Source of the DNA: Acidobacteriota bacterium
GTDB taxonomy: Bacteria > Acidobacteriota > Terriglobia > 2-12-FULL-54-10
DNA: 51,101 nucleotides
Assembly: GCA_016199675.1 (NCBI GenBank)
Contig: JACQGE010000177.1
Span: forward strand, 1 to 51,101
Direction: 5' to 3'
A program made the translations under genes and the position numbers. The notes under the pieces are model-generated. The model was not told the origin of the DNA. It made no database searches and saw only the letters and a program-made list of their open reading frames with translations. Each line of letters opens with the position of its first letter. Position 1 is the stretch's first letter. Positions 1 to 51,101 of this stretch are shown here, one piece after another.

Positions 1-1
1 G

Positions 2-3000
2 ATTGTTACCACGCTGATCTCCGCCCCGCGAGTCCAAGTGGTTCGCGCCCGGTCCATCTTCGGCATGTCCTTCGTTTATGTCATCTTCGAGGACGGGACG
101 GACATGTACTGGGCGCGCTCGCGCGTGCTGGAGTACTTGCAACAGGTGCGGGGGAAATTGCCAGAAGGGGTGAACCCCGAATTGGGGCCGGATGCTACGG
201 GCGTAGGCTGGGTCTTCGAGTACGCCCTGGTAGATGACAGCGGACAACATAATCTTCAGGAGCTTCGTAGTTTTCAGGATTGGTATCTCCGCTATTGGCT
301 GGCGGCGGTGCCCGGCGTGGCCGAAGTTGCCTCAGTAGGCGGATTTGTCAAACAGTATCAAGTGAATCTTGACCCCAACAAGCTGGCGGCTTATAACATC
401 CCCCTGTCCCGCGTGATCGAAGCGATTCACCGCAGCAATAATGATGTTGGCGGGCGAGTGCTAGAACTGGCGACGACGGAATATTTCGTGCGAGGCCGTG
501 GGTACATCCGTTCGGCGCAGGACATAGAAATCATTCCCGTGGGCACAGACAAGCGGGGCACTCCCATCTATGTACGGGACTTGGGATATGTCCAGATCGG
601 GCCGGACATCCGCAGGGGTCTGGTGGAGCTAAACGGCCAGGGGGAAACCGTGGGCGGGATCGTTGTAATGCGCTACGGGCAGAATGCACTGGAAGTAATT
701 GAACGAGTTAAACAAAAACTCAAGGATGTAGAACCTTCCCTGCCCCCTGGCGTGCGAGTGGTAACGACCTACGATCGCTCTGACTTGATTCTCCGCTCGA
801 TTGATACGCTGCGCGGCAAGTTGACGGAAGAAATGATCGCGGTCAGCGTTGTGATCGTTCTCTTTCTGCTGCACTTCCGCAGCGCGCTGGTCCCGATCCT
901 GGTGCTGCCGATCGCTATTATTCTTTCTTTTATTCCCATGTACTACCTCAACATCACCGCCAATATTATGTCCCTCGGGGGGATTGCCATTGCGATTGGC
1001 GCCATGGTGGACGCCGCCATCATCCTGATTGAAAACGCGCATAAGAAGTTGGAACTCTGGGAAGAACAGGGCCGGCCCGGCAACCGCACGACCGTCCTGG
1101 TTCATTCTTTCCAGGAGGTCGGACAGTCCCTTTTCTTCTCCTTGTTGATTATCACCGTCTCTTTCCTGCCGGTCTTCACCTTGCAGGCACAGGAGGGACG
1201 CCTGTTCAAGCCCTTGGCCTACACGAAAACTTTTTCCATGTTCTTTGCCGCCCTCCTGTCTGTCACTCTGGTCCCTGCGCTGGGAGTATTGTTAATTCGT
1301 GGCCGCATTCGCTCAGAAGAGCGCCACCCCTTGAGCCGCTTTCTATCTCATCTCTACACGCCGGTGCTGAACCTGGTGCTGCGGTTTCCAAAAACCGTCA
1401 TCGCACTGGCCGGCATCCTAGTGCTCTCCACGATTCCTATCTTCTTCCGGCTAGGATCGGAATTCATGCCACCTTTGAATGAGGGATCGATTCTGTACAT
1501 GCCCACGGCCGTGCCGGGGATGTCCATCACGGAAGCAGCCAAGATTCTCCAAATCCAAGACCGTATCCTGGCGCAATATCCGGAGGTGACCAGCGTTTTT
1601 GGAAAGATCGGACGTTCCGAAAGCGCCACCGATATGGCTCCACTGAGCATGGTGGAAACTATCGTTCTGCTCAAACCGCCGGAGGAATGGCGCAAAGTTC
1701 AGGAGAGACGCTGGTATTCGGCTTGGGCGCCGGAGTTTCTAAAACATGGGCTGCGGCCTTTTTGGCCGGAAGAGCGCTCCATAACTTGGAATGAACTGAT
1801 CGCTGAAATGCATCCGAAGTTGAATTTCCCCGGTATGCCTCCGGTCTGGTGGATGCCGGTCCAGACCCGCACAGAAATGCTGGCAACAGGGATGCGAAGC
1901 AACTTGGGAATCAAAGTTTATGGCACAGACTTGAAAATTATTGAGCAGGTCGCAATCCAGATCGAAGAGGTATTACGAGAAGTTCCGGGAACACGGACCG
2001 CTTTCGCCGAGCGAGTGACCGGGGGTTATTATCTGGATTTTCACATTCGGCGGGAAGACGCCGCGCGCTATGGGTTGACCATCGGAGACGTCGAGGACAT
2101 GATCGAAACCGCCATCGGAGGCAAGAATATTTCCCAAACCGTGGAAGGCCGCGAGCGTTACCCGATCAATGTCCGCTACCTGCGGGGCCTGCGCCAGGAC
2201 CTGACTACGTTGCAGCGGGTGCTGGTTTCCACGCCTACCGGAGCGCAGGTTCCCATCTCACTGCTGGCCGATATTTCCTACAGCCGGGGCGCCCCCAGCA
2301 TCCGCGACGAGGACGGACAACTGGTGGGCTATGTTTTCGTGGACACGATTGCCGAGGACTACGAAGGATATGTCCGGCAAGCCCAGCAAATCGTTCTGGA
2401 CCGGATTCAGCTGCCCCCTGGCTACCGGCTCGAATGGGCCGGCCAGTACCAGTATCTTTTGCGAATGAGGGAACGATTGCTGTACATCGTTCCTCTGACT
2501 CTATTGGTTATTTTTCTCCTGCTCTATATGAACTTTGGTTCCTGGAAAGAACCCCTGTTGGTCTTCCTGGCAGTTCCGTTTTCTTTAGTGGGAGCTATCT
2601 GGCTGCTCTATTGGCTGGACTACAACATGAGCGTGGCGGTTTGGGTAGGTTTGATTGCCTTGGCGGGTCTGGATGCGGAAACTGGTGTGGTCATGCTGTT
2701 GTATCTGGAGCTGGCTCACAAACAATGGCGTGAAGAGGGACGGTTGAAAGACCGGAAGGACCTCCATGATGCCATTCACCACGGAGCCGTCAAACGGCTG
2801 CGGCCAAAAATCATGACGGTTGCAGTGATTCTGGCTGGCCTGCTGCCTATTCTTTGGGCTGCCACCACAGAAACCGGGGCCGATGTGATGAAACGCATCG
2901 CGGCTCCCATGCTCGGAGGTGTGGTGACCTCTTTGATCCTCGAATTGACCGTATATCCGGCGATCTTCGCAGTGTGGAAGGGCTGGAACCTCCCAAACAG

Positions 3001-3016
3001 CGGTAGATCCTCATAA
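2..3016 (+). CDS. cusA: CusA-type heavy-metal efflux RND pump (5' end outside window)
   Basis: Inner-membrane proton-driven pump of the heavy-metal (HAE1/CusA) branch of the RND superfamily. It would export Cu(I)/Ag(I) or similar ions through a periplasmic adaptor and an outer-membrane channel. The frame is open from base 2, so about 1005 codons are present. By comparison with remembered CusA proteins (a little over 1040 aa), only the first few dozen residues are missing. Visible landmarks are VYVIFEDGTD and YWARSRVLEYL in the first porter region, ELGPDATGVGW, the TM4 proton-relay segment AIAIGAMVDAAIILIENAH, and TEMLATGM, which corresponds to the Met-bearing metal site of CusA. The second half carries the usual duplication of porter and TM domains and ends after a last TM near AAPMLGGVV. 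The match to CusA is close throughout. The metal specificity is inferred from the family. Adaptor and channel genes would lie upstream, outside the window. The pump at 17625-20789 is a different paralogue. Confidence 0.95.
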   Translation: MVTTLISAPRVQVVRARSIFGMSFVYVIFEDGTDMYWARSRVLEYLQQVRGKLPEGVNPELGPDATGVGWVFEYALVDDSGQHNLQELRSFQDWYLRYWLAAVPGVAEVASVGGFVKQYQVNLDPNKLAAYNIPLSRVIEAIHRSNNDVGGRVLELATTEYFVRGRGYIRSAQDIEIIPVGTDKRGTPIYVRDLGYVQIGPDIRRGLVELNGQGETVGGIVVMRYGQNALEVIERVKQKLKDVEPSLPPGVRVVTTYDRSDLILRSIDTLRGKLTEEMIAVSVVIVLFLLHFRSALVPILVLPIAIILSFIPMYYLNITANIMSLGGIAIAIGAMVDAAIILIENAHKKLELWEEQGRPGNRTTVLVHSFQEVGQSLFFSLLIITVSFLPVFTLQAQEGRLFKPLAYTKTFSMFFAALLSVTLVPALGVLLIRGRIRSEERHPLSRFLSHLYTPVLNLVLRFPKTVIALAGILVLSTIPIFFRLGSEFMPPLNEGSILYMPTAVPGMSITEAAKILQIQDRILAQYPEVTSVFGKIGRSESATDMAPLSMVETIVLLKPPEEWRKVQERRWYSAWAPEFLKHGLRPFWPEERSITWNELIAEMHPKLNFPGMPPVWWMPVQTRTEMLATGMRSNLGIKVYGTDLKIIEQVAIQIEEVLREVPGTRTAFAERVTGGYYLDFHIRREDAARYGLTIGDVEDMIETAIGGKNISQTVEGRERYPINVRYLRGLRQDLTTLQRVLVSTPTGAQVPISLLADISYSRGAPSIRDEDGQLVGYVFVDTIAEDYEGYVRQAQQIVLDRIQLPPGYRLEWAGQYQYLLRMRERLLYIVPLTLLVIFLLLYMNFGSWKEPLLVFLAVPFSLVGAIWLLYWLDYNMSVAVWVGLIALAGLDAETGVVMLLYLELAHKQWREEGRLKDRKDLHDAIHHGAVKRLRPKIMTVAVILAGLLPILWAATTETGADVMKRIAAPMLGGVVTSLILELTVYPAIFAVWKGWNLPNSGRSS

Positions 3017-3039
3017 CAGCAGAGCCGCTATTCCAAGCC

Positions 3040-3068
3040 TTGACAAATCGGCTGAGCCGATTTAGGCT
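3040..3068 (+). promoter_or_regulatory. Palindrome overlapping a possible promoter, or a weak terminator
   Basis: A perfect 8-bp inverted repeat (AAATCGGC, loop TGA, GCCGATTT; 3045-3063) lies 28 bases after the CusA stop. It is preceded exactly by TTGACA (3040-3045), and 17 bases later comes the poor -10 match TAGGCT (3063-3068). Two readings are possible. It may be a terminator for the efflux gene, although no T-run follows. Or it may be an operator covering the spacer of a promoter for the PilZ gene at 3129. The sequence cannot decide between them. Confidence 0.35.
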
Positions 3069-3128
3069 CTTTGCATTGAGCGTTTCCCCCCGGGCTGAAA
3101 ATGGGATATTCATGAAGGAGGAAGAGGT

Positions 3129-3743
3129 ATGGCGGAAGCAATGCTGGAGTGCGCTGTCTGCAGTACGAGAAAATGGCAAACGTTCGGGGCAGCCAACGCA
3201 GAGGAGTTACGGCTTGCTGGCGCTACGCGGCTTTCTTGCCCTCTGTGCAACATAGAAACTTATTGGACTTTCGCGGAAAGCGATCGCCGGGCGGGCCAAG
3301 ACCGCAGGAAACAACCGGAACCGATAAAACAGCAACAAGTTGATCTACAGCTTGGAACTGAAAAGGTGGCTTTTCAGCCTCCTCCCAATCAGGGACATTT
3401 TCGACAAGAAGCGATCCGACTCTTCCAGCCGGAACGCCGCGCCAACGAGGATCGCCGCCAAGCGCCACAAAGAGGACACTACCGCGTGCCTCTTCGACTT
3501 CCCATCCGAGTTCGGGTCAGTGGTTTCAATCTGCGATTTGAAGAGGTGGCCAGCACGATCAATGCCTGTCGCACAGGCATTTTCTTCCACAGTACACGCC
3601 CCTATTCCAAGGGAACTCTTACCTATGTTACGTTGAATTATTCCCCCAGCGACCCCGCCGCCATCGAGCACACCGGAACTGTGGTTCGCATAGAAACCCA
3701 GCCGGGGTCTGAAGCCAAAGGCATTGCAGTCCAACTGCAATGA
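3129..3743 (+). CDS. PilZ-domain protein with N-terminal zinc ribbon
   Basis: A 204-aa soluble protein. Residues 8-40 hold two Cys pairs (C8/C11 and C37/C40), expected to form a zinc ribbon. The middle (about 50-115) is charged and has two similar arginine-rich segments, SDRRAGQDRRKQ and ERRANEDRRQAP. The last ~90 residues fit a PilZ domain, which normally binds cyclic di-GMP. The RxxxR motif is present as RVPLR. The second motif, normally D/N-x-S-x-x-G, reads NACRTG, so Cys replaces Ser. The rest (GIFFHS, then a beta-rich end GTVVRIET...GIAVQLQ) fits the fold. The start is supported by the strong ribosome binding site AAGGAGGAAGAGG just before ATG. The family call is fairly sure. Ligand binding is uncertain because of the Cys, and no target is indicated by the neighbours. 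Confidence 0.85.
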   Translation: MAEAMLECAVCSTRKWQTFGAANAEELRLAGATRLSCPLCNIETYWTFAESDRRAGQDRRKQPEPIKQQQVDLQLGTEKVAFQPPPNQGHFRQEAIRLFQPERRANEDRRQAPQRGHYRVPLRLPIRVRVSGFNLRFEEVASTINACRTGIFFHSTRPYSKGTLTYVTLNYSPSDPAAIEHTGTVVRIETQPGSEAKGIAVQLQ

Positions 3744-3902
3744 GGCTTGCCGCAGATCATTAAGCTTTTCGATAGTTTTTTTAGCAGCCCAACCGCCGCA
3801 CATCTACCCTAAACAAAATCCGAAGGCTCAGGAAGCGAACGGAGCAATAAAGATGCTCTCGCGCTTACCATTCAGTTCCGCTCAGGGAAGGAGCGCACGG
3901 CT

Positions 3903-3930
3903 CTGACGGGCCCTAGCATTATGTTATACT
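3903..3930 (+). promoter_or_regulatory. Putative sigma-70 promoter for nrdR
   Basis: CTGACG (3903-3908), a 16-base spacer and TATACT (3925-3930) lie 36 bases before the nrdR start, in a 222-base intergenic stretch. The -10 is a 5/6 match and the -35 a 4/6 match to consensus. Prediction by eye only. Confidence 0.4.
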
Positions 3931-3965
3931 GTGGGCCGACTTGCCGACCGAGATAAAAGAAAATC

Positions 3966-4466
3966 ATGAAATGTCCTTTTTGTGGCCGCTCTAAGGATAA
4001 AGTGGTGGATTCCCGGGAAAGCAAAGAGGGACAGTCTATCCGCCGTCGCCGGGAGTGCCTTGGCTGTAAACGTCGCTATACAACCTACGAGCGAGTGGAC
4101 GAAGTTCCGTATATGATCGTCAAGAAAGACGGACGGCGGGAACTGTTCGACCGTCAAAAAGTTCTTGCCGGGCTGTTGCGCGCTTGTGAAAAGAGACCCG
4201 TCAGCATGAACCAACTGGAAGAAATCGTCAACGAAACCGAGGCCATGGTGGTGGACTCGCCAGACCGCGAATTGCCTTCCCAAAGGATCGGAGAGTTGTT
4301 GATGAATCGGCTGCGCGATCTGGACAAAGTCGCTTATGTCCGCTTTGCCTCCGTCTATCTTGATTTCAAGGACGTGAATCAATTCCTGGAAGAGCTGAAA
4401 GACTTGCTACGCTCCCCGCGGCGAGGGCGTAAGAACAAAAACATCCCCACTGCTTGGCCAAACTGA
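3966..4466 (+). CDS. nrdR: Transcriptional repressor NrdR
   Basis: A 166-aa regulator that represses ribonucleotide reductase genes in response to ATP/dATP levels. The N-terminal zinc ribbon is intact (C3, C6, C31, C34), followed by the family-typical RRRECLGCKRRYTTYERV. From about residue 49 to 139 comes an ATP-cone domain, with VKKDGRRELFDRQK and the helical segment ending VAYVRFASVYLDFKD. The length is slightly above the usual 150-160 because of a basic tail. ATG at 3966 gives the expected MKCPFC start. No nrd gene or NrdR box is visible nearby, so its targets lie elsewhere. Confidence 0.97.
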   Translation: MKCPFCGRSKDKVVDSRESKEGQSIRRRRECLGCKRRYTTYERVDEVPYMIVKKDGRRELFDRQKVLAGLLRACEKRPVSMNQLEEIVNETEAMVVDSPDRELPSQRIGELLMNRLRDLDKVAYVRFASVYLDFKDVNQFLEELKDLLRSPRRGRKNKNIPTAWPN

Positions 4467-4601
4467 TTAAAAGCATCGCCTCTTGCCAAGAGGAAAGATT
4501 CCTCGATGTTCTTGCTGGACAGGGGGAGAGAAATGAAGCAAGCTCCGCCAAAAAAATCTTTGTCATTAGTTATGATAGCCAGCCGTTGTTGGAAATAAAC
4601 C

Positions 4602-4796
4602 ATGCTTCGTCGTTATTGGAAAACGTTGGTAGCAGTCCTGGGAGGCAACTTTCTCTATTATGGAGTGCTATATCCCTATCTGCCGCCTGGAGCACGCCAC
4701 CGAATGTACCAATTGGATTGGGGATTGGTCGTGGATTTTTGGATCTGCCTGGCTATTTATGGATTGCTCTACTTCCCGTTTCGCCGTTCGCGCTGA
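4602..4796 (+). CDS. Small membrane protein, conserved-looking hypothetical
   Basis: A 64-aa protein. It has a basic N-terminus (MLRRYWK), a first hydrophobic segment (about 8-27), a short polar loop with PPGARHR, a second TM around 40-58 (VVDFWICLAIYGLLYF) and a basic end (FRRSR). This two-TM pattern with positive ends looks like a genuine inner-membrane protein. The overlapping longer frame at 4454-4807 has no such pattern. No clear ribosome binding site precedes the ATG. It lies between nrdR and glutamate dehydrogenase on the same strand. I do not recognise a family or function. Confidence 0.65.
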   Translation: MLRRYWKTLVAVLGGNFLYYGVLYPYLPPGARHRMYQLDWGLVVDFWICLAIYGLLYFPFRRSR

Positions 4797-4875
4797 CCTT
4801 CCATTGATTTTATGTGTTTCTGTGGGAAAATGACACTGCCGGACGAATTCCATTTTTTATTGCCGGAGAAGGATC

Positions 4876-6156
4876 ATGGGAGATTCGACAGTCTCCGTTA
4901 CAGAGCAGGCGTTACCCCCGCGTCCAGAAGATCCAAGAAACATAACTTCTCATAATTTCCGCCTGGCCGCGGACCGGCTTGGTCTGGATTCGGAGATGCG
5001 CACTTTATTGAGCACGCCATTCCGGGAACTGCGTGTAGAGGTACCGGTGCGCCTGGACAACGGTTCCCTGAAAGTTTTTTTGGGCTACCGCATCCAGCAT
5101 AGCGGGGTTCGGGGGCCGGCCAAGGGCGGTCTCCGCTACCACCCAGCCGTGGACGTGCAGGAAGTACGTGCCTTGGCCGAAGCAATGACATGGAAAACGG
5201 CCCTGGTCAACATCCCATTCGGGGGAGCAAAAGGCGGCATTGCCTGCGACCCACATGCCATGAGCCAGAGCGAATTGGAGCGGCTGACCCGCCGCTTCAC
5301 TTCCCGAATTCAGGCGATCCTGGGCCCCTACCGGGACATTCCCGCTCCCGATATGAATACCAATGCCCAAGTAATGACCTGGATTTTCGACGAATACAGC
5401 GCGCATCATGGCTACACTCCCGCTTGCGTTACTGGCAAGCCAGTAGAAATGGGAGGATCGAAGGGGCGGGAACAGGCTACCGGATACGGAGCGACCATCC
5501 TGATTCGGGAGCTGATGAAGGAAGTCGGTAAGCCACTAGCGGGCGCGAAGGTGGCCCTTCAGGGATTCGGAAACGTCGGCAGTCATGCTGCCAGGGCGCT
5601 GGCGAGAGAAGGAGCGCAATTCGTCGCTATCGGCGACTATCACGGAGCCATTTACTCGCAAAAAGGAATTAACCTGGAAGAGTTGTTTGCCCATCAAGCA
5701 GCGACCGGCAAGATTCAGGGACTAGCCGGAACGGAACCGCTTTCGAGCGAAGACTTGCTTGAGGTGGAGTGCGACATTCTTGTACCGGCGGCTTTAGAAT
5801 GTGTGATCCATCGAGGGAATGCTGAACGTATTCGGGCGCGCTTCATCGCGGAGGCAGCCAACCTGCCTACCACGCCCGAGGCCGATGAGATTCTCGGACG
5901 GCGCGGTGTAGTGATCTTGCCCGATATACTCACCAACGCAGGCGGCGTGACGGTTTCTTATTTTGAGTGGGTACAAAATCTGCAACAACTTTTCTGGGAA
6001 GAAGACCACGTTAACGCCGAAATGGAAAAAATCCTGGTGAAAGCTTTCCGAAACGTCATGCACACGGCCAGTTCACAGAAAATACCCCTGCGGACTGCCG
6101 CATACACTATCGCTGTGGAACGAGTGGCCCGAGCGGAAAAATTGCGCGGTACATAA
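4876..6156 (+). CDS. gdhA: Glutamate dehydrogenase (Glu/Leu/Phe/Val dehydrogenase family)
   Basis: A cytosolic enzyme of 426 aa interconverting glutamate with 2-oxoglutarate and ammonia. The length is typical of the bacterial hexameric NAD-type enzyme (GudB/RocG-like). The catalytic and substrate lysines are in place: K83 in PAKGGLRYH, K107 in TWKTAL and K119 in GGAKGG. PAPDMNTNAQVM carries the catalytic Asp region. The dinucleotide-binding domain begins near residue 225 with LQGFGNVGSHAA. ILPDILTNAGGVTVSYFEW closes the active-site cleft. The start follows GGAGAAGGATC, a good ribosome binding site. NAD rather than NADP preference is inferred from overall type only. It is followed 9 bases later by a DUF488 gene, so the two may be co-transcribed. 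Confidence 0.95.
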   Translation: MGDSTVSVTEQALPPRPEDPRNITSHNFRLAADRLGLDSEMRTLLSTPFRELRVEVPVRLDNGSLKVFLGYRIQHSGVRGPAKGGLRYHPAVDVQEVRALAEAMTWKTALVNIPFGGAKGGIACDPHAMSQSELERLTRRFTSRIQAILGPYRDIPAPDMNTNAQVMTWIFDEYSAHHGYTPACVTGKPVEMGGSKGREQATGYGATILIRELMKEVGKPLAGAKVALQGFGNVGSHAARALAREGAQFVAIGDYHGAIYSQKGINLEELFAHQAATGKIQGLAGTEPLSSEDLLEVECDILVPAALECVIHRGNAERIRARFIAEAANLPTTPEADEILGRRGVVILPDILTNAGGVTVSYFEWVQNLQQLFWEEDHVNAEMEKILVKAFRNVMHTASSQKIPLRTAAYTIAVERVARAEKLRGT

Positions 6157-6165
6157 CAGCGGCAT

Positions 6166-6573
6166 ATGTTTCCTCTGTTGACCAAGCGCGTTTCCGAGGT
6201 GGCGTCCCCCGCCGATGGGAAACGGATTTTAGTCATGCGATTCTGGCCACGGGGCGTGGCGCGCTCGGGAATAAACCTGTGGCTGCGAGAATTGGGGACT
6301 AGCCCGGAGTTGATCAAAAAATGGAAAGCAGGCAGCATCCGCTGGACTGAATTCAGGCGAACTTACCTGCATGAACTTAAAGATCCTGCCGCTCGGCAGG
6401 CCATCGCGGAAATCCGTAAGATGTTGCGGCAAGGGCCGGTTACCCTCCTATGCAGTTGCCCGGAGGAGTCGCGCTGCCATCGCGGCATTCTGAAGCAAAT
6501 CATTCTGCAACAAACGGCTGCTAGCCAGCCCGCGTCCCGGCGAAAAAGGTTATCTCCTCTCGAAAAGCATTAA
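6166..6573 (+). CDS. DUF488 family protein
   Basis: A 135-aa cytosolic protein of the DUF488 family, whose biochemical role is not firmly established. Family hallmarks are the early LTKRVSE, the segment VMRFWPRGVAR, the Trp-rich LWLRELGTSPELIKKW, FRRTYLHEL, and the conserved end LLCSCPEESRCHRGIL with its CxC and CHR residues. The last ~20 residues are basic and low in complexity. It starts 9 bases after the glutamate dehydrogenase stop and is probably translated from the same transcript. No neighbour reveals a substrate. Confidence 0.85.
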   Translation: MFPLLTKRVSEVASPADGKRILVMRFWPRGVARSGINLWLRELGTSPELIKKWKAGSIRWTEFRRTYLHELKDPAARQAIAEIRKMLRQGPVTLLCSCPEESRCHRGILKQIILQQTAASQPASRRKRLSPLEKH

Positions 6574-6641
6574 GACACGGAGGTCATCGCAAAGGAGCAT
6601 CAGGCCTATTTGGAAAAATGGGTTGTGGTTTCGTTAACGCT

Positions 6642-6669
6642 TTGTTAAATTGGACTGTTTACTTATTAT
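6642..6669 (+). promoter_or_regulatory. Putative sigma-70 promoter for the FecR-domain gene
   Basis: TTGTTA (6642-6647), a 16-base spacer and TATTAT (6664-6669) stand 33 bases before the ATG at 6703, in an AT-rich part of a 129-base intergenic gap. The -10 is a 5/6 match. Prediction by eye. Confidence 0.45.
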
Positions 6670-6702
6670 TCGTCAGAAAGTTGTCGCCCAAGAGCGTAGA
6701 GT

Positions 6703-7551
6703 ATGAGGAAACGCCTGGATTTGCAGATGCGTTGGGGAATCTGGCTTGCCTTACCCAACCTGTGGATGGCTGCCGCAGTGATCGGGGCTTTGCCGAGTAT
6801 CGCGAAGGCACAATTCGGAGCGGAGACGGCCCGCATCGTTGTCCTGACAGGCCGCGTCTCCGTCGAACGAACCGGGGGCGAGTTGTGGGCTTTGCAACCC
6901 GAGCAAATCATCGCAGCGGGCCAGGTGATCGTGACGGGAGCGGACGGTTATGCCGAACTGGAACTGTCCGACCATAGCCGTATCGAGGTTTTTGCCAATT
7001 CCCGCCTGATTTTCCGTGCTAATCGTTTCAACTGGCATGATCTGCTGGATCTTTATCTCGGCAAAATCCGGCTCCAAATCCAGCATCTGACCAATGAGGA
7101 CTCGCCCTACCGCGTTACCACTCCCACTGCCGTGATTTCGATTCGGGGAACCGTCTTAGATGTTGACGTTGCATCTCCAGAAGAAACTGTTGTGCGGGTT
7201 GAAACAGGTTCGGTCCGCGTCCGACACCGGTTGATTCCGGGGAAGGATGTAATCCTGGAATCCGGACAAAGTTTGCAGGTCTTTGCCAACGCGCCTTTGG
7301 CAGCAGCAAAATTTACTGTCCCAGTCCTCGCGATTGGCAGGGTGGTGCGGGCCGTGGTGGATACCCTGGCGGCGATGGACCGTCCCGGAGGCCAGTCCAG
7401 TGGAAATAGCGGAGGCACTTCTTCTGCCGGGAGCGCTTCCTCTGGAGGCAATTCCGGTTCGAGCGGCGCAAACAACGGCTCCAATGAGCCAGCGCCTCCT
7501 CCGGGCGAGGACAATACCAGTTCTCCGCCGGGAGACGTGGTCACACCCTAG
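6703..7551 (+). CDS. Exported FecR-domain protein with Ser/Gly-rich tail
   Basis: A 282-aa protein. The N-terminus has a basic start, a long hydrophobic stretch and a likely signal-peptidase site after AKA (about residue 36), so the mature protein is periplasmic. Residues ~45-165 form a FecR-type beta domain: GRVSVERTGG, AGQVIVTGADGYAELELSDHS, then TPTAVISIRGTVLDVDV and VRVETGSVRVRH. The last ~60 residues are Ser, Gly, Asn and Pro rich and probably disordered. Unlike classical FecR there is no N-terminal cytoplasmic anti-sigma segment, and no ECF sigma gene is adjacent. It is therefore better called a FecR-domain protein than an iron-uptake sensor. Its role is unknown. Confidence 0.85.
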   Translation: MRKRLDLQMRWGIWLALPNLWMAAAVIGALPSIAKAQFGAETARIVVLTGRVSVERTGGELWALQPEQIIAAGQVIVTGADGYAELELSDHSRIEVFANSRLIFRANRFNWHDLLDLYLGKIRLQIQHLTNEDSPYRVTTPTAVISIRGTVLDVDVASPEETVVRVETGSVRVRHRLIPGKDVILESGQSLQVFANAPLAAAKFTVPVLAIGRVVRAVVDTLAAMDRPGGQSSGNSGGTSSAGSASSGGNSGSSGANNGSNEPAPPPGEDNTSSPPGDVVTP

Positions 7552-7715
7552 TAATCCCGCCGATCTTTGTACACTTCATAACGACAGGTATTCCCTATTA
7601 AATACAATAAAATCCGGGGTAACCTGGGGCTCGGTTTTGCTATCTTCGTGCTCGGCGCTCTCTGACCAAGCAGCCTGGCGGATCAAGATGGCATCCAATA
7701 GAAAAGGAGTGAGCG

Positions 7716-8303
7716 ATGGAAGATAATCCTCTACGGAAACTGGAAAACGAATCCTTTGTTTTCGCCGGCCATACGCTGAAGAGTTTATTTGAGGAACTGG
7801 TCGGGAGAAACTTCCGAGAGTTTCTTAAACTCTCTGATGCGGAGATCATCGAGTACCTGGCAGGGCTTCTGACTCAGTTCAGCCAAGCCGAGAATCTTTA
7901 TGCCATTCGCAACGCGCGAGGCAAACCTATCGAAGACGTGGCAGAGATGCTGCTCGTATCGAATCCGCTGCTAGAAGCGCCTTCATTCGATCGAGAGCGG
8001 GAAGTCCGCAAGCACATCGGAGACTTCACTCTTTTCTTCACCGGAATCTTCCCGGAAGCTATCAACCGCTGGCGGCTGCGACGGCAGCATCTGGACTCCT
8101 TGATTGATTATGTGAAGGCCGGCAAAGAATCCTACTTTATCGTTTCTAAATTCAATGTCTTTGAATACAAGGACAGTGCCCCATTTTTCCGGAAAATGTC
8201 TGACCAGTTCGAAACTTGCGTCTTCGGATTGAACCTTGTCAAGCAGGACCTGGAGCGGATGCAGCAGGCTGCTTATGTGCGGGCGCAAGAGTTGCTGTCG
8301 TGA
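7716..8303 (+). CDS. Hypothetical protein, 195 aa, no recognised family
   Basis: A real gene by its strong ribosome binding site (AAAAGGAGTGAGCG before ATG) and coherent protein composition. The protein is soluble, mostly helical by appearance, with no signal peptide or TM. Notable segments are LFEELVGRNFREFLKLSDAE near residue 25-45, a central REREVRKHIGDFTLFFTGIFPEA near 90-110, and FYIVS/FNVFEYKD-like aromatic patches around 140-150. The C-terminus is a likely amphipathic helix (VKQDLERMQQAAYVRAQELL). It stands alone between the FecR-domain gene and rsmB. I do not recognise the family and propose no function. Confidence 0.75.
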   Translation: MEDNPLRKLENESFVFAGHTLKSLFEELVGRNFREFLKLSDAEIIEYLAGLLTQFSQAENLYAIRNARGKPIEDVAEMLLVSNPLLEAPSFDREREVRKHIGDFTLFFTGIFPEAINRWRLRRQHLDSLIDYVKAGKESYFIVSKFNVFEYKDSAPFFRKMSDQFETCVFGLNLVKQDLERMQQAAYVRAQELLS

Positions 8304-8333
8304 TTGACTTCTCCTCCTTTGCAGGTCTCTTCC

Positions 8334-8351
8334 AAAATAACAGCTTATTTT
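8334..8351. other. AT-rich hairpin
   Basis: AAAATAA, loop CAGC, TTATTTT forms a perfect 7-bp stem between the 195-aa hypothetical gene and rsmB. It has no GC and no following T-run, so it is at most a weak transcription punctuation signal. Confidence 0.3.
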
Positions 8352-8389
8352 AGCCATTCAGCGCCACTACGCTGTTATCCTTTTTTTAA

Positions 8390-9793
8390 ATGGGATCTCA
8401 GCCTAGGAAACCTTCGCCAGCTCGGAAAGCGGCTTTTGAGATTTTGCTGCGCGTCGAAACCCAATCGAGCTACGCGGCAGAATTGCTCCATAGCCAATAC
8501 ACGGCGTCCTTGTCAGCGCGGGATGCCGCGCTGTGCACCGAATTGGTTCTGGGAACGCTTCGCTGGCGGGGAATGCTGGATTTTCTGGTGCAGCAATTGG
8601 CTCGCATGCCATGGGATTCGCTGGACCCCGAGGTGAAGGTAGCCTTGCGCATGGGACTATACCAATTACGGTTTTTGAGCCGGATGCCATCGCGCGCCGC
8701 TGTCTACGAGACGGTGGAGTTAGTCAAAGCGGCTGGGAAGCGATCGGCGTCAGGAATGGTCAACGCTGTGTTACGTCGAGGCGCGCAGGCCGACTTGGCA
8801 TCTTTCCGCCCTCCCGCCATGCCAGAACTGGAGTGGCAGAGCATCGAGCTTTCTCATCCTGCTTGGCTGTTGGAGCGCTGGGCAGCCCGCTACGGGCGAC
8901 TGGCAGCAATTTCACTTGCCTCCGCCAACAACCAGCCTCCCAAAACTTCCTTCCGGTTGAGGACGAACGGTCAGTCGCCCTCCGAAATAGAAAATCAATT
9001 GCGGGAAATAGCGGTTGAAATTGGCCCCGGCAATTTCCTGAAGAACTGCTGGGTTCTCCGGAAAGGAAACATCGTCCGAACAGAGCCCTACCGTCGGGGG
9101 GAACTGATTGTGCAGGACGAGGCTTCGCAGATTGTCCCTTACCTGCTTGACGTTCGGGACGGCCATGGGGTACTGGATTTATGCGCAGCACCAGGCAACA
9201 AGACCGCACAACTGGCCCAATGGGCCGGGAACACGGGCCGGGTGGTAGCTTGCGATGCATATCTTCATCGCCTGAGAGAAATGCCCGTGCCCGGACAGGA
9301 CAACGTCTGGCGAGTGGCGCTGGACGGTAGACAACCCCTGCCTTTTTCCAACCCCTTCGACCGCGTCCTGGTGGATGCGCCGTGCAGTGGAACAGGAACC
9401 TTAAGACGCGACCCAGAAATTAAGTGGCGATTGTCATTGGAAGACATCCGCGAACTTTCTGAAACGCAATCTCAATTGCTGAGCAAGGCCGCCGGGATAT
9501 TAGCAACGGGAGGGCGGATGGTCTATTCCACTTGTGCGCTGGAAAAAGAAGAAAATGAAATGGTGGTAAGACGGTTTCTGGAGAACCACCCGAATTTTAG
9601 CCTCCTTCCCGTACAGTCAGAGAAGGTCCGCTTGCGAGATTTCCTCCAGCCGTCTGCGCTTTGGATTCTCGAGGGGGATTTTCTCGCAACGTTTCCCCCT
9701 AGGGACGGAACGGATGGTTTCTTCGCCGCGATCCTAATCAAAACAGATGGGAAAACGCATTCATCCAATGGTAAAATAAGTGGTAATATCTGA
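8390..9793 (+). CDS. rsmB: 16S rRNA m5C967 methyltransferase RsmB
   Basis: A 467-aa SAM-dependent RNA cytosine-C5 methyltransferase. The N-terminal ~150 residues form a NusB-like RNA-binding domain (ARKAAFEILLRVE, ELVLGTLRWRG, ALRMGLYQLRFLSRMP). The Rossmann methyltransferase domain follows, with motif I LDLCAAPGNKTAQL near residue 262. The two signature cysteines are in place: C332 in DAPCSGTG (the PC motif) and C382 in YSTCALEKEENE, the TC motif whose Cys is the nucleophile in this family. No obvious ribosome binding site precedes the ATG; the region before it is T-rich. The rpe start lies 16 bases downstream of the stop, suggesting co-transcription. Assignment to RsmB rather than another NOL1/NOP2 enzyme rests on the NusB domain. 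Confidence 0.95.
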   Translation: MGSQPRKPSPARKAAFEILLRVETQSSYAAELLHSQYTASLSARDAALCTELVLGTLRWRGMLDFLVQQLARMPWDSLDPEVKVALRMGLYQLRFLSRMPSRAAVYETVELVKAAGKRSASGMVNAVLRRGAQADLASFRPPAMPELEWQSIELSHPAWLLERWAARYGRLAAISLASANNQPPKTSFRLRTNGQSPSEIENQLREIAVEIGPGNFLKNCWVLRKGNIVRTEPYRRGELIVQDEASQIVPYLLDVRDGHGVLDLCAAPGNKTAQLAQWAGNTGRVVACDAYLHRLREMPVPGQDNVWRVALDGRQPLPFSNPFDRVLVDAPCSGTGTLRRDPEIKWRLSLEDIRELSETQSQLLSKAAGILATGGRMVYSTCALEKEENEMVVRRFLENHPNFSLLPVQSEKVRLRDFLQPSALWILEGDFLATFPPRDGTDGFFAAILIKTDGKTHSSNGKISGNI

Positions 9794-9809
9794 GGGCGGT
9801 AGGAACAAA

Positions 9810-10484
9810 ATGGCAGAGATTATTCCCTCGATTTTGTCAGCGGATATGGCTCGCTTGGCCGAGGAAATGGAAGCGGTCAAGGCGGGCGGCGCCGCGATGA
9901 TCCACGTGGATGTGATGGATGGCCACTTTGTCCCCAATATCACCATCGGGCCGCCGGTGGTAAGTTCGTTGCGACGCTCCACAGACCTTTTGCTGGACGT
10001 GCACTTGATGATCGAGAATCCCGATGCCTACATCCCGGAATTCATCCGGGCGGGAGCGGATCAGGTTTCGGTACACCAGGAAGCTGTAGTACATCTGGAC
10101 CGCACGCTAAACCTGATTCGATCCAGTGGCGCGGAGGCTGGCGTAGCCATCAATCCGGCCACTCCAATCGAGACCCTGTTGGCAGCGCTCGAAATCATGG
10201 ATTTCGTGCTCGTGATGAGCGTTAATCCCGGATTTGGCGGACAGTCTTTTATACCGTATACTTTGAAAAAGGTGCAGCAGTTGGACCAACTGCGGCACGA
10301 GAAATCCCTGGAGTTTCTGATTGAAGTGGACGGAGGACTCACTCCCGAAAACGTGGGCGAGGTAGTGCGCGCGGGCGCCGACTGGATTGTAGCAGGCTCC
10401 AGCGTTTTTCATAGCAAAGATCCACGTACGGCAGTAGAGACAATGCGCCGGGTGGCCCAGGAAGCGACGTTAAGCCGGATCTAA
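9810..10484 (+). CDS. rpe: Ribulose-phosphate 3-epimerase
   Basis: Cytosolic enzyme interconverting ribulose 5-phosphate and xylulose 5-phosphate in the pentose phosphate pathway. The protein is 224 aa and a complete TIM barrel: PSILSAD at the start, IHVDVMDGHFVPN with metal-binding His and Asp, DVHLMIENP with the metal His, MSVNPGFGGQSF, IEVDGGLTPEN with the second catalytic Asp, and the phosphate loop AGSSVF. A GTG 30 bases upstream is in frame, but ATG at 9810 gives the standard MAEIIPSILSAD start and follows the purine-rich GAGGGCGGTAGG. Confidence 0.97.
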   Translation: MAEIIPSILSADMARLAEEMEAVKAGGAAMIHVDVMDGHFVPNITIGPPVVSSLRRSTDLLLDVHLMIENPDAYIPEFIRAGADQVSVHQEAVVHLDRTLNLIRSSGAEAGVAINPATPIETLLAALEIMDFVLVMSVNPGFGGQSFIPYTLKKVQQLDQLRHEKSLEFLIEVDGGLTPENVGEVVRAGADWIVAGSSVFHSKDPRTAVETMRRVAQEATLSRI

Positions 10485-10525
10485 CAACCTTAGCCAGGGA
10501 GAAAGAAGCCGCGAGGAGGAACAGA

Positions 10526-11626
10526 GTGCAGAGAAAGAAATCAGGATGGATGCTCCTCACCGTCGCCAGCATTTTACTGGCGACCGGCTGTGGTCGTCGC
10601 CCTTATGAAACTCCCATTGTTACAAATTCGCAACAGCCGGATAAGGAACTCTTTGATCGAGCCGTCGGCGATATTGAAAGATCCCGCTTTACCATCGCTC
10701 GCCTGACCTTGCAGACCCTCATCAACACCTATCCTGACAGTGAATTCATCGCCAAGGCCAAACTAGCCATTGCTGACACCTGGTTCCGGGAGGGAGGCAG
10801 CAGCAACTTGATGCAGGCAGAGGCCGAATACCGCGATTTCATTACATTCTTCCCAACCCTTCCCGAAGCCAGCGAAGCGCAGATGCGGGTAGCCATGATC
10901 CACTATCAAGAAATGGAAAAGCCTGACCGGGACCCAACTCATGCCCGACGCGCAGAGCAAGAATTCCAAAAAATATTGCTGAATTATCCAGATAGCCCTT
11001 TCGCGCCGCTGGCCGAACAGCGCTTGCGGGAAGTCCAGGAAGTTCTCGCGCAGGGAACTTTCGAAGTGGGTCGGTTTTATTTTCTTCAGGGCAACGACAT
11101 CGCAACGCAAGCCCGCCTGAAGGAACTGGTAGACCGTTATCCGAACTTCAGCCAGGCTGACGGGGCACTCTACCTGCTCGGGAGGTCTCTGGAACGGTCT
11201 GGAGAAAAAATGATGGCGGAAGCCATCCCATATTATTCTAGGATTGTCCGGAACTATCCCCTAGGCAGCCGGGCCAAAGATGCTAAGGAGCGGCTGGCAG
11301 CTTTGGGAGCTACGGTTCCCGAACCCGATCCGGCCGCTGTAGTCAGAATGACCTATGAGAATGCGCTGGCTCAACAGCAGGGACTCTTTGCGAAACTTTT
11401 GGGCGGTTTTGGTCGGCGCCCCAACGTCTTAGCTGCACAGGGAAAACTCGGCGCTCCCACGATGACAACCCAAGGCCCTGCCCAGGCGGGAGCCGTTTCG
11501 CCAGCGGTGCAATCACAGCAGAGTCCTACAAGCGGGGCCAGCCCGTCTCAAACTATTTTCCTGGAACCTGTTCCAGATTCCAATACGACCAGCACTCCCA
11601 CTAATCCTCCTCCCTCTAACCCGTAA
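10526..11626 (+). CDS. bamD: BamD-like outer-membrane assembly lipoprotein
   Basis: A lipoprotein of the BamD/YfiO family, part of the beta-barrel assembly machine at the inner face of the outer membrane. A GTG start at 10526 is chosen because GAGGAGG stands 5-6 bases before it. The signal peptide ends in the lipobox LATGC, with Cys at residue 22. From ~40 to 265 come TPR-like repeats (LFDRAVGDIERSRFTIARLTLQTLINTYPDS, AEYRDFITFFPTLPEA, AEQEFQKILLNYPDSPFA, YYSRIVRNYPLGSRAKDAKERL). The last ~90 residues are Pro, Ser, Thr and Gln rich and probably disordered, an extension that E. coli BamD lacks. The whole protein is longer than the usual ~245-280 aa. No other bam gene is nearby. Confidence 0.85.
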   Translation: MQRKKSGWMLLTVASILLATGCGRRPYETPIVTNSQQPDKELFDRAVGDIERSRFTIARLTLQTLINTYPDSEFIAKAKLAIADTWFREGGSSNLMQAEAEYRDFITFFPTLPEASEAQMRVAMIHYQEMEKPDRDPTHARRAEQEFQKILLNYPDSPFAPLAEQRLREVQEVLAQGTFEVGRFYFLQGNDIATQARLKELVDRYPNFSQADGALYLLGRSLERSGEKMMAEAIPYYSRIVRNYPLGSRAKDAKERLAALGATVPEPDPAAVVRMTYENALAQQQGLFAKLLGGFGRRPNVLAAQGKLGAPTMTTQGPAQAGAVSPAVQSQQSPTSGASPSQTIFLEPVPDSNTTSTPTNPPPSNP

Positions 11627-11725
11627 CAAGGACATTCCTTCAGCTCGATCAACTTTTCCATTTCATTCCAAACGCAAACCTCGTTCCCCGACTGATACCA
11701 CTACTCATCCGTTCTGTTCTGCCTA

Positions 11726-11754
11726 TTGACTTATCCTTGGGGCAGTGGTAAACA
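11726..11754 (+). promoter_or_regulatory. Putative promoter for the response-regulator gene
   Basis: TTGACT (11726-11731), a 17-base spacer and TAAACA (11749-11754). If used, transcription would begin near 11760. That is downstream of the possible GTG start at 11745 and agrees with translation starting at 11787. Confidence 0.35.
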
Positions 11755-11786
11755 AGGGCCATTCCCCCAGGAAAAAGGGAGTGCCA

Positions 11787-13031
11787 GTGGCCAAAATTCT
11801 TCTTGCCGATGACAGCACCCACGCGCAGCGAATGGGGACAAAAATTCTCTCTGCGGAGGGGCACGAAGTCACGACAGCCAGCAATGGACAAGCCGCCATC
11901 AAAATGATGGACGAATTTGCGCCGGATTTAATTGTGGCGGACATCTTCATGCCGGGGAAAAACGGCTACGAACTGTGCCAGTGGATCAAATCCAATCCAA
12001 AATGGAACCACCTACCCGTCTTGCTAACCATTGGGGCTATGGAACCTTATGATCCTGCGGAAGGCCGCAAAGCCCATGCAGATGGCCTTGTTACCAAGCC
12101 CCTGGAGTCTTCCGATTTATTAGAAACTGTCCAGAAACTGCTGGCCAATGTTAAAAAGCCCGTTCCACCGCCGCCTGTCCCCGCAGAAGAACCGGTGGAG
12201 GAAACAGCTCCTTTCGAAGAAGAAGAGACCCCAATAGCCCCTGCACCGGAAGAGTTAAAGTTGCCGGACGATTTCGCCCAGCAGCCCGTCGCCCTTTTCA
12301 ATGACTTGCTGGGGTCGCCTGCTCCTGCCGAAATCGAAAAAGACCCCTTCTCAGAGAGTGCTCCACTGGAGTTTCCGAAGGCAGAAGAAATCCTGCCAAC
12401 TCCGGAAACTGGCCAAACGTTCTCGGCGGCAAATTTTGTTGAACAAGAAATCACCCCGGAAAAAGAACAGCAACCCTTGGCACAAGATTTCCTGCTGGAT
12501 GCGTCCGCAGCGAAAACCGAGGAAACAGTCACGCTAGAAGCGCCTCCTGCCGAGGAGCCACAAACGGCTATTTCCGCTTTGTTAGAACCGCAGGCCGAAG
12601 AAAAAATGGTTTGGGTCGCGGAATCCGTCCCGGTGACCGCACAAGACGAAAAGCTGTTTGCTCACACCTCTGACTGGGAAAGCCTGACAAAGTTGACAGA
12701 GGAGGAAAGCCAAGACCAGCCGGCAACGGCCGTCAAAATGGAAAGTGAACCACTGCAGGTTTCCATGCAGACCCCTTCGCTGGGTCCACCGGCAGGGTCG
12801 CCGCAGCCAGAAGAAGAAACCTTGTCCAGCGAGCCAGGAATGACTGTGCCCTCCTCCTCTTTGGTTGTTTCAAATCTGCCGGAAACTTCTGAACCCACAG
12901 TTGCTCCCATAGACCGCCTCACCATCGAGCAGCTCGTGCGGGAAAGCGTCGAAGAGATGATGCCGCAAATTGTGGACCGGATTGTTCAGGCAATCGGGAT
13001 TCCTCTTCCCCCAAGGACCAACGACCACTAG
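11787..13031 (+). CDS. Response regulator with long acidic disordered tail
   Basis: A 414-aa protein. Residues 1-125 are a complete CheY-type receiver domain: acidic pair D8/D9, phospho-acceptor D52 in IVADIFMPGKNG, the switch Thr in LLTIGAM and the conserved Lys in LVTKPLE. The ~250 residues that follow are rich in Pro, Glu, Ala and Ser and look disordered. The last ~35 residues (IEQLVRESVEEMMPQIVDRIVQAIG) form a likely amphipathic helix. There is no DNA-binding or enzymatic output domain. GTG at 11787 is preferred over in-frame GTGs at 11745 and 11781 because AAAGGGAG lies about 6 bases before it and it gives the standard MAKILLADDS start. No histidine kinase is adjacent. It may act through protein contacts made by the terminal helix (inference). 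Confidence 0.85.
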   Translation: MAKILLADDSTHAQRMGTKILSAEGHEVTTASNGQAAIKMMDEFAPDLIVADIFMPGKNGYELCQWIKSNPKWNHLPVLLTIGAMEPYDPAEGRKAHADGLVTKPLESSDLLETVQKLLANVKKPVPPPPVPAEEPVEETAPFEEEETPIAPAPEELKLPDDFAQQPVALFNDLLGSPAPAEIEKDPFSESAPLEFPKAEEILPTPETGQTFSAANFVEQEITPEKEQQPLAQDFLLDASAAKTEETVTLEAPPAEEPQTAISALLEPQAEEKMVWVAESVPVTAQDEKLFAHTSDWESLTKLTEEESQDQPATAVKMESEPLQVSMQTPSLGPPAGSPQPEEETLSSEPGMTVPSSSLVVSNLPETSEPTVAPIDRLTIEQLVRESVEEMMPQIVDRIVQAIGIPLPPRTNDH

Positions 13032-13091
13032 TCTTTCTCTTCCCCAACAAAGGCATTACCAAGCCGTAGCCCCAGGAACTGCTTAATCTTT

Positions 13092-13400
13092 CTATTTCTT
13101 GAATAGAGAATTCCACTTCTTGCGAGCGTCTTCAGCGGAAGTTCCTAATTTGCGAACCAAGTCCACGCGGGTGGCGGCTTCAAAATAATCGCAGTAGTTG
13201 GCCTTATCCTTGTACCGTACCCACTCCGCCTGAGTTTCGCGGCACTCGTTATGAACGGAAGGGTCAAAGAAGCGGCAATTCTTGCAGCAATGCAGGTCCG
13301 CATTGCACTGGGGACAGGTATCGTTCTTTAAAACTTTTTGTCCGGAGAGAAGCTGGATGGGATGCCCGCAGCTAAAACAAGCAAAAGTCACATCCGGCAT
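13092..13400 (-). CDS. Cys-rich zinc-ribbon protein, hypothetical
   Basis: A 102-aa protein with nine cysteines in zinc-ribbon spacing: C8/C11, C29/C32, C38/C39/C42, then C53 and C70. The motifs read CFSCG, CPQCN, CCKNC, ECRE and YCDYF. The C-terminal third is charged and helical and ends WNSLFKK. The start is set at the ATG giving MPDVTFACFSCG. Upstream in-frame codons would extend the frame into the divergent recG gene and encode an arginine-rich stretch unlike a conserved protein. It is probably a cytosolic zinc-binding protein. I know of no function. It diverges from recG with about 100 bases between the starts. Confidence 0.8.
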   Translation of the reverse strand: MPDVTFACFSCGHPIQLLSGQKVLKNDTCPQCNADLHCCKNCRFFDPSVHNECRETQAEWVRYKDKANYCDYFEAATRVDLVRKLGTSAEDARKKWNSLFKK

Positions 13401-13500
13401 AGAAAAATTGTAGCATGAAAGCAAACTTCTAAGACGACTGCGGGGTTGCGGAAAAGGTCGCATCTGCTTCGCCGCCTTCGCCATGTTATATTCCCCCTCA

Positions 13501-15618
13501 ATGATTACCTTGTCCACACCAGTCCGTTTCCTCAAAGGGGTGGGCGAAGCGCGGGCGCAGGTCCTGGAAACCAAAGGCATCCTCACCATCGAGGACCTGC
13601 TTTATTATCTGCCCTTTCGGTACGAAGATCGCACATGCCTGCGCGGACCGGGAGAGTTGCAGCCAGGAGAAATGGCTACAGTCATTGCTCCGGTGCTTCG
13701 CACCGAGATGCTTTCTTTGCGTCGGCGTTCCCTGAAAATCTTCCATGCCGAGGTGGGAGAAGGAAGACATCGACTGCACGGCAAGTGGTTCAACTCTCCT
13801 TACTTGCAACGGATCATCCGGCCTGGCCAATATCTTGCCCTCCACGGCAAAGTAGAAGAAGACGCCTACGAAGGCGGTTTGCAGATGGTGCAACCGCAAT
13901 ATGAAATTCTTCCGAATCTTCCCGACCACCTTTTCGATAGCGGAAACTCATTGGAAGTGGGTCGTATCGTTCCGATCTATGAAGCAGCGGGTGGTGGGCG
14001 GCTGACCTCGCGCTTTTTCCGCCGGGTCATCCATTCTGTTCTGGAATCACTCGGGGGGATGGAGGACCCGCTGCCTTCAGTAGTAGCCCAACAAATCGGA
14101 TTGATTCCGCGCTGGGAAGCGATTCGCAACATTCACTTCCCTCCCCCGGGAACTCGCTTGGCTGGTTTGGACCAGGCACGCAGTCCGGCTCACTTGCGGC
14201 TGATCTTCGAGGAGTTTTTTCTGCTGGAAACTGGTCTGACTTTGAAGCGCAAAAAAGCTCGTGAGATGCCCGGCATTGCCTTCCGCACGGATTCTCGAAT
14301 CCGAGAGTTTCTGAAAAAGGTGCTTCCGTTTCATCCGACCACCGCCCAAAAAAAAGCGCTGGCAGAGATCGTCGAAGACATGCGCGCCCCGCGCCCCATG
14401 CATCGCCTGCTTCAAGGCGATGTTGGCAGCGGAAAAACCATCGTCGCGCTGCAAGCTGCTGTCATCGCCATCGAAAACGGCTATCAGGTAGCCGTGATGT
14501 CCCCAACCGAGATTCTGGCTACCCAGCATTGTTTTTATTTTCGTCGCTTGCTGGGGCGCTCCGGTTACAACGTTGTCTTGCTGAGCGGGAGTGCCACGCC
14601 GCGCGAAAAAAGAGCGATCAAGAAGTTGTTGCGCGAAGGAGCAGCGCAGGTGGCGATCGGAACTCACGCTTTAGTCGTGGAAGACGTGGAATTCAAAGCC
14701 CTGGGACTGGTCATCACAGACGAGCAGCACCGTTTCGGCGTGATGCAGCGGCGGCGGCTCATGCAAAAAGGGCGCACTCCGGACACGCTGGTGATGACGG
14801 CCACGCCTATCCCCCGAACTCTGGCACTTACCCTATATGGGGACTTGGATGTTTCCGTGATTGATGAACTGCCTCCAGGACGGCTACCCATCATAACGCG
14901 CCAGATTCCAGTGGAAGCTGACTCGGAGGCGTATGAGTTTGTGCGCTCGCAGGTGGCCTTGGGCGCTCAGGCGTTCGTCGTCTGCTCTGTAATTGAGGAC
15001 TCCGAAGAATTAGAAGATCCGAAGTCAGCCCTCCAAACTCATGAACTTCTATCGAAACAGATCTTCCCTGAATTTAGAGTTGGCCTTCTGCATGGAAGGC
15101 TGACTGCCGAACAAAAAGAAAAAATCATGCAGGCTTTCCAAGCCGGGAAAATCCAAATCTTAGTGGGAACGACCGTGATCGAAGTTGGCGTGGACGTCCC
15201 GAACGCTACCGTGATGGTCATCGTGCAGGCCGAGCGTTTCGGATTGGCGCAATTGCACCAGTTGAGAGGAAGGGTAGGTCGGGGACGCCGGCAGTCGCAC
15301 TGTCTGCTGCTCACTTCCCGGCAGCAAACGGAAGTTGCGCAACAGCGCCTGGCCGCTTTAGAGCGCACAAACAACGGCTTTGAAATCGCGGAACTTGATC
15401 TGCGCCTGCGCGGCCCTGGTGAATTCATGGGAGTTCGTCAATCGGGCTTGCCCACCTTTCGCGTGGCCAATTTGCTCCGCGATCGGGAAATCCTGGAGCA
15501 CGCCCGCCGCCTGGCACTGGATTTTTTTGAAGCCGGTGACCGGCAGGAGCTGGCTCGTCTAGTGCGCTACATCAAAGAAAACTGGAACCGCCGTTACGGT
15601 TTGGTCGCTGTAGGCTAG
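13501..15618 (+). CDS. recG: ATP-dependent DNA helicase RecG
   Basis: A 705-aa superfamily 2 helicase that remodels stalled replication forks and Holliday junctions. The N-terminal wedge/OB region begins LSTPVRFLKGVGEARA, followed by LLYYLPFRYEDR. The helicase core shows the Walker A motif GDVGSGKT (around residue 306), MSPTEILA, the DEQH box as DEQHRFGVMQRRRL (around 407), MTATPIPRTLALT, and the second RecA-like domain with LLHGRLTAEQKEKIM, ATVMVIVQAERFGLAQLHQLRGRVGRG and the RecG-typical LDLRLRGPGEFMGVRQSGLP. Either the ATG at 13501 or an in-frame ATG at 13483 could be used, and neither has a clear ribosome binding site. 13501 places the conserved LSTP motif nearest the start. The gene is convergent with lipA, with 17 bases between them. 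Confidence 0.96.
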   Translation: MITLSTPVRFLKGVGEARAQVLETKGILTIEDLLYYLPFRYEDRTCLRGPGELQPGEMATVIAPVLRTEMLSLRRRSLKIFHAEVGEGRHRLHGKWFNSPYLQRIIRPGQYLALHGKVEEDAYEGGLQMVQPQYEILPNLPDHLFDSGNSLEVGRIVPIYEAAGGGRLTSRFFRRVIHSVLESLGGMEDPLPSVVAQQIGLIPRWEAIRNIHFPPPGTRLAGLDQARSPAHLRLIFEEFFLLETGLTLKRKKAREMPGIAFRTDSRIREFLKKVLPFHPTTAQKKALAEIVEDMRAPRPMHRLLQGDVGSGKTIVALQAAVIAIENGYQVAVMSPTEILATQHCFYFRRLLGRSGYNVVLLSGSATPREKRAIKKLLREGAAQVAIGTHALVVEDVEFKALGLVITDEQHRFGVMQRRRLMQKGRTPDTLVMTATPIPRTLALTLYGDLDVSVIDELPPGRLPIITRQIPVEADSEAYEFVRSQVALGAQAFVVCSVIEDSEELEDPKSALQTHELLSKQIFPEFRVGLLHGRLTAEQKEKIMQAFQAGKIQILVGTTVIEVGVDVPNATVMVIVQAERFGLAQLHQLRGRVGRGRRQSHCLLLTSRQQTEVAQQRLAALERTNNGFEIAELDLRLRGPGEFMGVRQSGLPTFRVANLLRDREILEHARRLALDFFEAGDRQELARLVRYIKENWNRRYGLVAVG

Positions 15619-15635
15619 CCTTGGTTTCCTCGCCT

Positions 15636-16520
15636 CTACCTGCTCGCGGCGGCGAGTTGATTCCGGGCATGGTAGGAACTGCGGACCAAAGGCCCAGACT
15701 CCACGTGCAGGAAGCCGAACCGTTCGCCCTCCCGCTTCAGTTCCGCAAACTCTTCCGGCGTGTAGTAACGGCTAATCGGGAGGTGATCCGGTGAGGGCCG
15801 CAGGTATTGACCGATTGTCAGGATTTGACAACCGTGGTCAACCAAATCTCTCATCGTAACCAGAATCTCCTCCCATTCCTCTCCTAAACCCACCATCATC
15901 CCCGATTTGGTGGCAATGGCCGGGTCGAAGTTGCGAACCTCGCTGATCAGGCGCAAAGACTGTTCGTACCGAGCACCCGGACGGACACGCCCATAAAGCC
16001 GTGGAACCGTCTCGATATTGTGGTTGAGCACGTCGGGTCGCGCTGCCAGCACTTTTCCCAGTGCTTCCATCGAACCCTGAAAATCCGGAATGAGAACTTC
16101 CACGCGGCACTCCGGGCGGATGTGGCGGATCGCTTGAATGGTTAGGGCAAAGATTTCTGCTCCGCCATCCCGCCGGTCATCGCGGTTGACCGAAGTGACC
16201 ACGGTGTAGAGCAACCCCAACTGCGCTACCGCCTGCGCTACGCGCTCCGGTTCCTCGTAATCGAGCGGCAGCGGAGCGCCTTTGGGTACCGCGCAGAAAC
16301 CGCAGCGTCGGGTGCAAACATCCCCCAGGATCATGAACGTCGCGGTGCGCTGTTCCCAGCACTCGCCCAGGTTCGGGCAGCGAGCGCTCTCGCAAACCGT
16401 GTGCAGCCGCAGCCGGTTCGTCAGGACTTTCAACTCGTGATAGTTGGGGCCGCCGGGCAGGCGCGATTTGATCCATTCCGGACGTCTCGGCTGCACTGTG
16501 ACCAACATGGCTGCTTGCAT
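15636..16520 (-). CDS. lipA: Lipoyl synthase
   Basis: A radical-SAM enzyme that inserts two sulfurs into the octanoyl chain carried by lipoyl domains. The protein is 294 aa. The auxiliary 4Fe-4S cluster motif is C43/C48/C54 (CESARCPNLGEC). The radical-SAM cluster motif is C69/C73/C76 (CTRRCGFC). The C-terminal RSSYHA supplies the conserved Ser that ligates the auxiliary cluster. An in-frame codon 30 bases upstream exists, but ATG at 16520 follows GAGGGTAGA, whose beginning overlaps the stop codon region of the preceding ThiF-like gene. The two are therefore probably translationally coupled. No lipB or lplA lies nearby. Confidence 0.97.
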   Translation of the reverse strand: MQAAMLVTVQPRRPEWIKSRLPGGPNYHELKVLTNRLRLHTVCESARCPNLGECWEQRTATFMILGDVCTRRCGFCAVPKGAPLPLDYEEPERVAQAVAQLGLLYTVVTSVNRDDRRDGGAEIFALTIQAIRHIRPECRVEVLIPDFQGSMEALGKVLAARPDVLNHNIETVPRLYGRVRPGARYEQSLRLISEVRNFDPAIATKSGMMVGLGEEWEEILVTMRDLVDHGCQILTIGQYLRPSPDHLPISRYYTPEEFAELKREGERFGFLHVESGPLVRSSYHARNQLAAASR

Positions 16521-16527
16521 TCTACCC

Positions 16528-17550
16528 TCAGGCGCCGATATACCGCGCATACAAACTACGCGCCAGCCCCGGATTCGTGGTGCCTTGAATAATAGCTCGG
16601 CCGTCCGGGAAAATCGTCATTTGATAAGGAGCTATTGTAAACTGAAACACAAACGGATTAGACCGGACCTCACCCAGCGGCTTCAACCGTTGTTCCAGTT
16701 CCCCAAAATCTACCGCCCGCTTTCGCTCATGGATTTGCACCGAGTTGCGTCCGCAGAGCGTGACCGGCGCAGCGCGTGAGCCGGACAAGTAGGCAAATTC
16801 GCGTTTCTGGCACGCCTGGCAATCTTCCGCTGGCTTACCTGGATTCACCGCCTGGAAGCGATTTTCCCAGACATCGAGTGATAGCAGTTTGCCATGCAGA
16901 GCGTTGTGATCTCCCAGCAGCAACTTCAGAATCTCAGCCACCTGGATGGAAGCCACTGCGGAGGCCGCCGCGTTGATGATCCCTTCCGTGTCGCAGGTGG
17001 TGTTTATCCCCGAGGGCGGCTCCGGAAACAGGCACGCCAGACACGGGCCGCTACCGGGCACGATGGTCATGGTCACGCCGTAACTGCCCACCGCCGCCCC
17101 ATAGACCCATGACACATTGTTCTGAACGCTGAAATCGTTCAGCAAATAACGGGTTTCAAAATTGTCGGTCCCGTCCACAAAGGCGTGAATCCCCGAGAGG
17201 ATTTCGGCGATATTCTCCGCCGTGAGGTCGGCTACAATTCCCCGCACCTTCACGCCAGAATTAGCTTCCCGGAGATGAGCCTCCGCAGCCACGGCTTTCG
17301 GGAGAGACTGAGCGGCATCGTTTTCGTCAAACAGCGTTTGCCGTTGGAGATTGCTCTCCTCCACGTAGTCGCGGTCAACGATCAACAACTCCCCGACACC
17401 GGCGCGAACCAGCATGGAAGCCTGCTGGCTTCCCAAAGCGCCGCAGCCCACAACAGCTACCCGCGAGGCCAACAGTTTCTGCTGCCCTGTTTCCCCAATG
17501 TGCCGGTAGAGGATTTGCCGGGAATATCTCTCCCTCTCTCTGGCGTCCAT
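16528..17550 (-). CDS. ThiF/MoeB-type E1-like adenylyltransferase
   Basis: A 340-aa enzyme of the ThiF/MoeB/HesA family, which adenylates the C-terminal Gly of a ubiquitin-like sulfur carrier (ThiS or MoaD). Visible features are the family start YSRQILYRHIGETGQQKL, the nucleotide-binding loop VVGCGALGS, the Asp/Arg segment VDRDYVEESNLQRQTLF, FVDGTDNFETRYL, and the structural zinc Cys pairs CLAC and CQAC. The last ~75 residues (from VTLCGRNSVQI to ARYIGA) form the extra domain seen in many bacterial ThiF/MoeB proteins. ATG at 17550 is chosen because it gives the family start; an upstream in-frame Met would add 19 non-conserved residues. It is directly upstream of lipA, 7 bases apart. ThiF and MoeB cannot be told apart here, and no sulfur-carrier gene is seen. 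Confidence 0.88.
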   Translation of the reverse strand: MDARERERYSRQILYRHIGETGQQKLLASRVAVVGCGALGSQQASMLVRAGVGELLIVDRDYVEESNLQRQTLFDENDAAQSLPKAVAAEAHLREANSGVKVRGIVADLTAENIAEILSGIHAFVDGTDNFETRYLLNDFSVQNNVSWVYGAAVGSYGVTMTIVPGSGPCLACLFPEPPSGINTTCDTEGIINAAASAVASIQVAEILKLLLGDHNALHGKLLSLDVWENRFQAVNPGKPAEDCQACQKREFAYLSGSRAAPVTLCGRNSVQIHERKRAVDFGELEQRLKPLGEVRSNPFVFQFTIAPYQMTIFPDGRAIIQGTTNPGLARSLYARYIGA

Positions 17551-17624
17551 AGAGCCATTATAAGGAGAACAGTCTGCTTTTTCGGAAATGGTTGAGAGGA
17601 AAGACACGGCAAGCCTGCGGCCGA

Positions 17625-20600
17625 CTAATCGCCAGGGCTCCAGGCTGGAGAAGGCTCTGCGCCGTCAATCCGCTCGGATTCCGCCTGGCCGGAAAGGTAA
17701 TAGTCACAAACAGGCTTGCCAAACTTGTAGAATAGAGCTGGTGTCACCACCCAGTCTAGAAGTGTAGAACTGATCAGGCCGCCAGCGACCACCGCCGCAA
17801 TAGGTTGTAGGAGTTCTTTTCCCGCTTCCCCCTTGGCGAAAACCCAGGGCAAAACACCCAAGATGAATGCCAGGGCGGTCATTAAAACAGGGCGCAACCG
17901 CTCCAAGGTTCCTCGAAAGATCATCTTCTCGTCAAATTTCTCCCCTTCGTAGCGAACCAAGTGGATATAGTGGGAGATCATCATAATGCCATTGCGCGAA
18001 GCAATGCCTCCCACCGTGATGAACCCGATCAGGGAAGCTACTGACAGCACTCCCCCGCTTAAATAAACGGCGATCACTCCTCCCACCAAAGCCAGGGGGA
18101 TGTTTGCCATGATTTGCAAGGCCACACGAGGAAACTGGAAGTGGCCATAAAGCATCAAGAAAACCCCGAGGGTGGCAAATACCGATAAAATCAAGATTAA
18201 ACGCATCGCTTCCGCCTGGTATTGGAACTGTCCTCCATAGATGATGAAGTACCCCGGAGGAAAGGAAATCTGGCTGGCCACACGTTCCTGCAATTCTGTC
18301 ACGGCGCTGCGCAAGTCCCGGCCTGCCACATTCGCTTGTACCGCGATTCTCCGCTGAGCATTCTCGCGCAAAATCAGGTTCGGGGTAGTCCGCAATGAAA
18401 TGTCAGCCACCTGGCGGACGGGTATCTTGGCTCCGTTGGGCGTGTCAATCAGGACTTCGCCAATAGAATTGATGTCATTGCGAAAAGGCTCGTCCAGCCA
18501 CACAACCAAGTCAAAAGATCTCTGGCCATCCAGGATTTGGGAAACAACGCGTCCGCTCAAGGCGGTTTCCAGCACGTCGTTGACCTCCGCGACCTGGAGA
18601 CCATAGGTAGCGGCCCGCTGGCGGTCCACCGCGATCGCCACTTCGGGAACCGGCGTTTGTTTCTCCACCAAAACATCCACCATGCCCGGCACGGTTTTCA
18701 TGATCGTTTCCAGTTCAGCAGCTTTCTGACGGATCACGGGTAAATCGGGGCCAAACACCAGGACAGCAAGCTGTGCCCGAACTCCGCTCTGCATATGTTC
18801 CAGGCGGTGTGAGATGGGCTGGCCGATATTCACCGCCACTCCGGGCAAGATGGAAAGCTGATTCCGGATATCCGCCATGATCTGGTCCTTATTCCGCACC
18901 TTCTGGTCCAGATTCACCTCGATTTCCGTGGAGTAAACCCCTTCGGCGTGCTCATCCAGTTCCGCTCGGCCTGTGCGGCGCCCCGTGGAGATCACCCCAG
19001 GAACCTCCCGGATCCTTTTCTCCGCCAACCGTCCGATCTCGTTCGATTCGCTCAGGCTGATTCCAGGCTCTGCCAGGACAGTCGCCGTCAACGTGCCCTC
19101 ATTGAAAGGAGGCAAGAATTCGCGTCCCATCAGGGGGATAAAAGCGACTGCGAGCAAGACCAGGAAAGCGGCAGCTATCAGAACTTCCCAGGCGTGCGGA
19201 AGAGTCCAGCGCAACAGGTGGGTCTGCTGCTTCTTCAACCAGCGGACCAGCGCAGCATCTCCGGGTTTTTCCATGAAGGGAGCGTTCGGCAGCAGGTAAT
19301 AACACATCACCGGAGTCAGCGTCAGCGAAACCACCATGGACGCCAGCAATGAAACAATGAAAGCCACTCCCAAAGGAGCAAACATGCGGCCTTCCACTCC
19401 CGTCAGGAAAAAGAGAGGAAGGAAGACCAGCACAATGATGAACGTGGCATATACAATCGAATTCCGGATTTCGCAGGATGCGTTGAAGATGACCCGTAGC
19501 GGGGGTTCCGGTTCTCCCCGTTCTTTGTTCTCCTTTAACCGCCGGTAGACGTTCTCCACATCTACAATCGCGTCATCAATGATCAGCCCGATCGCTACCG
19601 CGAGCCCTCCCAGCGTCATGGTGTTGATGTTTAAGTCAAAAAACTTCAGAAACAGGAAAGTGATGAGGAACGAGAGCGGAATCGCTGTGAGGTTAATGAT
19701 AATGGTGCGGAAATTCGCGAGGAAGATCAGCAGAATGAGGGCAACCAGAATTCCCCCTTCCCAGAGACCTTCCTTGACGTTGTCAATGGCCCGCTCAATG
19801 AAATCCGCCTGCCGGAACACATGCGTGTTCATGGTAATTTCCGGCGGCAAGGAAGCCTTGAGCGTGTCCAACGCCTGGACCACGTCCTTCGTCAGGGGAA
19901 TCGTATTGGAATTGGGCTGCTTGTAGATGCTCAGGAGCACCGCCGAGGCACCATTAAACCCTGCGCTGCCCCGCATGACGGGAGAGCCCAATTGGAGCCG
20001 GGCGACATCCCGCACAAAAATCGGCTGATCATTCCGGAAAGCGACTACCGTGGACCCGATATCCTCCAGCTCTGTGGTACGGCCCACATTCCGGACCATG
20101 AATTCCCGATTGGGACTGAGCAGAAAACCGCCGCTCGTGTTTTGGCTGGAAGCGCCGACGGCGAGTTCCAAGTCATGGAAGGTAACGTTATACTGCCGCA
20201 ATCGGTCCGTCGAAGCCAGGACCTGATACTGCTTCACGCCGCCGCCGATGACGGTCACCTGAGAAATTCCAGGAATCGCCAGAAGCCGCGGCCGAAGAAC
20301 CCAATCCGCCAGGGTCCGAATCTCCAGGGGAGAAATCTTCTCCGGGTCTGCCTGCAACGCTACCAGCATGATCTCGCCCATGATGGAGCTAATTGGACCG
20401 AGCACCGGCGTTACATTGGTTGGCAGGCGTCCCCTGGCCAGTTCCAGCCGCTCGGTCACTACCTGTCGGTCCCGGTAGATATCTGAACCCCAGGCAAACT
20501 CCACAAACAACAGCGAAAGTCCTACGCCGGACTGAGAGCGGATGCGCTCGACGTTTGTTGCTCCATTCAGCGCATATTCCAGCGGAATCGTTACCTGGAG

Positions 20601-20789
20601 CTCGACTTCTTCGGGCGACAGCCCAGGCGCTTCCGCAAACACCGTAACAATCGGACGGTTCAAGTCCGGAAAGATGTCTACGGCCAGCTCCCGATAGACT
20701 ACATAGGTCCCATAGAGGAGCACAAAGATGGAAAATGTGATGACGAAGAGCCGATGTTCCAGGGAGAAACGGATAATTCGATCAAACAT
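17625..20789 (-). CDS. CzcA-type efflux RND pump
   Basis: A 1054-aa inner-membrane pump, full length for the RND family. It starts MFDRIIRFSLEHRLFV, the typical amphipathic N-terminus before TM1, and follows a good ribosome binding site (GGAGATAAGAG). TM4 has the paired acidic residues LAVAIGLIIDDAIVDVENVYRRL used for proton relay. The two periplasmic porter halves are complete (DIFPDLNRPIVTV, EFLPPFNEGTLTATVLAEPGISL, GRVVSQILDGQRSFDLVV). It is closer to CzcA-like divalent-cation or uncharacterised metal exporters than to CusA: the CusA TEMLSTGM methionine motif is absent, with SHRLEHMQSGVRAQLAVLVFG in the matching place. It is the last transport gene of a four-gene minus-strand operon. No outer-membrane channel gene accompanies it. 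Substrate is unproven. Confidence 0.93.
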   Translation of the reverse strand: MFDRIIRFSLEHRLFVITFSIFVLLYGTYVVYRELAVDIFPDLNRPIVTVFAEAPGLSPEEVELQVTIPLEYALNGATNVERIRSQSGVGLSLLFVEFAWGSDIYRDRQVVTERLELARGRLPTNVTPVLGPISSIMGEIMLVALQADPEKISPLEIRTLADWVLRPRLLAIPGISQVTVIGGGVKQYQVLASTDRLRQYNVTFHDLELAVGASSQNTSGGFLLSPNREFMVRNVGRTTELEDIGSTVVAFRNDQPIFVRDVARLQLGSPVMRGSAGFNGASAVLLSIYKQPNSNTIPLTKDVVQALDTLKASLPPEITMNTHVFRQADFIERAIDNVKEGLWEGGILVALILLIFLANFRTIIINLTAIPLSFLITFLFLKFFDLNINTMTLGGLAVAIGLIIDDAIVDVENVYRRLKENKERGEPEPPLRVIFNASCEIRNSIVYATFIIVLVFLPLFFLTGVEGRMFAPLGVAFIVSLLASMVVSLTLTPVMCYYLLPNAPFMEKPGDAALVRWLKKQQTHLLRWTLPHAWEVLIAAAFLVLLAVAFIPLMGREFLPPFNEGTLTATVLAEPGISLSESNEIGRLAEKRIREVPGVISTGRRTGRAELDEHAEGVYSTEIEVNLDQKVRNKDQIMADIRNQLSILPGVAVNIGQPISHRLEHMQSGVRAQLAVLVFGPDLPVIRQKAAELETIMKTVPGMVDVLVEKQTPVPEVAIAVDRQRAATYGLQVAEVNDVLETALSGRVVSQILDGQRSFDLVVWLDEPFRNDINSIGEVLIDTPNGAKIPVRQVADISLRTTPNLILRENAQRRIAVQANVAGRDLRSAVTELQERVASQISFPPGYFIIYGGQFQYQAEAMRLILILSVFATLGVFLMLYGHFQFPRVALQIMANIPLALVGGVIAVYLSGGVLSVASLIGFITVGGIASRNGIMMISHYIHLVRYEGEKFDEKMIFRGTLERLRPVLMTALAFILGVLPWVFAKGEAGKELLQPIAAVVAGGLISSTLLDWVVTPALFYKFGKPVCDYYLSGQAESERIDGAEPSPAWSPGD

Positions 20790-20850
20790 CTCTTATCTCC
20801 GGGAAGAATCCGTCAACCAAGCGCGGAACTGCCGGCCTGACGTTTGCAAA

Positions 20851-22698
20851 TTAACCCTGCGGGAGCGCAGCCGTTGTTGATTCTTCCTCTTGCCGGAACG
20901 AACCTAATAAACCCGCGCCTTTGACAATTACCTGGTCGCCTTCTTCCAGGCCGGAAAGAACCTGCCACCATCCGTCCTGCTTGATGCCGACCTCGATCTT
21001 CAGCGGTTCAAACTTCTCCGAGTTGCGGGCAACATAAACATACTGTCTGTCCCCTTCATCCACCACGGCCTGCGCCGGCACCACAATACCTCGCTGTTGA
21101 CGGGAGAAATCCACGCGGACAAAGGACCCCAAGGCCAGCCGTTGCTGCGGATTGGCAACATCTACCAGCACGCGCAAAGTGCGGCCCGTGGGTTCTACGG
21201 CGTCATCAATATAGTGAACCGTACCCGGGAGAGAGTTGCCGCCTCCCTCGGCAGGGAAGACCCTTGCCAGGTCTCCTGCCTTTACTTTCCAAACATCGTA
21301 GAGGTAGACCTGGGTCCAAACCCATACCCGGCTGGTATCTGCAATCGTAAAGAGTTTTCGAAACTCTCCGGTTACATCCAACTGCCCCGGGACAAAATCC
21401 ACCGAAGTGATGGTTCCGCTGATCGGCGATGGCACTCCCGTTTTCCGTGGGTCGCGGAGCTTGATCACATTGACGTAGTTTTTATCCTGAGTCTCAATTT
21501 CGTCGTAAATCTTTTGGGCCTCGTCGTAGAGTTCCTTCGCCCATTTCAAATCCAGCTCATAGGCCGGGTTCGCCGCAGACAGTTTCTGAAATCGCTCGTA
21601 CTCCACCTGCGCGGCATCCAGATGCTTCCTGGCTTCTTCCAGAGTACCTTTAATGTTTTTCTGTTTTTCCAGCATCGGACCCCGTTCCGCCTGAGAAAGC
21701 TCCAAAGTCAGCAGGACAAGTTCCTGGCCTTTCTCTACCCGGTCCCCCGGCACCAGCGGTTTCTTAGAAAATTCAATGCTTCCCCAGAACGGGGAATAAA
21801 CTTCCGCCGTCAGCCGGGCATCCGGCGACACCGTACCAAAAGCCGCCACGGTTTCCCCGAGCGAAACCTGTTTGGCAGCCGCCAGGGCCAGTCCCAATTC
21901 CTTCTGCACTGCTTTCGGAATCGTGTACGATCCGTCTTCGTTCAATTCCACCGTCTCGGCAGCGCCGCCTGCCAGTTTGGGTTTACGCATCGCCAGAACC
22001 TGGTCAATGATGAAAAAGTTCATCAAGGCGACCACCACAACCAAGGAAGCCGCCCCAATAGTGATCGGCCGGATCATCTGCGGGAGATGCCCTCCCCTGA
22101 GGCGCACCTTCCATAGCTGCATTCCCGTCAGCCCGAGGATCAGCAACGCCACCGCCAGATTGACCCAGAATCGGAAAAAGGAAGCCATGTTCGCCTGGAC
22201 CGCAACGGGAAAGTCCAGCGTCAACTGATCGCCCACCTCGCTGTGAACCACGAACCGCAGCAATAAAGTGCCGCTGTCCTGAAAGCGATATTCCGCAATC
22301 CCGAAGACGCCCTCTCCTCCTTCAGGATGGACTGGCAGGTGCGGTTGCAGGACTTTTTGAGTTTTGGCATCCAAGATCGAGCCTTCTGGCAGAATGCCAA
22401 CCGGCACTTCCGATCCCAAGAGCGGGTCTGGCTTCGGCAGCAGACGCTTAACCGTCAGCTCAATGTTGGTGATCTCCCCCACCGTCGGCAACGCGGGAGA
22501 ATGCATGAGTTCGATCCGGTATTTCCCGCCGGCAGCTTCAACAATGCGGGTGATATTCTGCTGCCCGCCTCCCTCTACTTCCCCGTGCGCCCATCCTTTG
22601 AGAGGGACCAGAAGTCCCGCTCCCAGCAGGAGAAAACCCAGTGAGCTTCTGACGCCGATCTTTTGTGCAAGCCAGCGATTCGCAAGTTTTCGCTTCAT
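20851..22698 (-). CDS. Efflux adaptor (HlyD/CusB-like) with extra N-terminal domain and two TMs
   Basis: A 615-aa periplasmic adaptor for the adjoining RND pump, built unusually. Residues 1-38 are a signal sequence ending GWAHG. About 40-170 is a beta-rich domain (RIELMHSPALPTVGEITNIELTV, later QDSGTLLLRFVVHSEVGD). Two hydrophobic segments follow near 173-196 and 213-235. Then comes a standard membrane-fusion core: lipoyl halves around AAFGTVSPDARL and SPISGTITSVDFVPGQL, a coiled-coil hairpin (LEKQKNIKGTLEEARKHLDAAQVEYERF...), a barrel domain and the family end IVVPAQAVVDEGDRQYVYVA...VIVKGAGLL. Typical adaptors are 350-450 aa with no internal TM pair. The start ATG overlaps the stop of the upstream adaptor gene by four bases (ATGA). 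Confidence 0.88.
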   Translation of the reverse strand: MKRKLANRWLAQKIGVRSSLGFLLLGAGLLVPLKGWAHGEVEGGGQQNITRIVEAAGGKYRIELMHSPALPTVGEITNIELTVKRLLPKPDPLLGSEVPVGILPEGSILDAKTQKVLQPHLPVHPEGGEGVFGIAEYRFQDSGTLLLRFVVHSEVGDQLTLDFPVAVQANMASFFRFWVNLAVALLILGLTGMQLWKVRLRGGHLPQMIRPITIGAASLVVVVALMNFFIIDQVLAMRKPKLAGGAAETVELNEDGSYTIPKAVQKELGLALAAAKQVSLGETVAAFGTVSPDARLTAEVYSPFWGSIEFSKKPLVPGDRVEKGQELVLLTLELSQAERGPMLEKQKNIKGTLEEARKHLDAAQVEYERFQKLSAANPAYELDLKWAKELYDEAQKIYDEIETQDKNYVNVIKLRDPRKTGVPSPISGTITSVDFVPGQLDVTGEFRKLFTIADTSRVWVWTQVYLYDVWKVKAGDLARVFPAEGGGNSLPGTVHYIDDAVEPTGRTLRVLVDVANPQQRLALGSFVRVDFSRQQRGIVVPAQAVVDEGDRQYVYVARNSEKFEPLKIEVGIKQDGWWQVLSGLEEGDQVIVKGAGLLGSFRQEEESTTAALPQG

Positions 22699-23600
22699 GG
22701 CGACACCAATTCGACTTCACCGATCATCCCGAACCGCAAGTATTCTCCAGGGTTCTCCACGCGGAACAGCACCTCGCGCACCCGCGTCAGCGGGTCCACC
22801 ATCGGGGGCACCACTTCCAGATGGCCGATATAGGTTTTTCCAGGGATATTATTAAAGCGGATTCTGATTGTTACTTTGTCCTGAAACGGGCGGCGATCGG
22901 CCTCTGGAAAACGCGCTGCGACCCCAACCTCCTTGAGATTGGTAATCCGATATAGCATATATCCTTCATTGACTACCTGGCCCTGCGTGAAATTGACCAG
23001 GCTGACGTCTCCCTCAATCGGAGAAAAAATCCCGCGCCGCACCAGATCGCTTTGCTGAATCTGGGAATCCTGCTGTTCCAGAAGAGCTTTGGCCTTGGCG
23101 TATTCTGCTTGGGCCACTTGCTCCTCGGCGCGCAATGCCTGCACTTCCTGGCCGGACGTGGAACCCAGCTTCAGCAGACGCTCGGACTTCTCCCGCGCCA
23201 CACGCGCTTGTAATGCAGCGTAACGCGCATTCAACATCGCGGACAGATAATCCCAGCGGACTGTCGAAAGGTGGACCCAATCGTGCAAATTGTAGCGGTG
23301 CTCGATGATGGAAAGCGGGGCGCCTTTCTTTACTTTGTCTCCCACGCTGAGCGGTTGTGCGGTAGCCGGGATAATACGGCCTGTCGCCGGAGCATATACC
23401 TCAACGACCGTATTCGGCAGCGGTACAACCTTTCCTAGCACCATTCCTTGCTGGGCCCCGGCGGGAACGGTCAGACAAACAAGGAAGCCCACTGCCCACA
23501 TCAGCTTTTTCCGCCAGGCAATAGGACAGACACTACCCACGACGGGTTCCCGTCTCCAAGAATCCGTGGAGAGTCTGTTGATGCGCATTTTCTTCTGCAT
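22695..23600 (-). CDS. Short HlyD-family efflux adaptor
   Basis: A 301-aa second adaptor in the same operon. A basic N-terminus leads to a TM/signal segment (LMWAVGFLVCLTVPAGAQQ, about 33-51). The two lipoyl half-motifs are VEVYAPATGRIIPATAQPLSVGDKVKKGAPLSIIE and RRGIFSPIEGDVSLVNFTQGQVV. They flank an alpha-helical hairpin with many Ala, Glu and Gln (RYAALQARVAREKSERLL... to LLEQQDSQIQQ). A barrel domain follows and ends GMIGEVELVSP. It lacks the membrane-proximal domain, so it stops earlier than classical adaptors. TTGAGGA lies directly before the first ATG and overlaps the stop of the preceding gene; an ATG 12 bases further in is an alternative start. It is probably translated with its neighbours. 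Confidence 0.85.
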   Translation of the reverse strand: MQKKMRINRLSTDSWRREPVVGSVCPIAWRKKLMWAVGFLVCLTVPAGAQQGMVLGKVVPLPNTVVEVYAPATGRIIPATAQPLSVGDKVKKGAPLSIIEHRYNLHDWVHLSTVRWDYLSAMLNARYAALQARVAREKSERLLKLGSTSGQEVQALRAEEQVAQAEYAKAKALLEQQDSQIQQSDLVRRGIFSPIEGDVSLVNFTQGQVVNEGYMLYRITNLKEVGVAARFPEADRRPFQDKVTIRIRFNNIPGKTYIGHLEVVPPMVDPLTRVREVLFRVENPGEYLRFGMIGEVELVSP

Positions 23601-23603
23601 TCC

Positions 23604-24155
23604 TCAACTGCCGGAAGCCGCTTGCAACAAATACATTCCTCGGCGAACCGCCTTCAGCAGCGATTGGCCTGCGTTAGCGTCTCCGGCATAACGTATATCC
23701 TGACCCAGGGCCAGGGGGGACTTGCTATTCTTTCCCTGGAATTGATCCAAAAACTCCTTCGCGCTCAACTTCGGATCGTCCCCGTTTTCCACGACGACCA
23801 CTCGGCTCACGGAACCATCTTTTTTGAATCCGATTGCCAAGTCCACAGCTCCTTTCGGCCCTCGCGCATCAATCAAGACCACGGTTCCGAGCACTCCGGA
23901 GCCATCGGCGCTCTTGCCAAGCGCCACATAATAGGAGAACGGGTTATCATTGCGTTGCAACTTGCTTCCAGAAAGCTGTTCGATGCGTTGGATCTGTTCC
24001 GGGGTCAGTGTCTTCTTTCGGGCCGTAAACCCCGTGGCTTCCGGAAAAACTTTTTTTAGCGTTTGCTCGGGAAACCCTGTCTCGTGGGCTTGTATCAATA
24101 CGGTGGACGCCAACCCCAGGAGCAAGCAATAACCTGTGATACCCCTCCTGCTCAT
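23604..24155 (-). CDS. Exported FMN_bind-like protein, first gene of metal-efflux operon
   Basis: A 183-aa exported protein with a cleavable-looking signal (to about residue 23, LIQA/HETG). The mature part resembles FMN_bind domains of the NqrC/RnfG/NosR type: an early FPEATGFTARKKTLTPEQIQRIEQLSG, a middle beta sheet with VLGTVVLIDARGPKGAVDLAIGF and SVSRVVVVENGD, and a C-terminal block DIRYAGDANAGQSLLKAVRRG (142-162). In flavinylated members that block contains a Thr (SGATxTS-type) that bonds FMN. Here it reads GDANAGQS, so covalent flavin is unlikely unless another residue is used. The start follows GGGGAGGAGAATC. It leads the operon with two adaptors and the RND pump. The fold call is moderately sure. 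The role, perhaps redox or metal sensing, is unknown. Confidence 0.7.
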   Translation of the reverse strand: MSRRGITGYCLLLGLASTVLIQAHETGFPEQTLKKVFPEATGFTARKKTLTPEQIQRIEQLSGSKLQRNDNPFSYYVALGKSADGSGVLGTVVLIDARGPKGAVDLAIGFKKDGSVSRVVVVENGDDPKLSAKEFLDQFQGKNSKSPLALGQDIRYAGDANAGQSLLKAVRRGMYLLQAASGS

Positions 24156-24313
24156 GATTCTCCTCCCCTAGTATTCGCTTATATCATTTTAGCTCAATAA
24201 TATTCCAGGAAAAAGCGGCGCAGCAACGAAATCTGCGTTGCATTCTGAGGAGGCCTTTAATCCGACCATACACACCTCTTGCCTAGTTTTCGATAGTATG
24301 CTGTTTTACGATA
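24156..24313. other. Divergent intergenic region between efflux operon and hyuA
   Basis: 158 bases, AT-rich near the efflux-operon side. On the minus strand TTGAGC, 16 bases, AATACT gives a weak promoter candidate before the FMN_bind-like gene. For hyuA no clear promoter or ribosome binding site is visible before ATG 24314. No strong palindrome that would suggest a MerR-type operator was seen. Confidence 0.4.
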
Positions 24314-26407
24314 ATGCGAATTGCCATAGACACGGGCGGAACGTTCACCGATTGCATCGTCATTCGAGGTTCTCAAATCCGTGTTCTCAAAATCTTTACC
24401 AGCCCCGACGACCCAGCGCGGGCTATCTTGGAGGTAATCCGTTCCATGGTCGGGGCAAATGCCCGTCATTCGCTCCTGATTCTCCATGGCACTACGGTAG
24501 GCACCAATACACTTCTCGAACGAAAGGGAGCCAAGGTCGCTCTCGTTACTACCGCCGGATTTGAGGATTTGATCGAGATCGGGCGCCAGAACCGCCCGCG
24601 GCTTTATGATCTGAATGTACAACGCGAGCCTCCCATCGTTTCGCGGGTGCTTCGCTGGGGCATCCGGGAAAGGATTGCGCCCGACGGGGCCATTCTGATG
24701 AAGCCCTCAGTTTCCGCTCTCCGCCGCCTGAAGCAAGAAATTCGGCATTCCGGCGCCGAGGCCATTGCGATCTGCTTCCTTTTTTCCTTTGCTAATTCTG
24801 CTAATGAACGCGCGGTAGCAAAGGCACTTCAGACACTCGGTCTGGCGCTTTCCGTTTCCCATGAAATTCTTCCTGAATTCCGCGAATATGAGCGGGTATC
24901 TACGGTGGCCATCAACGCTTATCTGGCTCCGCGAATGGGCCAATACCTGGCTCGTTTGGAGAATGGAGCGAAGCGCTTCTTCTCCTCGAAAACCCCATCC
25001 GTACGATCCACAAATCCTGCCCGACCTCCGCTCACTTTCGTTATGCAGTCTAATGGCGGCGTCACCAGCGCCGCGCGGGCTATCCGCGAACCGGTCCGGA
25101 CCATTCTCTCCGGGCCTGCGGGCGGCGTTGTTGCGGCGCGCTGGTTGGCGGATTTATTAGGACGCAAACGTGTTATCAGCTTTGATATGGGCGGCACCTC
25201 CACCGACGTTTGCCTGTTAGATGGCCCTGCGCGCACTACACACGAAACAGTTTTAGGTGGCCTGTCAGTCGCCGTCCCAGTTCTCGACGTGCATTCGGTC
25301 GGGGCCGGTGGGGGATCACTGGCCCGCCTGGACGCCGGCGGGGCCCTGCGTGTCGGTCCGGAAAGCGCCGGCGCGATGCCGGGGCCGATTTGTTATGGCC
25401 GGGGCGGCGTGCAGCCTGCCGTTACCGATGCCCATCTACTCCTTGGCCGCCTGGATTCGGAATATTTTCTGGGCGGGGAATTTCGGCTCGATCTGGAGAG
25501 AACGAAACGTGGATTTGAATACTTCCTGCGTGCCCAGCCGCGAGCCTTTCGGAGTCAACTCAACAAGCTCATGACTCCCCTAGATTTAGCCCGGGGAATT
25601 ATCGTCGTCGCTAACGCTACCATGGAAAAGGCCCTGCGGGTCATTTCCATCGAACGAGGTCATGATTCGCGCGAGTTCTCCTTGATCTGCTTTGGCGGCG
25701 CAGGCGGACTTCATGCGGTAGAGTTGGCACGGGCGCTCGGCATCCGGCGGGTGATTGTGCCGCAGAATCCCGGCGCTTTCTCTGCGCTCGGAATCTTACT
25801 TTCCGACGTCGTCAAAGACCTTTCCCAATCGGTCTTGCTTTCGGTCCCCAAAGAAACTTCCCACTCGGCGCAAAGGCGGCGATTCTTCCAGCAACTCGAG
25901 CAACGCATGCAGCAACTGGAGCAGGCAGGCCGCGCCGAACTGCGGAAGGATCGTTTTCCCGCAGAAAAGGCTCAGGCCCAGTGGCGGCTCGATGTGCGCT
26001 ACGTGGGCCAGAGCTACGAACTCTTGGTCCCTTTTACACTAGCCTTCGTGGAAACTTTCCATCAAGAGCATGCGAAGAACTATGGATACGCCGATTCTGC
26101 GCGACCCATCGAAATTGTCAACCTACGGCTTCGATTGATTTTGCCGACCGCCAAACCCAAAATTGCGCCGGAGCGCCGTATTCCCGCAGCCGATGTCCGA
26201 AGCGCTGCCCTTGCGAAAAAGGGAGTTTGGTTTGGCAGGCGTCTGTATCGGGCTGGCTTCTATCAGCGGGAGAAGTTGCTCCCCGGAACGCGACTGGAGG
26301 GCCCAGCCATTGTGGTAGAGTACAGCTCAACGACCATTGTCCCGCCGGATTTTGTCTGTGGCGTAGATGAATATCGTAATCTGGTATTGACTTGCCATGC
26401 ACAGTGA
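24314..26407 (+). CDS. hyuA: Hydantoinase/oxoprolinase A subunit (HyuA family)
   Basis: A 697-aa subunit of an ATP-dependent amidohydrolase family that includes N-methylhydantoinase, 5-oxoprolinase and acetone carboxylase. It starts MRIAIDTGGTFTDCIVI, the ATP-binding DxGGTFTD motif. HGTTVGTNTLLERKGAKVALVTTAGFEDL and the FEYERVSTVAINAYLAP block mark the N-terminal domain. The hydantoinase domain follows with LSGPAGGVVAARW, SFDMGGTSTDVCLLDG, VHSVGAGGGSLARLD and PGPICYGRGG. The end shows LEGPAIVVEYSSTTIVPPDF. The length is typical. It overlaps hyuB by 11 bases, so the pair should form one heteromeric enzyme. The substrate cannot be told: no transporter or other catabolic gene accompanies the pair. 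Confidence 0.93.
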   Translation: MRIAIDTGGTFTDCIVIRGSQIRVLKIFTSPDDPARAILEVIRSMVGANARHSLLILHGTTVGTNTLLERKGAKVALVTTAGFEDLIEIGRQNRPRLYDLNVQREPPIVSRVLRWGIRERIAPDGAILMKPSVSALRRLKQEIRHSGAEAIAICFLFSFANSANERAVAKALQTLGLALSVSHEILPEFREYERVSTVAINAYLAPRMGQYLARLENGAKRFFSSKTPSVRSTNPARPPLTFVMQSNGGVTSAARAIREPVRTILSGPAGGVVAARWLADLLGRKRVISFDMGGTSTDVCLLDGPARTTHETVLGGLSVAVPVLDVHSVGAGGGSLARLDAGGALRVGPESAGAMPGPICYGRGGVQPAVTDAHLLLGRLDSEYFLGGEFRLDLERTKRGFEYFLRAQPRAFRSQLNKLMTPLDLARGIIVVANATMEKALRVISIERGHDSREFSLICFGGAGGLHAVELARALGIRRVIVPQNPGAFSALGILLSDVVKDLSQSVLLSVPKETSHSAQRRRFFQQLEQRMQQLEQAGRAELRKDRFPAEKAQAQWRLDVRYVGQSYELLVPFTLAFVETFHQEHAKNYGYADSARPIEIVNLRLRLILPTAKPKIAPERRIPAADVRSAALAKKGVWFGRRLYRAGFYQREKLLPGTRLEGPAIVVEYSSTTIVPPDFVCGVDEYRNLVLTCHAQ

Positions 26408-27992
26408 CTCAGCCGAACTGGAGATTTTCAAAAACCTCTTTCACTCCGTCGCCGAAGAGATGGGGGCGGCGCTGCGCCGCTCTGCTTTTTCTCCCAACAT
26501 TAAAGAGCGCCGGGACTATTCCTGCGCTGTGTTCGACCGGCAGGGGCAAGTAGTTGCCATGGGCGATCACATGCCTGTGCACCTGGGTTCCATGCCACGT
26601 TCCGTGGCTGTCGCCATCGAAGCCCTGGAATTGGCTCCGGGGGACATTGCAATGCTGAATGACCCTTACGCCGGAGGTACCCACCTGCCTGACATTACTC
26701 TTGTGCTGCCCATTTTCCCTATCGGAGTGCGCAAACCGCTATTTTATGTGGCGAATCGAGCCCACCACGCAGACATCGGCGGCGCGCAACCCGCCTCAAT
26801 GGGGCTTAGCGAAGAAATCTACCAGGAGGGATTTCGGATTCCACCCGTTTGTCTTGCGCGCGGCGGGAAAATCGTGCCCGACGTGATGGCGTTGCTTTTG
26901 GCCAACGTGCGTACGCCACGGGAGCGCGAAGGTGATTTGACCGCCCAGATCGCAGCCTGCCGATTGGGTGAACGGCGCCTAGCGGAATTGGCAGCGAAGC
27001 ATGGCATCGGCAAAATCCGGGTTTATCAGGAGGCGCTCCAGCGCTATTCAGCCCGCTTGATGGAGGAGGCGCTGGCGCGAATCCCCGATGGGATATATCG
27101 CTCGGAGGATTTTCTCGACGACGACGGGTACAGCAACCAGTCGTTGCCGTTGCGGGTGACGATTGAGATTCGAGGGCGCTTGGCTAAGGTGGATTTCGCC
27201 GGTTCCGCGCCCGCTTGCCGCGGCAACGTGAATGCTGTGCTGGCTATCACGCAATCTGCCATATTCTATGTATTTCGATGCCTGCTGGGAGAAGATGTCC
27301 CTGCCTGCGCTGGCCTGATGGCTCCGATTGAGATCATCGCCCCGAAGGGGAGTATTGTGAACGCGCAGCCGCCATCAGCCGTGGCCGCCGGCAACGTGGA
27401 AACTTCCCAGCGGATCGTGGATGTGTTGTTCCGGGCGCTTGCCGAAGCGCTTCCCAGCCGAATCCCTGCGGCCAGCTCTGGAACGATGAGCAACTTGTCT
27501 TTTGGCGGCCTAAGCCCGCGCACGGCGCAACCCTTTGCTTATTACGAAACAATAGCGGGGGGTATGGGAGCACGGCCCTCGGCAGACGGCCTGAATGGCG
27601 TGCACACGCATATGACAAACTCGTTGAATACCCCCATTGAAGCTCTGGAGTCCGCTTATCCGGTGCGGGTGCGGCGATACTCGCTGCGGGACGGCTCCGG
27701 AGGTGCGGGCCGGTTTCATGGCGGAGACGGAATCATTCGCGAGATCGAATTTCTGGCCGAAGTGCGGGGGTCAATTCTTTCTGACCGTCACCGCTTTCCT
27801 CCTTATGGTTTGGCGGGAGGAAAACCCGGCAAAGCGGGCAAGGTCGAGTTAGTTTTGCCGACGCGCCGTGTGCTCCGATTGTCATCCAAAATTTCATTCG
27901 CAGCCCCAGCCGGCAGCGTTCTCCGCATAGAAACCCCCGGCGGTGGCGGTTGGGGAACTCCTCGCGCCCAAAAACGAAGACGGCAAACTTAG
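26397..27992 (+). CDS. hyuB: Hydantoinase/oxoprolinase B subunit (HyuB family)
   Basis: A 531-aa partner of HyuA. The family pattern is clear from the start: LEIFKNLFHSVAEEMGAALRRSAFSPNIKERRDYSCAVFD, GDHMPVHLGSMP, NDPYAGGTHLPDITLVLPIF with metal-binding residues, and NRAHHADIGG. Later blocks are ACRGNVNAVLAITQSAIFYVFRCL, SAVAAGNVETSQRIVDVLFRAL, THMTNSLNTPIEALESAYPVRV and the Gly-rich close ETPGGGGWGTP. The length is normal. The 11-base overlap with hyuA indicates coupled translation. Its end is followed after 36 bases by the DUF72 gene on the same strand. Confidence 0.93.
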   Translation: MHSDSAELEIFKNLFHSVAEEMGAALRRSAFSPNIKERRDYSCAVFDRQGQVVAMGDHMPVHLGSMPRSVAVAIEALELAPGDIAMLNDPYAGGTHLPDITLVLPIFPIGVRKPLFYVANRAHHADIGGAQPASMGLSEEIYQEGFRIPPVCLARGGKIVPDVMALLLANVRTPREREGDLTAQIAACRLGERRLAELAAKHGIGKIRVYQEALQRYSARLMEEALARIPDGIYRSEDFLDDDGYSNQSLPLRVTIEIRGRLAKVDFAGSAPACRGNVNAVLAITQSAIFYVFRCLLGEDVPACAGLMAPIEIIAPKGSIVNAQPPSAVAAGNVETSQRIVDVLFRALAEALPSRIPAASSGTMSNLSFGGLSPRTAQPFAYYETIAGGMGARPSADGLNGVHTHMTNSLNTPIEALESAYPVRVRRYSLRDGSGGAGRFHGGDGIIREIEFLAEVRGSILSDRHRFPPYGLAGGKPGKAGKVELVLPTRRVLRLSSKISFAAPAGSVLRIETPGGGGWGTPRAQKRRRQT

Positions 27993-28028
27993 GTTTTTGT
28001 TTCTCTTTCTGTGGATAAGGGTAGTAAG

Positions 28029-28739
28029 ATGGCGCAACTTTTTGCAGGAACTTCCGGATTCGCATATTCACAATGGAAGCCCGCTTTTTATCCTGAAAAA
28101 CTGCCCGCGAAACAGTTTCTCCAATATTACGCGAGCCGCCTGAACTGTGTGGAGATCAACTATACCTTTCGCCGTCTGCCTTCCCAGAGCACCTTGGAAA
28201 ATTGGGTAACGGCGACCCCGGCTGGCTTCGTTTTTTGTCTCAAAGCGCATATGCGGATTACCCACATCCTGCGCTTGCAGGACAGTTCAGGATTCACAGA
28301 GTTGTTTTTTCGCGCCGTTGACCCTCTGCGTGTTACCGCCAGGCTTGGGCCCATTCTCTTTCAGCTTCCACCTCAATTCCAGTGCGACCCCGCTGTTCTC
28401 ACCAATTTCCTCCGCACGCTTCCCGATGATCTCCGTTATGCTTTCGAGTTTCGGCACGCTTCCTGGTTGGATAGCGCAGTTTATAAAATTTTGGAGGAAC
28501 ACAATGTTTGCCTCTGCCTGGCGGAATCGGAGCGGATGGAAATTCCCGAGGTTGTGACGGCGGATTTCGTCTATTTCCGGCTGCGAAAATCAGAATACAG
28601 TGCGCAGGATCGGGGCGAGATTGCCGACAAAGCCGCCGCATTGCTGGCGGAAGGAAAAGACGTTTACGCGTTTTTCAAGCATGAAGAGTCTCCCGCCGGC
28701 GCTTTGTACGCAGAGGAATTGCTCGCAAAACCAAGGTAA
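28029..28739 (+). CDS. DUF72 family protein
   Basis: A 236-aa cytosolic protein of the DUF72 (YecE-like) family, a TIM-barrel group of unsettled function. Hallmarks are the start AQLFAGTSGFAYSQWKPAFYPEKLP, the conserved YASRLNCVEINYTFRRLPS, FVFCLKAHMRITH, LGPILFQLPPQF, YAFEFRHASWL and a C-terminal VYAFFKHEESPAGALYAEEL. A GTG 18 bases upstream is in frame, but ATG 28029 lies suitably after AAGGGTAGTAAG and gives the common family start. It is convergent with the methyltransferase gene, 53 bases apart. Confidence 0.9.
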   Translation: MAQLFAGTSGFAYSQWKPAFYPEKLPAKQFLQYYASRLNCVEINYTFRRLPSQSTLENWVTATPAGFVFCLKAHMRITHILRLQDSSGFTELFFRAVDPLRVTARLGPILFQLPPQFQCDPAVLTNFLRTLPDDLRYAFEFRHASWLDSAVYKILEEHNVCLCLAESERMEIPEVVTADFVYFRLRKSEYSAQDRGEIADKAAALLAEGKDVYAFFKHEESPAGALYAEELLAKPR

Positions 28740-28792
28740 TGAGGTTCAGGAAAATTCGATGCTGTTTTTATCCGCGAAGAAATTCTGGGGTT

Positions 28793-29596
28793 TCAGGAAG
28801 TTTTGTGAAGCAGGAACTGGACTACCGTGTAACCATATTGGCAGCGCCCGGCGAGTGTGGGAGAAGTAGGTACATCAGCCTGGTTTTGAGCGGCCTCGTC
28901 AAAGAACCGCTTAGCCCTCCGGAAGTCTTCGCTGCCTGGCCGCAAGTGGGATGCGGAGATCCACTGGCGAAAGGAGACAAGCCGGCGCTCCGTCCCATAA
29001 TAGTCGCACTCCAACGGTAGGCTCGAGAATATTTTCACCAACTCGCGCGCGTTCCGTATCCGCGTGTAGCAATTCTCACGAGACTTTTCCAGCCGGTTCA
29101 GCAGACTCTGCTGCCGCGGGTTCCCCGGCGCTATCACATCAATAATGGCGATCCTTCCGTTCGTACGAAGCACTCGCATCATTTCTTTGATCACCTGCTT
29201 CGGATTCAGAAAGTGAGCGAAGGAAAAGGCACAAAGGCAAATGTCAAACGTATGGGAGGCAAAGGGGAGGCAACCAGCATCGCCTTGCACAAACGCCAGA
29301 TTGGGAGCGGGTCGCTGCTGGCTTCGCCGCCGAGCGCAACGCAGCATTGACTCTGCCAAATCGAGGCCCATGACAAGCCCTGCATGACGGGAAACCGGAA
29401 TCGAATACGTCCCCGGTCCGCAGGCAACATCCAGAATCTTCGCATCCCGGAATAGAGGTATCCCTTCTAAATCCTTTATAAAACTGCCTCGCCAAGCCGT
29501 AACCCATCGGGCGTAGCGCGCGCCAATTCGATTAAATTCGTTTCGAACCCGGCGTTGTTCGTTCTGTCTGTACATCTTGCGATGCATGATCGGCAC
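28793..29596 (-). CDS. Class I SAM-dependent methyltransferase
   Basis: A 267-aa methyltransferase of the UbiE/Methyltransf_11 type. Motif I is ILDVACGPGTYSIPVSRHAG, motif II GLDLAESMLRCARRR, then FVQGDAGCLPFASHTFDICLCAFSFAHFLNPKQVIKEMMRVLRTNGRIAIIDV, the standard order. It is basic at the N-terminus (MHRKMYRQNEQRRVRNEFNRIGARYARW). The first possible start is GTG 29596, with ATG 29587 and 29575 close behind; no ribosome binding site decides between them. Substrate is unknown. It is 25 bases downstream of the ferritin-like gene and probably shares its transcript. No menaquinone or ubiquinone gene is near, so UbiE itself is unlikely. Confidence 0.85.
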   Translation of the reverse strand: MPIMHRKMYRQNEQRRVRNEFNRIGARYARWVTAWRGSFIKDLEGIPLFRDAKILDVACGPGTYSIPVSRHAGLVMGLDLAESMLRCARRRSQQRPAPNLAFVQGDAGCLPFASHTFDICLCAFSFAHFLNPKQVIKEMMRVLRTNGRIAIIDVIAPGNPRQQSLLNRLEKSRENCYTRIRNARELVKIFSSLPLECDYYGTERRLVSFRQWISASHLRPGSEDFRRAKRFFDEAAQNQADVPTSPTLAGRCQYGYTVVQFLLHKTS

Positions 29597-29621
29597 CCAT
29601 TCCAGAAAGCAAATGCGAGAG

Positions 29622-30302
29622 TCAGCGGCGTGACTTTCCGCCCTTTATCTCCTGGCCGACCCAGGAGGGAGGATCACTCGCCGGAAATGATTCTTGCGAT
29701 GCTTCGTCTACAGGGTCGAGCACTTCCTCGGATTGCGAGACTTGGTTATTTCCCGCAAGACGCTTGTCCGCTCCGAGAGTTTCGAGCATCTTTTCCAGGT
29801 TGTCCACGTGTCTTTCTTCAACGGCCAGGATTTTTTCCATCATCACCTGACTGTCAGGATCGCTTTTGCCAACATAGTGGCCTATCTCGCGATAAGATTC
29901 AATCGCGGCCCTTTCGGCTGCCAGGTCTTCGCGGATCATGTCCACCGGCGACTTGTTCTCTGCGTGGCTCAGAGTCACCAAGCTTTCCGGTTCAATCTTG
30001 GGCACACCCCCCAACTGTTTGATCCGTTCTGCCACCAGATCGGCATGATTTTGTTCCTGATTCGAGTGCAAGAGAAACGCCTCCGCCATCGCCGGCGGAA
30101 TGCCAGCGGCCTTGCGGTAATGACTTTTATAGCGCATCCCAAAAACTACTTCCATGGCCAGGACTTCTTTCAGCAACCGAATTACGATATCCAGGTTTCC
30201 CCTGCCAACCGAACTTTGTTCCATGTGTTGATGGGCGCGTCTTCGAATTTCTTCGACATCCGTTAAGAAATGATGTTTCCCTTTGGCCGGTTCGGTTTTC
30301 AT
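29622..30302 (-). CDS. Ferritin-like diiron protein with ESFPASDPPSW tail
   Basis: A 226-aa protein. Residues ~30-180 are a four-helix ferritin-like bundle. Likely iron ligands are E51 (AMEVVFG), the E83-x-x-H86 pair (EQNH), E130 or E135 (AAERAAIESYREI), and E162-x-x-H165 (EERH). This places it near bacterioferritin/Dps-like ferritins. After a linker comes a short separate tail, E204 to W214 (ESFPASDPPSW). I recognise this as a motif that also occurs in small stress-associated bacterial proteins; its role is unknown to me. The start is fixed by AAAGGAG, 8 bases before ATG 30302; an in-frame codon 45 bases upstream has nothing comparable. A hairpin adjoins the ribosome binding site. Iron storage or oxidant protection is inferred. 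Confidence 0.82.
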   Translation of the reverse strand: MKTEPAKGKHHFLTDVEEIRRRAHQHMEQSSVGRGNLDIVIRLLKEVLAMEVVFGMRYKSHYRKAAGIPPAMAEAFLLHSNQEQNHADLVAERIKQLGGVPKIEPESLVTLSHAENKSPVDMIREDLAAERAAIESYREIGHYVGKSDPDSQVMMEKILAVEERHVDNLEKMLETLGADKRLAGNNQVSQSEEVLDPVDEASQESFPASDPPSWVGQEIKGGKSRR

Positions 30303-30317
30303 CGTTCTTTCTCCTTT

Positions 30318-30335
30318 GTAAGGAATCCCCCTTAC
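30318..30335 (-). promoter_or_regulatory. Hairpin abutting the ribosome binding site of the ferritin-like gene
   Basis: In the minus-strand transcript GUAAGG, a 6-base loop (GGGAUU) and CCUUAC form a perfect 6-bp stem. It ends immediately before AAAGGAG. Such a structure could affect ribosome access, but whether it is regulatory is not known. Confidence 0.35.
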
Positions 30336-30354
30336 GCCCATTGACAATATCGCG

Positions 30355-30415
30355 GAGAAAAGGTAGTAACACGATTGCCCTAGTGGGTATTACAGTTCCA
30401 CTTGTTAAAACCTTC
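30355..30415. repeat. Imperfect nested inverted repeat upstream of ferritin-like gene
   Basis: The outer arms GAGAAAAGGTAGTAACA (from 30355) and TGTTAAAACCTTCTC (to 30415) pair imperfectly. An inner AGTGG/CCACT stem lies between them. It could be a structured 5' leader or the remnant of a repeat. Confidence 0.3.
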
Positions 30416-30833
30416 TCTTTCTTTCATGTCGGCTTGCAGAACAGCCGTGATGTCATGCGGCAGACTGGTTTCCTCCCGTAGTCTTTCGTAGTAATTGCAA
30501 GATAACAGGTATGTTGTCTTAAGTCACTATTTCGAATGCCTTTCAGCAAGGAGCTCAACCTTCATTTAATCTTTAGCTCCCTCCTGCATTTGACATGTTT
30601 GTGCGCCCTTGCTTGCAATTGCTTCTCCTTTTTTCTTAAAACAAGCGGAATATCTTATTCCAATAACCCAAATTCGGAAACCGGAAGTATGGAACGGATT
30701 TTGCACTGATATGGATGGGAATCAAGGCGCTTTTGGTGTGCCTGATGGCATTTCTCTCTAAGCGCAGAGCGTGGCAGAGGAAGTTCTATTCAACACATCC
30801 GAGCGGTGGTTCGCACGAAAATGGGCAAGCTGC
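30416..30833 (+). other. Intergenic leader region of the ACIII operon, with a candidate promoter
   Basis: About 420 bases without a convincing gene. It probably holds the promoter of the respiratory operon. The best candidate is TTGACA (30590-30595) with an 18-base spacer to TGCAAT (30614-30619); spacing and -10 are only fair. The stretch is AT-rich between 30500 and 30700. An open frame from a GTG at 30771 runs into actA, but its first 21 codons do not look like protein of that family. No tRNA or known riboswitch was recognised. Confidence 0.4.
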
Positions 30834-31493
30834 ATGGCTCAGGTCTTTTACCCCAGCACGAACACAATCTTCCGCCTCTGTTTGTTTTCCGCTCTGTTTT
30901 TGATCGCCTTTTTATTGTGGGTGTTGGCGACACTGCAGCGATCTTCGTACATGACTGAAGCCAACGTCGAGCAAGATCAGCCGGTGCAATTCAGCCATAA
31001 GCACCATGTGGCGGATGATGGCATTGATTGCCGCTATTGCCACACATCGGTGGAAGCTTCCGCCTTTGCCGGCATCCCGCCCACAAAAACCTGCATGAAT
31101 TGCCACTCGGAGATTTTCCGAGATAGCGACTATTTGAGTCCGGTTCGCGAGAGCTTCCGTACTGGCCAGCCGATTCGATGGAACCGTGTCCATCAATTGG
31201 CTGATTTTGTTTATTTCGACCACAGCATTCATGTGAGCAAAGGGGTGGGTTGCTCCACCTGCCACGGGCGCGTGGATCAGATGCCTCTCGTTCGCCAAGT
31301 GGTTTCTCTGCAGATGGAGTGGTGCCTGGACTGCCATCGCCACCCGGAACTCTATTTGCGACCCGTAGACCAGGTTTTTTCCATGGAATGGCAGCCGCCC
31401 TCCGATCAGCCGGAACGGGGACGCCAATTAGCAAAACTGTATCGAATTCGCAGTGTTGAGGAACTCACCAGTTGCTCCACCTGCCACCGATGA
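30834..31493 (+). CDS. actA: Alternative complex III, pentaheme cytochrome c subunit ActA
   Basis: A 219-aa membrane-anchored multiheme cytochrome of ACIII, the quinol:cytochrome c/oxidase oxidoreductase. A TM helix spans about residues 14-34. The periplasmic part holds exactly five c-type heme motifs: CRYCH (66-70), CMNCH (87-91), CSTCH (130-134), CLDCH (154-158) and CSTCH (214-218). ATG 30834 gives the family-typical start MAQVFYPSTNTIFR. A GTG at 30771 is in frame but adds non-matching residues. The TGA stop overlaps the actB start (ATGA). Confidence 0.92.
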   Translation: MAQVFYPSTNTIFRLCLFSALFLIAFLLWVLATLQRSSYMTEANVEQDQPVQFSHKHHVADDGIDCRYCHTSVEASAFAGIPPTKTCMNCHSEIFRDSDYLSPVRESFRTGQPIRWNRVHQLADFVYFDHSIHVSKGVGCSTCHGRVDQMPLVRQVVSLQMEWCLDCHRHPELYLRPVDQVFSMEWQPPSDQPERGRQLAKLYRIRSVEELTSCSTCHR

Positions 31494-34400
31494 GAACTGT
31501 GAACCGCGAACGATCGAACCCGGCCGCCAACCATCTTGCTCTCGACTTGGCTGCATTGCGCCGGAAGCTGAGCGAGTCTTCTTCTGGGAGGCAATACTGG
31601 CGCAGCCTTGAAGAGCTGGCGGAAAGCTCACACTATTCCGATTGGCTCCATCGTGAGTTTCCCTCCTCGACGCTTGAGGAACCAGAGGCCGTAAGCCGGC
31701 GCGGATTTCTTCGCATGATGGGGGCCTCACTGGTGATGGCCGGGCTTTCCGGTTGCACTGCAAAACCGAAAGAAACGATTGTGCCCTATGTCCAAATGCC
31801 CGAAGCGATAGTTCCCGGTAAGCCGCTCTTCTTCGCCACCGCCATGACCTTCGCAGGATCCACCCTCGGTTTGCTAGTGGAAACCCATGAGGGCCGACCG
31901 ACCAAAATCGAAGGCAACCCGAACCATCCTGCCAGTCGGGGCGCTAGCGACATTTTCTCTCAGGCTTCCTTGCTCTCGCTCTATGACCCGGATCGCTCCG
32001 GAGCTCTCACTTACCTGGGCGATATCCGTCCTTGGAACGCCTTGCTGAACGAAATCCGCACGCTATTAGAACGACAACGCCTTCGCCAAGGGGCGGGACT
32101 TCGCTTGCTGACGGAAACAGTCGTTTCTCCTACCCTGGCGTTCCAGATTCGCAACCTGCTCCGCGAATTCCCGGAAGCCCGGTGGCATCAGTATGAACCG
32201 GTCAACCACGATCTGGTGCGCCAAGGTTCCCTTCTGGCATTCGGGCGATACCTCAACACTGTTTATCGGGTTGAAAGCGCCCAGGTGATTCTTTCCCTCG
32301 ATGCTGATTTTCTATCCAGCGGGGCAGGCTGTGTGCGATATGCGCGAGAGTTCGCGAGCCGGCGCAGGCCACCGGAAGGCGAGACTTTCATGAGCAGGTT
32401 GTATGTGGTGGAGTGTACGCCTTCAAATACCGGTACGAAAGCCGATCATCGTCTTCCGCTCCGCGCCAGCGAAATGGAGACTTTTGCGCGGTCTCTGGCG
32501 GCTGAGATCAGCGGCCAGTCTATCGTTGCGCAAACGATTCCGTACGCGCCGTGGCTGCGTGCGGTAGCGCGGGATTTGCTCCAACATCGCGGCGCCAGCC
32601 TCGTCATAGCCGGCGAGCAACAACCGGCGACCGTCCATGCCTGGGTACACAGGATCAATCACGCGTTGGGAAATTCCGGTTCCACCGTCTTTTACACCGA
32701 GCCGACAGAGGTGGAGCCGGTAGATCAGCTCTCCTCCCTGCGGGAACTGGTCTCCGACATGGATACAAGACGCGTGGAGTGGCTGGTGATCTTAGGCGGC
32801 AACCCCGTCTATGACGCGCCCGTTGATTTCGATTTTGCCGGGCGGCTGCAAAAAGTCCCTGTCTCCATGCACCTGAGTCATTACCCGGACGAGACCTCGG
32901 CGCTCTGCCAATGGCACATCCCGGAGGCGCATTATCTGGAAGCCTGGAGCGACACGCGCTCGTTCGAAGGCACAGCCAGCATCGTGCAACCTTTGATTGC
33001 GCCGCTCTGGAACGGCAAATCTGCCCACGAACTCTTAACCGGTTTCACGAACGAGCCGGAGCGTTCCGGCTACGACATCGTGCGGGAATACTGGAAGTCG
33101 CAGCGATCGGAATCCGATTTTGAACGTTTTTGGCGCAAATCGCTCCACGATGGGGTTATCGAGGGAACGGCCTTCCCGCCGGTCTCTGTAACGCCGAAGG
33201 AGGATGCGGCTGTTGCGCACGAAGGTCCGATGTCAGCGGCTATCCCGCAAGAAGAGCAAACCGTTGAGATTGTTCTCCGGCCCGATTCCACAATCTTCGA
33301 CGGACGCTTTGCGAACAACGGCTGGTTGCAGGAATTGCCTAAGCCCATTACCCGGCTGACCTGGGACAATGCCGCGCTGCTCAGCCCGGCCACTGCGGAG
33401 AAACTCGGCTTAAGTTACCGGATCAGCTCTACCGGCGGCGAGCACGGGCAGGTTCTGGCCGATGTTATCGAACTCAGTATCCACGGACGCTCTCTGCGGG
33501 CGCCAGCGTGGATTGTGCCTGGACAGGCGGATGATTGCGTGATCTTGCATCTTGGCTACGGCCGTACACGCTCAGGCCGCGTGGGATCGGGGACTGGATT
33601 TGATGCCTACCGGCTGCGCACCTCGTCGGAGCCCTGGTTCGCTTCCGGCGCGGCCCTCCGGAAAACCGGCCAACAATTCCCTCTCGCGTGTGTTCAGTTC
33701 CATCACAACATGGAAGGGCGTGAACTGATCCACGCGGCTACGCTCGAGGAGTTTCGCCAGAACTCCGCCTTTGCACAGGAGCGAAATAAATCCTCCCAAT
33801 CGCTTTCCCTTTACCCGGATTACAAATATGAAGGCAATGCCTGGGGAATGGTCATTGACTTGAACGCCTGCGTGGGTTGCAACGCCTGCGTCGTGGCCTG
33901 CCAAGCCGAAAACAACATTCCGGTGGTAGGCAAAACAGAAGTGATGCGGGGCCGCGAAATGCATTGGATACGAATTGATCAATATCATCGTGGTTCCCTG
34001 GAAAACCCCGAAACCTATTTTCAGCCGGTTCCCTGCATGCAATGTGAGAATGCTCCTTGCGAGGTCGTTTGTCCTGTAGGCGCTACCGTCCATAGCGCGG
34101 AGGGGTTGAACGACATGGTTTACAACCGCTGTGTAGGAACTCGTTATTGCTCGAACAATTGTCCCTATAAGGTGCGGCGGTTCAACTTTTTTCAATATTC
34201 CGATAGGGAAACTCCCAGCCTGAAGTTGATGCGCAACCCGAACGTCACCGTTCGGAGCCGTGGCGTCATGGAGAAATGCACTTATTGCGTGCAGCGCATC
34301 AATGCGGGCCGCATCGAAGCCGAAAAAGAAAACCGGCCGGTCCGTGACGGGGAAATTCAGACTGCTTGTCAGCAGGCGTGTCCGGCGCAGGCCATTATTT

Positions 34401-34555
34401 TCGGCAACATCAACGACCGCCAGAGCCGGGTTGCTCAAGGAAAGGCAGAACCGAGGAATTACGCGTTGCTCGCTGAGCTGAATACGCGGCCACGAACCAC
34501 CTATCTGGCAGCGGTAAGGAATCCCAATCCGGAAATTCTCGAAGAGGAAGGATAA
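31490..34555 (+). CDS. actB: Alternative complex III, molybdopterin-oxidoreductase-like/iron-sulfur subunit ActB
   Basis: A 1021-aa peripheral periplasmic subunit. A twin-arginine-like signal, [13 protein letters not shown], is at about residue 69. The large middle part resembles the catalytic chain of complex iron-sulfur molybdoenzymes ([20 protein letters not shown]...). In known ACIII this part carries no molybdenum cofactor. From about residue 790 a four-cluster ferredoxin region follows: [35 protein letters not shown] and CTYC with ACQQAC. The fusion of both parts in one chain is typical of ACIII. The start overlaps the actA stop by four bases. ActC follows within 11 bases. Confidence 0.94.
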
Positions 34556-34566
34556 GGGCTTTGGCA

Positions 34567-35943
34567 ATGGACGGACCTATTACACCGCAAGCGGCTGAGC
34601 GCCGCCGCCCGCCGGTGATTCAGCCAGGGCAGACCTACGCCACGGTTACGGACAAGATCAGTTCCATCGTCCTGGTTCGTCCCACCACTCCAGGCTGGCT
34701 GGCGGGGTTCTTAGTTTCTTTTGCCCTCGTGATGTTGTTGTTTTACGCCATCGCCTATCTGCTGGTCGCGGGCGTCGGAATCTGGGGCGTCAATATCCCC
34801 GTGGGTTGGGGCTTTGCCATCGTGAACTTTGTGTGGTGGATCGGGATCGGCCACGCGGGCACGCTGATCTCTGCGATTTTGCTGCTCCTGAACCAGCAAT
34901 GGCGTACCTCCATTAACCGTTTCGCGGAAGCCATGACGCTATTCGCCGTGGCCTGCGCCGGGCTATTTCCGCTGCTCCATCTGGGGCGTCCCTGGTTTTT
35001 TTATTGGCTCCTTCCTTATCCGAACGCCATGGGTGTCTGGCCGCAGTTCCGCAGCCCTCTGGTTTGGGACGTCTTCGCCGTGACGACGTATTTCACGGTC
35101 TCACTGATCTTTTGGTTCGTCGGGCTAATTCCAGACTTGGCGACGCTGCGTGATCGGGCGAAAAAGCGCTCCTCGCGCATCCTCTACGGAATCCTGGCCA
35201 TGGGCTGGCGCGGTTCCGCTCTCCACTGGCATCGTTACCAGACCGCCTATCTGTTGCTCGCCGGTCTGGCGACGCCGCTCGTCGTTTCGGTGCACACTGT
35301 AGTCAGCTTTGACTTTGCCGTCGGCATTCTTCCCGGCTGGCACTCGACGATTTTCCCTCCCTATTTTGTCGCCGGAGCAATTTACTCTGGTTTTGCGATG
35401 GTGCTCACCCTGGCGATTCCTCTGCGCGCAGTTTATGGCCTGGAAGGCTTCATCACCATGCGCCATCTGGAAAATATGGCCAAAGTCATGCTGGCCACGG
35501 GCTGGATTGTTGCCTACGGCTACGTGATGGAAAACTTCATGGCATGGTATAGCGGCAATACCTATGAGGGATTCACCGCGTGGAATCGTATCGCCGGCCC
35601 CTACGGCCCAGCCTATTGGGCCTTGATTCTATGCAATGTCCTTCTGCCCCAATTGCTGTGGCTGAAACGCGTGCGGACCAGCGTGCCAGCGCTGTTTGTT
35701 CTTGCTTTGGTGATCAACGTCGGCATGTGGCTCGAGCGCTTTGTAATCGTCATCACCAGCCTGCACCGGGACTTTCTGCCTTCTTCCTGGGGTATGTACA
35801 GTCCCACGCGCTGGGATTGGGCGACTCTGTTCGGTTCAATTGGTCTGTTTGTGGCGCTGTTGTTTCTGTTCATCCGTTTCCTCCCCATGATTTCCATTTT
35901 CGAAATGAGGGAATTGGTCTCCGAATCTCCAGCAGGTGATTGA
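34567..35943 (+). CDS. actC: Alternative complex III, NrfD-like integral membrane subunit ActC
   Basis: A 458-aa polytopic membrane protein of the NrfD/PsrC family that forms a quinol-binding site in ACIII. About ten hydrophobic helices can be counted. Typical stretches are [50 protein letters not shown] and [31 protein letters not shown] 34567 is preferred because AAGGG lies 8 bases before it; a TTG two codons upstream is also in frame. The stop TGA shares one base with the actD ATG. Confidence 0.94.
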
Positions 35944-36491
35944 TGCCGAAAGCAAGAACCAAATCTCCAATTTACGGCCTGCTCGCTGAGTTCGATACTC
36001 CGGCAGCGCTGCTGGTTGCTGCCGGTCACGTTCGGGAGAAAGGCTATCGCCGGATGGACGCTTATACGCCTTTTCCGGTGGAAGGGTTGGCTGCACTTTT
36101 GGGTTTTCGCTACACTCGCGTTCCTCTGATCACGTTGATCGGAGGAATCTTCGGCGGCTTGGCCGGATATGCCCTGCAATATTGGATTTCCGCCGTGAAT
36201 TATCCGATCAATGTCGGAGGGCGTCCGCTGCATAGCTGGCCCTCCTTTATTCCCGTCACCTTCGAGTTGAGCATTCTAGGAGCCGCACTTGCTGCCGTGC
36301 TGGGGATGCTGGCCTTGAATGGTCTGCCGATGCCCTACCATCCCGTGTTCCACATACCGCGCTTTGCTCTTGCGTCGCGCGACCGATTCTTCTTATGTAT
36401 CGAAAGCAGCGATTCCAAGTTCGACCGCCAGGAAACTCGACATTTCTTGGAATCCTTGGGTCCTCGGGATATTTCCGATGTGCCATATTAA
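35943..36491 (+). CDS. actD: Alternative complex III, subunit ActD (DUF3341)
   Basis: A 182-aa small membrane subunit. The soluble N-terminus has the DUF3341 pattern (IYGLLAEFDTPAALLVAAGHVREKGYRRMDAYTPFPVEGL). Two TMs follow (about 60-80 and 105-128), and then a periplasmic/cytosolic end with HPVFHIPRFALASRDRFFLCIES. ATG 35943 overlaps the actC stop by one base (TGATG). Between its stop and the probable actE start lie 109 bases containing a paired palindromic repeat, the largest gap among the act genes. Confidence 0.9.
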   Translation: MPKARTKSPIYGLLAEFDTPAALLVAAGHVREKGYRRMDAYTPFPVEGLAALLGFRYTRVPLITLIGGIFGGLAGYALQYWISAVNYPINVGGRPLHSWPSFIPVTFELSILGAALAAVLGMLALNGLPMPYHPVFHIPRFALASRDRFFLCIESSDSKFDRQETRHFLESLGPRDISDVPY

Positions 36492-36542
36492 GCCAATTCG
36501 AAACTTCCACAACATCAATGGATCTTTTCTTGCCGTCCGTCA

Positions 36543-36600
36543 GGGCACGACTTCAGTCGTGCCGAAAAAGGTCGAAAAAATAGGGGCTTTAGCCCCTGAG
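36543..36600. repeat. REP-like paired palindromes inside the act operon
   Basis: Two perfect hairpins in tandem: GGCACGACT/AGTCGTGCC with a 2-base loop (36544-36563), then AGGGGCT/AGCCCCT with a 2-base loop (36582-36597), separated by an A-rich spacer. The design matches REP/BIME-type repeats, and I recall similar paired palindromes as common in acidobacterial genomes. It sits between actD and actE and its right edge touches the probable actE GTG start. Confidence 0.7.
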
Positions 36601-37221
36601 GTGAAAAGTGGTTTAACTTTTGCACGGTTTGCACGTATTTATGAAGTAACTTGTAGGAGCAGTGGTTGCATCCTGCTGCTTCTTGGAAGCGGACTGTTCT
36701 TATTGATCGGGTGTCGACAACAAATGGCCGATCAACCACGGCACAACCCGCTCAGCGCCAGTTCGTTTTTTGAAGATGGACTCTCGGCCCGCCCGTTGGT
36801 AGAAGGAACCGTGCCTTATGGCAGCCTGGACGAAGACTTTCTGAACCTTCCCGCCGACGCCAAGACCTTTCCCATTCCGGTAACGGAAGTATTGCTGAAC
36901 CGTGGCCGCGAGCGCTTCGATATTTTCTGCTCCGTTTGCCACGGTTTGCTCGGCGACGGCAATGGAATGATCCCACGGCGTGGTTTTCGCCATCCGCCCT
37001 CATACCATATTGACCGGTTGCGCAATGCTCCCGTGGGACATTTTTATGACGTCATTACCCATGGCTTTGGCGCAATGCCGGATTATGCCGGCCAGGTTCA
37101 ACCCCGTGACCGCTGGGCCATTATTGCCTATATTCGGGCGCTGCAACTTAGCCAGCACGCCTCTGTGAGCGAATTGCAGCCGGAGGATCGAGCGCGACTG
37201 GGAACGGGAGGCAGTCCATGA
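36601..37221 (+). CDS. actE: Alternative complex III, monoheme cytochrome c lipoprotein ActE
   Basis: A 206-aa lipoprotein cytochrome c. The hydrophobic segment ILLLLGSGLFLLIGC gives a lipobox with Cys at residue 38. One c-type heme motif is C110-S-V-C113-H114, and the likely distal ligand is M159 in FGAMPDYA, followed by YIRALQLSQ. GTG 36601 is the only plausible start close to the signal peptide. An ATG at 36478 would translate the palindromic repeat as protein, which is unlikely. No good ribosome binding site is present, so expression may depend on read-through translation or be reduced. The stop overlaps actF by four bases. Confidence 0.85.
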   Translation: MKSGLTFARFARIYEVTCRSSGCILLLLGSGLFLLIGCRQQMADQPRHNPLSASSFFEDGLSARPLVEGTVPYGSLDEDFLNLPADAKTFPIPVTEVLLNRGRERFDIFCSVCHGLLGDGNGMIPRRGFRHPPSYHIDRLRNAPVGHFYDVITHGFGAMPDYAGQVQPRDRWAIIAYIRALQLSQHASVSELQPEDRARLGTGGSP

Positions 37222-38387
37222 ACAAGGCAGCGGCTTATCTGCCGGGGTCGGAAATCCAGCGTGTGCAGTCGGGAGCCGTCTGGGTGGGCATCAGCGGTTT
37301 CAGTTTGTGTCTCTTGGGAGCGTATTGGAATCGTGTACAGTTCTTCCATTCCTACCTCTTTGCCTTTTTGTTCTGGACGGGGATTGCCCTGGGCTGCCTC
37401 GCCATTATGATGCTCCACCACCTTACAGCAGGAGCCTGGGGCATGGTCATCCGGCGATTGCTCGAGTCCGGTTCTAAGACCCTGGCTCTGATGGCCTTTC
37501 TGTTCGTTCCATTGATCTTCGGCTTGCGCTCGATTTATAGCTGGACTCAGCCCATCCAGTTGCCGTCGCAGCAATTGGAATATCTCAACATTCCCTTTTT
37601 TATCGCCCGGGCTGCGCTGTATTTCCTGATCTGGCTCTGGATCGTTTATCTGCTCGGCAGGTGGTCCCAGGAGCAGGAACGCGGTGAGGGAAGCCGCCTC
37701 CTGCGGAAAATGCGATTGCTCAGCGGGCCTGGATTGGTGCTTTATGGCTTGACCGCTTCTTTTGCCGCTATTGATTGGATCATGTCGCTGGAGCCGCACT
37801 GGTACTCGACCATCTTCGGTTTGCTAGTCATCGGAGGCCAGGTGCTATCGGCTATGGCGTTTGTAATTGTGGCCTTAGTTCTGCTGGCTGCGCGCCAACC
37901 CTTGGTGGGGATTGTGCAACCCCGTCACTTCCACGACTTGGGCAAACTGCTCTTGGCTTTCGTCATGATCTGGGCCTATCTGGCTTTTTCGCAATTGCTG
38001 ATTATCTGGTCCGGTAATCTGACCGAAGAAATTCCCTGGTATCTCCACCGCTGGCAAGGCGGCTGGCTCTGGATTGGCATTTTGCTGATCGTGTTCCACT
38101 TTGCCCTTCCGTTTTTCCTTTTACTCTCTCGGGACCTGAAGCGAAGCGGCAAGACGCTGGCCATTTTGGCCATGTTCTTGCTTCTGATGCGCGCTATGGA
38201 CCTGTTTTGGCTTGTCGTTCCTGGATTCTCTCCAGAGCGCTTTCGCATCCATTGGATGGACGTTGCCGCGTCCATCGGCGTCGGCGGGCTCTGGCTGGCT
38301 TTCTTTATCTGGCAGCTCAAGAAGAGATCGTTATTACCCGTCGGCGATCCTCAACTGCCTCCAGCCTTGGAAAGAACACATGAGTAG
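37218..38387 (+). CDS. actF: Alternative complex III, integral membrane subunit ActF
   Basis: A 389-aa protein with about ten TM segments, related to ActC/NrfD in its helix bundle. Conserved-looking parts are GCLAIMMLHHLTAGAWGMVIRRLLE, ASFAAIDWIMSLEPHWYSTIFGLL, HDLGKLLLAFVMIWAYLAFSQLLIIWSGNL and ALPFFLLLSRDLKR. Its ATG overlaps the actE stop (ATGA) and its own stop lies inside the next gene, so translation is coupled on both sides. Confidence 0.93.
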   Translation: MNKAAAYLPGSEIQRVQSGAVWVGISGFSLCLLGAYWNRVQFFHSYLFAFLFWTGIALGCLAIMMLHHLTAGAWGMVIRRLLESGSKTLALMAFLFVPLIFGLRSIYSWTQPIQLPSQQLEYLNIPFFIARAALYFLIWLWIVYLLGRWSQEQERGEGSRLLRKMRLLSGPGLVLYGLTASFAAIDWIMSLEPHWYSTIFGLLVIGGQVLSAMAFVIVALVLLAARQPLVGIVQPRHFHDLGKLLLAFVMIWAYLAFSQLLIIWSGNLTEEIPWYLHRWQGGWLWIGILLIVFHFALPFFLLLSRDLKRSGKTLAILAMFLLLMRAMDLFWLVVPGFSPERFRIHWMDVAASIGVGGLWLAFFIWQLKKRSLLPVGDPQLPPALERTHE

Positions 38388-38904
38388 CGATTTCGATTTA
38401 CGGCGAAAGACCGGGGAGGAATCCGAACTGGCTAACTCTTCTGTGCGTTACGAATCCGAGGACGTACGCGCGGGTACAATTCTGAAATACTTGGTGGCTT
38501 TGCTTCTAACCGTTTTTGCTGCGCAGCTTATAGCTTGGGCTGTTTATCGGGGTTTTGCTTCTTCGCAAGCCAAGGAAGCGCCACCTCTCTCCCTATTGCG
38601 CCGGAATGTCAGAAGAATATTTCCTCCGGAGCCTCGCTTGCAAGGATCGCCCGGAAACGAGACTCCCGCTCAGGAAGCACTTCGGCAGATGCGCGAGGAG
38701 GCCGAAGCCAGGCTCAACAGTTACGGATGGGTGGATGAAAAAGCTGGGATTGCTAGAGTCCCGATCCGCGAGGCCATGAGGTTGCTGGCCGGAAAAGGCC
38801 TCGGCCCAGCAGCAAACGAAAAAGCAGCGGAGGCATCAAGGAAACCGGTTCGCTCGCTCGGCTCAGTTCGCTCCGCAAATGCGGACGTTCGGGAAACGCC
38901 GTAA
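38380..38904 (+). CDS. Membrane protein of ACIII-oxidase clusters, function unknown
   Basis: A 174-aa protein. It has a charged cytoplasmic N-terminus, one TM (about residues 36-58, ILKYLVALLLTVFAAQLIAWAVY), and a periplasmic part. The most conserved-looking stretch is LNSYGWVDEKAGIARVPIREAMRLLAGKGL near 108-138, a pattern I associate with small proteins located between ACIII and oxidase genes. The tail is Ala/Lys/Arg rich. ATG 38380 lies eight bases before the end of actF. A longer frame from 38212 overlaps actF in another reading frame and is not used. An assembly or accessory role is inferred from position only. Confidence 0.75.
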   Translation: MSSDFDLRRKTGEESELANSSVRYESEDVRAGTILKYLVALLLTVFAAQLIAWAVYRGFASSQAKEAPPLSLLRRNVRRIFPPEPRLQGSPGNETPAQEALRQMREEAEARLNSYGWVDEKAGIARVPIREAMRLLAGKGLGPAANEKAAEASRKPVRSLGSVRSANADVRETP

Positions 38905-38927
38905 TAGCGGGAAAGGAGACGCACCTG

Positions 38928-39845
38928 ATGAAAATTTACAGGCTCGACGAAGAATTTTGTTCTCAAACATCGGTCGGTTCCGCCGCCCTCGGAATGTTCA
39001 GAATTTTGTTGGCTAGGGCATTGGCCCTAGCCTTGGCATTCGCCCTGATTCTTGCTGTGATCCTTGCCCTGGCCGGTCTCGCCTCTGCTGAAACTCCTGA
39101 TCCGGGAGGGCTTCCACCGCTGTTGCGCCAAGTCGAATTTGCGCCTCCGCTCAGCGCTCCGGTTCCGCTCGACTTGCCGTTTCGGGACGAGAACGGCCGT
39201 TCTGTGCAATTGCGCGATTACGTCGCGGCCAAGCCGGTCATCCTGGCGCTGGTGTACTACGACTGCTCCATGCTGTGCAATCAGGTGTTGGAAGGTCTCG
39301 CCAGCAGCCTTCGCGTCTTATCGTTTGATCGAGGCGCGCCGTTCGAGGTTGTGGCCGTTAGCTTTGATCCACAAGAGACTCCGGCGATGGCGCTGGAGAA
39401 AAAAGAGGATTTACTGCGGCATCATCCCACTGGGACTGATTCAGAATGGCATTTTCTGACGGGCGAGGAGTCCTCGATTCAAGCTCTCACCGAGGCAGCC
39501 GGTTTTCGTTACGCCTACGATCCAAAGACCAAATTATTTGCGCACGCGAGCGGCGTTCTCATTCTCACGCCGGAAGGCAGGATTTCCCGTTTCCTGTCCG
39601 GATTTGAATATGCCCCACGCGATCTGCGGCTGGCTCTGGTCGAGGCTTCAGAAGATGAAATCGGTACGCTGGCGGATCGCCTGCTGCTTTTCTGCTACCA
39701 ATATGATCCGGCGACCGGCAAGTACGGCGCAGCGGTCATGCGCCTGGTGCGCTGGGGCGGCGTCCTCACAATCCTAGGTTTGGTGATCTCCATCGCTCTC
39801 TTTCGGCGGCGAGAGAGACAGGTTGCATCTCCGATTTCGACTTGA
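38928..39845 (+). CDS. SCO1/SenC/PrrC copper chaperone
   Basis: A 305-aa membrane-anchored protein that would deliver copper to the CuA site of the adjoining oxidase. A long N-terminus leads to a hydrophobic Ala/Leu-rich anchor (about 30-54). The thioredoxin-like domain has the copper-binding CxxxC as C113-S-M-L-C117 and the conserved His H206 in FAHASGVLIL. Additional family features are VVAVSFDPQETP and, near the end, LLLFCYQYDPATGKYGAAVMRLVRWGG followed by a second TM. The end differs from classical SCO1 but is common for forms encoded in oxidase operons. The start follows GGAGACGCACCTG. Confidence 0.92.
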   Translation: MKIYRLDEEFCSQTSVGSAALGMFRILLARALALALAFALILAVILALAGLASAETPDPGGLPPLLRQVEFAPPLSAPVPLDLPFRDENGRSVQLRDYVAAKPVILALVYYDCSMLCNQVLEGLASSLRVLSFDRGAPFEVVAVSFDPQETPAMALEKKEDLLRHHPTGTDSEWHFLTGEESSIQALTEAAGFRYAYDPKTKLFAHASGVLILTPEGRISRFLSGFEYAPRDLRLALVEASEDEIGTLADRLLLFCYQYDPATGKYGAAVMRLVRWGGVLTILGLVISIALFRRRERQVASPIST

Positions 39846-39854
39846 GGAAACGTT

Positions 39855-40829
39855 GTGTTAACCCGATTGCCATTATTTCCGGAAAGCGCCTCCACCATGG
39901 CTGGCCGAGTGGACGCGCTGTTCTTCTTTCTGCTGGGGTTTTCCGTGCTCTTAAGCCTGCTCATTTTCATCCTGATCATCGGTTTTTCCATCAAGTACCG
40001 AAGGCGAGCCTCGAACGAAATCGGAGCGTCCATCGGCGGTTCGCTTCGTCTGGAAACGCTCTGGATCGTGATTCCCTTCCTCTTGTCCATGGTCATGTTC
40101 GCATGGGGAGCCGATCTTTATATTTCCATTCGGCAGCCGCCCCCGCAGGCTTTGGAAATCTTCGTCGTCGCCAAGCAGTGGATGTGGAAGCTCCAGCATC
40201 CCGAGGGTCAAATGGAGATCAACGAGCTTCACGTCCCCCTCGGCCGGGATATCCAATTGACGATGACGAGCGAGGATGTGATTCACGACTTCTTTGTCCC
40301 CGCTTTTCGCGTGAAAGCCGACGTGCTTCCCGGGCGGTACACCACCATCTGGTTCCATGCAACCAAGCCAGGGCGCTACCACCTGTTCTGCGCGCAGTAT
40401 TGCGGAACGAACCACGCCCAAATGGGCGGCTGGGTGGAGGTGATGGAGCCCGCCGCTTTTGAATTCTGGCTCGCCGGCGGAACCGCCGAGGAATCCATGG
40501 CCGAGGCCGGGGCGAGGCTGTTTCAGCAGTTTGCCTGCGCCAACTGCCACCGCCCTTCGGGGCAAGGCCGGGGGCCTTCCCTGGTGGGACTCTACGGTTC
40601 CCAGGTGCGTCTGCAAGAGGGGGAAACGGTCTTGGTCGACAACGATTATCTGCGTGAATCCATTCTGACTCCCCGAGCTAAAATCGCCGCCGGCTATGAG
40701 CCGGTCATGCCGGTATTTCAGGGACTGGTGAACGAGCAGCAGGTTTTGCAGTTGATCGCCTACATCAAATCCCTAGCGTCTCCTCCGCCGGTTGCGGAAC
40801 AACAGAGGAGCGAACTGCCGAGCCAGTGA
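39855..40829 (+). CDS. coxB: Cytochrome c oxidase subunit II with fused cytochrome c (caa3 type)
   Basis: A 324-aa subunit. Two TMs lie near 22-46 and 67-90. The periplasmic cupredoxin domain has all CuA ligands: H144, C179, C183, H187 and M190 (the CAQYCGTNHAQM loop). A cytochrome c domain follows, with heme motif C228-A-N-C231-H232 and a likely Met ligand in VMPVFQGL. The fusion defines a caa3-type oxidase that accepts electrons directly. The start is GTG 39855, supported by GAGGAAACGTT before it; the SCO stop is nine bases upstream. Confidence 0.95.
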   Translation: MLTRLPLFPESASTMAGRVDALFFFLLGFSVLLSLLIFILIIGFSIKYRRRASNEIGASIGGSLRLETLWIVIPFLLSMVMFAWGADLYISIRQPPPQALEIFVVAKQWMWKLQHPEGQMEINELHVPLGRDIQLTMTSEDVIHDFFVPAFRVKADVLPGRYTTIWFHATKPGRYHLFCAQYCGTNHAQMGGWVEVMEPAAFEFWLAGGTAEESMAEAGARLFQQFACANCHRPSGQGRGPSLVGLYGSQVRLQEGETVLVDNDYLRESILTPRAKIAAGYEPVMPVFQGLVNEQQVLQLIAYIKSLASPPPVAEQQRSELPSQ

Positions 40830-40844
40830 GGTCAGAGACCGAAA

Positions 40845-42524
40845 ATGAGCACTGCCCCCACCGCTGAAGTCGTCCGCCGCGAGGAGAATTATCTCAACGT
40901 CAGTTACGGCATTAGGTCCTGGCTGCTGACCACAGATCACAAACGCATCGCCCTGCTCTATCTCGCTTCGGTCACTGTATTTTTCTTCCTGGGCGGAGTC
41001 TTTGCAGTCCTGATCCGCCTGAACCTCTTCACGCCCACGGGCGATCTGGTTTCCGCCGCGACCTACAACAAGCTGTTCACCATGCACGGCGTGGTCATGA
41101 TCTTTTTCTTCCTGATCCCTTCCATTCCCGCCGTCCTCGGAAATTTTCTGATTCCCCTGATGATTGGCGCCAAGGACCTGGCCTTTCCGCGTCTGAATCT
41201 GGCAAGTTGGTACCTTTTCAATATGGGCGGGCTGATCGTTTTGTACTCTATCCTCAGCGGCGGAATAGATACCGGCTGGACCTTCTACACGCCCTTCAGC
41301 AGCGTCTATTCCAACACGCACGTGGTCAGCACCATCTTCGGAATCTTTATCGCGGGATTTTCCTCGATCCTGACCGGCCTGAATTTTATCGTCACGATTC
41401 ACACCATGCGCGCCCCTGGCATGACGTGGTTCCGCCTGCCCTTGTTCGTGTGGACGCACTATGCCACCAGCCTGATCTTCGTCCTGGGGACTCCGGTCAT
41501 AGCGATCACGCTGGCTCTAGTGGCTGCCGAACGCCTTTTCCACCTCGGCATTTTCAATCCGGCGCTGGGCGGCGACCCGCTGTTGTTCCAGCACCTATTT
41601 TGGTTCTATTCCCATCCAGCGGTTTACATCATGGTTCTGCCTGCCATGGGAGTCACCACGGAACTGATTACGACCTTTGCGCGGAAGAAACTTTTCGGTT
41701 ATTCCTTCGTTGCCGCCGCCAGCCTGGCGATTGCCGTAATCGGCTTCCTGGTATGGGGACATCATATGTTCGTGGCGGGCCAATCGGCCTATGCCGCGAT
41801 GATCTTCTCCCTGCTCAGCTATCTGGTGGCGATTCCTTCCGCCGTCAAAGTGTTCAACTGGACGGCCACTCTTTACAAGGGTTCGGTTTCCTGGGCGACG
41901 CCGATGCTGTACGGGCTGGGATTCATCGGTTTGTTTGTCATGGGAGGCTTGACGGGTTTGTTCCTGGCGGCGCTAGGAGTGGACGTGCATGTGCACGATA
42001 CCTATTTCGTTGTCGCGCATTTTCACTACATCATGGTTGGCGGCGCGGTCATGGGCTATCTCGGCGGGTTGCACTACTGGTGGCCCAAAATCAGCGGGCG
42101 GCTGTATCCCGAAGCGCTGGCCCGATTCGCTGCTATCGTGCTTTTCATCGGTTTCAACCTGACCTTCTTTCCGCAGTTCATCCTGGGATACCTTGGGATG
42201 CCTCGCCGCTACCACGCCTATCCGCCCGAGTTTCAGGTGCTGAACGTGCTGTCCACGGCGGGCGCTTCGATCCTGGCAATCGGGTATCTGCTGCCGATGG
42301 CTTATTTCATTTGGTCCATGCGCTATGGCCCGGCCGCTGGGCCGAACCCCTGGCCTGCAACGGGTCTGGAATGGCTGACTCCTTCGCCGCCGCCGCCCCA
42401 TAACTTCGACGAGACTCCCACGGTTACGTGGGAGCCTTACGATTTTCCGAACCGGCCCGATTTGAAATATCCGTCGCCGGTTGTAGCCGTCCGCCAACTC
42501 GGGCCGACGCCGCAGGAGGAATGA
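40845..42524 (+). CDS. coxA: Cytochrome c oxidase subunit I (A2-type heme-copper oxidase)
   Basis: A 559-aa catalytic subunit with about 12 TM helices, reducing O2 to water and pumping protons. Ligands: H81 and H394 for low-spin heme a, H392 for heme a3, H257, H306 and H307 for CuB, with Y261 as the cross-linked Tyr. Helix VI reads YSHPAVY (255-261). It lacks the Glu of the A1 motif GHPEVY and has the YS pair that marks A2-type enzymes. The K-channel Lys is present (K335 in SAVKVFNW). The C-terminal tail is Pro-rich (TPSPPPPHN). The start is 16 bases after the subunit II stop. Confidence 0.97.
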
Positions 42525-42527
42525 ATC

Positions 42528-43175
42528 GTGTCCGAGGCCCATTCCGCCCTTGCCGAACAGTTCCGGGACCTGGAGCAGCAGCGGGAAGTTGCTTCGTTGG
42601 GGATGTGGGTTTTTCTGGTAACGGAAATCATGTTTTTCGGCGGCCTGTTCCTGGCCTACGCTGTCGCTCGTTTCCTGCATCCGGAGGCTTTTGCGGAGGC
42701 CAGCCATCACCTGAACGTGGCCCTGGGCGGCATCAATACCGCCGTGCTCATCGCGAGCAGCTTGACCATGGCGCTGGCGGTCCATGCCGCGCAGGTAGGC
42801 CAGCGGAGAGCGCTAATGGGATTCCTCACGCTGACCGCTGCCCTCGGCTGTGTGTTCTTGCTGATTAAAGGAATCGAGTACGCTGACAAGTTCCAGCACC
42901 ATCTGGTGCCCGGGAGCGCGTTCTCTTTCGCAGGTCCTGAGGCTCGACCGGCGGAACTGTTCTTCTCGCTCTACTTTGCCATGACCGGATTGCACGCACT
43001 GCACATGGTGATTGGCGTCGGCGTAGTCGTGGTCTTGCTGGTGCGCGCCTGGAAGGGAAGGTATTCGGTCCAGTATCATATTCCCATCGAGGTGGCGGGA
43101 CTCTATTGGCATTTTGTGGACATCATCTGGATTTTTCTGTTTCCATTGTTGTATTTGATTGATATACACCACTAG
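42528..43175 (+). CDS. coxC: Cytochrome c oxidase subunit III
   Basis: A 215-aa membrane protein with five evident TMs and a short N-terminal extension ([37 protein letters not shown]). Later family blocks are [24 protein letters not shown] and the closing [28 protein letters not shown]. The start is GTG 42528 with GGAGGAATGAATC before it; the coxA stop is three bases upstream. The gene is followed by a 146-base gap holding a large inverted repeat before the subunit IV gene. Confidence 0.95.
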
Positions 43176-43197
43176 GAGGTTTGCCCACCTCTATTCC

Positions 43198-43298
43198 GCT
43201 GTCATTCCGAGCGAAGCGAGGAACCTGCTCGTTGAAACCATGAGGCAAAGAAACACGACGAGCAGGTCCCTCGTCGCTTCACTCCTCGGGATGACAGC
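43198..43298. repeat. Large imperfect inverted repeat between oxidase subunits III and IV
   Basis: The left arm begins GCTGTCATTCCGAGCGAAGC (43198) and runs to CTGCTCGT. The right arm, ACGAGCAGGT... to GATGACAGC (ends 43298), is its near reverse complement, with a few mismatches and small insertions. A ~25-base loop lies between. The TCATTCCGAGCGAAGCGAGGAA core resembles a repeat that I recall in many bacterial genomes, so this is probably a dispersed non-autonomous element. It does not encode protein. Confidence 0.75.
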
Positions 43299-43321
43299 AA
43301 GGGGCAATAGCGAAGGAAACC

Positions 43322-43597
43322 ATGCCGGAACACATTGTTTCCCGCAAACTTTATTTTTTGATCTGCGGTATCTTGCTTTCGTTGACGTTGTTGACCTGGG
43401 GGGTGGCGCTGATCAACCTGGGCCGCTGGAACATCGTGCTGGCGCTGGCCATTGCGTTCTCGAAGGCTACGCTGGTGGCCCTCTTCTTTATGCATTTGCG
43501 TTACAGCCCCCGTCGCACGCAATTAACGCTGGTGGCTGGCTTGTTTTGGTTGGGAATCTTATTGCTATTGACGATGAGCGATTATCTGACTCGTTAG
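43322..43597 (+). CDS. ctaF: Small cytochrome c oxidase subunit IV
   Basis: A 91-aa protein with three TM helices (about 9-31, 36-56 and 65-85), the pattern of the prokaryotic cytochrome c oxidase subunit IV family. [23 protein letters not shown] is the typical family segment. The ATG follows AAGGAAACC. It is the last respiratory gene. The glycogen-debranching gene starts 14 bases after its stop, so the transcript may continue. Confidence 0.9.
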
Positions 43598-43611
43598 GAA
43601 AGGTAAAGCGA

Positions 43612-45804
43612 ATGAAGATTCGACTAGGCAATCCGTATCCGCTGGGTGCGACGTGGGACGGCGCGGGGGTGAACTTTGCGATTTTTTCCGAACATGCGAC
43701 AAGAGTGGGATTGTGCCTCTTCGATTTCCCGGACGCGGAGCACGAGTCGGCGCGAATTGCGCTGCCCGAGCAGACCGATTTAGTGTGGCATGGCTATCTG
43801 CCGGGAATTCTGCCGGGACAACTCTACGGGTATCGCGTTCACGGGCCTTACGAGCCTTCCGCGGGACACCGCTTCAACCCGAATAAGGTCGTCCTGGATC
43901 CTTACGCCAAGGGCATAGGGCGGGCGACGCAATGGTCGGAGGAAATGTTCGGTTACCGAATCGGAGACCCAGAGGAAGATTTGTCTCTGGACGAACGGGA
44001 CAACGCCGCCTATGCCCCTTTGGCCGTGGTAGTGGACTCCGCTTTTACCTGGGGGGATGACCGTCCTCCGCGAACTCCGTGGCACAAGACCGTCATTTAC
44101 GAACTGCATGTCAAAAGCTTCACCAAGCTGCATCCGAATGTCCCGGAAGAAGCTCGAGGGGCTTACGCCGGCCTGACTTCCGAAGAGCCCATCCGACACT
44201 TGAAAGAACTGGGAGTGACGGCGGTGGAACTCCTGCCGGTGCACCATCATGTTAACGATCACCCTCTGGTCCAACGGGGGCTGAGCAACTATTGGGGATA
44301 TAACACGCTGGCGTTCTTCGCCCCGGATATGCGCTATGCGGTGTCCTCGGTTCCCAGCAGTTCCGTGCGGGAATTCAAAACCATGGTTCGGAATCTTCAT
44401 CTCGCCGGACTCGAGGTGATTCTGGACGTCGTTTACAATCACACGGCGGAAGGAAACCAGTTGGGCCCTACGCTTTCCCTGCGGGGCATTGACAACGCTT
44501 CCTACTACCGGCTCGTGCAGGAAAATCCTCGCTATTATATGGATTACACGGGCTGCGGCAATACCCTGAACATGCGCCATCCACGGGTCCTGCAGCTCAT
44601 CATGGACAGCCTTCGCTACTGGGTTCTCGAAATGCATGTGGACGGTTTCCGCTTCGATCTAGCCAGCGCGCTGGCCAGAGAACTCCATGAGGTCGACAAA
44701 CTGGGCGCTTTCTTTGACATCATCCACCAAGACCCGGTGCTCTCCCAGGTGAAGTTGATTGCCGAACCGTGGGACTTGGGAGAAGGCGGCTACCAGGTCG
44801 GGAATTTCCCGGCAGGGTGGACGGAATGGAATGGCCGCTATCGCGATACGGTGCGCCGTTTCTGGAAGGGGGATGGTGGAGTCGTCTCGGAATTGGCATC
44901 CCGGCTGGCCGGAAGCAGCGACCTCTACGAACAGAGCGGGAGGCGGCCCTATGCCAGCATCAACTTCATCACCTCCCACGATGGCTTCACGCTCCACGAT
45001 CTCGTCAGTTACAATGAAAAGCACAACGAGGCCAACGGTGAAAATAACCAAGACGGTGAAAATAATAATCTGAGCTGGAACTGCGGCGTGGAAGGGCCTA
45101 CAGAGGATCCCGCCATCCTGAGCTTGCGGGAAACACAAAAAAGAAATTTCATCGCTACCCTAATGTTGTCGCAAGGAGTCCCGATGATCAACGGCGGCGA
45201 TGAAGCGGGCCGCACGCAAGGGGGGAACAACAATGTCTACTGCCAAGACAACGAGACCAGTTGGTTCCACTGGGATTTGACGCCCGCCCAAAAAGATTTG
45301 CTGGCGTTCACTCGTACTTTAATCCGCTTTCGCCTGGAACAGCCTGCCCTGCGAAGGCGAAAGTTTTTCCAGGGGCGGAGGATTCGCGGGGCGGACGTCA
45401 AGGACCTTGCCTGGTTCAAGCCGAATGGCAAAGAGATGGACGATAACGACTGGAACGCTCCCTTCGCGCGCACCCTGGGCATGCTCGTGAGCGGGGCGGA
45501 AACCGACGAATTGGACGAGAAAGGAAATCCGATCCTCGGAGATACTCTTTTCCTGATGTTCAACGCCCATCATCGAACGATACGGTTTGTTTTTCCCACC
45601 CTAAAATCGGAGGAGCGCTGGCAGAGGATCATAGACACGGCGGATTCTGGGTGGGGACAGCATTTTGTGCAGAAACCTCAATCCTACAGGCTGCGGGGGC
45701 GTTCGGTGGCCGTCTTTCGGCTGATGACCCAAAAACGAAAACATGAACTCGGACGCCAGAAACCGGAGAGCCCCGTCTCCGATAAAACCATCGAGGAGCC
45801 ATGA
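43612..45804 (+). CDS. glgX: Glycogen/maltooligosaccharide debranching enzyme (GlgX/TreX)
   Basis: A 730-aa GH13 enzyme that cleaves alpha-1,6 branches. An N-terminal carbohydrate-binding domain ([24 protein letters not shown]) precedes the TIM barrel. Conserved regions: [11 protein letters not shown], nucleophile D349 in GFRFDLASA, acid/base E385 in AEPWD, and transition-state D457 in SHDGFTL. The segments [16 protein letters not shown] and [21 protein letters not shown]-like loops are typical of TreX/GlgX. ATG 43612 has AGGAAAGG upstream. The open frame extends far upstream through the oxidase gene and the repeat, but that part is not coding. It overlaps treZ by four bases. With treY and treZ it would prepare linear glucans for trehalose formation. 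Confidence 0.95.
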
Positions 45805-47681
45805 ATATAGCGTGGCAGCCTTCCTTGGGAGCCTGGCGGCAAGGCAATCTCACGCACTTCCGCGTTTGGGCGCCGGAGGTCAGGCAAATCGAAGTCGTGC
45901 TGGAGCCAGAGCTAGATAAGACCCCGACATTTGCGCTCCATAAATCTTCGGACGGTTACTTTCAAGGAACGATTGACGAAGTTGCGTCCGGCGCTCTTTA
46001 TTGGTATCAGATAGATGGCCAGGGGCTCTATCCAGACTCCGCTTCCCGGTTCCAGCCCCAAGGTGTGCACGGCCCCTCTCAAGTGATTGATCCAGCCGAG
46101 TTCGCCTGGACTGATGGAGAATGGAAAGGAGTCGGCCTGGAGGACCTGATTCTATATGAACTGCACGTGGGAACATTCACTCCGGCGGGCACTTTCGCCG
46201 CCGCTGCGGAACGCCTTCCCCTGTTGCGCCAACTGGGAGTCACTGCCGTGGAACTGATGCCGGTGGCGGATTTCGCCGGAGACCGCAATTGGGGTTACGA
46301 CGGAGCCGCGTTATTTGCTCCGGCGCGATGCTATGGCACTCCCGATGACCTCCGACGATTTGTCGATTGCGCGCACCAGTTCGGCTTGGCGGTCCACCTG
46401 GATGTGGTCTACAACCACTTTGGTCCCGACGGCGCCTACGCGGGCGTCTTCAGCCCCTACTATTTTTCCTCGAAACACAAAAGCCCCTGGGGCGCTGCCA
46501 TCAATTTCGATGGTGCGCACAGTGCGCAAGTACGCAACTTCTTTCTCGAAAACGCCCTCCACTGGATTCACGAATACCATGTGGACGGCTTGCGCCTGGA
46601 TGCCACCCACGCGATCATTGACGAAAGCCCGCGCCATTTTCTGGCGGAACTTTCTGGGGCCGTTCGGAAATCTTTGGAAGGCTTCCATCGGAGTGTCCTG
46701 GTGATTGCCGAGGATGTGAGGAACCTGGCGAGGATGGTTAAGCCAGAAGTGGAAAAGGGTTGGGGGTTAGATGGAGTGTGGTCCGACGATTTTCACCACC
46801 AGATGCGGAGATGCCTAGCGGGCGATCAAGACGGTTATTACCAAGACTTCGAAGGAACGATGGAGGACATCGTCCAAACGGCGAGACGAGGATGGTTCTA
46901 TAGCGGCCAATATGCCCGATTTTTCGGCCAGCTGCGCGGGACTGATTCCGCAGAGATTCCACCTTCCCGATTCGTCTTCTTTTTGCAAAATCATGACCAA
47001 GTTGGGAACCGCGCTTTTGGCGACCGATTACACCATCAGATCGATTTGGCGGTTTATCGAGCAGCCACGACGCTCCTGTTGCTATTGCCTCACCCCCCCC
47101 TGCTATTCATGGGACAGGAATGGGCGGCCAGCACGCCGTTCCAATATTTCACAAACCATCATCCCGAACTCGGCAAGCTGGTGAAGGAAGGAAGGCGAAA
47201 TGAGTTTAGTGGTTTTGCGGTCTTCGCCGATCCGAAAAGCCGCGAGCGAATTCCGGACCCGCAAGAGATGGAAACGTTTGAGGCAAGCCGTCTGAAGTGG
47301 GAGGAACGGGAAGCGGAGCCGCATCATTCGACATTGCGGTTCTATACGCGGCTTCTGGCTCTGCGCCTCAGAGAACCTGCCTTGCGCGCGAGGGGAAGAG
47401 AAAACTTCGAAATCGAGGCCTTGAATGACAGCGTGCTGGTCATTCGCCGACATGCAACATCAGTTCCCACGCTGCTGGGCGTGATTCGGCTTCGTGGGGC
47501 AGGACGAGACAGCCTGCGGAAAAATCCTTACGCGGATGCCAGTGGCCAGTGGGAACTTTTGCTGACGACCGAGGATCGTCCTTTCACGCCCGATCCCGCG
47601 CCTCCGCTCATTGAACTCTCCGGGCCGGTGATTGATTTTGCCAGGCCGGGGGCGGTGATTTTTAAAAGCAGTGATCGGTGA
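45801..47681 (+). CDS. treZ: Malto-oligosyltrehalose trehalohydrolase
   Basis: A 626-aa GH13 enzyme that releases trehalose from maltooligosyltrehalose. It begins with an E-set domain ([26 protein letters not shown]) and continues with [43 protein letters not shown] and [23 protein letters not shown]. Catalytic residues: D267 in [10 protein letters not shown]304 in VIAEDVRN and D399 in [31 protein letters not shown] is typical of the family. An 8-C run at 47093-47100 lies inside the frame, which remains open. The start overlaps the glgX stop by four bases, and treY begins six bases after its stop. Confidence 0.96.
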
Positions 47682-47687
47682 AAACTG

Positions 47688-50585
47688 ATGAGTGACAAGA
47701 TTCCCAAACCAGCCCGTGTGCCGGTGAGCACATACCGGCTGCAATTTAACGCTGGCTTCACCTTTCGAGATGCCACAGCATTGATCCCTTATCTGTCCAG
47801 CATGGGCATCACGGAATGCTACTGTTCACCTTTGCTGGCCGCTCGCCCGAACAGTCCCCACGGTTACGACATAACGGATCACAACAGTCTCAATGCCGAA
47901 CTCGGCACCGAGGAAGATTTTGAAACTTTCACCGCCGGTCTGGCCGCAAACGGCCTGGGACTGATTCTAGATTTCGTGCCGAACCATATGGCGATCGATC
48001 CGAGTTCAAACCTCTGGTGGAGAGACGTTCTGGAAAATGGGCCGTCTTCGCCTTACGCCCACTTCTTTGATATTGACTGGGATCCCGAAAAGAGCGAGCT
48101 ACTGGGGAAAATCCTGCTGCCCATTTTAGGCGAGCAATATGGCGTCGCCTTGGAGTCAGGGCAGATTCAAGTCAAATTTGAAGACGGCGCATTCTCCCTT
48201 CAGTATTTCGACATCAACCTGCCTCTCAACGCCCGAGCAATGCACATGTTGTTGCGACATGACTTGGAGTCGCTCGAAGCAAAAAGCAGTCCGGATGATC
48301 CCTCGCTTCGCGAGTTTCGGAGCATTCTTTTTCAACTCGATCACATGCCGGGGGAGACCGAGGCAGACCCGGCGCTCATCCTGGAACGACGCCGGGAAAA
48401 GAGCGTGGCACAAGAGCGGCTGGCGAAACTCGCCCAGGATTCCTCCCTGATTCGTAAACAGATTGGGCAAAATATTCGAACGTTCAATGGCGAACTGGGC
48501 AAGCCGGAAAGCTACGATCTGCTACATGATCTCTTAGAGTTGCAACCGTATCGTCTCGCTTATTGGCGTACGGCTCAGCACGAAATCAATTATCGCCGCT
48601 TTTTCGAAATCAATGAACTTGCTGGGATCCGCATGGAGGATCCGGATGTTTTCGCGGCGACCCACGTTTTGATCCTCCGATTGATCCGGCGGGGCGTGGT
48701 GACGGGTCTGCGCCTGGATCACGTGGATGGCCTGTTCGACCCATCGGAATATTTTCAAAGATTGAACGCTAATTGCGCAGGCGTTCCTCCCCTCTATCTT
48801 GTGGTAGAAAAAATCCTCACCGCCGGAGAACCGCTCCGGAAAGAGTGGCCGATTCATGGAACCACGGGTTATGACTTTTTGAATGATCTCAACGGCCTGT
48901 TTGTAGATTCGCAAAACGCGCAAAGTTTCAAGAAACTATATGCGCGGTTCGTGGAACAGGACGAACTTTTTTTCGAAGTAGTCTATCAAAGCAAGAAGCT
49001 CATCATTATGACTTCCCTGGCGAGCGAACTAAACATGCTGGCGCGGGAGTTGAATCGAATTTCGGAAACCAATCGCCGCTATCGAGACTTCACGCTGGCC
49101 AGTTTGCAAGAGGCGCTGCGCGAAGTGGTTGCTTGTTTCCCTTTGTACCGGACTTATTTCACACCCCGAGGTTGGGAGGACTTCGACCTGAAAACGATCG
49201 ACACCGCCTTGGCCCGAGCATTGCGACGCAACCCGGCGATGGAAGCATCAGTATTTCGATTCATCCGCGAGATGCTGCTGCCGGAGCGGACTGCCATCCT
49301 ACCCGAAAAAGAATATCAAGAGCGCGTGCAGTTTGCGATGAAGTTCCAGCAATATACAGGCCCGGTGCAGGCCAAAGGCCTGGAAGATACAGCCTTTTAT
49401 CGCTATGCCCCCCTGGTCTCTTTGAACGAAGTGGGCGGCGATCCGGCGCGATTCGGCCGTTCCCCCGAGGAATTCCATCAAGCGAACCTCCGACGGCTGG
49501 AAGGATGGCCGCTTACTTTGCTGGCCACGGCGACACATGACACCAAACGGGGAGAAGACGCCCGGGCACGGCTGAACGTGTTGTCGGAAATCCCGGACGC
49601 GTGGCGCACGATTTTGTTCCGGTGGGCCCGCGCCAATACCGGAACGCACACGCTGATTGACGGAAAACCCGCGCCGGACCGTAGCGACGAATACCTCTAT
49701 TATCAAGCGCTGCTGAGCGCCTGGCCTGCGGAATCGACCGGCGAGCCTGAGCCTGCATTTGTGGAACGAATCCTCCAATTCATGCAGAAGGCCATTAAAG
49801 AAAAAAAGATTAACACCAGTTGGATCAATCCTTCGGAGGAATACGACAATGCCATGGCGAGTTTCGTTCGGCACACACTGACCGGATCCCGTTCCAAACG
49901 CTTCCTGCGGCTCTTTCTGCCTTTTCAGAGGCGAATCGCTTGGCTCGGAATGCTGAATTCTCTGGCCCAGGCAGTGCTGAAGATGGCTTCTCCGGGCGTT
50001 CCGGATTTCTTTCAGGGCACGGAACTATGGGATTTGAGCTTTGTCGATCCGGATAATCGCCGTCCCATAGCTTATGGCCGTCGTCAGGCTCTGTTGGAAA
50101 AGATGGGGTGCGTTCTTAATTCATGTTCGCCCGAAACGGGTATGGCGGTCGTTCAGGAAATGCTCGCCAACTGGCAGGACGGCCGCATCAAGCTTTACTT
50201 GACCGTAGCGGGCTTGCGACTAAGGCGGAAGTATCCCGCCTTGTTCCTCGAGGGCAAATATATCCCGCTCACCGTGGATGGAGAGCACAAGGAGCATATT
50301 GTGGCATTTGCTCGAAACCTGGGATCCCAAAGCGTGATTGCGGTGGTTCCGAGACTGATTGCCCGTTTGGTGGGCGCATCGCCTTATCCGCCCGTTGGAC
50401 CAGAAATCTGGAGGGAGACAACGATTTCTTTGCCAGCAGACCTAGCGGTTCATGTCTATCAGAACGCTCTTACCCATGCTCGGGTTGCGCCCGTAAGCCA
50501 AACAGACCAAATCCAGGTCTCCGTAGCCGAGACGCTGAAGGTTTGCCCGATTGCAATTCTTTGCAGCGAAGAAGAGGCTCATTAG
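47688..50585 (+). CDS. treY: Malto-oligosyltrehalose synthase
   Basis: A 965-aa GH13 enzyme that converts the reducing-end alpha-1,4 bond of maltooligosaccharides to the alpha,alpha-1,1 bond of trehalose. The start VSTYRLQFNAGFTFRDATALIPYL and SPLLAARPNSPHGYDITDHNSLN are signature stretches. Catalytic residues: D344 in GLRLDHVDGLFDP, E374 in VVEKIL and D618 in THDTKRGEDARARL. A C-terminal segment includes GVPDFFQGTELWDLSFVDPDNRRPI. The length is within the bacterial range. The final ~35 residues (from HVYQNALTHARV) are not obviously part of the family domain. It is the last gene of the trehalose operon. Confidence 0.96.
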   Translation: MSDKIPKPARVPVSTYRLQFNAGFTFRDATALIPYLSSMGITECYCSPLLAARPNSPHGYDITDHNSLNAELGTEEDFETFTAGLAANGLGLILDFVPNHMAIDPSSNLWWRDVLENGPSSPYAHFFDIDWDPEKSELLGKILLPILGEQYGVALESGQIQVKFEDGAFSLQYFDINLPLNARAMHMLLRHDLESLEAKSSPDDPSLREFRSILFQLDHMPGETEADPALILERRREKSVAQERLAKLAQDSSLIRKQIGQNIRTFNGELGKPESYDLLHDLLELQPYRLAYWRTAQHEINYRRFFEINELAGIRMEDPDVFAATHVLILRLIRRGVVTGLRLDHVDGLFDPSEYFQRLNANCAGVPPLYLVVEKILTAGEPLRKEWPIHGTTGYDFLNDLNGLFVDSQNAQSFKKLYARFVEQDELFFEVVYQSKKLIIMTSLASELNMLARELNRISETNRRYRDFTLASLQEALREVVACFPLYRTYFTPRGWEDFDLKTIDTALARALRRNPAMEASVFRFIREMLLPERTAILPEKEYQERVQFAMKFQQYTGPVQAKGLEDTAFYRYAPLVSLNEVGGDPARFGRSPEEFHQANLRRLEGWPLTLLATATHDTKRGEDARARLNVLSEIPDAWRTILFRWARANTGTHTLIDGKPAPDRSDEYLYYQALLSAWPAESTGEPEPAFVERILQFMQKAIKEKKINTSWINPSEEYDNAMASFVRHTLTGSRSKRFLRLFLPFQRRIAWLGMLNSLAQAVLKMASPGVPDFFQGTELWDLSFVDPDNRRPIAYGRRQALLEKMGCVLNSCSPETGMAVVQEMLANWQDGRIKLYLTVAGLRLRRKYPALFLEGKYIPLTVDGEHKEHIVAFARNLGSQSVIAVVPRLIARLVGASPYPPVGPEIWRETTISLPADLAVHVYQNALTHARVAPVSQTDQIQVSVAETLKVCPIAILCSEEEAH

Positions 50586-50605
50586 ATTTTTGCGCGCCAT
50601 CGTAC

Positions 50606-50638
50606 GGTAGTATCTCAGTTTCAAACTGAGACACTACC
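50606..50638. repeat. 16-bp palindrome after treY
   Basis: GGTAGTATCTCAGTTT (50606-50621), one base, AAACTGAGACACTACC (50623-50638). The arms match except for one position. No T-run follows, so it is an atypical terminator. It may be a dispersed palindromic repeat. Confidence 0.6.
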
Positions 50639-50648
50639 CATCGATTTC

Positions 50649-50677
50649 TTGACAATCGAATGGCATAGTGCGATACT
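50649..50677 (+). promoter_or_regulatory. Putative sigma-70 promoter for the TonB-receptor gene
   Basis: Perfect TTGACA (50649-50654), a 17-base spacer and GATACT (50672-50677, 4/6). This is the best promoter match by eye in the window. The palindrome at 50606-50638 lies directly upstream of it. Confidence 0.5.
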
Positions 50678-50913
50678 CCTCCCAAATTATAACTATGACG
50701 GGGTACTATGATTGAGGCGGGGAAGTATATTTCTGCAAGAGTTTTCGTAAAGTCCAACACCGTGCTGACTGCGGATTTCTTCTTCCGCCATTGAATGGTT
50801 TAACGCGCCTCGATCACTAACCTGTGAGCTGAGCCATGGGCGATGCTTTTCTCTACTGTAAGTAAGGTCCTTCATGAACGAATGACGAAAGCTCGAAAAA
50901 TTAAGGAGGCACT

Positions 50914-51101
50914 ATGTTCAAGTTAGGACTAACGAACATCGGGATTGGGTTACTGTGTTTCCTGGCGGCCAGCAATACAGCGGCGCAAGTAACCACGGGA
51001 ACAATTTCTGGGTCGGTACATGATAGTACAGGGGCGGTAATCCCAGGGGCCACGGTAACCCTGCGGAATGTTAACACGGGAATTAGCCGCACCTTGAGCA
51101 C
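50914..51101 (+). CDS. TonB-dependent receptor, carboxypeptidase-regulatory type (3' end outside window)
   Basis: First 62 codons only. A strong ribosome binding site (AAGGAGGCACT) precedes ATG 50914. A signal peptide ends near SNTAAQ. The following GTISGSVHDSTGAVIPGATVTLRN is the start of a carboxypeptidase-regulatory-like (CarboxypepD_reg) beta domain. This is typical of the large Oar-like TonB-dependent receptors that are abundant in Acidobacteriota. The plug and barrel would follow outside the window. The receptor assignment is inference from this N-terminus; another protein with the same domain is possible. Confidence 0.75.
   Translation, partial: MFKLGLTNIGIGLLCFLAASNTAAQVTTGTISGSVHDSTGAVIPGATVTLRNVNTGISRTLS

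Follow-up and report, generated by a model that had tools for sequence, protein, structure and literature searches.

Two unlike adaptors encoded beside a CusA/CzcA-type RND pump in a conserved acidobacterial gene set

Tripartite pumps mostly use six copies of a single adaptor, which makes the roles of two kinds of ring position hard to probe. The sole well-studied case with two adaptors is TriABC, whose outer-membrane channel, OpmH, is encoded away from the TriABC genes. In this system of Pseudomonas aeruginosa, associated with triclosan, TriA and TriB are non-equivalent adaptors serving one RND pump (PMC13328181, PMC8277102). Here we describe a gene set in which two unlike adaptors are encoded together with a pump of the CusA/CzcA kind. 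It was found in an Acidobacteriota genome (a 2.5-Mb draft in 198 contigs, 86.6% complete), on contig C156, the 51,101 nucleotides of which constitute the stretch of DNA analysed (hereafter, the window).

Gene order and its conservation

Four intact and co-directional open reading frames on the minus strand of the window encode, in this order, an FMN_bind/RnfG-like exported leader protein (183 aa; 23604..24155), a short adaptor, S (301 aa; 22695..23600), a long adaptor, L (615 aa; 20851..22698), and a CusA/CzcA-type RND metal-efflux pump (1054 aa; 17625..20789). The genes are tightly packed, with a 3-nt gap between leader and S, a 4-nt ATGA overlap between S and L, and a 61-nt gap between L and the pump. 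This is the set proposed in a preliminary description of this DNA; the pump gene lies outside the range given there (20851-24155), yet it is the next gene in the row. Family assignment with Pfam and NCBIfam identifies two HlyD-type adaptors (HlyD_D23, E 7.6e-20 for S and 1.5e-24 for L) and one CusA/CzcA-family pump, the FMN_bind match of the leader being sub-threshold. An unrelated plus-strand gene adjoins the set on its upstream side.

The order leader-S-L-pump, on one strand, recurs in all seven genomes of the family examined, i.e., the source genome and six relatives. The set is thus not unique to the source genome, and this recurrence rules out a gene-order accident or an assembly error. 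The adaptors are 50-67% and the pump 72-80% identical to their counterparts in the six relatives, and in one of them (G001, locus L029) two extra open reading frames lie between the long adaptor and the pump. An alignment search of genome contigs matched only five Acidobacteria MAGs, all members of the same family, and the long adaptor used as a single query against genome contigs gave no match; the named relatives are Acidobacteria MAGs throughout. The adaptor pair is also kept in four further Acidobacteriota families. In a phylum-wide scan of 396 genomes, S-type adaptors at E <= 1e-25 were present in eight, seven of which belong to four families (f58, f67, f69 and f72). The two-adaptor set belongs to a rare group within the Acidobacteria.

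Directly upstream of the four genes, the six relatives encode a cohesin-domain protein and an exported helical protein of 250-290 aa, and in those loci open to comparison these two genes are preceded by a MoxR/DUF58/VWA ('Bat'-like) cluster, the MoxR member of which is assigned from synteny. In the source genome this upstream half is found on contig C18 (locus L049) and the four-gene downstream half on C156. The location of the halves on these two contigs, together with the unrelated plus-strand gene upstream of the four-gene set, means that the super-operon is split in this genome.

Domain make-up and joint divergence of the adaptors

Profile alignment, structural modeling and fold matching delimit in L a full adaptor core (residues 255-602; 20893..21936, minus strand) with hairpin, lipoyl, barrel and membrane-proximal regions, the latter including a C-terminal part at residues ~531-602. 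The core matches ZneB, MacA and CusB, and ZneB is the best match both by sequence (E 7.6e-29) and by fold (AlphaFold2 model against 3lnn, E 3.2e-18). As noted in the preliminary description, L carries in addition an N-terminal beta domain and two internal membrane helices. The Ig-like/YtkA-like beta domain (residues 47-168; 22195..22560, minus strand) has nine strands in the AlphaFold2 model (block pLDDT mostly 73-84) and is followed by two helices that coincide with hydropathy peaks (residues ~171-200 and ~205-236; 21991..22188, minus strand). The overall confidence of this model is low (pTM 0.29), and it does not fix the relative placement of the domains. YtkA (PF13115) matches the N-terminal domain of relatives at E 5e-4 and 2.3e-3, both below cutoff, and the Pfam search gave no YtkA match to the L of the window.

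The short adaptor has beta-barrel, lipoyl and alpha-hairpin regions, but aligns only with positions 32-276 of the 348-position long-adaptor core and ends there. It thus lacks the C-terminal part of the membrane-proximal domain, a domain that a review attributes to every RND-associated adaptor (PMC8277102), and no transmembrane segment was found in its mature part.

Typing of the loci with separate profiles for the short-type core, the long-type core and the N-terminal domain distinguishes three arrangements. Type A, in which S is paired with a beta-domain-bearing L, occurs in the window's family, G348 and G183; in G183 the pump is on another contig and S retains its C-terminal membrane-proximal part. 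In type B (G200, G147, G192, G269 and G285) it is S that bears the beta domain, and the C-terminal membrane-proximal part is missing from both adaptors; the pair lies on contigs separate from the FMN_bind-like and pump genes in G192, G269 and G285, and the L of G285 is cut by the contig end. Type C, with a single beta-domain adaptor, is found in G139 and G302. Because the N-terminal domains of types A and B (the latter represented by G200/G147-type loci) are homologous (hhalign E 5.4e-13), the beta domain resides on different adaptors in two lineages. This domain swap has moved the domain between adaptors while one copy per pair is retained. The absence of the membrane-proximal part from both type B adaptors also indicates that this part is dispensable for the pump group, which weakens the argument for a division of labor between S and L.

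When 35 adaptor cores are placed in a maximum-likelihood tree, the 12 S and the 12 L sequences each form a monophyletic clade (99/97 and 100/100, respectively), and the branching inside the two clades is identical, with G183 grouping with type B, the window's family together and G348 apart. The pumps of two-adaptor loci likewise form one clade (SH-aLRT 96), the branching of which, obtained by a quick method that omits the bootstrap, is compatible with that of the adaptors. In the 12 loci examined, every adaptor of the L clade is accompanied by one of the S clade, and the two remain paired in operons that have been broken up (G269, G192 and G183). The simplest reading of these trees is that S and L derive from one ancient duplication and have since been inherited jointly. 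Divergence of both in step with one pump clade suggests that they belong to one machine. The option that the two adaptors associate with different pumps was tested and not borne out. By analogy with TriABC, S and L would most simply form a mixed (3+3) adaptor ring, an idea already put forward in the preliminary description and now supported indirectly by the ancient paralogy of the adaptors, the agreement of their trees with each other and with the pump, and the persistence of the pair.

Pump, leader protein and TolC relative

The pump exceeds the cutoff of the CusA/CzcA (HME) family (TIGR00914, 824.1 bits against 701.45) and aligns with the CusA structure 3k07 at E 1.2e-146. None of the positions of the CusA methionine triad (M573, M623 and M672) carries a methionine in the pump, and M672 aligns with H665. 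This sets the pump apart from HME4 (CusA) Cu(I)/Ag(I) pumps, and with the triad missing, CusA-like handling of copper(I) is not supported. H614, H661 and H665 are invariant across the wider pump group. The TM4 motif of the pump is DDAIVDVEN. Aligned, it reads AIG-DDA-VEN here and DDA-VEN throughout the group, as opposed to the DFG-DGA-VEN of HME1 and HME2 pumps (CzcA, CnrA, NccA; PMC3637150). Genes adjoining related pumps encode DUF305 and cupredoxin proteins in G139 and G302, and copper-binding and multicopper-oxidase proteins in Hymenobacter. These neighbors slightly favor copper as the cargo metal.

The leader scores 17.8 bits against FMN_bind (PF04205), below the cutoff of 22, but its own family profile matches the solved RnfG structure 9eri_G (E 1.2e-5), a distant relationship. 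ApbE attaches FMN at the motif [S/T]GA[S/T], and replacement of the Thr in another ApbE substrate abolishes flavinylation (PMC8238504). This motif is absent from all 19 leader homologues. An ApbE gene is present in G001, G002 and G004 and was not found in the other four of the seven family genomes (G000, G003, G005 and G006), including G005, which is estimated to be 100% complete. Both observations make a covalent flavin unlikely in the leader, and the redox step suggested earlier for the leader and L is unlikely as well. The protein is probably a flavin-free FMN_bind derivative with a helper role in the periplasm, for instance as a metallochaperone. Its probable signal peptide ends in ...LIQA and is followed by HETGFP, which would leave a probable His at the mature N-terminus. 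With cleavage sites judged by eye throughout, a probable N-terminal His is shared by type A and B leaders and by the beta-domain adaptors of two-adaptor loci except G183, and a similar His pattern (A|HGGEDHG) begins exported proteins of Hymenobacter and Magnetospirillum. This suggests a putative N-terminal metal site. A plasmid search with the FMN_bind-like protein returned two weak matches. The Massilia match was discarded as an RND relative because it belongs to an ArsR-linked MacB-type ABC operon, and its 313-aa neighbor was rejected as a TolC for lack of a profile match; a 209-aa protein of Hymenobacter, considered as an FMN_bind-like gene product, looks like a beta-domain protein with weak homology to the domain of the window.

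The outer-membrane channel had been reported as missing. This is correct for C156 but not for the genome, since contig C18 encodes a protein that matches the TolC-like profile of the relatives at E 7.7e-78. In the six relatives, this TolC-like gene is the next one upstream of the FMN_bind-like gene. In hhalign, two helical stretches of the family profile align with eight full-length outer-membrane efflux proteins (OEPs) at E 4.3e-8 and 95% probability, the N-terminal and intervening parts of OEPs being missing. The AlphaFold2 model of the G004 homologue (mean pLDDT 77.8) has two long alpha-hairpins, i.e., four long helices, and none of the barrel strands of an OEP, and the first 40 Foldseek matches in the PDB are all outer-membrane factors (VceC, OprN, CusC and others; probability 0.96-1.00, although the best E is only 2e-3). 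By sequence and model, the helical protein of C18 and of the family relatives is a predicted cut-down, barrel-less relative of TolC. Were it the only partner, the outer-membrane step would lack an explanation. In related families (G200, G147, G139 and G302) a full-length OEP is encoded directly upstream of the FMN_bind-like gene, and full-length TolC-family proteins are also encoded elsewhere in the genomes of the window's family; one of these may provide the exit.

Proposed machine and comparison with known systems

On balance, the genes probably encode the central components of a tripartite metal exporter that belongs to a CusA/CzcA-related RND subfamily and employs two non-equivalent adaptors. 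In such a machine, a proton-driven trimeric pump would take up periplasmic metal ions. L would be anchored by its two membrane helices and touch the pump via its complete membrane-proximal domain, while its beta domain may bind or present metal. S would alternate with L in a 3+3 funnel, adding hairpin and lipoyl contacts, and a TolC-family partner would complete the route, this being the full-length protein encoded beside the genes in related families and, in the source genome, the barrel-less one of C18. The FMN_bind-like protein would assist as a flavin-free periplasmic helper, e.g., a metallochaperone. A variant that we consider doubtful is that the barrel-less TolC relative forms a periplasmic helical tube extending the alternating S and L, so that export ends in the periplasm or passes to an unrelated outer-membrane protein, with the flavin-free FMN_bind relative as metallochaperone.

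Other explanations are less probable. L has by itself every canonical adaptor domain, and the sister pumps of G139 and G302 are encoded with the same beta-domain long adaptor and an FMN_bind-like gene but only one adaptor. It is therefore conceivable, though unlikely, that this is an ordinary single-adaptor metal pump in which L forms the entire ring and S acts as a helper by transient binding to the pump or the TolC partner. This fits poorly with the S partner of every one of the 12 L adaptors, with the retention of the hairpin and barrel regions in S and its divergence in step, and with type B, where both adaptors lack the C-terminal membrane-proximal part and neither looks canonical. Very improbable is a decaying set, with S and the shortened TolC relative left over from a duplicated system and preserved through linkage. 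The missing membrane-proximal part, the missing barrel region and the splitting of the operon in several genomes could be read in this manner. Frameshifts would, however, be expected at such divergence, whereas all open reading frames of the seven family genomes are intact at 30-80% identity and keep conserved motifs, and both gene halves are still there after being split apart.

A further alternative concerns the leader, which could be a working flavoprotein with non-covalent FMN that adds a redox step, e.g., reduction of Cu(II) to Cu(I) or redox sensing. Its RnfG profile relationship and its position next to adaptor or pump genes, which several families conserve, speak for this, yet we regard it as quite improbable given the 19 homologues devoid of the flavinylation motif, the four family genomes (among them G005, with its estimated 100% completeness) in which ApbE was not found, and the lack of an obvious redox partner gene within the operon.

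No description of this system was found in the open-licence literature, including HME reviews and surveys, in line with the earlier designation of this locus as a candidate for an undescribed variant. The gene set is conserved and constitutes an apparently undescribed modification of a well-known type of exporter. As a metal pump whose two adaptors parted long ago, one of them devoid of the C-terminal membrane-proximal part and exchanging a beta domain with the other, it represents a natural experiment on ring positions beyond that of TriABC. Moreover, the TolC relative without a barrel and the FMN_bind relative without a flavin offer testable cases of known folds in new use.

Among known systems, the plasmid-borne RND operons of Hymenobacter (L107) and Magnetospirillum (L106) encode pumps that are 52-53% identical to that of the window, but in the order TolC-adaptor-pump, with one adaptor and no FMN_bind-like gene; homology to the beta domain of L is weak for Hymenobacter, and comparison with the Magnetospirillum N-terminal domain gave none demonstrable. 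The leader resembles RnfG/FMN_bind (PF04205) proteins in profile, and differs in lacking the flavinylation motif and in that ApbE was not found in several hosts. The C18 protein and its relatives align with TolC/OEP (PF02321) proteins and model as TolC-like alpha-hairpins, but the stretches that form barrel strands are missing from the family. CusCBA, ZneCAB and CzcCBA share the pump family (TIGR00914) with the locus, and ZneB is closest to the L core in fold; the locus differs from them in its two adaptors, the missing CusA methionine triad, the TM4 sequence DDAIVDVEN instead of DFG-DGA-VEN, and a TolC gene located off the contig. The nearest described case is TriABC-OpmH, which has one RND pump and two unlike adaptors, as gene association and co-divergence suggest here, and likewise a channel encoded elsewhere. 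In contrast to TriC, which is a drug (HAE) pump, the pump here is of the CusA/CzcA kind, and relative to TriABC the locus is distinguished by an S without the C-terminal membrane-proximal part, an L with an extra beta domain and two membrane helices, and an added FMN_bind-like gene.

Genes flanking the pump in the window

After the pump come two genes, one of the ThiF family and one for a radical-SAM protein (15636-17607, minus strand), the latter with a match to the N-terminal region of lipoyl synthase, in a neighbourhood common to two other genomes of the family (G001, locus L029; G005, locus L033). A second RND permease, with PF00873 in two stretches of a 1004-aa open frame, is located at 2-3016 (plus strand); it is incomplete, its frame being cut by the contig start, and shares no more than 30% identity with the two-adaptor system's pump. 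At 30771-31493 (plus strand), a protein that looks exported and carries several CxxCH haem motifs opens a long plus-strand gene run that extends to about 50.6 kb and possibly encodes a respiratory complex.

Gene order around the pump in relatives

In G001, and in this genome only, two ORFs (314 aa and 146 aa) that share the strand of their neighbours separate the long adaptor from the pump (L029 6535-7985). In the single-adaptor relatives, DUF305 proteins and a cupredoxin/YtkA-like protein are placed in the adaptor-to-pump interval (L078 10353-11162 and L088 4471-6833). Upstream, a MoxR/DUF58/VWA (‘Bat’-like) cluster and a cohesin-domain exported protein lead straight into the metal-pump genes of relatives (L028, L031-L033), and such genes also occupy L049 1-4441 on contig C18 of the window's genome; the MoxR label is based on synteny and background knowledge.

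The FMN_bind-like family elsewhere

The two-adaptor relative G269 contains three FMN_bind-like copies (L083, L084, L130), only one of which is seen immediately ahead of a pump. On a Massilia putida plasmid from tungsten-mine soil (L104 6621-11221), an ArsR/SmtB regulator is followed by an FMN_bind-like protein, which lacks the flavinylation motif, and by an exporter of the MacB-type ABC class. The leader family is the one found in the window; the exporter differs, not being an RND pump.
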